NCBI GenBank assembly: GCA_025934335.1
Contig: JAICYG010000002.1
Location: 1-42,648, forward strand
Origin: Thermoleophilia bacterium
GTDB lineage: Bacteria; Actinomycetota; Thermoleophilia; Gaiellales; Gaiellaceae
Direction of reading: 5' to 3'
Length of the DNA: 42,648 nucleotides
A program made the translations under genes and the position numbers. Under the pieces are notes generated by a model, which did not search any database, was not told the origin of the DNA, and was given only the letters and a program-made list of their open reading frames with translations. Below, one piece after another: positions 1 through 42,648 of the stretch; position 1 is the stretch's first letter, and each line of letters begins with the position of its first letter.

Positions 1-1
1 C

Positions 2-1219
2 GTCGAGAACGTTCGGCACGTCGACGGCGTCGAGATCCTGCAGGTCTCCGACCGCACGTTCCTGATGCACCTCGGCGGAAAGATCGAGGTCGTGCCGCGC
101 GCGCCGGTGAAGACGCGCGACGACCTCTCGATGGCCTACACGCCGGGTGTCGCGCGCGTCTCGAAGGCGATCGCCGAGGATCCCGCGAAGGTGTGGACGC
201 TGACTGCCAAGCAGCACATGGTGGCCGTCGTCACCGACGGCTCGGCCGTGCTCGGGCTCGGCGACATCGGCCCGCGGGCGGCGATGCCGGTCATGGAGGG
301 CAAGGCGATGCTCTTCAAGGAGTTCGGCGGTGTCGACGCGTTCCCGATCGTCCTCTCGACGCAGGACACCGACGAGATCGTCGCGGCCGTGAAGGCGATC
401 GCGGCCGGGTTCGGCGGCATCAACCTCGAGGACATCGCGGCCCCTCGCTGCTTCGAGATCGAGGAGCGGCTGCAGGCCGACCTCGACATCCCTGTCTTCC
501 ACGACGACCAGCACGGGACGGCGATCTGTGTCCTTGCCGCGCTCCTGAACGCGCTGCGCGTGGTCGGCAAGCGCCTCGAGGACGTAAGCATCGTCACCAC
601 CGGCTGCGGCGCCGCCGGCACCGCCGTCACGAAGATCCTGCTCGCCGCGGGCGCGAGGTTGATCGTCGGCTGCGACGAGCACGGCGCGCTGTATCGCGGC
701 CGCCCCGGCCTCGCCGGGCCGAAGCTCGACTACGCGGAGCTGACGAACCCCGAAAACGTGCAGGGGCCGGCCGACGAGGTGCTCGAGGGCGCCGACGTCT
801 TCATCGGCCTCTCCGTCCCGGGGGCGATCACGCGCGTCGGCGTCGAGCGAATGGCGCGAGACTCGATCGTCTTCGCGCTCGCCAACCCCCGCAGCGAGAT
901 CGACCCGGAGGAGATCGATGACCTCGCTGCCGTGATCGCGACCGGACGGTCCGACTACCCGAACCAGATCAACAACGTGCTCGCGTTTCCCGGCGTGTTC
1001 CGCGGCGCGCTCGACATTCGCGCGCGCACGATCACGCAGGAGATGCAGATCGCTGCGGCCCGGGCGCTTGCGACCGTGATCTCGCCCGACGAGCTCGCCG
1101 CGGACTACGTGATCCCGAGCGTCTTCGACCGTGAGGTCGCGCCGGCGGTCGCACGCGCGGTCGCGGAGGCCGCGATCGCCGAGGGCGTCGCGCGCGCCCA
1201 CCTCGAGACGGCGCTCTGA
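2..1219 (+). CDS. NAD-dependent malic enzyme / malate dehydrogenase (oxaloacetate-decarboxylating), 5' truncated by window edge
   Basis: Frame is open to base 2 (VENVRHVDGVEILQVSDRTFLMHLGGK...), continuing into the malic enzyme core (SMAYTPGVARV, TDGSAVLGLGDIGP, FHDDQHGTAI, ANPRSEIDPEE, SDYPNQINNVLAFPG). Confidence 0.95.
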   Translation, partial: VENVRHVDGVEILQVSDRTFLMHLGGKIEVVPRAPVKTRDDLSMAYTPGVARVSKAIAEDPAKVWTLTAKQHMVAVVTDGSAVLGLGDIGPRAAMPVMEGKAMLFKEFGGVDAFPIVLSTQDTDEIVAAVKAIAAGFGGINLEDIAAPRCFEIEERLQADLDIPVFHDDQHGTAICVLAALLNALRVVGKRLEDVSIVTTGCGAAGTAVTKILLAAGARLIVGCDEHGALYRGRPGLAGPKLDYAELTNPENVQGPADEVLEGADVFIGLSVPGAITRVGVERMARDSIVFALANPRSEIDPEEIDDLAAVIATGRSDYPNQINNVLAFPGVFRGALDIRARTITQEMQIAAARALATVISPDELAADYVIPSVFDREVAPAVARAVAEAAIAEGVARAHLETAL

Positions 1220-1222
1220 CGC

Positions 1223-2563
1223 TTACTCGACGAGCTCGTCGACGGCCGCCGCGAAGACCTCGGTGTGGCGGTCGACGTCCGACTCGGTCGTCGCAGGCGA
1301 CATCAGCGCCATGTTGTGGAACGGCGTCAGCAGGACGCCGCGGTTCAGGGCGTAGAGGTGGATCAGCCGGTCGAGCAGGTGGTCGATGCCGGTCGCCGCC
1401 TCGCTCCCGGTGCGCGGCGGATCGGGGCGGAACAGGTACTCGGCGCGGCAGCCGAGCCTCGTCACGTGCCACGGCAGCGATCGGTCGGCGATCACGGAGT
1501 CGACGCCCGATTCGAAGCGCTCGCCGAGTGCGATCATGTGGGCGAACGCGTCGTCCGTCAGCACCTCCGACAGCGTTGCCCGCATCGCGGTGAGCGAGAG
1601 GACGTTCGCGGCCAGCGTGCCGCCGACGCCGCCGATATCCGAGTCGTCGACGGCGATCGACGCGTCGATCCTCGCCGCGACGTCGTCGGTGAAGCCGTAG
1701 GCGGCCGACGCGATGCCGCCTCCGATCGCCTTGCCGACGGTGACCACGTCGGGCTCGAGCGCGTGCGCCGCGGTGTAGCCGCCGGGGCCCGCACACAACG
1801 TGTGCGTCTCGTCGATCACGAGCAGCGTGCCGTGCCCGCGCGTCAGCGCGCGCAGCGCGTCGTGGAAGCCGGCCTCGGGAGGCACGATGCCGACGTTCGT
1901 CAGCGCGGGCTCCGTCAGCACGCACGCGACGTCGCCGTGGGCGAGCTCGCGCTCGAGCGCTTCGAGGTCGTTCCACTCGACGACGCGCGTCGTCTCGTCG
2001 AGCGGTACCGGCGGGCCGAGGTTGCCCTCGCGCGCGACGACGGCGGCGTTCGCGAGCGCCGCGAACGTCTCGTCGACGGTGCCGTGGTAGCACCAGTTGA
2101 AGACGAGCACCTTCGGTCGGCCGGTGACGTGCCGCGCGAGGCGAAGCGCGAAGCGGTTCGCGTCCGTCGCCGTGAGAGCAAACTGCCAGCGCGTCGGGCC
2201 GAAGCGGCGCGTCAGCTCCTCGCCGACCCAGAGCGCGTCCTCGCTCGGCAGCATCAGCGTGATCCCGCGCGCGAGCTGCTCGGAGACGGCGCGCACGACG
2301 GGCTCGGGCGAGTGGCCGGTCATCGCGCCGGTGTCGCCGAGGCACAGGTCGACGTACTCGAGCCCGTCGACGTCGCGGAAGCGGGCGCCCCGCGCCTCGG
2401 CGGCGTAGACGGGGAAGCCGCCTGCCCAGCGGAGCATCCAGTGCATCGGCACGCCCCCGAGCAGCGTGGCGTGCGCGCGCTCGGTCAGCGCGCGCGAGCG
2501 CGGGTGAGTCTCGGCGAAGCGGCGCAGCTCCCGCTCGAGCAGCGCCTGCGCGCGCTCCCTCAC
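1223..2563 (-). CDS. Class-III aminotransferase, glutamate-1-semialdehyde aminomutase-like
   Basis: GTG start at 2563 (VRERAQALLERELRRF...), VIDETHT and TVGKAIGGGI PLP motifs; GTGA overlap with the upstream gene. Confidence 0.88.
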   Translation of the reverse strand: MRERAQALLERELRRFAETHPRSRALTERAHATLLGGVPMHWMLRWAGGFPVYAAEARGARFRDVDGLEYVDLCLGDTGAMTGHSPEPVVRAVSEQLARGITLMLPSEDALWVGEELTRRFGPTRWQFALTATDANRFALRLARHVTGRPKVLVFNWCYHGTVDETFAALANAAVVAREGNLGPPVPLDETTRVVEWNDLEALERELAHGDVACVLTEPALTNVGIVPPEAGFHDALRALTRGHGTLLVIDETHTLCAGPGGYTAAHALEPDVVTVGKAIGGGIASAAYGFTDDVAARIDASIAVDDSDIGGVGGTLAANVLSLTAMRATLSEVLTDDAFAHMIALGERFESGVDSVIADRSLPWHVTRLGCRAEYLFRPDPPRTGSEAATGIDHLLDRLIHLYALNRGVLLTPFHNMALMSPATTESDVDRHTEVFAAAVDELVE

Positions 2564-3750
2564 GCGGGGTTGCGCTCGTCGATGCCGTGCGGGGCGCCGT
2601 GCTCGGCCAGCAGGTCGAGGAACGGCACTGCGTCGAACGCTTCGGGGCCGAGCACGCCCTCGTCCGACCAGACGCCCTCGGCGAGCAGCTCGAGCGCGAC
2701 GACCGGGTTGACCGCCGTCTGCCAGACGACCGCCTGCGCGCCGTCGCGTGCCATCGACTCCTCGTTCGAGACCACGTGGTAGAGGTAGCTCGCGCGCGGC
2801 CGGCCGTCCTTCCCCTTCCCCGTCACGTACGTGCCGGCGCAGGTGCGGCCGCGCATGCGGTCGCCAAGCGTCGCCGGGTCGGGCAACGCCGCCGCGAGCA
2901 CGTCGCGCGGCGCCACCTGCACGCCGCGAACCGAGACGGGCTCGGTCGAGTCGAGGTTCAGCTTGTGCAGCGTCTTCAGCACGTCGATGAACTCCTCGCC
3001 GAGGCCGTACTTGAACGTAACGCGGTTGCAGTCGATGAAGCGCGGCACGAGCAGCACCTCCTCGTGCTCCACGTTCACGCACTCGATCGCGCCGATCCCC
3101 TCCGGGAAGTCGAACACCTCGGGCTCCGAGAACGGCTCCGTCGTGTACCAGCCGCGCTCCCGCTCCCAGATCACCGGCGGGTTGAGGCACTCCTCGATCG
3201 TCGTCCAGATCGAGAAGGTGGGCGCGAATGCGTAGCCCTCGACGACGAGGTCAGCGCCGTCGCGCACGCCGATCTCGTCGATCTCCGAGAAGAGGTGGTC
3301 GGCGGCGTAGCGGGCGAACACGTCGGAGAGGCCCGGCTCGACGCCGATGCCGACGAGCGCGAGCTGCCCCCGCTCCCGCCACTCGTCGCCCTGGGCGAAC
3401 TGCAGATCGCCGAGCTTCGTCCCGTCCCGGTCCGAGAGCGTCATCGCCATGTCGAGGTAGGTGCACCCGGCCTCGAGCGCGGCGCCGAAGATGGGCGGGT
3501 TGAAGCGCGGGTCGGCCGCGTTCAGGATCACGTCGCAGCGCTCGGCCCGCGCGAGCTCCGCGATCGCGCCGCCGTCCGACGCGTCGAGTTGCGCGCCGCC
3601 GAAACGGTCGTCGCCGAGCCGCGCGACCAGCGCCTGCGGCCGCGCGGGATCGAGGTCGGCGAAGACCATCCGCTCGAAGAAGCGGCGGCGTGCCGCGATC
3701 GGGGCGACCGCGGAGCCGACGCCGCCCGTGCCGACGACGAGGACCCTCAC
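2560..3750 (-). CDS. Saccharopine dehydrogenase family protein
   Basis: VRVLVVGTGGVGSAVAPIAARR Rossmann motif at N-terminus, VIGIGVEPGLSDVFARYA; GTG start in a GTGA overlap. Confidence 0.88.
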   Translation of the reverse strand: MRVLVVGTGGVGSAVAPIAARRRFFERMVFADLDPARPQALVARLGDDRFGGAQLDASDGGAIAELARAERCDVILNAADPRFNPPIFGAALEAGCTYLDMAMTLSDRDGTKLGDLQFAQGDEWRERGQLALVGIGVEPGLSDVFARYAADHLFSEIDEIGVRDGADLVVEGYAFAPTFSIWTTIEECLNPPVIWERERGWYTTEPFSEPEVFDFPEGIGAIECVNVEHEEVLLVPRFIDCNRVTFKYGLGEEFIDVLKTLHKLNLDSTEPVSVRGVQVAPRDVLAAALPDPATLGDRMRGRTCAGTYVTGKGKDGRPRASYLYHVVSNEESMARDGAQAVVWQTAVNPVVALELLAEGVWSDEGVLGPEAFDAVPFLDLLAEHGAPHGIDERNPA

Positions 3751-5156
3751 GGAACGCGCTGTCCGGGCGTGCGCGTCGCCGGCTCCGCGCGACGGACGTC
3801 CACGCGCTCCTGCGCCTCGGCGAGCACGTCGCCGAGTGTCCCGGTCAGCTCGTCGATCTCTGCGCGGCCTGCCACGAGCGGCGGCGAGATCTGCACGACG
3901 GGGTCGCCGCGGTCGTCGGCGCGGCAGATCAGGCCGCGCTCGAAGAGCCTCGGCGAGAGGAACCCGCGCAGGAGCGTCTCGCTCTCCGCGTCCGTGAACG
4001 TCTCGCGCGTCTCCCTGTCGCGCACGAGCTCGACCGCGTAGAAGTAGCCCGTCCCGCGCACATCGCCCACGATGTCGAGCTCCTTCAGCTGCTCGAGCGC
4101 GCCGCGGAAGTACGACTCGTTCTCGCGCACGTTCTCGATCACCCGCTCGCGCTTCATGATCTCGATGTTCTTGAGCGCGATCGCGCACATCACCGGATGC
4201 CCGCCGAAGGTCATCCCGTGCGTGTACATCGCCTTCTCGTCCAGGAACGGCTCGAAGACGCGGTCGGTCGCGAGCACGGCGCCGATCGCCGCGTAGGCGG
4301 ACGACAGGCCTTTCGCGGACGTGACCAGGTCGGGCTTGATGTCGTACACCTGCGAGCCGAACCAGTCGCCGAGGCGGCCGAAGCCGGTGATCACCTCGTC
4401 GGCGCAGAGCAGGATCCCGTAGCGGTCGCAGATCTCGCGCACGCCCTGGAAGTAGCCGGCGGGCGGCGTGAACGAGCCGCCCGCATTCTGCACCGGCTCC
4501 ATGATCACCATCGCGACCGTCGACGGCCCCGCGGCGAGGATCGCCTGCTCGAGGTCGTCGAGCAGGAACGCCGTGAAGTCCTCCTCCGCCTCCCCGGGCG
4601 GCCGGTGGTAGCGGTTCGTGTTGCGAACGTGGAGCGTCTCGGGGACGAGCGGCTCGAACGTGTTCTTGAGCGCGGGGATGCCGTTGATCGAGAGCGCCCC
4701 CATCGTGGTGCCGTGATACGCGGTGCGACGCGCAATCGCCTTCCAGCGCCGCTCGCCGCGCACGAGGTGCCACTGCCGTGCGAGCTTCCACGCCGCCTCG
4801 ACCGCCTCCGAGCCGCCCGAGACGAAGAACACCCTGTTCAGGTCGCCCGGAGCCAGCTGCGCGACCTCGTGCGCGAGCTCGATCGCGCGCGGGTGCGCGT
4901 ACGACCAGTTCGTGTAGAAGGGCAGCTCCTTCATCTGCGCGAGCGCCGCCTGCCCGATCTCCTCGCCGTACGAGTAGCCGATCTGGACGGCGAACAGCCC
5001 CGCCAGCCCGTCGAGGTAGCGCTTGCCGTTCGCGTCTTCGAGGTAACAGCCATCGCCGCGCACGATGATCGGCACGTCCGTGCTTCCGTAGGTGCCCATG
5101 CGGGTGAAGTGCAGCCACAGGTGGTCCCGTGCCGCCTGCTGGAGATCGAAGGTCAT
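3747..5156 (-). CDS. Class-III aminotransferase (putrescine/omega-amino acid--pyruvate aminotransferase-like)
   Basis: MTFDLQQAARDHLWLHFTRM...; FVSGGSEAVEAAWKLARQ, YHGTTMGALS, LLCADEVITGFGRLG, TSAKGLSS motifs. Confidence 0.92.
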   Translation of the reverse strand: MTFDLQQAARDHLWLHFTRMGTYGSTDVPIIVRGDGCYLEDANGKRYLDGLAGLFAVQIGYSYGEEIGQAALAQMKELPFYTNWSYAHPRAIELAHEVAQLAPGDLNRVFFVSGGSEAVEAAWKLARQWHLVRGERRWKAIARRTAYHGTTMGALSINGIPALKNTFEPLVPETLHVRNTNRYHRPPGEAEEDFTAFLLDDLEQAILAAGPSTVAMVIMEPVQNAGGSFTPPAGYFQGVREICDRYGILLCADEVITGFGRLGDWFGSQVYDIKPDLVTSAKGLSSAYAAIGAVLATDRVFEPFLDEKAMYTHGMTFGGHPVMCAIALKNIEIMKRERVIENVRENESYFRGALEQLKELDIVGDVRGTGYFYAVELVRDRETRETFTDAESETLLRGFLSPRLFERGLICRADDRGDPVVQISPPLVAGRAEIDELTGTLGDVLAEAQERVDVRRAEPATRTPGQRVP

Positions 5157-5953
5157 GCGAGCACTGCTCCTTTCCGTGCGCGGTAGTTCTGAAAGAGAAT
5201 GTTCGCCAGCATCCCGGTGACGGCGACGACGAAGATCGCCGTTCCGATCACGTTGATCTGCGGCGGAGTCGCCACGCGCGCTGCCCCCCACACGAAGAGC
5301 GGGAACGTCGTCGTCGCGCCGGCGTTGAAGTACGTGATCACGAAGTCGTCGATCGAGAGCGCGAAGGCGAGCAGCCCCGCCGCGAGGATGCCCGGCATGA
5401 TCAGCGGCAGCGTCACGCGCAGGAACGTCACCCATTCGTTGGCGCCGAGGTCCATGGCGGCCTCCTCGAGGTGGCGGTCGAAGCCGACGAGCCGTGCGCG
5501 CACAGTGACGACGACGTAGCTGATGTTGAAGAGGATGTGCGCGATCAGGATCGTCCCGAACCCCTGCGCGATGCGCCAGTTGACGAACAGCGTCAGGAGC
5601 GACGCGCCCATCACGACCTCGGGCGTGGTCATCGGTATGAAGATGAGCATGTTGGTCGTCGCGCTGCCGCGAAAGCGATAGCGAACGAGCGCGAGCGCGA
5701 TCAGCGTGCCGAGCACCGTCGCGATCAGTGACGAGAGGAGCGCGAGCTCGATGCTGACGCGGAGCGCCGGGCCGATGCCCGGGAACGCGAACGGGTTCTC
5801 CCAGTTCTTCCAGGTGAAGCCGGACCACGTGAAGTTGAAGCGGCCCTTCGGGTTGTTGAACGAGAACGCGACGACGACGGCGATCGGCAGGAAGAGATAC
5901 GCGAGCGCGAGCACTGCGTACGCCGTCAGGACATGCCGCCGGACCCACCTCAT
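5153..5953 (-). CDS. potC: Spermidine/putrescine-type ABC transporter permease (PotC-like)
   Basis: Hydrophobic permease with EAAMDLGANEWVTFLRVTLPLIMPG (EAA loop). Confidence 0.9.
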   Translation of the reverse strand: MRWVRRHVLTAYAVLALAYLFLPIAVVVAFSFNNPKGRFNFTWSGFTWKNWENPFAFPGIGPALRVSIELALLSSLIATVLGTLIALALVRYRFRGSATTNMLIFIPMTTPEVVMGASLLTLFVNWRIAQGFGTILIAHILFNISYVVVTVRARLVGFDRHLEEAAMDLGANEWVTFLRVTLPLIMPGILAAGLLAFALSIDDFVITYFNAGATTTFPLFVWGAARVATPPQINVIGTAIFVVAVTGMLANILFQNYRARKGAVLA

Positions 5954-6813
5954 ACGTGCGACACCGTCAGCCGCTCGGTGCCGAGGATCCGCGCGAAGAC
6001 GAGGACCAGGACGAGGATCGCCGCCATCAGCACGAACGAGAGCGCCGCCGCCGTCGGGTAGTCGCGCACGGCGAGGAACTCCGACTGGATGACGTTCCCG
6101 ATCATGTACTGGCGCGGCGTGCCGAGCAGCTGCGCGTTGATGAAGTCGCCGGCCGCCGGGATGAACGTGAGAAGCACGCCGGCGAAGACGCCCGGCAGCG
6201 AGAGCGGGAGCGTGACGCGCATGAACGCGCGCGGCTTCGACGCGTACAGGTCCTCGGCCGCCTCGATCAGGCGCTGGTCCACCTGCTCCAGGCTCACGTA
6301 GAGCGGGAGCACCATGAACGGGAGGAAGTTGTAGGTGATGCCCGCGATCACCGCCGCCGACGTGGCGAGCAGGCGCCCGTCGGAGCCGAGGATGCCGACG
6401 TGCTGCAGCGTCTTCACGATCACGCCGTTGTCGGAGAGGATCGTCTGCCACGCCAGCGTGCGGATCAGGTACGTGACGAAGAACGGCGCGATCACCAGCA
6501 GCAGGAAGAGGTTCTTCCAGCGGCCACCGCGGAACGCGATCCAGTACGCGAGCGGGTACGAGACCACGAGCGCGATCGCGGTCGCGATCGCCGCGTACTG
6601 GCCCGAGCGGACGAATTGCGGCTTGTAGAGGCTGATCGCGTCGTGGAAGTTCCCCCACGCCCAACCGAAGTTGAACAGGGGGAACAGCCCCGACGAGAGC
6701 GACATCTTCGCGAGGTACCACATCGGCACCACGAAGAACACGAGCAGCCACGCCATGCCCGGCGCGAGCAGCATGTACGGGATCGCTCCCTTCTGGCGAT
6801 GCAGCAGGCGCAT
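5950..6813 (-). CDS. potB: Spermidine/putrescine-type ABC transporter permease (PotB-like)
   Basis: MRLLHRQKGAIPYMLLAPGMAWLLVFFVVPMWYLAKMSL...; EAAEDLYASKPRAFMRVTLPLSLPG EAA loop; overlaps potC by 4 nt. Confidence 0.9.
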   Translation of the reverse strand: MRLLHRQKGAIPYMLLAPGMAWLLVFFVVPMWYLAKMSLSSGLFPLFNFGWAWGNFHDAISLYKPQFVRSGQYAAIATAIALVVSYPLAYWIAFRGGRWKNLFLLLVIAPFFVTYLIRTLAWQTILSDNGVIVKTLQHVGILGSDGRLLATSAAVIAGITYNFLPFMVLPLYVSLEQVDQRLIEAAEDLYASKPRAFMRVTLPLSLPGVFAGVLLTFIPAAGDFINAQLLGTPRQYMIGNVIQSEFLAVRDYPTAAALSFVLMAAILVLVLVFARILGTERLTVSHV

Positions 6814-6824
6814 CCGGTTTCCGT

Positions 6825-8005
6825 CTAGCCGGCGATCAGCGCCTGGAAGGCCTTCTTGTACTTCTGGTTGTTCAGCGCCTTCGAGTCGAACTGATGCGTG
6901 TTCGCCAGCATCGCCTTCGTCGGGAAGATGAGCGGGTTCTTCGCGATCGCGGGATCGGACTTCTCGAGCACCTTGTCGGCGCCGACGACCGGGCAGATGT
7001 AGTTGACGTAGTCCTCGACCTCGGCCGCGATCTGCGGGCGGTAGTACCAGTTCATGAGCACCGACGCCGCGTAGGCATTCGCGCCCTTCGGGATCAGCAT
7101 CTGATCGGTCCAGATCATCCCGCCGGTGTCCGGCAGCACCCACTTGAGGCCCGGGTGGTCCGCCTGCAGCTGCACCATGTCGCCCGACCACGCGAGGCAC
7201 GCGTGGATGTCGCCCTTCGCGAGCAGCGGCGCGTAGTCGTTGCCGGTGAACTGCCGGATCTGCCCCGACGACACCGCCTTCTTGAGCGTGTCGATAGCCT
7301 TGTTGAACGTCGCGTCCGTGACGTGCGACGGGTCGTCGCCGTTCATCAGCATCGTTGCGCCGACCGAGTCGGCCATCTCCGTCAGCATCGTCACCTTCCC
7401 CTTCAGCTTCGGGCTCGTGAGGAGCTCCTTCAGGGAGGTGACGTCGCCGCCGACGAGCTTCGGGTCGTAGCCGATGCCGGTCATGCCCGACTGCCACGGC
7501 AGGCTGTAGTCGCGGTTCTCGTCCCAGTTCGGATGGCGCAGCGTCGGCTGCAGGTTCTTGAAGTTCGGGATCGCCGACTTGTCGAGCTTCTCGAGCCAGC
7601 CGAGCTCGATCATGCGGCCGGGCAGGCCGGATGAGTCGGTCAGGACGATGATGTCGCGGCCGATCGACTGACCCTGCGAGAGCGGCCCCTCGATCTTCCC
7701 GAAGAAGCTGTCGTTGTCGTTGATGTCCTCGAGGTACTTCACCTTGACCCCGTAGTGCTTCTGGAACTGGACGAGCGAGGGGTGCGTCTTCGTCTTCTCG
7801 TCCACGTCGATGTAGAGCGGCCAGTTCGAGAACGTGATCGTCTTCGGCAGCGTCTTCGCGCCACCGCCGGTGGTCGTTGCTGCGGTCGTGCCGGCGCCCG
7901 ACTTCGAGCCGCCCCCGCACGCAGCGAGGAGGCCTGGGACGCTGAGGAGCGCGCTGCCCGCGACGGCGCGCCGCAGCAGATCCTGCCGGGTGAACTGGGT
8001 CTCGC

Positions 8006-8009
<4 letters not shown>
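6825..8009 (-). CDS. potD: Spermidine/putrescine ABC transporter substrate-binding protein (PotD-like lipoprotein)
   Basis: Lipobox LLAACGG, PotD-like fold sequence TFSNWPLYIDVDEKTKTHPSLVQFQKHYGVKVKY. Confidence 0.92.
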
Positions 8010-9066
<1,057 letters not shown>

Positions 9067-9070
<4 letters not shown>

Positions 9071-9573
9071 GCGGCCGCCCCGTTCTCCATGTGCGTCCCC
9101 CACGCGAACACCTGCTTCGCCAGGTCGAGGTAGAGGAACGTCTCGGTGGTCGCGACGCCGGGGGTGGCGCGCGCCCGTGTCGTCAGCTCGAGCAGGTGAC
9201 GCCGGTCGACGCAGACGACCTCGACGAGCACGTCGAAGCTGCCGGCGGTGACGACGACGTAGCTCGCCTCCTCCCACCCCGAGATCGCATCGGCGACCGG
9301 CTCCGGGCTGCCCGTCGTCTTGATCCCGATCATCGCCATCGCCTCGAAGCCGAGGCCGAGCGGGTTCGTGACGCCCGTGACCTGGAGGATCCCGTCCTCC
9401 ACGAGCCGTGCGTAGCGGGCCCTGACCGTTCCCTCGGCGACGCCGATCAGCGCGGCCACACCGCGGAACGACGCCCGTCCGTTCGCCTGCAGCGCCTCGA
9501 TGATCGCGCGGTCGGTCGCATCGAGCGACCGGGGGCGGGTGACCGGGCCACGCGTCGGATCGGGCAGCGGCAC
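9067..9573 (-). CDS. Lrp/AsnC family transcriptional regulator
   Basis: LDATDRAIIEALQANGRASFRGVAALIGVAEGTVRARYARLVEDGILQVTGVTNP: AsnC-type HTH followed by RAM-like domain. Confidence 0.92.
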
Positions 9574-9651
9574 GCGCGGGTTTCTACACGATCGCTGCGC
9601 ATTTCGTCAACCGACAGGCATGTCCGCTGTGCAAATCGTAAGGATCGCCGG

Positions 9652-11040
9652 CTAGCGCTGGCCGAGCCGTATCCCGAGCAGGCGCGGCACCGCGGCGACC
9701 GCCTGCGCCGCGCGCGGCGGCCGGCGTCCGTGCTCCTCCGCCTCCTCGAGGGCCAGGATCGCTGCGCGAATCGCAGCGCCTCCGAGGTGCCGGAAAGGCT
9801 CGCGCGGCACCGTGGCGACGCGGCGGTCGACGAGCGGGAGCCGCGTCCATTCGTCGTCGAGCCCGCGAACGAGCGAGGCGAGCACGCGACCCGCAAGCCA
9901 CGACGGCCCGACGCCGTGCCCCGAGAAGCCGAGTGCGTAGCGGAGCCGCGTGCCCGGCACGGTGCCGATGAACGGCACGTGGTCGGCGGAGACGTCGATC
10001 GGGCCGCCCCACGCGCTCTCGACGCGCGCCTCCGCGAGCGCGGGCAGCAGCCGGCGGAGCCCCTCCTCGGCGCGTGCCGCGGTCGGCGCGTCGTGCGTGA
10101 AGCGCCGGTCGATGCGCGCGCCGCGGCCGATCGGGCCCGAGCCCGAGCCCATCAGCACCCGCCCGTCCTCGGTCGTGCGGAAGTAGTGCAGGAACATCCG
10201 CGAGTCGTAGATCCCCTCGCCGCCCGTCCACCCGATCTCCGCGAGCACGTCGGGGACCGGCTCGGTGAGGACGACGTAGCTTCCGAACACGGTCAGGCGA
10301 CCGCGCACCGGGCGCCATTCGGCGGCAGCAGCGTTCGTCGCGACGACTACGTCACGCGCGTGGACGGTGCGTCCGCCGGCGTCGAGCGTGCCGTCGGGCC
10401 GCAGCCTCGCTCGCGTCCCCTCGTAGAGCTCGACGCCGTCGGCGAGTGCTGCGCGGCGCAGCGCGCGCACGAGCCGCGCCGGGTGCACGGTGGCGCCGTC
10501 GCGGTAGAAGACGCCGCGGCGGAAGCGCGGCGAGATCCCCGGCCGCTCGCGCAGCACCGCCTCGGCCGGATGACCGACGTCGCTTGCGGCCGTCACGTGC
10601 CCGTTGACGACCGCGTCCTGCGAAGGCGTCGCCGAGACCTGCAGCATCCCGCCCTCGCGCAGCCACGCGTCCTCTCCTCGCGCGGCGAGGAACTCGCGGA
10701 TACCCGGAACGATCCGGTCGCCGGCGCGGCAGAGCTCGAGCGCCGCGGTGTCTCCGAACAGCTCGCGCAGCGTCGGCAGGTACGACCAGTAGCCGTGGCA
10801 GAAGCCGCCGTTACGGCCGCTCGGCCCCCAGCCGCAGAACTCCGCCTCGAGCAGCGCGACCCGCAGCGCGTCGTCGCCGGCTCGGAGCGCGAGCGCGGTC
10901 CAGAGGCCGGTGAAGCCGCCGCCGACGATGGCGACGTCGACTTCGAGGTCGGCCGCGAGCGGCGCCGAGCGCTCGCCGTCGTCCGCATCCTCGAGCCACC
11001 AGGCGGGCCGCTCGCCCGGCAGCACGCTCGCGCGGGCCAC
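9652..11040 (-). CDS. FAD-dependent oxidoreductase (DAO family, gamma-glutamylputrescine oxidase-like)
   Basis: VDVAIVGGGFTGLWTALALRAG dinucleotide motif, CGWGPSGRNGGFCHGYW, C-terminal GFSGHGVGPSWLAGRVLA; GTG start at 11040. Confidence 0.88.
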   Translation of the reverse strand: MARASVLPGERPAWWLEDADDGERSAPLAADLEVDVAIVGGGFTGLWTALALRAGDDALRVALLEAEFCGWGPSGRNGGFCHGYWSYLPTLRELFGDTAALELCRAGDRIVPGIREFLAARGEDAWLREGGMLQVSATPSQDAVVNGHVTAASDVGHPAEAVLRERPGISPRFRRGVFYRDGATVHPARLVRALRRAALADGVELYEGTRARLRPDGTLDAGGRTVHARDVVVATNAAAAEWRPVRGRLTVFGSYVVLTEPVPDVLAEIGWTGGEGIYDSRMFLHYFRTTEDGRVLMGSGSGPIGRGARIDRRFTHDAPTAARAEEGLRRLLPALAEARVESAWGGPIDVSADHVPFIGTVPGTRLRYALGFSGHGVGPSWLAGRVLASLVRGLDDEWTRLPLVDRRVATVPREPFRHLGGAAIRAAILALEEAEEHGRRPPRAAQAVAAVPRLLGIRLGQR

Positions 11041-11042
11041 GG

Positions 11043-11951
11043 CTACACCGCAGCCGTCGCCGGGACGAGCGCCGTCCGCTCGACCGGCTTCGCCGGCAGA
11101 AGCACGACGACGAGGCTCGTCAACGCGACGCCGGTCCATTGCCACCCGGAGAGCGCCTGCCCGAACTTGAAGTAGCCGACGAGGATCGCGCTGACGGGGA
11201 AGGCGAGCTCGGCGAGTGTCGCGGCGACGGCCGGGATGGAGCGCAGGCCGTAGTAGTAGAGGCCGAGCGCGAGGAAGCCCGTGACGAACGCGAGCAACGC
11301 GATCCACAAGGTGTCGTGCCCGGACGCGAACGCGGGAGTGCCGAGCACGAGCAGCGCGACGGCGCTCGCGGGCAGGCCGAATGCGAAGCGGAGCGTCGCG
11401 ACGTGCTCGAAGCGCAAGTCGCGCGCAAGGTAGCGGCCGAGCACGGTGCCGAGCGCCCACAGCGCGGCGGCCCCGAGCGCGTACAGCGTCGGCCGCAGGC
11501 CGTGCACCGACGGGTGGAACGGATGCGGGACGCCGATCAGCCACGCGCCGACGAGCGCCGGGACGAAGAATGCGGCGAAGCGGGCGTGCGGGCGCTCGCC
11601 GAGCACCATCGTGGCCGCGACGACCGCGATCACCGGCTGCACCTTCTGCAGCACGACCGGCGTCACGAAGTCGTGGCCGTCGACGAAGGCCTGCGTGAAG
11701 AGGATCGTCGCGACCGCCGAGGAGCCGGCACCGATCACGAGCGCGGCGAGCACGTGCCGCCAGCCGAGCCGGAGGACGGCCGCCGTCGCACCGGCCAGGA
11801 ACGGCAGCGTCAGCACGACCAGCACGAGGTGCTCGCCGAAGACGATCGTCGCGACCGCCGTCGTCTGCGCAAGCGGCGCGCGGATCCAGGCGTCGAGACC
11901 CCAGAGCGCCGCCGCGACGGCGACGAGCGCGATCCCTGCCGAGCGGCTCAT
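11043..11951 (-). CDS. EamA/DMT family transporter
   Basis: About ten hydrophobic segments; two EamA-like halves (ALWGLDAWIRAPLAQTTAV..., ALGAAALWALGTVLGRYLARD). Confidence 0.85.
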   Translation of the reverse strand: MSRSAGIALVAVAAALWGLDAWIRAPLAQTTAVATIVFGEHLVLVVLTLPFLAGATAAVLRLGWRHVLAALVIGAGSSAVATILFTQAFVDGHDFVTPVVLQKVQPVIAVVAATMVLGERPHARFAAFFVPALVGAWLIGVPHPFHPSVHGLRPTLYALGAAALWALGTVLGRYLARDLRFEHVATLRFAFGLPASAVALLVLGTPAFASGHDTLWIALLAFVTGFLALGLYYYGLRSIPAVAATLAELAFPVSAILVGYFKFGQALSGWQWTGVALTSLVVVLLPAKPVERTALVPATAAV

Positions 11952-11974
11952 CGACGCAGCGTAATCGCGGCCCG

Positions 11975-13018
11975 CTACTTGACCGTCGTCGGGATGTTCT
12001 TGATCTTGCCCGAGGCGATCTGCTGCTTCACCTGCGCGACCTTCGCCGGGATGCCCTTCGGCGTCTTCGGCGAGAACTTGCCGATGCCGACGCCGTTCAC
12101 GTCGAGGCCGTAGATCGCGTCGGTGCCGCCCTTGAAGTCGCCTTCCTTGGCGTCCTTGATCGCGTCGAAGACCGACGTGTCGACGCGCTTCAGCGCCGAG
12201 GTGAGGATGTAGTCGCCGAGGTAGGACTGGTCGGCGTCGACACCGACACCCCAGACGCTCTTGCCCTTGGCCGCGTCGAGCGCACCGAGGCCGCAGCCGC
12301 CGGCGACCTGGAAGACGACGACGGAGCCCGCGGCGATCTGGTTGAGCGCGACCTCCTTGCAGAGCGCCTGCTTCTCGAAGTCCTGCGAGTAGCCGTTGAG
12401 GGTCTGCACGCCCGGGAACGCCGCCTTCGCGCCGGCCTGGTAGCCGGCGATGTAGCGGTCGACCGGCGGCTGCTTCATGCCGCCGACGGACGAGACGGTG
12501 TTGCCGCCGCGGTCCCTGGCGGCGAGGCCGGCGGCATAGCCGGCGAGATAGCCCGCCTCCTGCTCCTTGAAGAGCAGGCCCTCGACGTTCTTCAGGCCCC
12601 CCTCGTCGGCATTCGACACGTCAACGATCGCGAAATGACTGTTGGGGAAGTTCTTCGCAACCGCCTTCATCGCGTTGATCTCGGTGAAGCCGACGCCGAT
12701 GATCAGGTCGTAGTGCTGCCGCGCGAGCGCGGTCAGGTTCGGGATGTAGTCGGCCGGCGAGGCCGCAGTGACGACGCGCGTCTGCACGCCGAGCTCCTTG
12801 CCCGCCCGCTGCAGGCCGACGTAGGCGAGGTGGTTGAAGCTGCGGTCGTTGAGGCCGCCGGTGTCGGTGGAGAGGCCGACCTTGAAGGTTCCGCCGCCCT
12901 GTGACGTCGTGGTCGCGGTCGTGGTGGTCGTCCCCGAGCCCGACTTGCTCGAGCCGCAGCCGGCGGCGACGGCCGCGATCGCGACGGCGAGCACGGCGAG
13001 CGAGATGAGACGCTTCAC
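11975..13018 (-). CDS. BMP family (PnrA-like) ABC transporter substrate-binding lipoprotein
   Basis: Lipobox VAAGCGSSKSG; FKVGLSTDTGGLNDRSFNHLAYVGLQRAGKELGV typical of BMP family. Confidence 0.92.
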   Translation of the reverse strand: MKRLISLAVLAVAIAAVAAGCGSSKSGSGTTTTTATTTSQGGGTFKVGLSTDTGGLNDRSFNHLAYVGLQRAGKELGVQTRVVTAASPADYIPNLTALARQHYDLIIGVGFTEINAMKAVAKNFPNSHFAIVDVSNADEGGLKNVEGLLFKEQEAGYLAGYAAGLAARDRGGNTVSSVGGMKQPPVDRYIAGYQAGAKAAFPGVQTLNGYSQDFEKQALCKEVALNQIAAGSVVVFQVAGGCGLGALDAAKGKSVWGVGVDADQSYLGDYILTSALKRVDTSVFDAIKDAKEGDFKGGTDAIYGLDVNGVGIGKFSPKTPKGIPAKVAQVKQQIASGKIKNIPTTVK

Positions 13019-13056
13019 GGAACCTCCCGGGGTTTTAGACTGCGGGACGAAAACCT

Positions 13057-13644
13057 ATGGGGGATTGTACTTCCCATGCCGTCGTCGCCGTCGCGATGAG
13101 CGTGCACGAGGGGCGGCTCGCGACGCTCGTGCGGCGTGTCGAGCGGGAGCCGCGCGAGCCGCTCGAGGCGGCGCTCGGACGGGCGGTCGACGTCCCCTCC
13201 CTCGCGCACGTCGAGCAGCTCGAGACGCGCGTGCTGCGCGACGGGACGCTGGCGACGGTCTACCTCGGGCTCGCGCGGCCCGACGTGCTTGCGGGCTCCG
13301 ACCGGCGCCGCGCCGCCACGCGTTCGACGGCCGACAAGCGCGAGCTCGTCGCCGTGGCGCAGGCGCGGCTGCGCGCGAAGCTCTCGTACACGAACCTCGG
13401 CTTCGCGCTCGCGCCGGAGGTGTTCACGATCTCGGAGCTGCGCGACGTGTACCGCGCGGCGCTCGGTCACGATGTGTCTGCCACGAACCTGCAGCGCGTG
13501 CTGCTCCGCCGCGGCGCGCTGGAGCGCGTCGAGGGTCGGCGCGCGCCGGGCCGCACGGGCGGTCGCCCCGCCTCCCTCTTCCGCTTCGCCTCGCAGCACC
13601 TCGAGGTGACGGACGAGTTCGCGGCGCTCAGGCCCCCGCGCTGA
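13057..13644 (+). CDS. NrtR-like Nudix-related winged-helix protein lacking a recognisable Nudix box
   Basis: C-terminal RLRAKLSYTNLGFALAPEVFTISELRDVYRAALGHDVSATNLQRVLLRRGALE matches the NrtR-type wHTH; N-terminal half is shortened and has no GX5EX7REUXEEXGU. Confidence 0.7.
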   Translation: MGDCTSHAVVAVAMSVHEGRLATLVRRVEREPREPLEAALGRAVDVPSLAHVEQLETRVLRDGTLATVYLGLARPDVLAGSDRRRAATRSTADKRELVAVAQARLRAKLSYTNLGFALAPEVFTISELRDVYRAALGHDVSATNLQRVLLRRGALERVEGRRAPGRTGGRPASLFRFASQHLEVTDEFAALRPPR

Positions 13645-14425
13645 CGTCCGCGAGGATCTCGCGCCAGCGGGTGAAGAGGAGCTGATGGGTGTCGTCGACG
13701 AGCCGCAGCTCGGCACGCGGCAGGCGCTCGAGATACGCGTCCGCGATCGGCGGCAGGCAGACGCGGTCGCGCTCTCCCCACCAGAGCGTCACCGGCGCCG
13801 TCACCTCGCCGAGCTCGAACCCCCACGGGCGCCCGAGGTACGCGAGCTCGCGCGCGAGCCAGAGGCCGCCGTGGCGGAAGGACTCGGCCCGGCCGCGCGC
13901 GTACGCCTCGTCCGTGGACGCGTGCCCCGTCGGCGGCGTCGGCTTCCTGCCCCACCGCTCGAGCGAGCGCGTTGCGAGGCGCGGCGAGACGCGGGCGACG
14001 CGCATCACCGCGCGCACGTCACGCGCGAGGTGGCGCGTCAGGTCCGGCGGCGGCATCGAGCCGACGAGCGCGACGCGGGTCACCCGCTCCGGCGCGACGG
14101 CCGCGAGCGCGAGCGCGTGCGGCCCGCCCGCCGACCAGCCGACGACGCCGAACCGCTCGACCGGGAGCGCGGCGGCGAGCTCCTCCCCCCACGCCCGCAG
14201 CGAGGGAAGCCGCCGCGCCGGCCCGCAGCGGTCGACCGCGATCAGGCGCACGCCGAGCCCGGCAGCGATCGAGTCGTCGGGGTGACGCGAGAGCCGCGAG
14301 TCGCCCCCACCGTGCAGGTAGACGACCGGCGCCCCCTGCGGGTCGCCGACGTCGTCGAGGCTCAGCGACGCGACACGATCAGCGTCGCGCGCATCCCCAG
14401 CTGCCGGTGGTTCGCGACGGAGCAC
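13628..14425 (-). CDS. Alpha/beta-fold hydrolase
   Basis: VVYLHGGGDSRLS, VVGWSAGGPHALALAA nucleophile elbow, WWGERDRVCLP, DDTHQLLF. Start uncertain; overlaps the upstream gene. Confidence 0.88.
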   Translation of the reverse strand: MLRREPPAAGDARDADRVASLSLDDVGDPQGAPVVYLHGGGDSRLSRHPDDSIAAGLGVRLIAVDRCGPARRLPSLRAWGEELAAALPVERFGVVGWSAGGPHALALAAVAPERVTRVALVGSMPPPDLTRHLARDVRAVMRVARVSPRLATRSLERWGRKPTPPTGHASTDEAYARGRAESFRHGGLWLARELAYLGRPWGFELGEVTAPVTLWWGERDRVCLPPIADAYLERLPRAELRLVDDTHQLLFTRWREILADVSAGA

Positions 14426-14718
14426 CAGAGTGAGTATCGCCCGGGCGGCAGCTTCAGCGACAGCTCGACCCGCTTCCCGGGTGCGACGACGCCGAGACCC
14501 GCGATGTGGCGCGCGCCGCGGCGCTGCAGGCGCAGGTCGTGCGGGTCCTGGCCGAAGTTCGCGAGCTCGATCACCGCCGGCCCCGCCTGCACGTGTAGAC
14601 GCGAGAGCGTGAACGAGTACTCGCGTGCCACCACCTGCATCTGCGCGGGCGCGGGCGCGGGATTCGACGCGTGCACGAGCGGCGCCAGCAGGACTCCGGC
14701 GAGGAGGGCGAGCTTCAC
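14362..14718 (-). CDS. Cupredoxin/plastocyanin-like secreted protein
   Basis: Signal-like N-terminus VKLALLAGVLLAPLVHASNPAPA and type-1 Cu ligand pattern W-C-SVAN-H-RQLG-M. Confidence 0.78.
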   Translation of the reverse strand: MKLALLAGVLLAPLVHASNPAPAPAQMQVVAREYSFTLSRLHVQAGPAVIELANFGQDPHDLRLQRRGARHIAGLGVVAPGKRVELSLKLPPGRYSLWCSVANHRQLGMRATLIVSRR

Positions 14719-16070
14719 TTGACGAGCGTCGGCCGCGCGAACGACTTCGCGTGCGGGAGGATGCGCTCCGCGTCGAAGGAGAGCCACTGCTCGAGCAGGG
14801 CCGCGTACACGCCGCGGAAGTCGGAGGTCGCCTTCAGGTTGCCGTCCTCGTCGAGGCCGCCGGCGAGGCCGGGGAACTCGCCGACCTGCGTTCCGGCGGC
14901 GTGCGTGCCGATCAGGAAGCCGGTCCCGGCCGCGCCGTGGTCGGTGCCGCCCGACCCGTTCTCCTTCGCGCGGCGGCCGAACTCCGTCCAGACGAGCGTC
15001 AGCACGCGGTCGGCAACACCGCGCGCCTCGAGGTCTCGCTGGAACGCGTACAGCGACGCGGCCGTCGTCTGCAGAGCCGGGCCGAGCGCCGAGACCTGCG
15101 ACGCGTGCGTGTCGTACTCGCCGGTCGCCTCGAGCGCGACGCACCGCAGCGGCAGCCCGGCGGAGATCATCGCGGCGAGCCCCTGCAACCGCTGCGGGAA
15201 CGAGTCGCCCGTCGGATACGGCACCGCCGGTGCGGGAATCTTGTCGCCCGCGAACGGCGCGAGCTGCTTGCGGAGCGTCGCGGCCTGCGCCGTCACGCTC
15301 GCGGCGGTGCGCATCGCCGCATCGTCCCCGCCGACGCGGCCGAGGAGGCCGATCGCGTCGAGCATCCGGTCCTGCACCTCGCCCCACACGCCGGGCGTCC
15401 AGAAGTCGTACTCGCCGGGGCCGTCGATCGCCGCGACCGGCACCTTCGCCGTCGCGAGCGCCGGCTGCAGCGACCCCGTCAGCGAGAGCCCCTGCAGCGG
15501 GTTGTCCTTCGTGCCCGCGACGTCGAGGTAGCGGCCGAGCCAGCCGGTCAGGAGCCGCGTGTCGGTCGCACCCACCTCCCAGAAGTGGCGCGAGGTGAAA
15601 TGCGACTGGTCGGGATGGTCGTAACCCACCGCGGGCAGCACGCTCACCTTGCCCTCGCCGTGGAGCTGCGCGAGCGGCGCGAGCGCCGGGTGCCAGGAGA
15701 GGGACGCGTCCTCGGCGAACGGCGTGCCGCCGCTGACGGCGAGGTTCGGCCGCAGCTTCCGGTAGAGGGGGTCGGCCTGCGGCGAGAGGAGCGTGAGCGC
15801 GTCGGCCCCTCCCTGCAGGAAGACGGTGACGAGGATCGGCTGCTGCGGCGCGCTCGCGGCGGCGGCGATGCCCTCGTCGAAGATCCCGAGCCGGCCCGCG
15901 CCGTACACCGTCAGGGCGAGCCCGATCGAGCGCGCGACGAAGCCGCGGCGCGTGAGCCCGGTACCCGCGGGCATCGGCATGCCCGCCTCGATCGCCGGCA
16001 GGCCCTGCCCCGCGACCGCACGGAAGAGATCCGCGCGCGTGCACTCGTCGCAGACGACGCGACTGCTCAC
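14715..16070 (-). CDS. DUF1501 domain-containing protein
   Basis: TRRGFVARSIGLALTVYGAGRLG, LVTVFLQGGADALTLLSP, VWTEFGRRAKENGSGGTDHGAAG. Confidence 0.88.
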   Translation of the reverse strand: MSSRVVCDECTRADLFRAVAGQGLPAIEAGMPMPAGTGLTRRGFVARSIGLALTVYGAGRLGIFDEGIAAAASAPQQPILVTVFLQGGADALTLLSPQADPLYRKLRPNLAVSGGTPFAEDASLSWHPALAPLAQLHGEGKVSVLPAVGYDHPDQSHFTSRHFWEVGATDTRLLTGWLGRYLDVAGTKDNPLQGLSLTGSLQPALATAKVPVAAIDGPGEYDFWTPGVWGEVQDRMLDAIGLLGRVGGDDAAMRTAASVTAQAATLRKQLAPFAGDKIPAPAVPYPTGDSFPQRLQGLAAMISAGLPLRCVALEATGEYDTHASQVSALGPALQTTAASLYAFQRDLEARGVADRVLTLVWTEFGRRAKENGSGGTDHGAAGTGFLIGTHAAGTQVGEFPGLAGGLDEDGNLKATSDFRGVYAALLEQWLSFDAERILPHAKSFARPTLVK

Positions 16071-16137
16071 AGAGTCCCGCTCCGGCGCGGGCGGAGCCCG
16101 TGCCTCCGCTCCTTGATGAGCTCCGTCGAGCCTACGC

Positions 16138-17475
16138 TCATGAGGTCTGCAGGTCGGGGGACACGGCGATCAGCTGGCGGAGCGCGTTCTCGACGAGCAC
16201 CGGGTACTGCACCTGCTTCCAGCGCTGCGAGCCCGCCTGGCGCAGCGACTCCTTCGCGAACTGGAGCAGCGCCCGGTTCGTCGCATCGGAGAGCTGCGGG
16301 TTGCGCCAGAACGCGAGCGCGCGCTTCAGCACCGTCTGTGCGTCGGCCGGCGCCTTGCCCTTCGACGGGTCGAGCCGGCGGTCGTTCAGGAGCTGCGCGA
16401 CGCCGATCCATCGCCCGCGGAACGTGGCGGTGTCGAGCCAGCGCGTGTCGTCCCAGCCGGCGACGTTCGGTGGGTAGAAGAGCTGCTGCCCGGCGAGCGA
16501 GCCGATCCAGGCCCACGCGTCGGTGGTGACGCCGGCGCCGATCCGGCGGAGCAGGCCGGCGGTGTGGACGACCGGCGGCTTCGTCATGCGCGGGCCGGTG
16601 TACAGCGCCGGGTGCTTGAGGACGATCTCGAGCACCGGCTTCAGCTCGTGCCCCTGCGTGTATGCCGCCTCGAGCGCGCGTGTCGTCGCCGCGTTCGGCG
16701 GCACCGGGATGAAGTAGCCCCACAGCTTCTGCACGAAGAACGACGGGTGCTTCGGGTTGGAGAGGCACAGCCGGCACGCATCGCGCCACGCATAGCGGCC
16801 CGAACGGTGGAACACCGTCTTCGTCCCCGGGTCGTGCCGCATCGCGTCGAAGTGGAAGTCGTAGTCGCCGCGGCCGCGGCTCCAGCGGCTCGTCCACCCC
16901 GTCAGCGACCGTGCCTGCTCGCGCACGTCGCGCTCGGTGTAGGCGCCGCGGTTCGCGCCGAGCGTGAACAGCTCCATCATCTCGCGCCCGTAGTTCTCGT
17001 TCGGCGCGTCCTTCGTGTTCTCGGTGCCGTTCAGCCAGAGCAGCATCGCCGGGTTCGCCGTCACCGAGAGGAGCAGGCGCTCGAACGACCCGAGCCCGTG
17101 CTTCCGGAAGAGCTCGTTCTGCTGGAGCATCAGCGTCTGGTCGCCGACGCCGGCATTCGACGTCGCGAACCAGTCGTGCCAGACGAGCGCCATCCGCTCG
17201 ACGAGCGGCCGCGACGTGCGCACCATGCGGTCGAGCCACCAGCAGTGGTCGTGGCCCCAGCGATCGGCGGGTGCGAGCGGCCGACCCTTCGAGTCGTGCG
17301 GCCTCGGGCCGACGAGCTTCTCGACGCCGGGGTTGAGGAGCGAATGGACCGCGCCGTCGAGCCCGAGCTTCGCGAGCGCCTTCGCCTCGCCCGGGCGCGG
17401 GCCGAAGCCGGCACGCCAGAGCAGCCGCTCTGCCTGCGGCGCGCCGAACGTGCCCCGGTAGACGGGTGCACCCAC
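16138..17475 (-). CDS. DUF1800 domain-containing protein
   Basis: QAERLLWRAGFGPRPGEAKALAKLGLDGAVHSLL, NENYGREMMELFTLGANRGAYTERDV, NVAGWDDTRWLDTATFRGRW. Confidence 0.9.
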   Translation of the reverse strand: MGAPVYRGTFGAPQAERLLWRAGFGPRPGEAKALAKLGLDGAVHSLLNPGVEKLVGPRPHDSKGRPLAPADRWGHDHCWWLDRMVRTSRPLVERMALVWHDWFATSNAGVGDQTLMLQQNELFRKHGLGSFERLLLSVTANPAMLLWLNGTENTKDAPNENYGREMMELFTLGANRGAYTERDVREQARSLTGWTSRWSRGRGDYDFHFDAMRHDPGTKTVFHRSGRYAWRDACRLCLSNPKHPSFFVQKLWGYFIPVPPNAATTRALEAAYTQGHELKPVLEIVLKHPALYTGPRMTKPPVVHTAGLLRRIGAGVTTDAWAWIGSLAGQQLFYPPNVAGWDDTRWLDTATFRGRWIGVAQLLNDRRLDPSKGKAPADAQTVLKRALAFWRNPQLSDATNRALLQFAKESLRQAGSQRWKQVQYPVLVENALRQLIAVSPDLQTS

Positions 17476-17518
17476 GGACGCCGTATCGGCGCGTCCGCGG
17501 GCTGCCGCCCATCCCCCG

Positions 17519-17953
17519 TTAGAGCAGTTTGCGGAGGAGGACGCGGGACTCGCCGCGTCCGTCGTAGTTCTCGTCGACGCGCTCGACCTCGAACCCGAGC
17601 GCACGGTGGAAGGCGACCGAGCGCTCGTTCACCGGCGAGGTGACCGCGCGGACGACGCCGCGCGGAGCGACCGAGGCGAAGAACCGCTCGTACAGCTCCC
17701 GTCCGAGCCCATCGCCGCGCTTCTCCGGCGCGACGCCGACGAAGTGGATGTAGGCCTCGTCGGGGAACGTCTGCGAACGGAACCCGCAGAGAAAGCCCTC
17801 GATGCTCCCGTCCGCCTCGGCCACGAACGAGGTGTCGCGGAAGTGGACGAAGAAGAGCTTCGGGAGCATCGCCGCCATCGACCGCCCGCCCCACCACTCG
17901 TCGATCACGCCGATCACCTCGGCGTAGTCGGCAGGCTCGGCGTGGCGGATCAC
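17519..17953 (-). CDS. GNAT family N-acetyltransferase
   Basis: MIRHAEPADYAEVIGVIDEWWGG..., VGVAPEKRGDGLGRELYERFF acetyl-CoA motif; GTG start in a TCAC (GTGA) overlap with the upstream candidate selenoprotein. Confidence 0.9.
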   Translation of the reverse strand: MIRHAEPADYAEVIGVIDEWWGGRSMAAMLPKLFFVHFRDTSFVAEADGSIEGFLCGFRSQTFPDEAYIHFVGVAPEKRGDGLGRELYERFFASVAPRGVVRAVTSPVNERSVAFHRALGFEVERVDENYDGRGESRVLLRKLL

Positions 17954-18168
17954 TTCAACGTCGCGAGCACGTCGGCGAGCTCCGGGAACCGCCGCTCGGC
18001 GCGCTTCGAGAAGACGAGCTCGCCGTCGGCGAGCACGTCGAACTGGCTGTTCTCGCCCACGTGCATCTCCGCCTCGTGCCCCAGCCCGTTCAGCTCCGCC
18101 GCGAGACTCGCGGCGCGTCGGTCATAGCCGCTTCAGACCGGGCAATAGAGGATCTCGATACGCGCCAC
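17950..18168 (-). CDS. Candidate selenoprotein, SelW/Rdx family; UGA at 18133-18135 read as selenocysteine
   Basis: Minus-strand translation through UGA: VARIEILYCPV(U)SGYDRRAASLAAELNGLGHEAEMHVGENSQFDVLADGELVFSKRAERRFPELADVLATLK*. Rdx hallmarks on both sides of the UGA (YCxx-U/C, GELVFSK, RFPE). Split at the UGA and so absent from the ORF track. Confidence 0.75.
18097..18115 (-). promoter_or_regulatory. Candidate bacterial SECIS (bSECIS) hairpin
   Basis: Minus strand CGCCGCG-AGUCU-CGCGGCG: 7-bp perfect stem, loop with G in position 2, loop starts 24 nt after the UGA. Confidence 0.55.
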
Positions 18169-18200
18169 GACTTCGACTGTACCTCCCGTAGGGTGGCCGG

Positions 18201-19172
18201 ATGCGCCTCCTCGTTCTCGGCGGCACGCAGTTCCTCGGCCGCCACACGGTCGACGCCGCGCTCGCGCGCGGCCACGACGTGACCACGTTCAACCGCGGGC
18301 GTACGCGCCCGGAGCTGTTCCCCGACGTCGAGAAGCTGCACGGCGACCGCGAGGGCGACCTTGGCGCGCTCGCCGGCCGTTCCTTCGACGCGGTCGTCGA
18401 CACGAGTGGCTACGTCCCGCGCGTCGTTCGCGAGACGACCGACGCGCTCGGCGACGTCGGGCACTACACCTTCGTCTCCTCGATCTCCGTCTACGCAGAT
18501 CTCTCGACGGCGCCGACGGAGAGCTCGGCGGTGCGCGAGCTCGAGGAACCGACGGAGGACTGGCGAGAGGCATACGGCGAGTTGAAGGCCGATTGCGAGG
18601 ACGTGATCCGCGAGCGGTTTCCCGACGCGTTCGTGGTGCGGCCGGGGCTGATCGTCGGCCCCTGGGACCCGACCGGCCGCTTCACGTACTGGCCCGCGCG
18701 GATCGCGGCCGGCGGCCGCGTGCTCGCGCCGGCGCCGCCGGACGCCGACGCCCAGGTGATCGACGCGCGCGACCTCGCCGGCTGGATCGTGCGAGGCGGC
18801 GAGGGCGGCCTCGCCGGGACCTACAACGCCGTCGACCGCCCGGTGACGCGGGCGACGCTACTCGAGACCTGCCGCCGCGTCGCGCGGTCGGACGCCGAGC
18901 TCGCCTGGGTCGACGGCGAGTTCCTGCTCGCGCAGGACGTCGGCGAGTGGATGGAGCTCCCGCTCTGGCTCGCGAGCCCCGAGTACGCCGGGATGCTCTC
19001 GGTCGATCCCTCGCCCGCGTTCGACGCGGGGCTCGAGACACGCCCGCTCGAGGAAACGGTGCACGACACGCTCGCGTGGGTCGAGCGCGGCGAGGCGCCC
19101 GCCGAGACGGACGCCGGGCTCGAGCGCGCGAAGGAGCAGCGGGTGCTTGACGCCTGGTTCTCGAAAGAGTAG
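18201..19172 (+). CDS. NAD-dependent epimerase/dehydratase (extended SDR)
   Basis: MRLLVLGGTQFLGRHTVDAALARGHDVTTFNRG; YTFVSSISVYADLS. Confidence 0.92.
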   Translation: MRLLVLGGTQFLGRHTVDAALARGHDVTTFNRGRTRPELFPDVEKLHGDREGDLGALAGRSFDAVVDTSGYVPRVVRETTDALGDVGHYTFVSSISVYADLSTAPTESSAVRELEEPTEDWREAYGELKADCEDVIRERFPDAFVVRPGLIVGPWDPTGRFTYWPARIAAGGRVLAPAPPDADAQVIDARDLAGWIVRGGEGGLAGTYNAVDRPVTRATLLETCRRVARSDAELAWVDGEFLLAQDVGEWMELPLWLASPEYAGMLSVDPSPAFDAGLETRPLEETVHDTLAWVERGEAPAETDAGLERAKEQRVLDAWFSKE

Positions 19173-19173
19173 T

Positions 19174-19193
19174 TTCGAAAGATCTCTTTCGAA
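19174..19193. promoter_or_regulatory. Perfect inverted repeat TTCGAAAGA-TC-TCTTTCGAA, candidate ArsR-family operator
   Basis: 9-bp arms with 2-nt spacer immediately upstream of the ArsR gene; partial copy TCGAAAGAG at 19161-19169. Confidence 0.7.
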
Positions 19194-19223
19194 GGCTCGC
19201 TCACCGTCTCCGACCCGCGCGCG

Positions 19224-19715
19224 ATGCGGGCGCTCGCGCACCCGACACGGCTCGCGCTGCTCGACCACCTGCACGCGGTCGACCAGGCGACCGCGACCGA
19301 GTGCTCGGAATTCGTCGACGAGAGCCCATCGTCGTGCAGCTACCACCTGCGCGCGCTCGCGAAGTGGGGCTTCGTCGAGGAGGGAGGCGGCGGCGCCGGT
19401 CGCGAGCGGCCGTGGCGCGCGACGGCAACCCGCATCGAGTTCCCGTCCGACGGCCACGAGGCGACCGTGCTCAGAGACGAGCTCGTCGCGCGGCAGCAGC
19501 AGCGCGTGCGCGACTCGCTCCGGAACGAGCACGAGCTCCCGGCCGCATGGCGGCGGGCGGCGCAGACGTCCGCGGCGACGCTCGAGCTGACCGCGCGCGA
19601 GCTGGAGGAGCTCGGCGAGCGATTCGAGTCGCTCCTCGACGAGTTCCGCGGGCGTCAGCACCGGCGCGGCACGCGGCGGGTCGCCGTCTCGTTCGGCGCA
19701 GTCGCAGACAGATGA
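19224..19715 (+). CDS. ArsR-type winged HTH transcriptional regulator
   Basis: MRALAHPTRLALLDHLHAVDQATATECSEFVDESPSSCSYHLRALAKWGFVEE. Confidence 0.9.
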   Translation: MRALAHPTRLALLDHLHAVDQATATECSEFVDESPSSCSYHLRALAKWGFVEEGGGGAGRERPWRATATRIEFPSDGHEATVLRDELVARQQQRVRDSLRNEHELPAAWRRAAQTSAATLELTARELEELGERFESLLDEFRGRQHRRGTRRVAVSFGAVADR

Positions 19716-20932
19716 GGATGCTGCGCGACCGTCGCCTCGCCGCGCTGCTCGCGGCCGAGGTGGTCTCGTCGACCGGCACCCAGATGACGTGGGTCGCGAT
19801 CCCGTGGTTCGTACTGCGCGCGACCGGGTCGCCGCAGCGGATGACGTGGGTGATCATCGCTGAGGTCCTCCCCGTCGCGCTGCTCGGCTTCTGGGGCGGC
19901 GCGATCGCGGCACGCGTCGGGACGAGGCGCACCATGCTCGTCTGCGACCTCGCACGGGCGCCGCTTTTCGCCTCGATCCCGGCGCTGCACGCGCTCGGGC
20001 TCCTGCCGTTCCCCGCGCTGCTCGCAATCGTCGCAGCGAGCGGTGTCTTCCTGGCGCCGTACTTCTCGGTGCAGCGCTCGGTCGTACCGGAGCTCGTCGG
20101 GGAGGAGCAGACGACCGTCGCGCAGGCGACCGCGCTCTTCCAGGCGGCGAACCGACTGACGATCTTCGTCGGCCCACCGCTCGCGGGCGTGCTGATCTCG
20201 CTGATCGGAGCCTCGCCCGTCCTCTACGTCGATGCTGCGTCGTATCTTCTGTCGTTCCTGCTGCTCGCGCTCTTCGTCCACCCGCCGCAGGTCGAGACGG
20301 AGGAGCGGCCGAGCGTGCTCGCGGGCGTCCGGTTCCTCCTGCGCGACCGCCTCCTGCGCGTCTGGACGCCGGCGTTCACGCTCATCGACGTCTGCTGGAT
20401 GCTGCTGTTCGCATCGCTGCCCGTACTGGTCGTCTCGCACTACCACGCGAACCCGCGCATCCTCGGCTGGCTGTTCGGCGCCCTCGGCGGCGGTGCGCTC
20501 GTCGGCGCCTTCGTCTCGATGTGGACGGTCCGCCGCTTCGACGACCCGCTCGCCCTCGGCACCGTCGCCTTCGCGCTCCAGATCGCGTCGCTCTGGATCC
20601 TGACGGTGCCGGCGCCGTGGCCCGTGCCGTTCGCCGCGATGGCGCTCGCCGGCTTCGCGATGTCGAACGTGAACGCGCCGATCCAGACGCTGACGATGCT
20701 GCGCATGCCGAAGGAGGTGCGAACACAGGGAGTCGCCGCCTTCGGCGTCTTCCAGTGCATCGCCTCGCCGGTGGGCCTGCTGCTCGCCGGCTGGGCGCTC
20801 TCGCGCTACGACCCCCGCTCGGTGCTCGTCGTCGTGCTCGGCGCGAAGACGATCGCCGTCGTCGCGTTCGCGGCGGCCGCAATCGCAGAGCGGTCGTCGC
20901 TCCGCGCTGCGACCGTAGACTCGGCTCTGTGA
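19712..20932 (+). CDS. MFS transporter
   Basis: ATGA overlap with ArsR gene; MRMLRDRRLAALLAAEVVSSTGTQMTWVAIPWFVL..., GGAIAARVGTRRTMLVCDLARA. Confidence 0.92.
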   Translation: MRMLRDRRLAALLAAEVVSSTGTQMTWVAIPWFVLRATGSPQRMTWVIIAEVLPVALLGFWGGAIAARVGTRRTMLVCDLARAPLFASIPALHALGLLPFPALLAIVAASGVFLAPYFSVQRSVVPELVGEEQTTVAQATALFQAANRLTIFVGPPLAGVLISLIGASPVLYVDAASYLLSFLLLALFVHPPQVETEERPSVLAGVRFLLRDRLLRVWTPAFTLIDVCWMLLFASLPVLVVSHYHANPRILGWLFGALGGGALVGAFVSMWTVRRFDDPLALGTVAFALQIASLWILTVPAPWPVPFAAMALAGFAMSNVNAPIQTLTMLRMPKEVRTQGVAAFGVFQCIASPVGLLLAGWALSRYDPRSVLVVVLGAKTIAVVAFAAAAIAERSSLRAATVDSAL

Positions 20933-21648
20933 AGCGGCTCGAGGGAAGGCACGTCCTCGTCACCGGGGCGGGCAGGGGCATCGGACGCGCGATCGCCGAA
21001 CGGGTCGCCGCGGAGGGTGCACGGCTGACACTGCTCGACCGCGACGCGACCGGCCTGAATGACGTCGTCGCGGGAGCGGCGACGCGCGTCGTCGACATCC
21101 GCGATCGCGACGCCGTCCTCGCGGCGTTCACGGAGCCGCTCGACGCGCTCGTCGCGAATGCGGGCATCGGCGGCGCGAACGACCCCGGCGACGAAGACCG
21201 CTTCGACGAGATCGTCGGCACGAACCTCTACGGCACCTACTGGTGCGCCCGCGCGGCCGAGCCGCTGCTCGCCGACGGCGGCCGCATCGTCGTCACGTCG
21301 TCGATCCTCGCGCGGATCGGCGTCGCCCGCTACACCGGCTACTGCGCGTCGAAGGCGGGGCTGCTCGGGCTGGTGCGCTCGCTCGCGGCCGAGCTCGCGC
21401 CGCGGCGGATCCAGGTGAACGCGGTCTGCCCGGGCTGGGTGAACACGGACATGACGCGGCTGGGGTTGTCGCTGTGGGAGGGCCTGACCGAGGCCGAGGC
21501 GTGGGAGATCGCGAAGCAGGAGGTGCCGCTCGCGCGGATGAGCGAGCCGGAGGAGATCGCCGGCACGGTCGCCTGGCTCCTCTCGGACGACGCGCTCGGC
21601 GTCACCGGGCAGGCGATCGACCACAACAACGGCGCCTTCATGATCTAG
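20929..21648 (+). CDS. SDR family oxidoreductase
   Basis: HVLVTGAGRGIGRAIAERVA, VANAGIGG, YTGYCASKAGLLGLVRSLAAELAP, NAVCPGWVNTDMT. Confidence 0.95.
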   Translation: MKRLEGRHVLVTGAGRGIGRAIAERVAAEGARLTLLDRDATGLNDVVAGAATRVVDIRDRDAVLAAFTEPLDALVANAGIGGANDPGDEDRFDEIVGTNLYGTYWCARAAEPLLADGGRIVVTSSILARIGVARYTGYCASKAGLLGLVRSLAAELAPRRIQVNAVCPGWVNTDMTRLGLSLWEGLTEAEAWEIAKQEVPLARMSEPEEIAGTVAWLLSDDALGVTGQAIDHNNGAFMI

Positions 21649-21671
21649 ACGCTCCGTCCGACGCGGGTCCT

Positions 21672-22421
21672 ATGGTTCCGCGCATGCTCGAGCGCGACTA
21701 CCTCCGCCGCGGGACCCTGGAGTTCGTCGGGGTCTTCGCCCTCATCTTCGTCGCCGCAGGCGGCGCCGCCTATGCCCGCTCCCCGATCGACCTCGCCTTC
21801 GCGAACGGGCTCGTGATCGCCGTCATGGTCTGTGCCGCAGGCCCGATCTCGGGGGGCCACATCAACCCCGCGGTCACGCTGGGCTTTCTCGTCACGCGCC
21901 GGATCACGGCGGCGCTCGCGGTCGTCTACTTCGTCGCGCAGTTCGGCGGCGCGATCCTCGCGGCGCTGCTCCTCAAGTGGGTGCTGCCGCAGGGCGTCGA
22001 GGACGGCGCGAAGCTCGGCGTCCCCGCGCTCGGCTCCGGCATCGGCTCGGGTCAGGCGGTCGTGATCGAGGCCGTGCTCACGTTCTTCCTCGTCTGGGTC
22101 GTCTTCGCGACGGCCGTCGACCCGCGCGGCACGTTCAAGCAGATCGCCGGGCTCGCGATCGGGTTCGTGATCGCGTTCGACGTCCTGATGGCGTACGGCC
22201 TCACGGGCGGGGCGATGAACCCGGCGCGCGCCTTCGGGCCGCAGCTCGCGGGGAACCACTGGGAGCACGGCTGGATCTGGTACGTCGGCCCGTTCGCAGG
22301 CGGCGTCATCGCGGCGTCGCTGTACGAGCTGCTGTACCTGCGCCCGACGAGGCCGGGGCCCGTCGGCGCGCCCGGGTCGGGCATCGATGAGCCCCGCGTC
22401 GGCGACGCCGCAGCCTCGTAG
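21672..22421 (+). CDS. MIP/aquaporin family channel
   Basis: Two NPA-containing half-repeats: SGGHINPAVTLGFLV and GGAMNPARAFGPQL. Confidence 0.95.
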   Translation: MVPRMLERDYLRRGTLEFVGVFALIFVAAGGAAYARSPIDLAFANGLVIAVMVCAAGPISGGHINPAVTLGFLVTRRITAALAVVYFVAQFGGAILAALLLKWVLPQGVEDGAKLGVPALGSGIGSGQAVVIEAVLTFFLVWVVFATAVDPRGTFKQIAGLAIGFVIAFDVLMAYGLTGGAMNPARAFGPQLAGNHWEHGWIWYVGPFAGGVIAASLYELLYLRPTRPGPVGAPGSGIDEPRVGDAAAS

Positions 22422-22456
22422 GCGCTGCGCCCGGCCTTCCGCTAGGTTCCTCGTCG

Positions 22457-23038
22457 ATGCTCGCGGACGCCCAGTTCGTCGTCGCCGCGCTCGAGACGAG
22501 CCACAAGATCGGCCTCGCCGCCGTCGCGATCGCGTTCATTGCGTTCGCGCTCGTCTCGTCGTTCGTCCTCCCGCGCCGGAGCCCGAACTTCCCGGGGAAG
22601 CACATGGGTCTGTACGTCACGGTGTGCGTCCTCTTCTTCGTCGGAATGCTCGCGGCCGTGCTCGTGCTCGGGAAGGAGCGGTCGGAGGCAAGCGAGTCGC
22701 CGGCGCACACGGCGACGGTGAGCAAGCCGCTGCCGAGCCAGACGACCGCGGCGCCGACCACGACCGAATCAGGAGGCGCCGGTGGTGCGACGAAGGGTGA
22801 CGCGACCGCCGGCAAGGCGGTCTTCGCGAGCGCCGGTTGCAGCGGCTGCCACACGCTGAAGGCGGCGAACGCGAGCGGCAAGGTCGGCCCCGACCTCGAC
22901 CAGCTGAAGCCCGCCGAGGACACGGTCGTCCACCAGGTCGAGAACGGCGGCGGCGCGATGCCTGCCTTCAAGGGGCAGCTGTCGGCGAAGCAGATCCAGG
23001 ACGTCGCCGCGTTCGTCTACGCGTCCACCCACTCCTAG
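22457..23038 (+). CDS. Membrane-anchored c-type cytochrome
   Basis: Two N-terminal TM segments, then GDATAGKAVFASAGCSGCHTL...GGAMPAFKGQLSAKQIQDVAAFV (CXXCH plus distal Met). Confidence 0.9.
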   Translation: MLADAQFVVAALETSHKIGLAAVAIAFIAFALVSSFVLPRRSPNFPGKHMGLYVTVCVLFFVGMLAAVLVLGKERSEASESPAHTATVSKPLPSQTTAAPTTTESGGAGGATKGDATAGKAVFASAGCSGCHTLKAANASGKVGPDLDQLKPAEDTVVHQVENGGGAMPAFKGQLSAKQIQDVAAFVYASTHS

Positions 23039-23049
23039 CGCACGCGGCC

Positions 23050-23084
23050 CCGAAAAGACGAAACCCGCCCGGGGGAGGGGCGGG
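23050..23084 (-). terminator. Possible Rho-independent terminator downstream of tRNA-Ser(GCT)
   Basis: Minus strand stem CCCGCCC / GGGCGGG followed by TTTCGTCTTTTC. Confidence 0.55.
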
Positions 23085-23198
23085 AATCGCCGCAGTTCAC
23101 GTCAGTCCGCCGGACAGTGTCAGGGGGGAGCCGGCACGGGCATCCTCGTCGATCGTCTCGGCTCCGCGCATCAACCAGAAGGGTGATTTGCGCCGGAG

Positions 23199-23289
23199 CG
23201 GAGAAGGAGGGATTCGAACCCTCGAGGCAGGGATTTCCCCACCTAACGCCTTAGCAGGGCGCCGCCTTCAGCCACTCGGCCACTTCTCC
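23199..23289 (-). tRNA. tRNA-Ser (anticodon GCT)
   Basis: Minus strand GGAGAAGTGGCCGAGTGGCTGAAGGC...CTGCTAA...GGTTCGAATCCCTCCTTCTCCG; acceptor GGAGAAG/CTTCTCC, long variable arm. Confidence 0.96.
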
Positions 23290-23322
23290 GGGCGCGCGCA
23301 TCGTACCGCAGTGCCCCGGACG

Positions 23323-23350
23323 CGAAAGCCCGCGCGAAGGCGGGCTTTCG
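23323..23350 (-). terminator. Hairpin/terminator between tRNA-Ser genes
   Basis: CGAAAGCCCGC-(GCGAAG)-GCGGGCTTTCG, 11-bp perfect stem directly 3' of tRNA-Ser(GGA). Confidence 0.55.
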
Positions 23351-23356
23351 GCGAGG

Positions 23357-23445
23357 CGGAGGGAGAGGGATTTGAACCCTCGACGCACCTTTCGGCACGT
23401 ACGCGATTTCCAGTCGCGCTCCTTAGACCGCTCGGACACCCCTCC
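23357..23445 (-). tRNA. tRNA-Ser (anticodon GGA)
   Basis: Minus strand GGAGGGGTGTCCGAGCGGTCTAAGG...CTGGAAA...GGTTCAAATCCCTCTCCCTCCG. Confidence 0.96.
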
Positions 23446-23459
23446 GAGCGGAGGCCATC

Positions 23460-23912
23460 CTAGCCTTCGCCGCTTCGCGTCCCCATCGGCTCGACGGACG
23501 CGTTCGCGGGCACGTGCTGCACGGCGACGGTTCCCTCGACGTAGTGCTGCGCAGCGGGCCACGGCGCGAGCACGAGCACGAGCATCGAGTCCTCGAGCGC
23601 TCGGACCGCGTGTCGCTCGCCCGGATCGAAGGTGACGACGGAGCCGCCACCGCACTCCACCGACTCGCCGCTCGCCTCGACGGACACGCGTCCATGGTGG
23701 ACGTGCACGACCGCCCGCTCCCGGACGTGGTGCTCGCCCATCGCCTCGCCGGCGGCGAGCTCGATCACCACGACGCGGCACTCGGGCGCGCTGAAGAGCA
23801 CGCGCGGGATCTGTCCGTCGCGCCGCGGCACGCGCGGAGCATCCGACCCCGGCTCGCGCGGCGTCTGCTTCTCGGTCGACGGAGGCAGCGAGCTCAGGTC
23901 CCAGCGCTTCAC
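23460..23912 (-). CDS. Cupin domain-containing protein
   Basis: AAGEAMGEHHVRERAVVHVHHGRVSVEASGESVECGGGSVVTFDPGERHAVRALED. Confidence 0.85.
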   Translation of the reverse strand: MKRWDLSSLPPSTEKQTPREPGSDAPRVPRRDGQIPRVLFSAPECRVVVIELAAGEAMGEHHVRERAVVHVHHGRVSVEASGESVECGGGSVVTFDPGERHAVRALEDSMLVLVLAPWPAAQHYVEGTVAVQHVPANASVEPMGTRSGEG

Positions 23913-23943
23913 GGCCGGGAAGGCTAACGACTCGCACGCGCAC

Positions 23944-23974
23944 AGGTGTCTGACACCAGTGGTGTCAGACACCT
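23944..23974. repeat. 31-bp perfect inverted repeat (15-bp arms, 1-nt centre) built from two GGTGTCNGACACC palindromes
   Basis: AGGTGTCTGACACCA-G-TGGTGTCAGACACCT. Confidence 0.9.
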
Positions 23975-23983
23975 CGGACGATA

Positions 23984-24072
23984 CGGAGGGGGAGGGATTT
24001 GAACCCTCGATCCGCCTTGCGACGGATAACGGTTTTCGAGACCGCCGCATTCGACCGCTCTGCCACCCCTCC
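23984..24072 (-). tRNA. tRNA-Ser (anticodon CGA)
   Basis: Minus strand GGAGGGGTGGCAGAGCGGTCGAATGCGGCGGTCTCGAAAACCG...GGTTCAAATCCCTCCCCCTCCG. Confidence 0.96.
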
Positions 24073-24096
24073 GAGCGGGCGCAGTGTAGCCGTCGC

Positions 24097-24390
24097 TCAG
24101 TCGTGGATCCGCGCGATCACGTCCTCACGCTTGAGGACGCGGACGCGGTGCGACGAGCGCGCGAGCCGAACCTCGTAGCCGGCGTCACGCGCGAAGAGCA
24201 CCTTGTCGCCCGGCTCCAGGACGGTCACGTCGGCGCCGACCGCAGCGACGATGCCGGTCCGCACGTGCGTCGCCTCGTTGGCCGGAACGATCAGCCCGCT
24301 CGGGAGCTCCGACTCGTCGAGGGGCTCGACGATGAGGTAGTCGTCGAGCGGCTCGAGCGTGACTCCCGCGATCGGATGGCCCTCCAACAC
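24097..24390 (-). CDS. Divergent GroES-family co-chaperonin-like protein
   Basis: LEPLDDYLIVEPLDESELPSGLIVPANEATHVRTGIVAAVGADVTVLEPGDKVLFARDAGYEV. Confidence 0.8.
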   Translation of the reverse strand: MLEGHPIAGVTLEPLDDYLIVEPLDESELPSGLIVPANEATHVRTGIVAAVGADVTVLEPGDKVLFARDAGYEVRLARSSHRVRVLKREDVIARIHD

Positions 24391-24410
24391 GCCTCCACGA
24401 TACTCCTGCC

Positions 24411-25298
24411 ATCGAAGTCTCGAACCCCGACAAGGTCTACTTCCCGGCGCGCGGGCTGAGCAAGCGCGATCTCGTCGCGTACTACGCGGGCATCGCGGAC
24501 GCCGTCCTCCCCCACCTCCGGCGCCGGCCGTTCCACATGAAGCGGTACCCGAACGGCGTCGACGGCGAGTTCTTCCACCAGAAGCGGGTGCCGGCGAAGC
24601 ATCCCGACTTCGTCGACGAGGTGTTCGTGCGCTTCCCCAGCGGGCACTCGACGGTCTTCGCGATCGTCGACAACGTCGAGGCGCTCGCGTGGGTGGCGAA
24701 TCTCGGCTGCATCGAGTTGCACACGTGGGCGTCTCGCGTGCCGGAGATCGAACGGCCCGACTACCTGTTGATCGACCTCGACCCGACGACCGACGGCCAG
24801 TGGCCGTTCGTTCGCGAGATCGCGCTCGTCGTTCGCGAGGTGATGGACGAGCTCGAGCTACGGTCGTACCCGAAGACGTCCGGCTCGACGGGGCTGCACG
24901 TGCTGGCGCCGATCCGGCCCGAGCTTGCGTTCCCGGAGGTGCGGCGGTTCGCGAAGGCGCTCGCGCAGGAGGTGGAGCGTCGCATCGACGATCAGGCGGT
25001 CGCGACGACGACGTGGCGCGTCGCCGAGCGAGTCGGCGTGTTCGTCGACTACGGGCAGAACGCGCGCGACCGCACGATCGCCTCCGCCTACTCGGTGCGG
25101 CCGACTCCCGACGCGCGCGTCTCGGCGCCGCTCCGCTGGGACGAGGTGCCGGCCGTGGAGGCCGGGTCGTTCACCATCGAGACGATGCCGGCGCGGCTCG
25201 CGACCGCCGGCGACCCGATGCGCGGGATGTGGCGAAACCCGCCCTCCCTCCGCCGCCGCTTCGCGGCGTTGGGGCTCGATTCCCCATCGGATGCATAA
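24411..25298 (+). CDS. LigD-type DNA primase/polymerase domain protein (AEP family)
   Basis: IEVSNPDKVYFPARGLSKRDLVAYYAGIADAVLPHLRRRPFHMKRYPNGVDGEFFHQK..., LLIDLDPTT, KTSGSTGLHVLAPI. No canonical start codon upstream of the conserved N-terminus; 24411 is the ATC codon aligned with the usual start region. Confidence 0.85.
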   Translation: MEVSNPDKVYFPARGLSKRDLVAYYAGIADAVLPHLRRRPFHMKRYPNGVDGEFFHQKRVPAKHPDFVDEVFVRFPSGHSTVFAIVDNVEALAWVANLGCIELHTWASRVPEIERPDYLLIDLDPTTDGQWPFVREIALVVREVMDELELRSYPKTSGSTGLHVLAPIRPELAFPEVRRFAKALAQEVERRIDDQAVATTTWRVAERVGVFVDYGQNARDRTIASAYSVRPTPDARVSAPLRWDEVPAVEAGSFTIETMPARLATAGDPMRGMWRNPPSLRRRFAALGLDSPSDA

Positions 25299-25342
25299 GC
25301 GGTCCTTACATGGTTCTCAAACGGTCCTCGTATCGTGTCCCG

Positions 25343-26599
25343 ATGCGGCGTCTCGTCCTGCTCGGTGCCCTCGTGGCGGCACTGGGCCTCACCGCGGCGG
25401 CCAGCGCGTCGCCGTACGTCCGGTACGGCGTGCAGGACGACGCGTGGCTCGAGTACGGGCCGGGGACGCTCGACGACCGGCTCGACCAGCTCGAGGCGTT
25501 CGGCGTCGACATCGTGCGCGTGAACGTCAGCTGGCGGCTGACCGAGCCGCGGGCCGGCGTGTACGACTGGACGCGCACAGATGCGCTGCTCGACGGGTTG
25601 CGCTCCCGCAGGATCGCGCCGCTCGTCACGCTCTACGGGACACCGCCCTATGCGAACGGCGGCCTGCCGGAGAACTGGGCTCCGCGGTCGACGACGAGCT
25701 TCGCCGCCTTCGCGCGGCGGATCGCTGCGCGCTACCCCTACGTGCGGCTCTGGGCGATCTGGAACGAGCCCAACCAGCGGCGCTGGCTGCGGCCGACGAC
25801 TCCTGCGACCTACGTCAAGAAGCTGCTCAATCCGGCGTACGCGGCCATTCACGCCGTCAGCCCGGGCTCGCAGGTTGCGGGCGGCGTGACGGCGCCCCGC
25901 GGCTCGACGGGCGGCGTCTCCCCCGTCGACTGGATCGCGGGCATGGCGAAGGCACGGGCGCGCCTCGACGCCTATGCGCACAACCCCTACCCGCTGCGCC
26001 GCGGCGAGACGCCGACGAGCGGCGGGTGCGACCACTGCGAGACGATCACCATGGCGACCCTGCCGCGGCTGCTGACGCACGTGCAGAAGGCGTTCGGCAC
26101 GCGCACCCGGATCTGGCTGACCGAGTACGGCTACCAGACAAACCCGCCCGACCGGTACCTCGGCGTCTCCTACTCTGCGCAGGCGCGGTACCTGAGCGAG
26201 GCGTCCCTGCGGAGCTACGAGACACCGCGTGTCGACATGCTCATCCACTACCTCGTGCAGGACGAGCCGGACCCTGCGCGCTGGCAGAGCGGCGTCTACA
26301 CGGCCTCGGGGCTCCCCAAGCCCGCGCTCCAGGCGCTCCGCTTCCCGCTCGCTCAGCAGTCGCGCATCGGGCGCCGCACGACGCTGTGGGGCCAGGTTCG
26401 TCCCGGCGGCACTGCGACGTATCGGCTCCTCCGTTACGACCGGGCGAGCGGGCGCTGGGTGCGTGTGGGCAAGGACCGCCGCACGACCGCGCGTGGTTAC
26501 CTTCGCCGCGTCGTCAACGCCGCTCCCGGCACGCGCTATCGGATCTGGATCCCGGCCGAGCGCACCTACAGCGCGATCGTCACTGTCAAGTCGGCTTGA
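25343..26599 (+). CDS. Secreted glycoside hydrolase-like protein (cellulase/GH39-like TIM barrel)
   Basis: Signal peptide MRRLVLLGALVAALGLTAAASA; FGVDIVRVNVSWRLTEPRAGVYDWTRTDALLDGL; LWAIWNEPNQRRWLRP; RIWLTEYGYQTNPPD. Confidence 0.82.
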   Translation: MRRLVLLGALVAALGLTAAASASPYVRYGVQDDAWLEYGPGTLDDRLDQLEAFGVDIVRVNVSWRLTEPRAGVYDWTRTDALLDGLRSRRIAPLVTLYGTPPYANGGLPENWAPRSTTSFAAFARRIAARYPYVRLWAIWNEPNQRRWLRPTTPATYVKKLLNPAYAAIHAVSPGSQVAGGVTAPRGSTGGVSPVDWIAGMAKARARLDAYAHNPYPLRRGETPTSGGCDHCETITMATLPRLLTHVQKAFGTRTRIWLTEYGYQTNPPDRYLGVSYSAQARYLSEASLRSYETPRVDMLIHYLVQDEPDPARWQSGVYTASGLPKPALQALRFPLAQQSRIGRRTTLWGQVRPGGTATYRLLRYDRASGRWVRVGKDRRTTARGYLRRVVNAAPGTRYRIWIPAERTYSAIVTVKSA

Positions 26600-26602
26600 C
26601 AG
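26583..26602. promoter_or_regulatory. Operator-like inverted repeat 1: CTGTCAAG-TCGG-CTTGACAG
   Basis: Perfect 8-bp arms; one of two copies upstream of the XRE gene. Confidence 0.75.
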
Positions 26603-26608
26603 CAACCT

Positions 26609-26630
26609 CCTGTCAAGCTAACTTGACAGG
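26609..26630. promoter_or_regulatory. Operator-like inverted repeat 2: CCTGTCAAG-CTAA-CTTGACAGG
   Basis: Perfect 9-bp arms, ending 2 nt before the XRE start codon. Confidence 0.75.
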
Positions 26631-26632
26631 AG

Positions 26633-26827
26633 ATGCGAAACGACATCCGCGTGCTGCGAGAACGGCGAGCGCTGTCGCAGGGCGAGCTCGCGAAGTCGGT
26701 GGGCGTCTCCCGCCAGACGATCAACTCGATCGAAACCGGGAAGTACGTGCCGTCACTTCCGCTCGCATTGCAGCTCGCGTCGTTCTTCGGCACCGCAGTG
26801 GAGGAGATGTTCCATGCAGATGACTAG
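26633..26827 (+). CDS. Small XRE/Cro-type HTH regulator
   Basis: MRNDIRVLRERRALSQGELAKSVGVSRQTINSIETGKYVPSLPLALQLASFFGTAVEEMF. Confidence 0.92.
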   Translation: MRNDIRVLRERRALSQGELAKSVGVSRQTINSIETGKYVPSLPLALQLASFFGTAVEEMFHADD

Positions 26828-27197
26828 GTCGAAGTGGTTCCTGCCCGCGTTCGCGGTGGCGCTCGGGGCGGCGATGTTCGCGGCGGAGCTCGCCGGCGGC
26901 AGCCTTGCCGGCGCACTGGGAACCTTCGGTGTCATGCTCGCCTTCGCGCTCCTCGTCCTCCTCGGCGGGCGCAGCGAGACGGTCCGCGGCCTGCGCGGCG
27001 ACGGGCGCGACGAGCGCTTCCGGCAGCTCGACGTCAACGCCACGGCTTTCGCCGGCCTCGCGGTGATCGTGGCGATCATCGTCGCGTTCCTCGTCGAGGT
27101 GGCGCGCGGCCACGATGGTCAGCCGTACAGCTGGCTCGGCGCCGTCGGCGGTCTCGCCTACATCGCCGCGGTGGTGGTGCTCCGCCTGCGCGGCTGA
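26814..27197 (+). CDS. DUF2178-like small integral membrane protein
   Basis: Four hydrophobic segments; overlaps and follows the XRE gene, the common arrangement for this pair. Confidence 0.75.
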   Translation: MQMTRSKWFLPAFAVALGAAMFAAELAGGSLAGALGTFGVMLAFALLVLLGGRSETVRGLRGDGRDERFRQLDVNATAFAGLAVIVAIIVAFLVEVARGHDGQPYSWLGAVGGLAYIAAVVVLRLRG

Positions 27198-27358
27198 GCC
27201 GGCACGGTCCCGGCACGAACCTGTGCGCGATTCGTGATGGTGGCAGCCGTCGTACAGTGCGCGCTACACCCCGGCCACGGGCGACGAGGGCACGGTGGGA
27301 GTGGCCACGGCGGATTCGGAGACTTGCGCGCGCGCAGCGGCTGCTCGAAGCTGCCACC

Positions 27359-27592
27359 GTGCAGATGCTGTACGGCGGGCCGGTGCGGGTCTACGAGCTC
27401 TCGATGCTCCGGAGCTTCCGCATGCGCGCGGGCCTGTCGCAGCAGGAGCTCGCGGACGCCGTCAGCGCCTCCCGCACCACCGTCTCGAGGCTCGAGCTCG
27501 GGCGCGCCATCCCCTCCGTCACGCTCGCACTCGCCCTCGCGCGGTCACTCGGGGTCACCGTCGAGGAGCTCTTCGCCCCGGACCTGTGCTAG
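27359..27592 (+). CDS. Second small XRE-type HTH regulator
   Basis: MLRSFRMRAGLSQQELADAVSASRTTVSRLELGRAIPSVTLALALARSLGVTVEELF; GTG start likely. Confidence 0.85.
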   Translation: MQMLYGGPVRVYELSMLRSFRMRAGLSQQELADAVSASRTTVSRLELGRAIPSVTLALALARSLGVTVEELFAPDLC

Positions 27593-27758
27593 TACGCCCG
27601 TCCGTAAGTTTGGTCGGTTATCCGGCGAGTGGCTCGTCGTTCGTGGCAAGGACACAGGGCGCCCCGGTAGCCGAAGCTACCGGGGCAACCGAGGACGCGG
27701 CCACGGGCGGCGAGACGCCGCCGGGAACCGGCCTGAACTTGCGGACGGGTGTGCTAGC
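27588..27758 (+). ncRNA. Candidate structured RNA element with ~32-bp terminal helix
   Basis: 27588-27611 pairs with 27735-27758 and, after a single bulged U (27734), 27612-27619 pairs with 27726-27733; internal hairpins at 27624-27638, 27661-27686 (inside 27642-27647/27700-27705) and 27706-27722. Non-WC positions in the terminal helix are G-U on the + strand. Confidence 0.5.
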
Positions 27759-27761
27759 TGC

Positions 27762-28784
27762 TCAGCCGTCGAACAGCTCCTCGACGCCGGCGGCGTCCGG
27801 GTCGCGCGGCGGGCGCAGCTCGCGCCAGGTGCAGTCGCGTGGATCCTTGTCCTCCCGCCACCGCAGGAGCTTCGTGCCGTGGCGGAAGCGGTGACCCTGC
27901 ACCTTGTCGTACCGCACCTCGACGACGAGCTCGGGCCGCACGCCGACCTCTTCCAGCTCGCCTGTCCCCCAGCGGTTCGGCTCCGAGAAGCGTCGGTCGG
28001 ACGCCTCGTCGACGAGCGGCAGCACGCGGCGCGCGACATCCGCCTGCGACCGCGCCGCAACCGCCGCCGAGCCGACGTAGTCGAGCCCGCCGTCGTCCCG
28101 GAACAGCCCGAGCAGGAGCGTCGCGACGGCAGAGCGGTCACCCTTCCAGCGAAAGCCGATGACGACGCAGTCCGCCGACTTGTGCTCCTTCACCTTCGCC
28201 ATCCCGTCGCGCGAGCCCGGCAGGTACGGCGACGCGAGCCGCTTCGCGACGACGCCGTCGAGGCCGAGAGCCTCGAAGCGGTCGAGCCACCCGCGTGCGT
28301 CGTCGAGCGAACGCGTCGCCGGCGAGACGCGAAAGCCCGAGAGCGCCTCCACCCGCGTGCGCCGCTCCTCGAGCGGCTCCTGCCAGACGGCCTTACCGTT
28401 CCACACGAGCACGTCGAAGACGACGTACTCGGCCGGGATCTCGCCCGACAGCCTGCGGATGCGCGACTCGGCGGGATGGAGCCGCATCTGCATCGCGTCG
28501 AAGTCGAGCGCCCCGTCGCGCGCGATCACGATCTCGCCGTCGAGCGCGGAGCGCGGCGGCAACAGCTCCCCGAGAGGGCGCAGCTCCGGGAAGTACCGGA
28601 GCAGCGGCCGCTCCTTGCGCGACCAGAGCGCCAGCTCGCCGCCCGCGTTCTCGAGCACGCCGCGGAAACCGTCCCACTTCGGCTCGTACTGCCAGCCGTC
28701 GTCCTCGGGCAGCTCCCGGACGAGCTCGGCCTCCATCGGCGGGAACGGGACGATGCCGTGGAGGAGGGTCTGTCCGACACCCAC
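27762..28784 (-). CDS. ATP-dependent DNA ligase (LigC/LigD ligase-domain type)
   Basis: YEPKWDGFRGVLEN (KxDG adenylation motif), LDGEIVIAR, LDGVVAKRLASPYLPG, MAKVKEHKSADCVVIGF. Confidence 0.92.
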   Translation of the reverse strand: MGVGQTLLHGIVPFPPMEAELVRELPEDDGWQYEPKWDGFRGVLENAGGELALWSRKERPLLRYFPELRPLGELLPPRSALDGEIVIARDGALDFDAMQMRLHPAESRIRRLSGEIPAEYVVFDVLVWNGKAVWQEPLEERRTRVEALSGFRVSPATRSLDDARGWLDRFEALGLDGVVAKRLASPYLPGSRDGMAKVKEHKSADCVVIGFRWKGDRSAVATLLLGLFRDDGGLDYVGSAAVAARSQADVARRVLPLVDEASDRRFSEPNRWGTGELEEVGVRPELVVEVRYDKVQGHRFRHGTKLLRWREDKDPRDCTWRELRPPRDPDAAGVEELFDG

Positions 28785-28882
28785 TTGACCATCCTGGCAG
28801 ACTTCCCACACTTTCCTGACCGCGAATCCCGCCGAAGCCTTGTCAGAGCAGCGGGAACCGGACGACGAGCGTCGAACGACCC

Positions 28883-29002
28883 ATGCACGTGAACTCTCTC
28901 CCCCAGCGTCGCAACCATCCGAACGTCGGGCTCGTGCTCTGCATCCTCTGGTGCGCCGGCGTCTGGTTGGCAGCGCTGTATTTCACCGGCGTCCTCTCCT
29001 GA
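28883..29002 (+). CDS. Small predicted single-TM membrane protein (39 aa)
   Basis: MHVNSLPQRRNHPNVGLVLCILWCAGVWLAALYFTGVLS; basic N-terminus then one hydrophobic helix. Confidence 0.4.
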   Translation: MHVNSLPQRRNHPNVGLVLCILWCAGVWLAALYFTGVLS

Positions 29003-29042
29003 CGCCAGGTTTGCCGCCGCCGCGCGGCGGAAGCTTAGAGGC

Positions 29043-29825
29043 ATGCCCGAGCTCGACGGCACCTGGGACGTGCAACGAACCGGTGGTCTGCTACCGCCGC
29101 TCAGCGGCGTCGAGAAGCGGATCGCGGGACGCCGCGGGGAGACGCGAATCCGCGGCGTCGCGGGCGTGCCGTTCGACGTCGTGGGTCTCGAGCTGCGCTA
29201 CCGCGCGCCGTTCGCCGGGTTCGTCGACGTGCTGACGCCGGCCGCCGACGGCTTTCGCGGCCGTGCGACCGCGTTCGGCCGCACGTTCGGGCACTTCGAG
29301 CTGATCGCAAAGCCGGGAGGGACGATGAGCACCGTCAACGAGGAACTGGTCAAGCACATCGACGAGGCGCACGCAATGGAGCAGAACGTGCTCCGGATGC
29401 TCGACGGGATGATCTCGACGACCGACGACGCGGAGATCCTGCGCGAGCTCGAGCACCACAGGGTCGAGACCGAGGGTCACGCAGAGAAGATGAAGGCCCG
29501 CCTCGCCGCGCACGGCGCAACGCCGTCGATGGTGAAGCAGGCGGGCGGCATCCTCGGCGCTCTCGCGAAGATGCCGCTCGACATGGTGCGCGGCGAGAAG
29601 GCAGGCCGAAACGCGCGCGACGGCTACGCGACCGAGCACATGGAGATCGCGAGCTACGAGCTCCTGAAGCGAATCGCACGCCGCGCCGCCGACGAGGAGA
29701 CCGCGGCCGCGTGCGACGAGATCATCGCGCAGGAGCGCGCGTTCGCCGAGACGATCGCCGCGAACTGGGATCGCTTCGCCGAGCTGTCGCTGCGAGAAAG
29801 CGGCGTCGCGGCATCACGGCCGTAG
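29043..29825 (+). CDS. Two-domain protein: N-terminal lipocalin-like/unknown domain + C-terminal DUF892/YciF-type ferritin-like domain
   Basis: N-term PELDGTWDVQRTGGLLPPLSGVEKRI...; C-term VNEELVKHIDEAHAMEQNVLRMLDGMI...ELEHHRVETEGHAEKMKARL. Confidence 0.72.
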   Translation: MPELDGTWDVQRTGGLLPPLSGVEKRIAGRRGETRIRGVAGVPFDVVGLELRYRAPFAGFVDVLTPAADGFRGRATAFGRTFGHFELIAKPGGTMSTVNEELVKHIDEAHAMEQNVLRMLDGMISTTDDAEILRELEHHRVETEGHAEKMKARLAAHGATPSMVKQAGGILGALAKMPLDMVRGEKAGRNARDGYATEHMEIASYELLKRIARRAADEETAAACDEIIAQERAFAETIAANWDRFAELSLRESGVAASRP

Positions 29826-29828
29826 GCG

Positions 29829-30149
29829 TCAGTTCAGCCAGGGCGCCAGGAAGCCGGCGATCTCCCGCGAGCTCCGCGGCGACTCGAGCCGCGCGCTGAC
29901 GGACTTCCCCTCGATCACGACCAGCGTCGGCGTGAGCGCGACCCCGAAGCGCTCGAGCAGGTCCGGCCGCTCCTCCTGCGCGACGGAGTAGTAGGCGAAC
30001 GTCTCGTGGTTCTGCCGTCGCTGGAGCACCTGCGCGAGGTAGGCGTCGACGCGACGACACCGGCCGGACACCCGGGAGTGGAAGTACACGAGCCGCGGCT
30101 TCTGGATCAAATCGCGTCCCGATGTTTCCTTCATCTGGCCGGTGTTCAT
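29829..30149 (-). CDS. Thioredoxin-fold protein with SxxC instead of CxxC
   Basis: RLVYFHSRVSGRCRRVDAYLAQVLQRR...FGVALTPTLVVIEG (cis-Pro TPT). Confidence 0.72.
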   Translation of the reverse strand: MNTGQMKETSGRDLIQKPRLVYFHSRVSGRCRRVDAYLAQVLQRRQNHETFAYYSVAQEERPDLLERFGVALTPTLVVIEGKSVSARLESPRSSREIAGFLAPWLN

Positions 30150-30193
30150 CCCCGATTCGAGGGACGTCGAAACGCGCGGGTAGGGTTCGCGCG

Positions 30194-31423
30194 GTGAGGC
30201 GGGTCGCGATCACGGGCATCGGCGCGGTCACGCCGCTCGGGCTCGACGCCGCGTCGACGTGGCGCGCCGCGCTCGCCGGTGAGAGCGGCATCGGCTGGAT
30301 CAGCACCTTCGAGACCGACGGGCTGCCGGTGCGAATCGCGGGCGAGGTGAAGGGCTTCGATGCGACGCAGGTGGTTTCTGCCAAGGAGGCGCGCAAGCTC
30401 GAGCGGAACGTCCTGCTCGGCGTGGCCGCGGCGCGGGAGGCACTCGCCGACGCCGACCTCGGCGCCCTCGACCCGTCACGCATCGGGATCGTGTTCGGCT
30501 CCGCGATCGGCGGCGTGCCGGGGATCCTCGAGCAGCACGACACGCTGCGCGAGCGCGGGCCGGACCGCGTGTCGCCGAACTTCCTGCCGAACGTGCTCGT
30601 CGACTCGACGTCGGGGCAGCTCGCGATCTCGCTCGGGATCACCGGCCCCAACTACGCCGTCGTCTCTGCCTGTGCGACCGGCTCGCACGCGGTCGGCGAG
30701 GCGGCCGAGATGATCAAGCGGGGCGCCGCCGACGCCGTGCTCGCGGGCGGCACGGAGGCGTGCCTCGTGCCGCTCATCCTCGCCGGGTTCACGGCGATGC
30801 GCGGGCTCGCGGTGGAGGACGAGCACCCACCCCACGCGTCCCGGCCGTTCGACCTGACACGCGCGGGGTTCGTGATGGCCGAGGGCGCCGGCGCACTCCT
30901 GCTCGAGGACTGGGACCGCGCCGAGGCGCGCGGCGCCGATATCTACGCCGAGGTGCTCGGCTACGGCGCCTCGAACGACGCTCACCACATGGCACAGCCC
31001 GAGCCGGAGGCCACCGGGGTTGCGGCGATGATGCGCGGCGCGCTCGCGCGCGCCGGTGTCGAGCCGGAGCGTGTCGGCTACATCAACGCACACGGGACGT
31101 CGACGCCGCTCGGCGACACGGCCGAGACGAAGGCGATCAAGGACGTCTTCGGTGAGCACGCGTACCGGCTCGCCGTCTCCTCGACGAAGTCGATGACCGG
31201 CCACACCTTCGGAGCGGCGGGCGCGATCGAAGCGATCTTCTCCGCGCTCGCGCTCCACGACGGCGTGCTGCCGCCGACGATCAACTACCGCGAGCCGGAC
31301 CCCGACTGCGACCTCGACTACGTGCCGAACGAGTCACGCCGCGCGCAGGTCGACGTCGCGATCTCGAACGCCATGGGCCTCGGCGGCCACAACGGCTGTG
31401 TGCTGCTCGGCCGCGCAGCGTGA
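30194..31423 (+). CDS. fabF: Beta-ketoacyl-ACP synthase II (FabF-like)
   Basis: VRRVAITGIGAVTPLG, AVVSACATGSHAVGEA active-site Cys, NAHGTSTPLGD, STKSMTGHTFGAAGAIEAI. Confidence 0.95.
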   Translation: MRRVAITGIGAVTPLGLDAASTWRAALAGESGIGWISTFETDGLPVRIAGEVKGFDATQVVSAKEARKLERNVLLGVAAAREALADADLGALDPSRIGIVFGSAIGGVPGILEQHDTLRERGPDRVSPNFLPNVLVDSTSGQLAISLGITGPNYAVVSACATGSHAVGEAAEMIKRGAADAVLAGGTEACLVPLILAGFTAMRGLAVEDEHPPHASRPFDLTRAGFVMAEGAGALLLEDWDRAEARGADIYAEVLGYGASNDAHHMAQPEPEATGVAAMMRGALARAGVEPERVGYINAHGTSTPLGDTAETKAIKDVFGEHAYRLAVSSTKSMTGHTFGAAGAIEAIFSALALHDGVLPPTINYREPDPDCDLDYVPNESRRAQVDVAISNAMGLGGHNGCVLLGRAA

Positions 31424-32082
31424 AGGTCACCCTCGTCCGGCACGCGACGCTCCTGCTCGAGACGAGCGTCGGCCGGATCCTCGTCGATCCGATGCTGCGC
31501 CCCGCCGGCTCGTCGCCGCCGATCGAGAACACGCCGAACCCACGGCCGAACCCGCTCGTCGAGCTTCCGCTCGCCGCCGAAGAGGTCATCGACGGCGTCG
31601 ATCTGTGCATCGTGACGCACCTCCACCGCGACCACTTCGACGACCTCGTCCCGCTCGACGTGCCGATCCTCACGCAGCCCGAGAGCGCGGACGAGCTGCG
31701 TGCCCGCGGCCACACCAACGTCACCACCGAGCATCCTAAGATCGCGATGACGCGCGGCCGCCACGGAAGGGGCGAGATCAGCCGCGCGATGGGAGCGGTC
31801 TCCGGGTGGGTCGTCGACGACGTCTACATCGCCGGCGACACGATCCTCTGCGACGAGGTGCACGAGGCGATCGAGCGGCACGCGCCTCGGGTGAAGATCG
31901 TGAACGGCGGCGGTGCGCGCTTCCTGCAGGGCGAGCCGATCGTGATGACGGCCGCGGAGGTCGCGCAGCTCGCGGGGACGGTCGTCGTCGTCCACCTCGA
32001 GGCGATCAACCACTGCCTCGAGCCGCGCTCCGCGTACAGGGGCGCGATCGTGCCGTCAGACGGCGAAGTGCTCGACCTGTAG
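31420..32082 (+). CDS. MBL-fold metal-dependent hydrolase
   Basis: MKVTLVRHATLLLETSVGRILVDPML, CIVTHLHRDHFDDL, GDTILCDEV. Confidence 0.88.
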   Translation: MKVTLVRHATLLLETSVGRILVDPMLRPAGSSPPIENTPNPRPNPLVELPLAAEEVIDGVDLCIVTHLHRDHFDDLVPLDVPILTQPESADELRARGHTNVTTEHPKIAMTRGRHGRGEISRAMGAVSGWVVDDVYIAGDTILCDEVHEAIERHAPRVKIVNGGGARFLQGEPIVMTAAEVAQLAGTVVVVHLEAINHCLEPRSAYRGAIVPSDGEVLDL

Positions 32083-32706
32083 CTCCCCGATCGAGCCGAG
32101 GACGACGTCCGCGAGCGCCATCGCCTCCTCGTCGGGCGGGAAGTGCGGGTTCGGGACGGCGACGACGCGCATGCCCGCGGCTTTCGCCGACCGGATGCCG
32201 TTGTGGGAGTCCTCGACGGCGCCGCAGCTCGCCGCCTCCACGCCCAGCCGCCGGGCCGCCTCGAGGTAGACGTCGGGCGCCGGCTTCCCGCGCGGCACCT
32301 CCTGAGACGAGACCGCCACGCGGAACACTTCGCCGAGCCCGGACGCGCGCACGACGACCTCGATCAGCTCCGGGTTCGACGACGAGGCGATCCCGAGCGG
32401 CCAGCGGGCCGCGACCCGGCGCACGGCGTCGACGGACCCCGCGATCAGCGGCGGTTCCTCGCCGTAGCGCTCGAGCATCCGCTCGACCACCGCCGCGTTG
32501 ATCTCCTCCGGCGTTCCGGGCACGCGCAGCGTCTCGGCCATGTACGAAGACCACTCGAGCGAGCTCATGCCCATCATGTCGCGCGTCGCCGTCTCCGGGT
32601 AGACGCCGCCGGTCTCCTTCGCGTACGCCTCGCGCACCTCGTCCCAGACCTGCTCCGAGTCGACGATCACCCCGTCGAGATCGAAAACGACGGCCAGGCA
32701 ACTCAC
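32056..32706 (-). CDS. HAD family hydrolase (beta-phosphoglucomutase-like)
   Basis: VSCLAVVFDLDGVIVDSEQVWDEVREAYA, GIASSSNPELIE, KPAPDVYLEAARRLGV, AVEDSHNGIRSAKAAGM. Confidence 0.92.
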   Translation of the reverse strand: MSCLAVVFDLDGVIVDSEQVWDEVREAYAKETGGVYPETATRDMMGMSSLEWSSYMAETLRVPGTPEEINAAVVERMLERYGEEPPLIAGSVDAVRRVAARWPLGIASSSNPELIEVVVRASGLGEVFRVAVSSQEVPRGKPAPDVYLEAARRLGVEAASCGAVEDSHNGIRSAKAAGMRVVAVPNPHFPPDEEAMALADVVLGSIGELQVEHFAV

Positions 32707-33179
32707 AGGGCGTGGTACTCGCGGTACGCGTAGACGAGCGTCGTCGGCGCGAGGCCTTCCTCGACCGACTCGACGTGCCCCACGAAGAACGTGTGGTCGC
32801 CGGTGACGACCATCTCGACCGTGCGCGCAGTCACCCAGCCCGCCGCGCCGACGATCAGGCGCGGATCGTCGTCCCTCGTCTCGACGCCGTCCCACAGCAC
32901 GAGAGGCGGCACGCCGCTCCGGGCGAACCGCTGCGCGAGCTCCTCCTGCCCGCCCGCGAGCACGGAGATCGCCCACGTGTCTGCGCTCCGCAGCAGCTCG
33001 TGGATCGACGCCGACTGTGCCACCGACATCCCGACGAGCGGGGGCTCGAGCGAGAGCGAGACGAGCGACGAGATCGTCCGGCCGTGCCGGATCCCGTCGA
33101 CCTCCGCGATCACGATCGAAACGCCGGCCGGCCAGCGCCGGAAGAGGGCCCGCTGCTCGTCCCCGCGCTCTGCCGTCAC
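32703..33179 (-). CDS. Flavin reductase family protein
   Basis: RALFRRWPAGVSIVIAEVDGIRHGRTISSLVSLSLEPPLVGMSV, GDHTFFVGHVES. Confidence 0.88.
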   Translation of the reverse strand: MTAERGDEQRALFRRWPAGVSIVIAEVDGIRHGRTISSLVSLSLEPPLVGMSVAQSASIHELLRSADTWAISVLAGGQEELAQRFARSGVPPLVLWDGVETRDDDPRLIVGAAGWVTARTVEMVVTGDHTFFVGHVESVEEGLAPTTLVYAYREYHAL

Positions 33180-33202
33180 GGGGGCGAGCCTATCCGGCTT
33201 CG

Positions 33203-34090
33203 TCAGTTCGCCCGGCACTGGCGGTCGCCGAGCTGAGCGATCGCGTCGTTCGCGACCAGGTCGGCGGCCTTGTCGTACGCGCCGGGCGCGAGGCCCTCCC
33301 ACATCACGTCCGGCGTGACGCCCGGGCCCTCGACGGTGGCGCGGTACCTGGCGCCCTTCCCCGCGGGGTGGCCGCCGTGGGGATTGACGCTGTAGCAGAA
33401 GACACCCGTGCCGGTGTGGGTGAGGAAGCTGTTCTCGCGCTTCCAGCCGTTGCCGTACGCGGAGTCGAAGGTGTCGACGTAGATGTTGCGCCCGAACGAG
33501 TCGAGCGGGTTTCCGCCTGACGTCGCCTTGAAACCGTAGACGGGGCTGCCGTCGTAGGTGAAGGTGCCGAAGAGGTGATCCCACTGGTGCCACGCCCAGT
33601 CGGTCGATACCTGAAGCACCGGCAGGTCGCCCGTCCAGTGCGAGAGCCGGAGCTCCCACACCGCCTGCGTGGCCGACGGCGCGAGGCCGTAGTTCGGCAG
33701 CATCCGCTGCCACGACTGCAGCGCCCAGTGAGAGCCGTCCGGCGCCGTGCACGCCGTCACGTACCACGCGAGCTTCGGGCCGGTGTACGCGCCGCAAGCG
33801 TTCTTGAACGTCTTCCAGTAGGTCGTGTGGTACTTGCCCCAGCCGCCGGCGTAGTCGAGCTTGAGAACCAGCTGCGGGCGTGACCGCGTCGGTGCGATCG
33901 CGTTCACCGCTCCCCAGGCCAGCACGTGCTTGGCCGTGCCGTGCACGGTGTACGTGACGAGCGCCTCGCCCTTCGCGTTCACCTCGAGCTTGATGCCCTT
34001 GGCGTTGCGGTCGACGAGCTGCGACGCGCTCGCGCTCGAAGCGAGGACGGCGGCGAGGACGACGGCGAGCAGGTAAGGAAGACGGGACAA
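33203..34090 (-). CDS. Secreted hypothetical protein, probable TTG start
   Basis: Signal peptide SRLPYLLAVVLAAVLASSASA; GGAGG Shine-Dalgarno 8 nt before TTG at 34090; Trp-rich mature region. Confidence 0.65.
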   Translation of the reverse strand: MSRLPYLLAVVLAAVLASSASASQLVDRNAKGIKLEVNAKGEALVTYTVHGTAKHVLAWGAVNAIAPTRSRPQLVLKLDYAGGWGKYHTTYWKTFKNACGAYTGPKLAWYVTACTAPDGSHWALQSWQRMLPNYGLAPSATQAVWELRLSHWTGDLPVLQVSTDWAWHQWDHLFGTFTYDGSPVYGFKATSGGNPLDSFGRNIYVDTFDSAYGNGWKRENSFLTHTGTGVFCYSVNPHGGHPAGKGARYRATVEGPGVTPDVMWEGLAPGAYDKAADLVANDAIAQLGDRQCRAN

Positions 34091-34200
34091 GCGGGAAACC
34101 TCCGAGGCACGCAGTTGACGGTCGACCGCAGTGTCGGCAGCCACCCGGGAGGATTCGTCCCCCGTCCGAGTGAGCGTGGAGGCGTTACGGTTTCGCGCCT

Positions 34201-35241
34201 GTGAGCCGCCGCGAAACGATCGAGCTCGGCGTCACCCTCGCGATCCTGGCGGCCGCCGCCGTCTGTCACTTCGCGCCCGCCGGCCACGTGGTGACCTTCG
34301 TCGTCGCCGCGGTCGCTCTCGCCGCGCTGGCACGCGTAGTCGGCACGGCGACCGACCAGCTCGGGTCGCGCCTCGGCTCCGGCGGCGCCGGCGTCGTGCA
34401 GTCGGCACTCGGGAACCTGCCCGAGCTCTTCATCGCGATCTTCGCGCTCCGCCAGGGCCTGACGGGCGTCGTGCAGGCGGCGCTCGTAGGCTCGATCCTC
34501 GCCAACAGCGTGCTGGTGCTCGGCCTCGCGTTCATCGTCGGCGGGCTCAGGAACGGCCCGCAGCGCTTCGACTCGTCGCGGGCGCGCATGATCTCGACGC
34601 TGACCCTGCTCGCCGCGGCGACGATGGCGCTCCCGTCGCTTGCGCACTCGTTCCACACACCCGCCGAGGCACACGGTCACGCGCTCTCGCTCATCTGCGC
34701 GGGCGTGCTGCTCGCGGTGTTCCTGCTGACGCTGCCGAGCTTCCTCGCCGGCGCCGTCGGCGAGCAGCACGAGCCCGCACGCTGGACCGTCTTGACGACG
34801 GCGGCCGTCCTCGCCGGGGCCGGCACGGGAGCGGCATTCGCGTCGGACTGGTTCGTGAGCGCACTGACACCGGCGATCCAGACGCTGCACATGAGCGAGG
34901 ACTTCGCCGGTCTCGTCGTGGTCGCGATCGCCGGGAACGCCGTCGAGAACGTTGTCGGCGTGCAGCTCGCCGCGCGCAACCGTCCGGACTTCGCGATCTC
35001 CGTGATCGTCAACTCGTCGCTGCAGATCGCACTCGCGCTGACACCGGTACTCGTCTTCATCTCGCTCTTCTTCGGGACGCATCTGACGCTCGTCTTTCCC
35101 ACGCTCCTCGCGCTCGTGCTCGTCATCTCGGCCGTGCTCGGCGCACTCGTCGTGAACGACGGCGAGTCGACGTGGCAGGAAGGGGTCGTTCTGGTCGGCT
35201 TCTACGTCGTGATCGCGGCGAGCTTCTGGTGGGGCACGTAA
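34201..35241 (+). CDS. Ca2+:H+ antiporter (CaCA superfamily)
   Basis: ALGNLPELFIAIFALRQGLTGVVQAALVGSILANSVLVLG and the duplicate half AIAGNAVENVVGVQLAARNRPDFAISVIVNSSLQIALALTPVLV. Confidence 0.92.
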   Translation: MSRRETIELGVTLAILAAAAVCHFAPAGHVVTFVVAAVALAALARVVGTATDQLGSRLGSGGAGVVQSALGNLPELFIAIFALRQGLTGVVQAALVGSILANSVLVLGLAFIVGGLRNGPQRFDSSRARMISTLTLLAAATMALPSLAHSFHTPAEAHGHALSLICAGVLLAVFLLTLPSFLAGAVGEQHEPARWTVLTTAAVLAGAGTGAAFASDWFVSALTPAIQTLHMSEDFAGLVVVAIAGNAVENVVGVQLAARNRPDFAISVIVNSSLQIALALTPVLVFISLFFGTHLTLVFPTLLALVLVISAVLGALVVNDGESTWQEGVVLVGFYVVIAASFWWGT

Positions 35242-35244
35242 CCG

Positions 35245-35697
35245 CTACGCCGCGATCCTCGCCACGCGTGCCTCCGTCAGCCGTACGAGGTCCTGCGGCG
35301 CCAGCTCGATCTGGAGGCCGCGCCTGCCCGCGCTGACGAGGATCGTCTCCCACTCGAGCGCCGACTCGTCGACCGCCGTCGGCAGGCGCTTCCGCTGGCC
35401 GAGCGGGCTGACACCGCCGACGACGTAGCCCGTCGCCCGCTCCGCCTGTGCTCGCTCGGCGAGCGTCGTTCGCTTGCCGGCGGCGCGGAGGTCGAGCTGT
35501 CGGTCGGCGGGGACGACGAAGACGGTCAGCGTCCCGTCGACCGAGGCGACGAGCGTCTTGAAGAGCTGCCCGGCGGGCCGGCCGAGCGCGGCCGCGACCG
35601 CGAGCGCGTAGTCGCGGTCCGCCACCTCGACACCCTCGTACTCGTGCAGCCGGTACTCGATCCCGGCGCGCTTCGCCGCCTCGACGGCCGGCGTCAT
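35245..35697 (-). CDS. ybaK: YbaK/EbsC family aminoacyl-tRNA deacylase (Cys-tRNA(Pro) deacylase-like)
   Basis: MTPAVEAAKRAGIEYRLHEYEG..., QLFKTLVASVDGTLTVFVVPADRQLDLRAAGK, GYVVGGVSPLGQRKRLPTAVD. Confidence 0.92.
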   Translation of the reverse strand: MTPAVEAAKRAGIEYRLHEYEGVEVADRDYALAVAAALGRPAGQLFKTLVASVDGTLTVFVVPADRQLDLRAAGKRTTLAERAQAERATGYVVGGVSPLGQRKRLPTAVDESALEWETILVSAGRRGLQIELAPQDLVRLTEARVARIAA

Positions 35698-36086
35698 TCC
35701 GCCAGTTCTTCTGCCAGCAGCGCGAGCGAGAACAGCCGCCACGTGAGGTCGACGTCGCCGGCGAGGAAGAGCGCGGCCTCGCGTGCCATCGGTAGCTCCC
35801 GCACGCGCAGGACGAGCGCGTCGACGGCCCGCGCCAGCTGCTCGCGGCGCTCCTCGGTGTAGAGATCGGCGGCGAGCGCCTTGACGGCGCGGTCGTCGAT
35901 CCCGAGCTCCCGGTGCGGGTCGCCGCCCGCAGCGACGAGCAGGAGCGCGCGGCGGCGCGCCGCGTTCACCTCCGCCTCCTCGAGCTCGACCCCCTGGCCC
36001 GCCAGGTAGGCGAGCACCGGCAGCGGGTCGCCCAGCTCGCCGGCCTCGACCTCGACGAGCACCGCCTGGACCGCATCCTCGCTCAT
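35694..36086 (-). CDS. Hypothetical helical protein
   Basis: Intact 130-aa frame, ATGA overlap with ybaK; no family recognised. Confidence 0.6.
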   Translation of the reverse strand: MSEDAVQAVLVEVEAGELGDPLPVLAYLAGQGVELEEAEVNAARRRALLLVAAGGDPHRELGIDDRAVKALAADLYTEERREQLARAVDALVLRVRELPMAREAALFLAGDVDLTWRLFSLALLAEELAE

Positions 36087-36101
36087 CTACTCTGAACGTA
36101 C

Positions 36102-36977
36102 ATGGACGACGTTCTCGCGAAGGCCGAGGAGTGGCGCGCCCGTGGCGAGGAGGTCGCGCTCGCGACCGTCGTTGCGGCACGCCGCAGCGCACCACGGCCG
36201 CTCGGCTCGAAGCTCGCCGTCACCCGCTCCGGCCTCCTGTTCGGCTCCGTCTCGGGCGGCTGTGTCGAGGCGGACGTCGCGGAGCGGTGCCGGGCGATCC
36301 TCGACGGCGAGCAGCCGACGGTCGTCTCGTACGGGATCGAGGACGAGCAGGCGTGGACCGTCGGGCTGCCGTGCGGCGGCGAGATCGACGTCTTCGTCGA
36401 GCCGTACCAGGGGCCGCCGGACCTGGAGCGCGGCACGAGCTACGTGGTCGTAGCGGGCGAAGAGGCAGGCCGCCGCTGGACGGAGCCCGAGCGCGTCCAG
36501 ACGGCGCTGCGCGAGAACGTCTTCGCCGAGGCGGTCGCCCCGCCGCCGCGGCTCGTCGCCGTCGGCGCGGGCGACATCGCCGAGGCGCTCTGCGCGCTCG
36601 CGAAGCCGCTCGGCTGGCGGACCGTCGTCGTCGACCCGCGCGCGGGGCTCGCGACCCGCGAACGGGTGCCGAGCGCCGACGAGATCGTCGTCGCCTGGCC
36701 CGACGAGATCGAGATCGACCCCGAGACCGCCCTCGTCTCGCTCGTGCACGAGGAGCGAATCGACGTGCCCGCGCTGAAAGCGGGCGTCGAGGGCGGCGCG
36801 TTCTACGTGGGCGCGCTCGGAGCACGGCGTGCGCAGGAGAAGCGGGCAGAGAAGCTCGGCGACCTGGCGGCATCCGTACGTGGCCCGGTGGGGCTCGACC
36901 TGGGCGGGGAGACGCCGGCCGAGATCGCACTCGAGATCGTCGGCGAGATCCTCGCGGCGTACAAGAAAGCGGCCTGA
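36102..36977 (+). CDS. XdhC family protein (molybdenum hydroxylase maturation)
   Basis: ATVVAARRSAPRPLGSKLAVTRSGLLFGSVSGGCVEADV, GLPCGGEIDVFVEP, FYVGALGARRAQEKRAEKL. Confidence 0.9.
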   Translation: MDDVLAKAEEWRARGEEVALATVVAARRSAPRPLGSKLAVTRSGLLFGSVSGGCVEADVAERCRAILDGEQPTVVSYGIEDEQAWTVGLPCGGEIDVFVEPYQGPPDLERGTSYVVVAGEEAGRRWTEPERVQTALRENVFAEAVAPPPRLVAVGAGDIAEALCALAKPLGWRTVVVDPRAGLATRERVPSADEIVVAWPDEIEIDPETALVSLVHEERIDVPALKAGVEGGAFYVGALGARRAQEKRAEKLGDLAASVRGPVGLDLGGETPAEIALEIVGEILAAYKKAA

Positions 36978-36987
36978 AAGAGCCCGC

Positions 36988-38505
36988 TCAGCGGCCGTTG
37001 CCGTTGCCCGCGTAGAGCGGAACGTCGAACCAGAACCGCGTTCCGCGCTCGAGCGGGTCGAAGCCGATGTGGCCCTCGTGCGCCTCGACGATCCGGCGCG
37101 ACACCGCGAGGCCGAGCCCGGTGCCGGGAATGCCGGCCGCAGCGGCACCGCCCCGGTAGAACGGCTCGAACAGCTGCTCTCGATGCTCCGGCGGGATGCC
37201 GTCGCCCTCGTCGGCGACCCACACGCGCGCGACGCCCGCGGACGCGCGGGCGCCTACGGTGATCGTGCCGCCGCCGGGCGAGTACTTGACGGCGTTCGAG
37301 AGGACGTTGCCGACGACCTGCGTGAGCCGCGCGCGGTCGCCCTCGACGCTCAGGGGCTCGTCGGGCAACTGCAGCGCCAGCTCGTGCGCGTCATCGTGGG
37401 CGAGCGTCAGCTCCGCCTGCTCGCGCACGAGCGCGCCGAGATCGAAAGGCTCGCGGCGCAGCGCGAACTGCCCCTCCTCGATCAGCCGCGCATCGAGGAA
37501 GTCGCTCACGAGCCCGGCGAGCCGCGTCGCCTCGGAGTCGACGATCTCGAGGTAGCGCCGGCGCTCAGCTTCCGAGACGTCGCGCTCGAGCAGCAGCCGC
37601 GTGAAGCCGAGCACGCTCGCGAGCGGCGTGCGGACCTCGTGCGAGACCATCGTGATCAGCTCCGACTTGTGCCGCTCGGATTGCTCGAGGCTCTCGGCGC
37701 GCTCGATCAGCTCGCGCCTGCTCGTGGCGAGCGACTGCGTCATCGCGTTGAACGCCCGGGCGAGCGATCCGAACTCGTCGCGGCGGCGCTCGGGAAGCCT
37801 GACGTCGAAGTTGCCGGCCGCGACGGCCGACGCGGCCTCCACCGTCTGCCGCAGCGGCTCCGCGACGAGCCGCGCGAGCCAGATGCCGAGCAGGATCAGG
37901 AGCACGGGCGTGAGGACGAGCGCGACGATGCCCGCGACCGTCGCCTGGTGCGCGAGCCTGCTCGCGTCGGCGCTTCGCTGTGCGGCCTCGACGGCGGCTG
38001 ACTGCGCGACGCCGTCGGTGTGGTCCAGGATCTGCTGAAGCCGCCTCGACCCCTCCGTGTTCGCGTCCGAGGAACGCGCGGCCGCCGGCGAGAGCTGCGC
38101 GATCCTGACGAGCGGGTCGCCGTAATCCGTCACGTACAGGCGGATCTCGAAGCGGAGCGCCTCGGTCCGCTGCTCCTGGTCCTCGCTCGTGGCCGCAGCG
38201 CGCGCGAGCGTCTCGAGCGAAGGCTCCCAGGCCGACTCGGCCCTGCGCCAGCGGGCGATCGAGGCTCGGTCCGGGCTCGCGACGACGCCGCGGATCGCGG
38301 ATCCCAGCTCCGTGATCTTCCCGCGGACGTCGAAGGCGGCCGCGCTCACCCTGGCCGCCCGGACGCTGTCCGCGTTCGCCTCCTTCAGCCGGGTGTTCGC
38401 GGCGAAGAAGAGGCCGAGGGTCGCGCCGATCGCCGCCGCGCCGACGGCTGTGACCGCGATCACGCGGCCGACGACGCTACGCAGCGATAAGCGTCTCGAC
38501 AACAT
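36988..38505 (-). CDS. HAMP-containing membrane sensor histidine kinase
   Basis: N-terminal TM/extracytoplasmic sensor, HAMP, LITMVSHEVRTPLASVLGFTRLLL, QVVGNVLSNAVKYSPGGG, VADEGDGIP, GTGLGLAVSRRIVEAHEG. Confidence 0.95.
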   Translation of the reverse strand: MLSRRLSLRSVVGRVIAVTAVGAAAIGATLGLFFAANTRLKEANADSVRAARVSAAAFDVRGKITELGSAIRGVVASPDRASIARWRRAESAWEPSLETLARAAATSEDQEQRTEALRFEIRLYVTDYGDPLVRIAQLSPAAARSSDANTEGSRRLQQILDHTDGVAQSAAVEAAQRSADASRLAHQATVAGIVALVLTPVLLILLGIWLARLVAEPLRQTVEAASAVAAGNFDVRLPERRRDEFGSLARAFNAMTQSLATSRRELIERAESLEQSERHKSELITMVSHEVRTPLASVLGFTRLLLERDVSEAERRRYLEIVDSEATRLAGLVSDFLDARLIEEGQFALRREPFDLGALVREQAELTLAHDDAHELALQLPDEPLSVEGDRARLTQVVGNVLSNAVKYSPGGGTITVGARASAGVARVWVADEGDGIPPEHREQLFEPFYRGGAAAAGIPGTGLGLAVSRRIVEAHEGHIGFDPLERGTRFWFDVPLYAGNGNGR

Positions 38506-38860
38506 CGGCGAGCTCCTTCGGGTCGAAAGGCTTGCCGACGAAGGCGTTGGCGCCGGCTCCCAGCGCAGCCTGTGCGTCCTGCTGGCTCTGCCAGGCCGAG
38601 ACGACGACGACGGGGATCGGCCGCTCGCGCCGCCGCTCGCGCAGCTCCGTCAGGAACTCGATGCCGCTGCGGCCGGGGAGCATCACGTCGAGGACGATCG
38701 CCTCGGGGTCGAAACGGTCGAGCACCGCGTCCGCCTGGTCGGCGTCCTCCGCCTCGAGGTACTCGTAGCGGTCGCCCAGCACGGCCTTGATCAGCTCTCT
38801 GAGGGGGAGCTCGTCATCGCAGATGAGGATCAGCGGCCGCAGCGCTTGCGCTGCCATCAT
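38477..38860 (-). CDS. Single-domain response regulator (receiver only)
   Basis: LILICDDELPLRELIKAVLGDRY, IVLDVMLPGRSGIEFL, VVVVSAWQS, GKPFDPKEL. Confidence 0.93.
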   Translation of the reverse strand: MMAAQALRPLILICDDELPLRELIKAVLGDRYEYLEAEDADQADAVLDRFDPEAIVLDVMLPGRSGIEFLTELRERRRERPIPVVVVSAWQSQQDAQAALGAGANAFVGKPFDPKELADVVETLIAA

Positions 38861-39333
38861 CACCCCGACAACCGGAAGACGAGGATCTCTCGGCGGGGCC
38901 GGAGGCCCCTCGCCGTCACCGTCAACGTGCCGCGCGCATTGTCGTAGAGCCCGGTGCCGCCGATGATCGCGTGTGTGTAGATGAGCCTCGACTTGAGGAG
39001 CCCGGTCGTCTCGATCGTCCCGCGGGGCAGCACGTAGCTTCCCTGGCAGCTCCGCTCCGCCTGGCCGACGGACATGCACACGAGCACGCCGTGGCCGATC
39101 GCGCGATTCTTGTTGCTGCTGCCGTAGAGGGTCAGCCGCGCGATCTCGCCACCGCCGACGGACCGGCCGAACGAGGCAAAGGTGGTCTGCCGGTCGGTGA
39201 GCCGCACAACGGCCGGCCCGGTCGCGCCCGAGGATCGGGCCGCGGTGAGCCCGACGAGGACGAAGGCCCCCACGACGAACGCACCCACGACGACCGCCAA
39301 GACGAGGCGGGGTGCTGCGCGAAGCCCGGGCAC
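38860..39333 (-). CDS. Secreted/anchored allene-oxide-cyclase-barrel-like (dirigent-like) protein
   Basis: N-terminal TM; IIGGTGLYDNARGTLTVTARG resembles the AOC barrel GTG-Y-xxxRG motif. Confidence 0.5.
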   Translation of the reverse strand: MPGLRAAPRLVLAVVVGAFVVGAFVLVGLTAARSSGATGPAVVRLTDRQTTFASFGRSVGGGEIARLTLYGSSNKNRAIGHGVLVCMSVGQAERSCQGSYVLPRGTIETTGLLKSRLIYTHAIIGGTGLYDNARGTLTVTARGLRPRREILVFRLSG

Positions 39334-39478
39334 TCGCCTCAGTATAGGCCGGGTCCCGGCGACGGCCAGTGGGGCGCCCCGAACGTTCGACGGTCGTAAA
39401 ATCGCTGCTCCTCATCACAACGAGCGATTGCCGCCGGCGCACGCCGGCTGCAGGGTCAGGCGGGAGCGCTGCGGCAGA

Positions 39479-39715
39479 TTGACGATCCTTCGACTCGACA
39501 ACGGCCTCGCGGCGGAGCTGCTGCTCGCGCACCTGCGGGACAGCACCGACGTCGCGGCGCAGGCGCTCGATGCCGTGACGCTGCGCGTGAGCCTCGTCGG
39601 CTCGTACCGCGCGGAGACGATGGAGCTCGAGCTCCTCCTGCGCGTCCGCGCATGGCAGGAGGCGCTGCGCTCGAAGGGCGTCGACGTCGAGGTCGAGCTG
39701 CTCGACGAGCCGTGA
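39479..39715 (+). CDS. Small hypothetical protein
   Basis: LTILRLDNGLAAELLLAHLRDSTDVAAQALDAVTLRVSLVGSYRAETMELELLLRVRAWQEALRSKGVDVEVELLDEP; TTG start assumed. Confidence 0.5.
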   Translation: MTILRLDNGLAAELLLAHLRDSTDVAAQALDAVTLRVSLVGSYRAETMELELLLRVRAWQEALRSKGVDVEVELLDEP

Positions 39716-39720
39716 GCACG

Positions 39721-39763
39721 AAAAAAGAACGGGACGACCCGGGCAGGCAGTCGGGTCATCCCG
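39721..39763 (-). terminator. Rho-independent terminator downstream of serS/tRNA-Ser(TGA)
   Basis: Minus strand CGGGATGACCCG-loop-CGGGTCGTCCCG (one G-U) followed by TTCTTTTTT. Confidence 0.85.
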
Positions 39764-39822
39764 CTCGCGACTGTTGATCAGTCGGCCGCACGATCGCAGC
39801 CGTCGATGAGAGGCCGATGAGG

Positions 39823-39909
39823 CGGCGGGGGTGGGATTCGAACCCACGGAGCCCTCGCGGGCTCAACGACTTTCAAGGCCGCCCTATTCGACCGCTCTAG
39901 CACCCCGCC
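39823..39909 (-). tRNA. tRNA-Ser (anticodon TGA)
   Basis: Minus strand GGCGGGGTGCTAGAGCGGTCGAATAGGGCGGCCTTGAAAGTC...GGTTCGAATCCCACCCCCGCCG. Confidence 0.96.
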
Positions 39910-39931
39910 GCAGCGCTCTTGTAACAGACCG

Positions 39932-41167
39932 TCAGTCGCCGGTCGACGCCGGCTCGCCGCCGATCCGGCGCGGAGCCCCGAGCGCGACGAGTGGCCCGGG
40001 CACCGTGACGGAGCCGTCCCCGTCCTGGAAGTTCTCGAGGATCGCGAGCGCCATCCGGTCGACGACGGCGGTGCCGTTCAGCGTGTGCACCGGCTCGAGC
40101 GCCTTGCCGTCGCGGTAGCGGATGCCGAGGCGGCGCGCCTGGAAGTCGGTCGTGTTCGAGATCGACGCCGTCTCGCGGTAGCGGCCCTGGCTTGGGAACC
40201 AGATCTCGACGTCGTACGTCTTCGCCGAAGCCGCCGACATGTCGCCGGCCGGGAGCACCACGACGCGGTACGGAAGCCCGAGGTCGCGTACGAGCTCCTC
40301 CGTGTTCGCAAGCAAACGCTCGTGCTCGTCCCACGACGCCTCGGGCAAGGTCAGCGCGAACTGCTCGACCTTGTTGAACTGGTGCACGCGGATCATCCCG
40401 CGCGTGTCGCGACCGGCCGCGCCCGCCTCGCGCCGGAAGCACGGCGAGAAGGCGACGTAGCGGAGCGGCAGCTCGTCCCTGTCGATGATCTCGCCGGCGT
40501 GCAGGCCGGCGAGTGGGATCTCGGCGGTTCCCGCGAGGAAGAGATCGTCGCCCGCGAGCTCGTACACGTTCTGCTCGTCGGTCGGGAATGCGCCGGTGCC
40601 GACGAGCGCCTCCGCCCGCACGAGCACCGGCGGGAGCACGGTGACGAAACCCTGCGCGGCGAGCCGGTCGAGCGCGTAGCGGTACAGCGCGAGCGCGAGC
40701 CGGGCGGTGTCGCCGATCCAGTAGCCGAAGCGGGCGCCCGACATGCGCGCGGCCCGGTCCATGTCGAACCGGCCGAGCTCGAGATGCTCCTTCGGGTCGG
40801 CCAGCTCGGGAGGCTCGCCGACACGCCTGAGCTCGCGCGCGTCGTCTTCCGTCGCGCCGTCGGGAACGTCGTCTGCCGGGAGGTTCGGGACGCGAAGCGC
40901 CAACCGGTCGCGGTCTCGCTCGGCCCCGGCCAGCGACGCCTCGACTTGCTGGAGCTCCTCCTTCACACCGCGCAGCTCCTCGAGCTGTTCCGGGCTCGGC
41001 TTCCCCCTGAGCTTCGTGCGGGCGCGCAGCTCGTCGACTCGCGGGACGAGCGCGCGCCAGCGCTCGTCGGCGGCGAGCAACTCGTCGAACGCCTCCGCAG
41101 CGCCCTTGCGGGCGAGCGCGGCGCGGTAGCGGTCCGGGTCGGCGCGCGCTGCCTTCAGGTCGATCAC
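39932..41167 (-). CDS. serS: Seryl-tRNA synthetase
   Basis: VIDLKAARADPDRYRAALARKG..., LAGTAEIPLAGLHAGEII, FSPCFRREAGAAGRDTRGMIRVHQFNKVEQF, ETASISNTTDFQARRLGIRYR, HTLNGTAVVDRMALAILENFQ. Confidence 0.98.
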   Translation of the reverse strand: MIDLKAARADPDRYRAALARKGAAEAFDELLAADERWRALVPRVDELRARTKLRGKPSPEQLEELRGVKEELQQVEASLAGAERDRDRLALRVPNLPADDVPDGATEDDARELRRVGEPPELADPKEHLELGRFDMDRAARMSGARFGYWIGDTARLALALYRYALDRLAAQGFVTVLPPVLVRAEALVGTGAFPTDEQNVYELAGDDLFLAGTAEIPLAGLHAGEIIDRDELPLRYVAFSPCFRREAGAAGRDTRGMIRVHQFNKVEQFALTLPEASWDEHERLLANTEELVRDLGLPYRVVVLPAGDMSAASAKTYDVEIWFPSQGRYRETASISNTTDFQARRLGIRYRDGKALEPVHTLNGTAVVDRMALAILENFQDGDGSVTVPGPLVALGAPRRIGGEPASTGD

Positions 41168-41997
41168 GGCTTCGAGTCTAGAAGCGCCTCGAGCACCTGC
41201 GCCACGCCCTCCTCCTCCGCGGGCGGGCAGACCCATCGTGCGACTGCCTTCACGCGCTCGTGCGCATTCGCGACGGCGACGCCGTAGTCGGGCCACTCCA
41301 CGAGCTCGACGTCGTTCTCGCCGTCCCCGAACGCGACCGTCTGCGCCTTCGTGAAGCCGATGTGCTCGGCGAGGAAGTCCATGCCGGCGCCCTTCGTCAC
41401 GCCTTCCTGCGCGAACTCGAGGAAGTGCGGCAGCGACTTCGAGACGTACGCGCGGCCGGCGAGCCGCTCCTTCATCCGCGGCTCGAGCTCGTCGAGCGCA
41501 GCCGGCTCGCCGACGCAGACGAGCTTCGTCGGCGGCGCGGAGAGCCAGTCGAGCAGAGGGCCGACGACGTGGAACTCGATGCGGTTCAGCCGGGCGTAGG
41601 CGCGCGCGGCCTCGGTGTCGCTCGCCACGTACAGCTCGTCGTCGACGTAGACGTTGGGCGAGTAGCCCTCCTCGCCGACGACCGCGACGATCTCGCGGGC
41701 GAGCTCGAGCGGGATCGGCTCGTGCCGCAGCCAGCGTCCCTCCTCGTCGGTCACGACGGCGCCTTGGTACGCGATCAGCGGCGCCGCGACGCCCGCCGGC
41801 TCGAGCGCCTGCCGCACCGACTTGACCATCCGGCCGGTGACGACGATCACCGGCACGCCCGCGTCGTGCGCACGCCGCATCGCGGCGATCGTGCGCGGAT
41901 GCAGCAGGGTGTCCGTCCAGACGAGCGTTCGGTCGAAGTCGCTCGCGACGACGCGGACGTCGCGGGGGAAGCCGTCGGGAAGCCGGAGCGCGCTCAG
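41164..41997 (-). CDS. HAD superfamily (Cof-type) phosphatase, apparent CTG start
   Basis: Full frame LSALRLPDGFPRDVRVVASDFDRTLVWTDTLLHPRTIAAMRRAHDAGVPVIVVTGRM...; motif DFDRT lies upstream of the first ATG (41880), so the ORF-track start is too late. Confidence 0.85.
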   Translation of the reverse strand: MSALRLPDGFPRDVRVVASDFDRTLVWTDTLLHPRTIAAMRRAHDAGVPVIVVTGRMVKSVRQALEPAGVAAPLIAYQGAVVTDEEGRWLRHEPIPLELAREIVAVVGEEGYSPNVYVDDELYVASDTEAARAYARLNRIEFHVVGPLLDWLSAPPTKLVCVGEPAALDELEPRMKERLAGRAYVSKSLPHFLEFAQEGVTKGAGMDFLAEHIGFTKAQTVAFGDGENDVELVEWPDYGVAVANAHERVKAVARWVCPPAEEEGVAQVLEALLDSKP

Positions 41998-42410
41998 CCG
42001 TTCGCGTTGCCGCCGGTCGCCTTGACGACGTAGGCGGTGACGTCGGCGATCTGCTTGTCGGAGAGCTGCCCCTTGAACGACGGCATGGCTCCGGCGCCCT
42101 TCGTCACGCGCTCGACGGCGAGCGAGAGCGGCGGCTTCGCCTGGTCGAGGTTCGGCCCGACGGTTCCGTGCGCGTTCGCATCGGCGAGCGTGTGGCAGCC
42201 GACGCAGCCGGCGCTCGCGAACACCTGCTTTCCCGCCGTCGCGTCGCCGTTCTTGTACTGCGCGGGGACGGTCGCCTTCTGCTCCTTCGGGAGCGTCCCG
42301 GTCACCTTCGTCGGGAGCGGCGAGACGACCTTCTCCCCCGGCTTCGAGGAGGAGCAGCCCGCTGCCGCCACGAGGACGACGGCGAGGACGAGCGGGAGGA
42401 GTCGGCGCAC
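41994..42410 (-). CDS. c-type cytochrome lipoprotein
   Basis: Lipobox VAAAGCSSSKPG; GDATAGKQVFASAGCVGCHTLADANAHGTVGPNLDQ...GAMPSFKGQLSDKQIADVTAYVV. Confidence 0.92.
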   Translation of the reverse strand: MRRLLPLVLAVVLVAAAGCSSSKPGEKVVSPLPTKVTGTLPKEQKATVPAQYKNGDATAGKQVFASAGCVGCHTLADANAHGTVGPNLDQAKPPLSLAVERVTKGAGAMPSFKGQLSDKQIADVTAYVVKATGGNANG

Positions 42411-42496
42411 GAGCGCGAGTGTATACAGCCCTCGAGCTGTTGACGGCGGGTTAAGTGCCCGGCTACACGTGCGGCGGCATCCGTACAATTCCTCGC

Positions 42497-42648
42497 ATGA
42501 AGCGCAGGTCATACGGCCGCGACGCCGGCCTGACGATGCGGATGATCCTCACGAGCGGGCTCCTCGGCCTGCTCTACGTGATCTTCGCGATCGTCCTCTT
42601 CAACGTCCTGAACGTCGGCCTCGTCCCGATGCTCGTGATCGTGATCGC
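42497..42648 (+). CDS. htpX: HtpX-like M48 zinc metalloprotease, N-terminus only (truncated at window end)
   Basis: MKRRSYGRDAGLTMRMILTSGLLGLLYVIFAIVLFNVLNVGLVPMLVIVI matches the HtpX N-terminal TM region. Confidence 0.7.
   Translation, partial: MKRRSYGRDAGLTMRMILTSGLLGLLYVIFAIVLFNVLNVGLVPMLVIVI

Follow-up and report, generated by a model that had tools for sequence, protein, structure and literature searches.

Evidence for a SelW-like selenoprotein with a conserved in-frame UGA and a covarying SECIS-type hairpin in the actinobacterial order Gaiellales

A short gene on the minus strand of a contig from Thermoleophilia bacterium (Gaiellaceae; assembly GCA_025934335.1, contig JAICYG010000002.1) almost certainly encodes a SelW-like selenoprotein of the Rdx family, with a predicted thioredoxin-like fold. 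A hairpin just after its in-frame UGA, together with SelA, SelB, SelD and tRNA-Sec, would direct selenocysteine (Sec) to this codon, and the residue would complete a redox centre. The window means here the whole stretch of DNA analysed, positions 1 to 42,648 of the contig. Readthrough of the UGA, Sec insertion, redox activity and a physiological partner are what we infer from the sequence. The original prediction had listed the gene as a candidate selenoprotein, and this proposal gains support from the machinery genes, the conserved UGA, the SECIS-type hairpin and the absence of decay in relatives. The features are as follows.

17950..18168, minus strand: putative SelW/Rdx-like selenoprotein gene, 72 codons, GTG start, UGA as codon 12, terminal TGA
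18133..18135, minus strand: in-frame UGA, the putative Sec codon, in a TGA column conserved in 83 of 83 loci
18133..18144, minus strand: predicted CxxU redox motif Cys-Pro-Val-Sec, with Tyr, Cys and Sec columns invariant in the alignment of relatives
18097..18115, minus strand: bacterial SECIS-type hairpin, with 5' stem 18115-18109 (CGCCGCG), loop 18108-18104 (AGUCU) and 3' stem 18103-18097 (CGCGGCG)
17519..17953, minus strand: GNAT acetyltransferase ORF (Pfam Acetyltransf_1, 52.8 bits), whose GTG start overlaps the terminal TGA of the Rdx gene

The minus-strand translation of 17950-18168 reads VARIEILYCPV*SGYDRRAASLAAELNGLGHEAEMHVGENSQFDVLADGELVFSKRAERRFPELADVLATLK*, with a single internal stop. 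The original prediction had described a frame of 72 codons with one UGA and a terminal TGA, and the translation of 18168-17950 agreed with it exactly. The internal TGA (18135-18133) is the fourth position of the CxxU motif (context Y-C-P-V-U), which lies near the N terminus. This had been recognised as the place of the second redox Cys of Rdx/SelW proteins, and the relatives bear it out: TGA stands at the CxxC column in each of the 83 loci examined closely, 74 of them distinct. The frame with its internal TGA is confirmed at the sequence level as more than chance, because it matches the Rdx family at 6.3e-11, the TGA column is identical in 83 of 83 loci and synonymous change is dominant after the UGA. 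The GTG is a plausible start, since ATG or GTG lies 10 or 11 codons ahead of the UGA in 59 of 74 genes, the window gene among them. A divergent epimerase-like gene begins at 18201, and 32 bp separate its start codon from that of the Rdx gene.

At the 3' end the terminal TGA (17952-17950) does overlap the GTG (17953-17951) of the GNAT gene, as had been noted. The suggestion that an operon with GNAT is itself notable did not hold as a conserved arrangement: of the 67 loci whose downstream sequence exceeds 500 nt, only the window has GNAT beside Rdx. We thus rejected the pair as a conserved operon or unit. Just downstream of the GNAT gene, DUF1501 and DUF1800 genes lie side by side (14715-17604, minus strand).

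If Cys is put in for the UGA, the product is a match to Pfam Rdx (PF10262) with 42.8 bits (gathering cut-off 22.6, E 6.3e-11). Two NCBIfam SelT/SelW/SelH models gave significant E-values with scores below their cut-offs (TIGR02174, 33.3 against 34.2; NF041051, 48.9 against 88). The AlphaFold model (pLDDT 94.8, pTM 0.82) predicts a SelW-type thioredoxin-like fold. Its top PDB match was the SelW-related protein of Vibrio cholerae (2p0g_D, E 7.6e-6, query-normalised TM-score 0.83), followed by other bacterial SelW-related structures; mouse SelW, 2npb, had a TM-score of 0.69. The predicted fold would therefore be common to the window protein, mouse SelW and the SelW-related Cys proteins of Vibrio cholerae (2p0g), Pseudomonas (2obk/2oka) and Streptomyces (SAV_2001, 3dex). 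At about 26% identity over the aligned part, 2p0g has Cys at the column where the window gene has UGA. Elsewhere in the window (29829-30149, minus strand) we observed a small thioredoxin-family protein (PF00085, 27.8 bits), in which SGRC replaces an obvious CxxC near the N terminus.

How is the redox column occupied across different taxa? Rdx matches were detected in 70 of the 129 genomes of the order Gaiellales. Of 74 order-level matches, 73 have a single in-frame TGA as their only stop, so that the scattered decay which would speak for pseudogenes is absent; the 74th match is a 31-residue fragment starting past the site. The redox column is UGA in every case covered within the order, and outside it the column holds UGA or Cys. 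In the wider class and phylum the family occurs in Sec and in Cys form, with TGC or TGT at the column in the 18 Cys homologs inspected, and these Cys forms are single uninterrupted proteins. After the UGA, outside the hairpin, pN/pS was 0.32 in 15 close pairs, which were picked by protein similarity, somewhat lowering the value; at the sequence level this part of the gene is under purifying selection. A tblastn search of the protein against a plasmid collection gave no match.

Two further observations concern the distribution of the Sec form. In family f13, genomes G523 and G543 of one genus (L142 and L136) have Cys and have not kept the hairpin, and the other genomes of f13 that were inspected have TGA; this looks like a recent Sec-to-Cys change, as the sequences suggest. 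Three records (L060, L061 and L062), titled Candidatus Eisenbacteria, Acidobacteriota and Gemmatimonadetes, also hold UGA-containing Rdx genes with similar hairpins, so it seems that the Sec form is not confined to Actinomycetota.

The hairpin loop begins 24 nt past the UGA, and 21 nt past it in a second group of relatives. Among 74 distinct sequences the loop is RGUCU in 68 (AGUCU in 57, GGUCU in 11), and all seven stem pairs are kept in 64. Stem cells were paired in 97.4% of cases, against 87.2% in shuffled alignments and at most 62% with the partner slid; double-sided stem changes numbered 35 cells against 6.5 in shuffles, and the covariation score of 0.291 fell to 0.112 in shuffles and to no more than 0.071 with sliding. 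Since the hairpin sits in coding sequence, synonymous-codon shuffling was also applied to the 74 sequences, and the observed 6.82 of 7 stem pairs compared with 5.28 under shuffling (z about 15). The Ser codon of the loop is AGU in 58 of 59 cases; among Ser codons elsewhere in the same genes it is AGU in only 7 of 218. Given no structure, RNAalifold returned the same hairpin with six pairs, the innermost being the A-U or G-U pair that closes the loop.

A matching loop was found in 70 of 74 and 25 of 35 Sec homologs, and in none of the 18 Cys homologs. As evidence that the hairpin is there for Sec insertion, and not for the sake of the protein, this contrast is the strongest we have. Several Sec-type Rdx genes from other actinobacterial families (L138, L146, L147, L159, L167, L173-L175) have no RGUCU loop in this register; in several of them a hairpin stands in a different register, which may be a second SECIS type of the phylum.

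The original prediction had pointed to a SECIS downstream of the UGA as a thing to look for, and the hairpin found there fits the bacterial SECIS model besides covarying across the 74 relatives. That model has an apical loop of 3-9 nt with G in the first two positions, then G or U (bSECISearch, summarised in PMC13188914), a possible N1-N2 closing pair (A-U) and a distance of 16-37 nt from UGA to loop (PMC13188914). The window hairpin satisfies all its loop and spacing rules. It differs from the consensus in its very uniform sequence (RGUCU in 68 of 74), common also to two FdhA hairpins of the same genome. The whole window was scanned for TGA followed, in an open frame, by an RGTNT-type hairpin of 5 bp or more, and the Rdx site alone came up; a stricter scan (7 bp or more) also found one site, where 60 Markov resamples gave 0.1 on average. 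An Rfam search near the UGA gave nothing, even with E up to 1. With a covariance model built from the hairpin, which includes Rdx-specific sequence, the Rdx site of the own genome scored 62.5 bits and the next best site 23.4. Further genes sharing the element were sought with this model; six weaker matches (L108-L111, L116, L120) were examined, and none looked credible as a selenoprotein gene.

The machinery for Sec was sought in the same assembly, a MAG of 2.5 Mb in 226 contigs that is 70% complete, and selA, selB, selD and tRNA-Sec were all found. Each of the three protein genes exceeds its curated cut-off. The tRNA-Sec is 91 nt long, scores 54.6 bits with Rfam (over the cut-off) and is called tRNA-SeC, anticodon tca, by ARAGORN. 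On contig C58 the end of selA, selB and tRNA-Sec are adjacent. The selA gene consists of two contig-end pieces (C160, at the L009 end, and C58, L010), which overlap by 198 nt at 84% identity. As these sequences stand, two related strains are probably mixed in the bin, or it holds two selA copies; with an identity of only 84% in the overlap, some of the machinery may belong to a second related strain. In G062, a relative from the same family, selA appears as two adjoining matches on a 3.28 Mb contig (G062:C1:1901018-1902291), possibly split by a frameshift. The window itself has four tRNA genes, all tRNA-Ser (gct, gga, cga, tga; 23198-24073 and 39821-39909 minus), and these score 36-47 bits with the same tRNA-Sec model. 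Matches of 83-90 nt to this model look like tRNA-Ser and were left uncounted.

Across the 129 genomes, Rdx and selA occur together in 54, Rdx only in 16, selA only in 25 and neither in 34 (Fisher p 5e-5, a test that ignores phylogeny and MAG gaps). Either selA or tRNA-Sec is present in 58 of the 70 Rdx genomes. The remaining 12 lack detectable selA and long tRNA-Sec, which we tentatively attribute to MAG gaps; only one of the 12 has a selB match over the cut-off.

Formate dehydrogenase would be a second Sec client. Two FdhA contig-end fragments of the own genome (C162:6-332, L152, and C60:1-510, L154) each carry a single TGA, placed at the Sec position (...DSCNRTUHAPSVVGL... and ...NQARIUHSSTVPSLGN...), followed 18 nt past the UGA by the hairpins CGUCGUC-GGUCU-GGCGACG and UGCCC-AGUCU-GGGCA. 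They were found through the protein and not through the covariance model, because of the Rdx-specific sequence in the latter. Judged by sequence, these fragments are further selenoproteins of the same genome. Because they carry the same loop class, the SelW-like gene appears to be one Sec client among several, and a single type of loop seems to be recognised by SelB in these bacteria.

On this evidence the mechanism would run as follows. Sec-tRNA(Sec) would be made with SelA and SelD and carried by SelB; SelB would bind the AGUCU-loop hairpin, whose loop lies 24 nt after the UGA, and selenocysteine would be delivered at codon 12 in place of termination. The resulting Cys-Pro-Val-Sec would be a thiol/selenol redox centre, and the protein would act as an oxidoreductase forming a selenenylsulfide.

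Could the TGA instead be a Cys codon altered by mutation or misread in sequencing, so that the gene is dead or wrongly read? A nonsense mutation or base error would indeed look like a single stop in a short ORF, in one genome. However, the same column is TGA in 83 loci from many independent assemblies, other stops are absent, and purifying selection (pN/pS 0.32) acts past the stop; by these independent relatives the idea is already refuted at the level of sequence, and we give it almost no probability. It is just as improbable that the UGA is a real stop dividing two short genes, or a short peptide and a downstream-initiated protein. ORF callers do split the frame, and split genes are possible in bacteria, but in the predicted model the UGA falls within one compact domain, after the first strand and the Cys of CxxU and ahead of all the rest. 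The Cys versions elsewhere in the phylum are uninterrupted single proteins, and a real stop would account for neither the hairpin nor the AGU bias nor the Sec machinery.

Readthrough by itself would leave the amino acid unidentified, and UGA might stand for another residue than Sec, such as Trp or Cys, either by reassignment throughout the genome or through a near-cognate tRNA. TGA nevertheless serves as the ordinary terminator in the Rdx gene itself and in many relatives; the genome has a tRNA-Sec whose anticodon is UCA, together with selA, selB and selD; the hairpin accompanies UGA and not Cys codons; and FdhA has the same arrangement at a known Sec site. Reassignment or near-cognate reading is thus also extremely unlikely, and a selenoprotein with Sec at codon 12 is our preferred explanation.

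SelW-like selenoproteins as such are already known. In the Sargasso Sea set they were the most abundant family, with 48 genes (PMC1088965); a bacterial survey (PMC1794560) listed them for Symbiobacterium among others and gave Sec-using bacteria few Cys homologs or none, and a review of 2022 lists Rdx with CxxU (PMC9312934). The gene described here resembles these known proteins (PF10262; PMC1088965, PMC1794560) in family, in CxxU and in a bSECIS right after the UGA. What sets it apart from the known set is that 70 of the 129 genomes of a single actinobacterial order have it, with TGA in every copy that covers the site. In the literature searched, no dedicated paper on selenoproteins of Gaiella or Thermoleophilia was found, judged by titles and term counts; two papers contain both terms, as passing mentions. 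The original prediction had taken both the presence in this lineage and the operon with GNAT as new; the first part stands, and the second does not (one of 67 loci). What is new is thus the widespread, Sec-only presence in the order Gaiellales.

Beyond the single gene, we consider it fairly probable that Gaiellales have kept the SelW-like protein only in Sec form, in about half of genomes, that the hairpin has constrained the coding sequence (RAASLAA or NAAGLAA, in which one codon is fixed as AGU or GGU), and that the SelW-like and FdhA mRNAs share one RGUCU loop recognised by SelB. The finding of the SelW-like gene reveals nothing new about the mechanism; its value lies in its extent and in the uniform RNA signature. 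Nature offers a clean experiment here, in that Sec copies have the hairpin and Cys copies lack it, and selenoprotein mining gains a practical signature in the near-uniform RGUCU loop. Standard gene calling splits or drops the gene, which would therefore be missed across much of an actinobacterial order. Selenium supply would be tied to these bacteria through a small redox protein besides formate dehydrogenase. If this wider interpretation is true, the lineage has its own SECIS signature for finding further selenoproteins, and selenium dependence is a widespread and overlooked trait of these soil actinobacteria.

Follow-up and report, generated by a model that had tools for sequence, protein, structure and literature searches.

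The SelW-like gene and its surroundings

On the minus strand of the window, as we call the whole 42,648-nucleotide stretch of DNA analyzed here, positions 17950 to 18168 carry a small SelW-like (Rdx family) selenoprotein gene, recognized by its translation, by Pfam and NCBIfam matches and by homologues that carry UGA at the equivalent codon. The open reading frame runs from a GTG start at 18168 to a terminal UGA stop (17952-17950), encodes 72 amino acids and contains exactly one internal UGA, codon 12 (18133 to 18135), at which selenocysteine would be read, so that the translation opens VARIEILYCPV-U-SGYDRRAASLAAEL. With this UGA given as U, the full product reads VARIEILYCPVUSGYDRRAASLAAELNGLGHEAEMHVGENSQFDVLADGELVFSKRAERRFPELADVLATLK, and the UGA forms the second position of the CxxU/CxxC redox motif, which is C-P-V-U here and lies near the N-terminus. 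Regarding family membership, Pfam PF10262 Rdx (SelT-SelW-SelH family) matches the product above its cut-off (E 6e-11); NCBIfam SelTWH_Campy scores clearly below its curated cut-off (E 6e-13), and CXXU_selWTH, compared with C in place of U, reaches 33.3 bits for a cut-off of 34.2 (E 4e-8). Standard annotation would truncate or overlook this short gene.

Behind the internal UGA, a 17-nt spacer (18116 to 18132, minus strand, AGCGGCUAUGACCGACG, read directly from the sequence) leads to a hairpin at 18097 to 18115 on the same strand, composed of the arm CGCCGCG (18115-18109), the loop AGUCU (18108-18104) and the arm CGCGGCG (18103-18097). The initial annotation had described a perfect 7-bp stem with a 5-nt loop whose second base is G, the loop starting 24 nt after the UGA, and the minus-strand sequence, re-read, is exactly as claimed on each of these points. 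RNAfold adds the A and U of the loop as an eighth pair, leaving a 3-nt GUC loop; the energy of the isolated hairpin is -13.1 kcal/mol with 7 bp and 5 nt, and -13.8 kcal/mol with the extra pair.

Upstream of the gene, a putative -10 box, TACAGT (18176 to 18181, minus strand), stands 13 nt before the GTG start and corresponds to a TANNNT motif conserved in the family. Within the 40 nt upstream of the start codon, TANNNT is found only at -15 to -12, with 51 occurrences for 60 window-family homologues. Its position suggests, as far as sequence can tell, that the transcript would start at or near the start codon, i.e., that the SelW-like gene may have a leaderless mRNA. The TANNNT box is also seen upstream of homologues L015-L073.

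The GTG start of a GNAT acetyltransferase open reading frame (17519-17953, minus strand) overlaps the SelW-like stop in the sequence GTGA. Neither this GNAT gene nor the divergent epimerase, ArsR-like regulator and DUF1800 genes stand beside the SelW-like gene in any of the 59 other family loci, hence no operon partner can be named; this lack of conserved neighbors suggests that the SelW-like gene stands alone and has a promoter of its own. A DUF1800 and a DUF1501 gene lie adjacent to each other downstream of both the SelW-like and the GNAT gene (14715-17514, minus strand), and elsewhere in the window four tRNA-Ser genes (GCT, GGA, CGA and TGA) occupy 23198-24073 and 39821-39909 on the minus strand.

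The hairpin across homologues

In the window alone, the hairpin is not remarkable by its stability. The 49-nt stretch folds at -18.4 versus -18.66 for dinucleotide shuffles (z 0.09), i.e., at chance level, in agreement with the caution of the initial annotation that the hairpin by itself is weak evidence, and no SECIS family was found within the window by Rfam at the gathering threshold. When the protein was kept and synonymous codons of the window gene were permuted, a loose hairpin of any kind that equalled the observed one in length arose in 6% of the reshuffles, and a 7-bp stem with a 5-nt loop bearing GU at positions 2-3 in none of 200.

A search across the class (399 genomes) gave matches in 71 genomes, nearly all with a single TGA, which stands at the same codon. 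To widen the set, 398 genomes of the phylum were searched with a profile and GTDB genomes were scanned, and the homologues then reach Acidobacteria, Gemmatimonadetes, Chloroflexi, Proteobacteria and others. After removal of identical stretches, 162 distinct sequences were retained, with TGA at the selenocysteine codon in 148 and cysteine codons in 14 (12 TGC and 2 TGT). Across these homologues the reading frame after the UGA is kept to a common C-terminus, and the loop begins 24 nt after the UGA, or 21 nt in those one codon shorter. Loci L074-L084 and L087 form a second Rdx paralogue group (YCVPU...NAAGLAARIL) with a UGA and hairpins such as GCC-GGUCU-GGC; both groups are present in genomes G075, G197 and G307.

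UGA homologues without any hairpin, an outcome that the initial annotation had set against its own proposal, are not what the family presents: a stem of at least 4 bp is found in the same register in 129 of the 148, and most others have it shifted or with one mismatch. In the UGA homologues 90.9% of the stem cells are paired in the true register, versus 30-62% when the register is slid by 1-3 nt, and no pairing extends past pair 7. The covariance analysis suggested at the outset was run on the homologues and supports the hairpin, pair 1 covarying at silent sites. Indeed, among the 129 in-register homologues this pair is C-G 65 times and G-C 64 times, with no mismatch; its two bases occupy third positions, in most cases those of Ala/Val and Leu codons, and on the protein tree it has switched at least five times with both sides changing together. 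Pairs 1, 4 and 7 all link third codon positions, so that changes there are mostly silent; pair 4 occurs as CG, TG, GC, GT and AT.

The loop is still more constrained. In register it is mostly A/G-G-U-C/U-U, with G2 and U5 both invariant (129/129 each) and G2 followed by U in 123 of 129. Where the loop encodes serine, the codon is AGT in 91 of 97 cases, versus 17 of 561 (3%) elsewhere in the same genes (p 7e-86, a value inflated, like the other codon-bias p-values, by kinship among the homologues); where it encodes glycine, GGT is used in 38 of 40 versus 99 of 959 (10%) elsewhere in the same genes. Despite this kinship, the codon bias and the pairing are unlikely to be explained otherwise, given how many lineages are involved and that the sites are silent. 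GU at loop positions 2-3 together with a stem of at least 5 bp characterizes 88% of the UGA genes, 7% of the Cys genes and 2.8% of the synonymous reshuffles.

The 19 UGA homologues (of 148) with no stem in the main register comprise about 11 in which the register differs and about 8 with a mismatch in the stem. The former are L094, L095, L097, L102, L107, L108, L109, L211, L215, L216 and L218; most of them (L095, L097, L102, L107, L109, L211, L215, L216 and L218) place the hairpin about one codon upstream with a CGUGN loop, in which GU is still at positions 2-3, the stem of L094 being just 4 bp and that of L108 not convincing. In the latter eight (L017, L055, L059, L060, L082, L182, L192 and L197) the loop is kept.

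The initial annotation had also considered that Cys homologues might keep the hairpin equally well. They do not: GU stands at the loop positions in 0 of 14, and stem pairing falls from 90.9% to 38.8%, inside the range of the slid controls, the sample being these 14 mostly distant sequences. The closest comparison is offered by family f13, whose eleven UGA genes all have GGUCU or AGUUU loops on 5-bp stems; in its Cys genes L198 and L199 the equivalent stretch is GCCCUC-GGCCU-GAUCGA, with 2 bp only. As the genomes of L198 and L199 have selA, the absence of the hairpin tracks the absence of the UGA and not that of the machinery.

Selenocysteine machinery and interpretation

The window genome is a draft of 2.5 Mb in 226 contigs, 70% complete, in which all four components of the selenocysteine-decoding trait are present (selA, selB, selC and selD). 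The tRNA-Sec gene (selC), with anticodon UCA, scores above the Rfam cut-off and lies about 25 nt downstream of selB, a 600-codon frame with the Pfam domains SelB-wing_3 and Beta-barrel_SelB and a TIGR00475 match of 1e-67 (on the part scanned). selA is split into two pieces, each at the end of a contig, and one piece adjoins selB; selD is present as well. More widely, selA was found, by hand count, in 53 of the 65 window-family genomes with a SelW-like gene and in 20 of the 22 that are at least 90% complete; most of the 12 of 65 in which it was not found are incomplete assemblies.

The same genome holds two formate-dehydrogenase (FdhA)-like fragments with an in-frame TGA, on contigs C162 (L231) and C60 (L233). 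Read by hand, the context NNVDSCNRTUHAPSVVGLATVFGAGG is followed 18 nt on by a GGUCU loop on a 6-bp stem, and the context NQARIUHSSTVPSLGNSFGRGG, again 18 nt on, by an AGUCU loop on a 5-bp stem. The (A/G)GUCU loop is thus common to the SelW-like gene and to unrelated FdhA-like genes of one genome, and the organism is indicated to use selenocysteine in at least two protein families.

The UGA and the hairpin are conserved, the latter as RNA, the hairpin is absent where cysteine replaces selenocysteine, and the machinery is present. We regard it as nearly certain that the hairpin is a bacterial SECIS element, serving SelB recruitment and selenocysteine insertion at the UGA, in a SelW-like selenoprotein gene of a soil actinobacterium. 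Covariation, synonymous-site constraint, conservation of the loop and its loss in Cys homologues carry this assignment, and it is the comparison across homologues, not the folding energy, that settles it. The hairpin in the SelW-like mRNA would recruit SelB carrying GTP and Sec-tRNA(Sec), SelB would read the apical loop RGUCU through G2 and U3, and a ribosome reaching the UGA 24 nt upstream of the loop would insert selenocysteine without terminating. The expected product, 72 residues long, would be a thioredoxin-like protein of the Rdx family whose redox centre is CPVU. SelB binding, selenocysteine insertion and the redox function are inferred here from established knowledge.

Other explanations have to be weighed. 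The gene could truly encode a selenoprotein while the need to encode RAASLAAE in a GC-rich genome produces the hairpin as a side effect, SelB reading another signal or nothing at all. The chance-level folding energy fits this possibility, and so does the fact that 53% of the synonymous reshuffles yield some loose hairpin, with 5 bp or more and a G close to where the loop starts. However, coding alone accounts neither for the third-position covariation (pair 1 divided between CG and GC) nor for near-invariant codons, AGU and GGU, that are otherwise rare, nor for the absence of the hairpin in Cys homologues; moreover, the same loop recurs in unrelated FdhA-like genes of the genome, and in a subset of homologues the hairpin has moved by about one codon with its GU kept. 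Contradicted by the homologue comparison, this explanation is rejected as very improbable.

More improbable still are two further readings. A single in-frame stop in a short open reading frame of a draft assembly could be a true stop, or a sequencing or assembly error, in the pseudogene of a Cys protein, but 148 distinct homologue sequences carry UGA at this very codon, the conserved coding frame continues to the shared C-terminus, and ahead of the start a box resembling a promoter has been kept, so that the homologues leave this reading a negligible probability and it is rejected. Just as little credence can be given to a genome-wide reassignment of UGA to Trp, Gly or Cys, which has nothing in its favor apart from the in-frame UGA: the gene itself ends in a UGA, as do many homologues, the long neighboring genes are open without in-frame UGA, and tRNA-Sec, selA, selB and selD are in the genome. 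On these three grounds it is rejected as well.

Taking the hairpin as a SECIS element, its loop may even dictate the protein, for which we see about an even chance. In Sec-type Rdx proteins, the first helix would have its near-invariant Ser/Gly-Leu because AGU/GGU-CUN must spell the RGUCU loop that SelB recognizes, and in the Cys forms the residues at this site differ, being mostly Trp-Leu, Trp-Met or Trp-Val. In a second group the hairpin would have moved by about one codon, with nothing but the GU retained. What SelB recognizes in these bacteria would then be a helix free of bulges and capped by a GU loop, common to unrelated selenoprotein genes (SelW-like and FdhA-like) within one genome. 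The bSECIS signal is usually described as poorly conserved between genes. The present family provides a large and clean comparative set: it comprises far more than a hundred sequences of SelW-like selenoproteins, its loop follows a strict code, silent sites covary, and the relatives that carry Cys lack the hairpin.

Comparison with known systems

The loop of the E. coli fdhF SECIS is AGGUCU, and the initial annotation had likened the window's loop to it; the likeness holds for the G followed by U, which both apical loops share, and is incomplete in that the window's loop is one base shorter. In fdhF the element relies on U17, G23 and U24, the bulged U17 being required there (PMC8659212), whereas the stem in the window is an uninterrupted 7-bp helix without a bulged U in its upper part. 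The general bSECIS model does not include U17 (PMC13188914).

SelW-like selenoproteins have long been known in bacteria, with few Cys homologues in organisms using selenocysteine (PMC1088965, PMC1794560), and in Epsilonproteobacteria SelW genes missed by annotation carry SECIS elements of 5-6 bp with an invariant G, demonstrated by covariance (PMC4607533). Like these, the window gene encodes a CXXU Rdx protein and has a UGA with a bSECIS; it differs by its lineage, Gaiellaceae within Thermoleophilia. A literature search with selenocysteine and Thermoleophilia returned no earlier selenoprotein description among the titles and the opening parts of the abstracts.

According to a 2026 review, the bSECIS model comprises a loop of 3-9 nt on a stem of 4-16 bp, located 16-37 nt from the UGA, with a minimum free energy of -7.5 kcal/mol or lower and a G at one or both of the first two loop positions, mostly as N1-G-[G/U]-N-N2 with N1 pairing N2 (PMC13188914). 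The fit to the general description put forward by the initial annotation extends to every numerical rule of this model (PMC13188914): the element of the window lies in the open reading frame just 3' of the UGA, at 24 nt, with a 5-nt loop and 7 bp, and its loop A-GUC-U follows N1-G-U-N-N2 with A-U as the N1-N2 pair. Nothing in it falls outside the model, and the code of the SelW-like family is tighter (RGUCU on a 7-bp stem), with a minority CGUGN register; the element adds a new and well-supported example to a mechanism already known.
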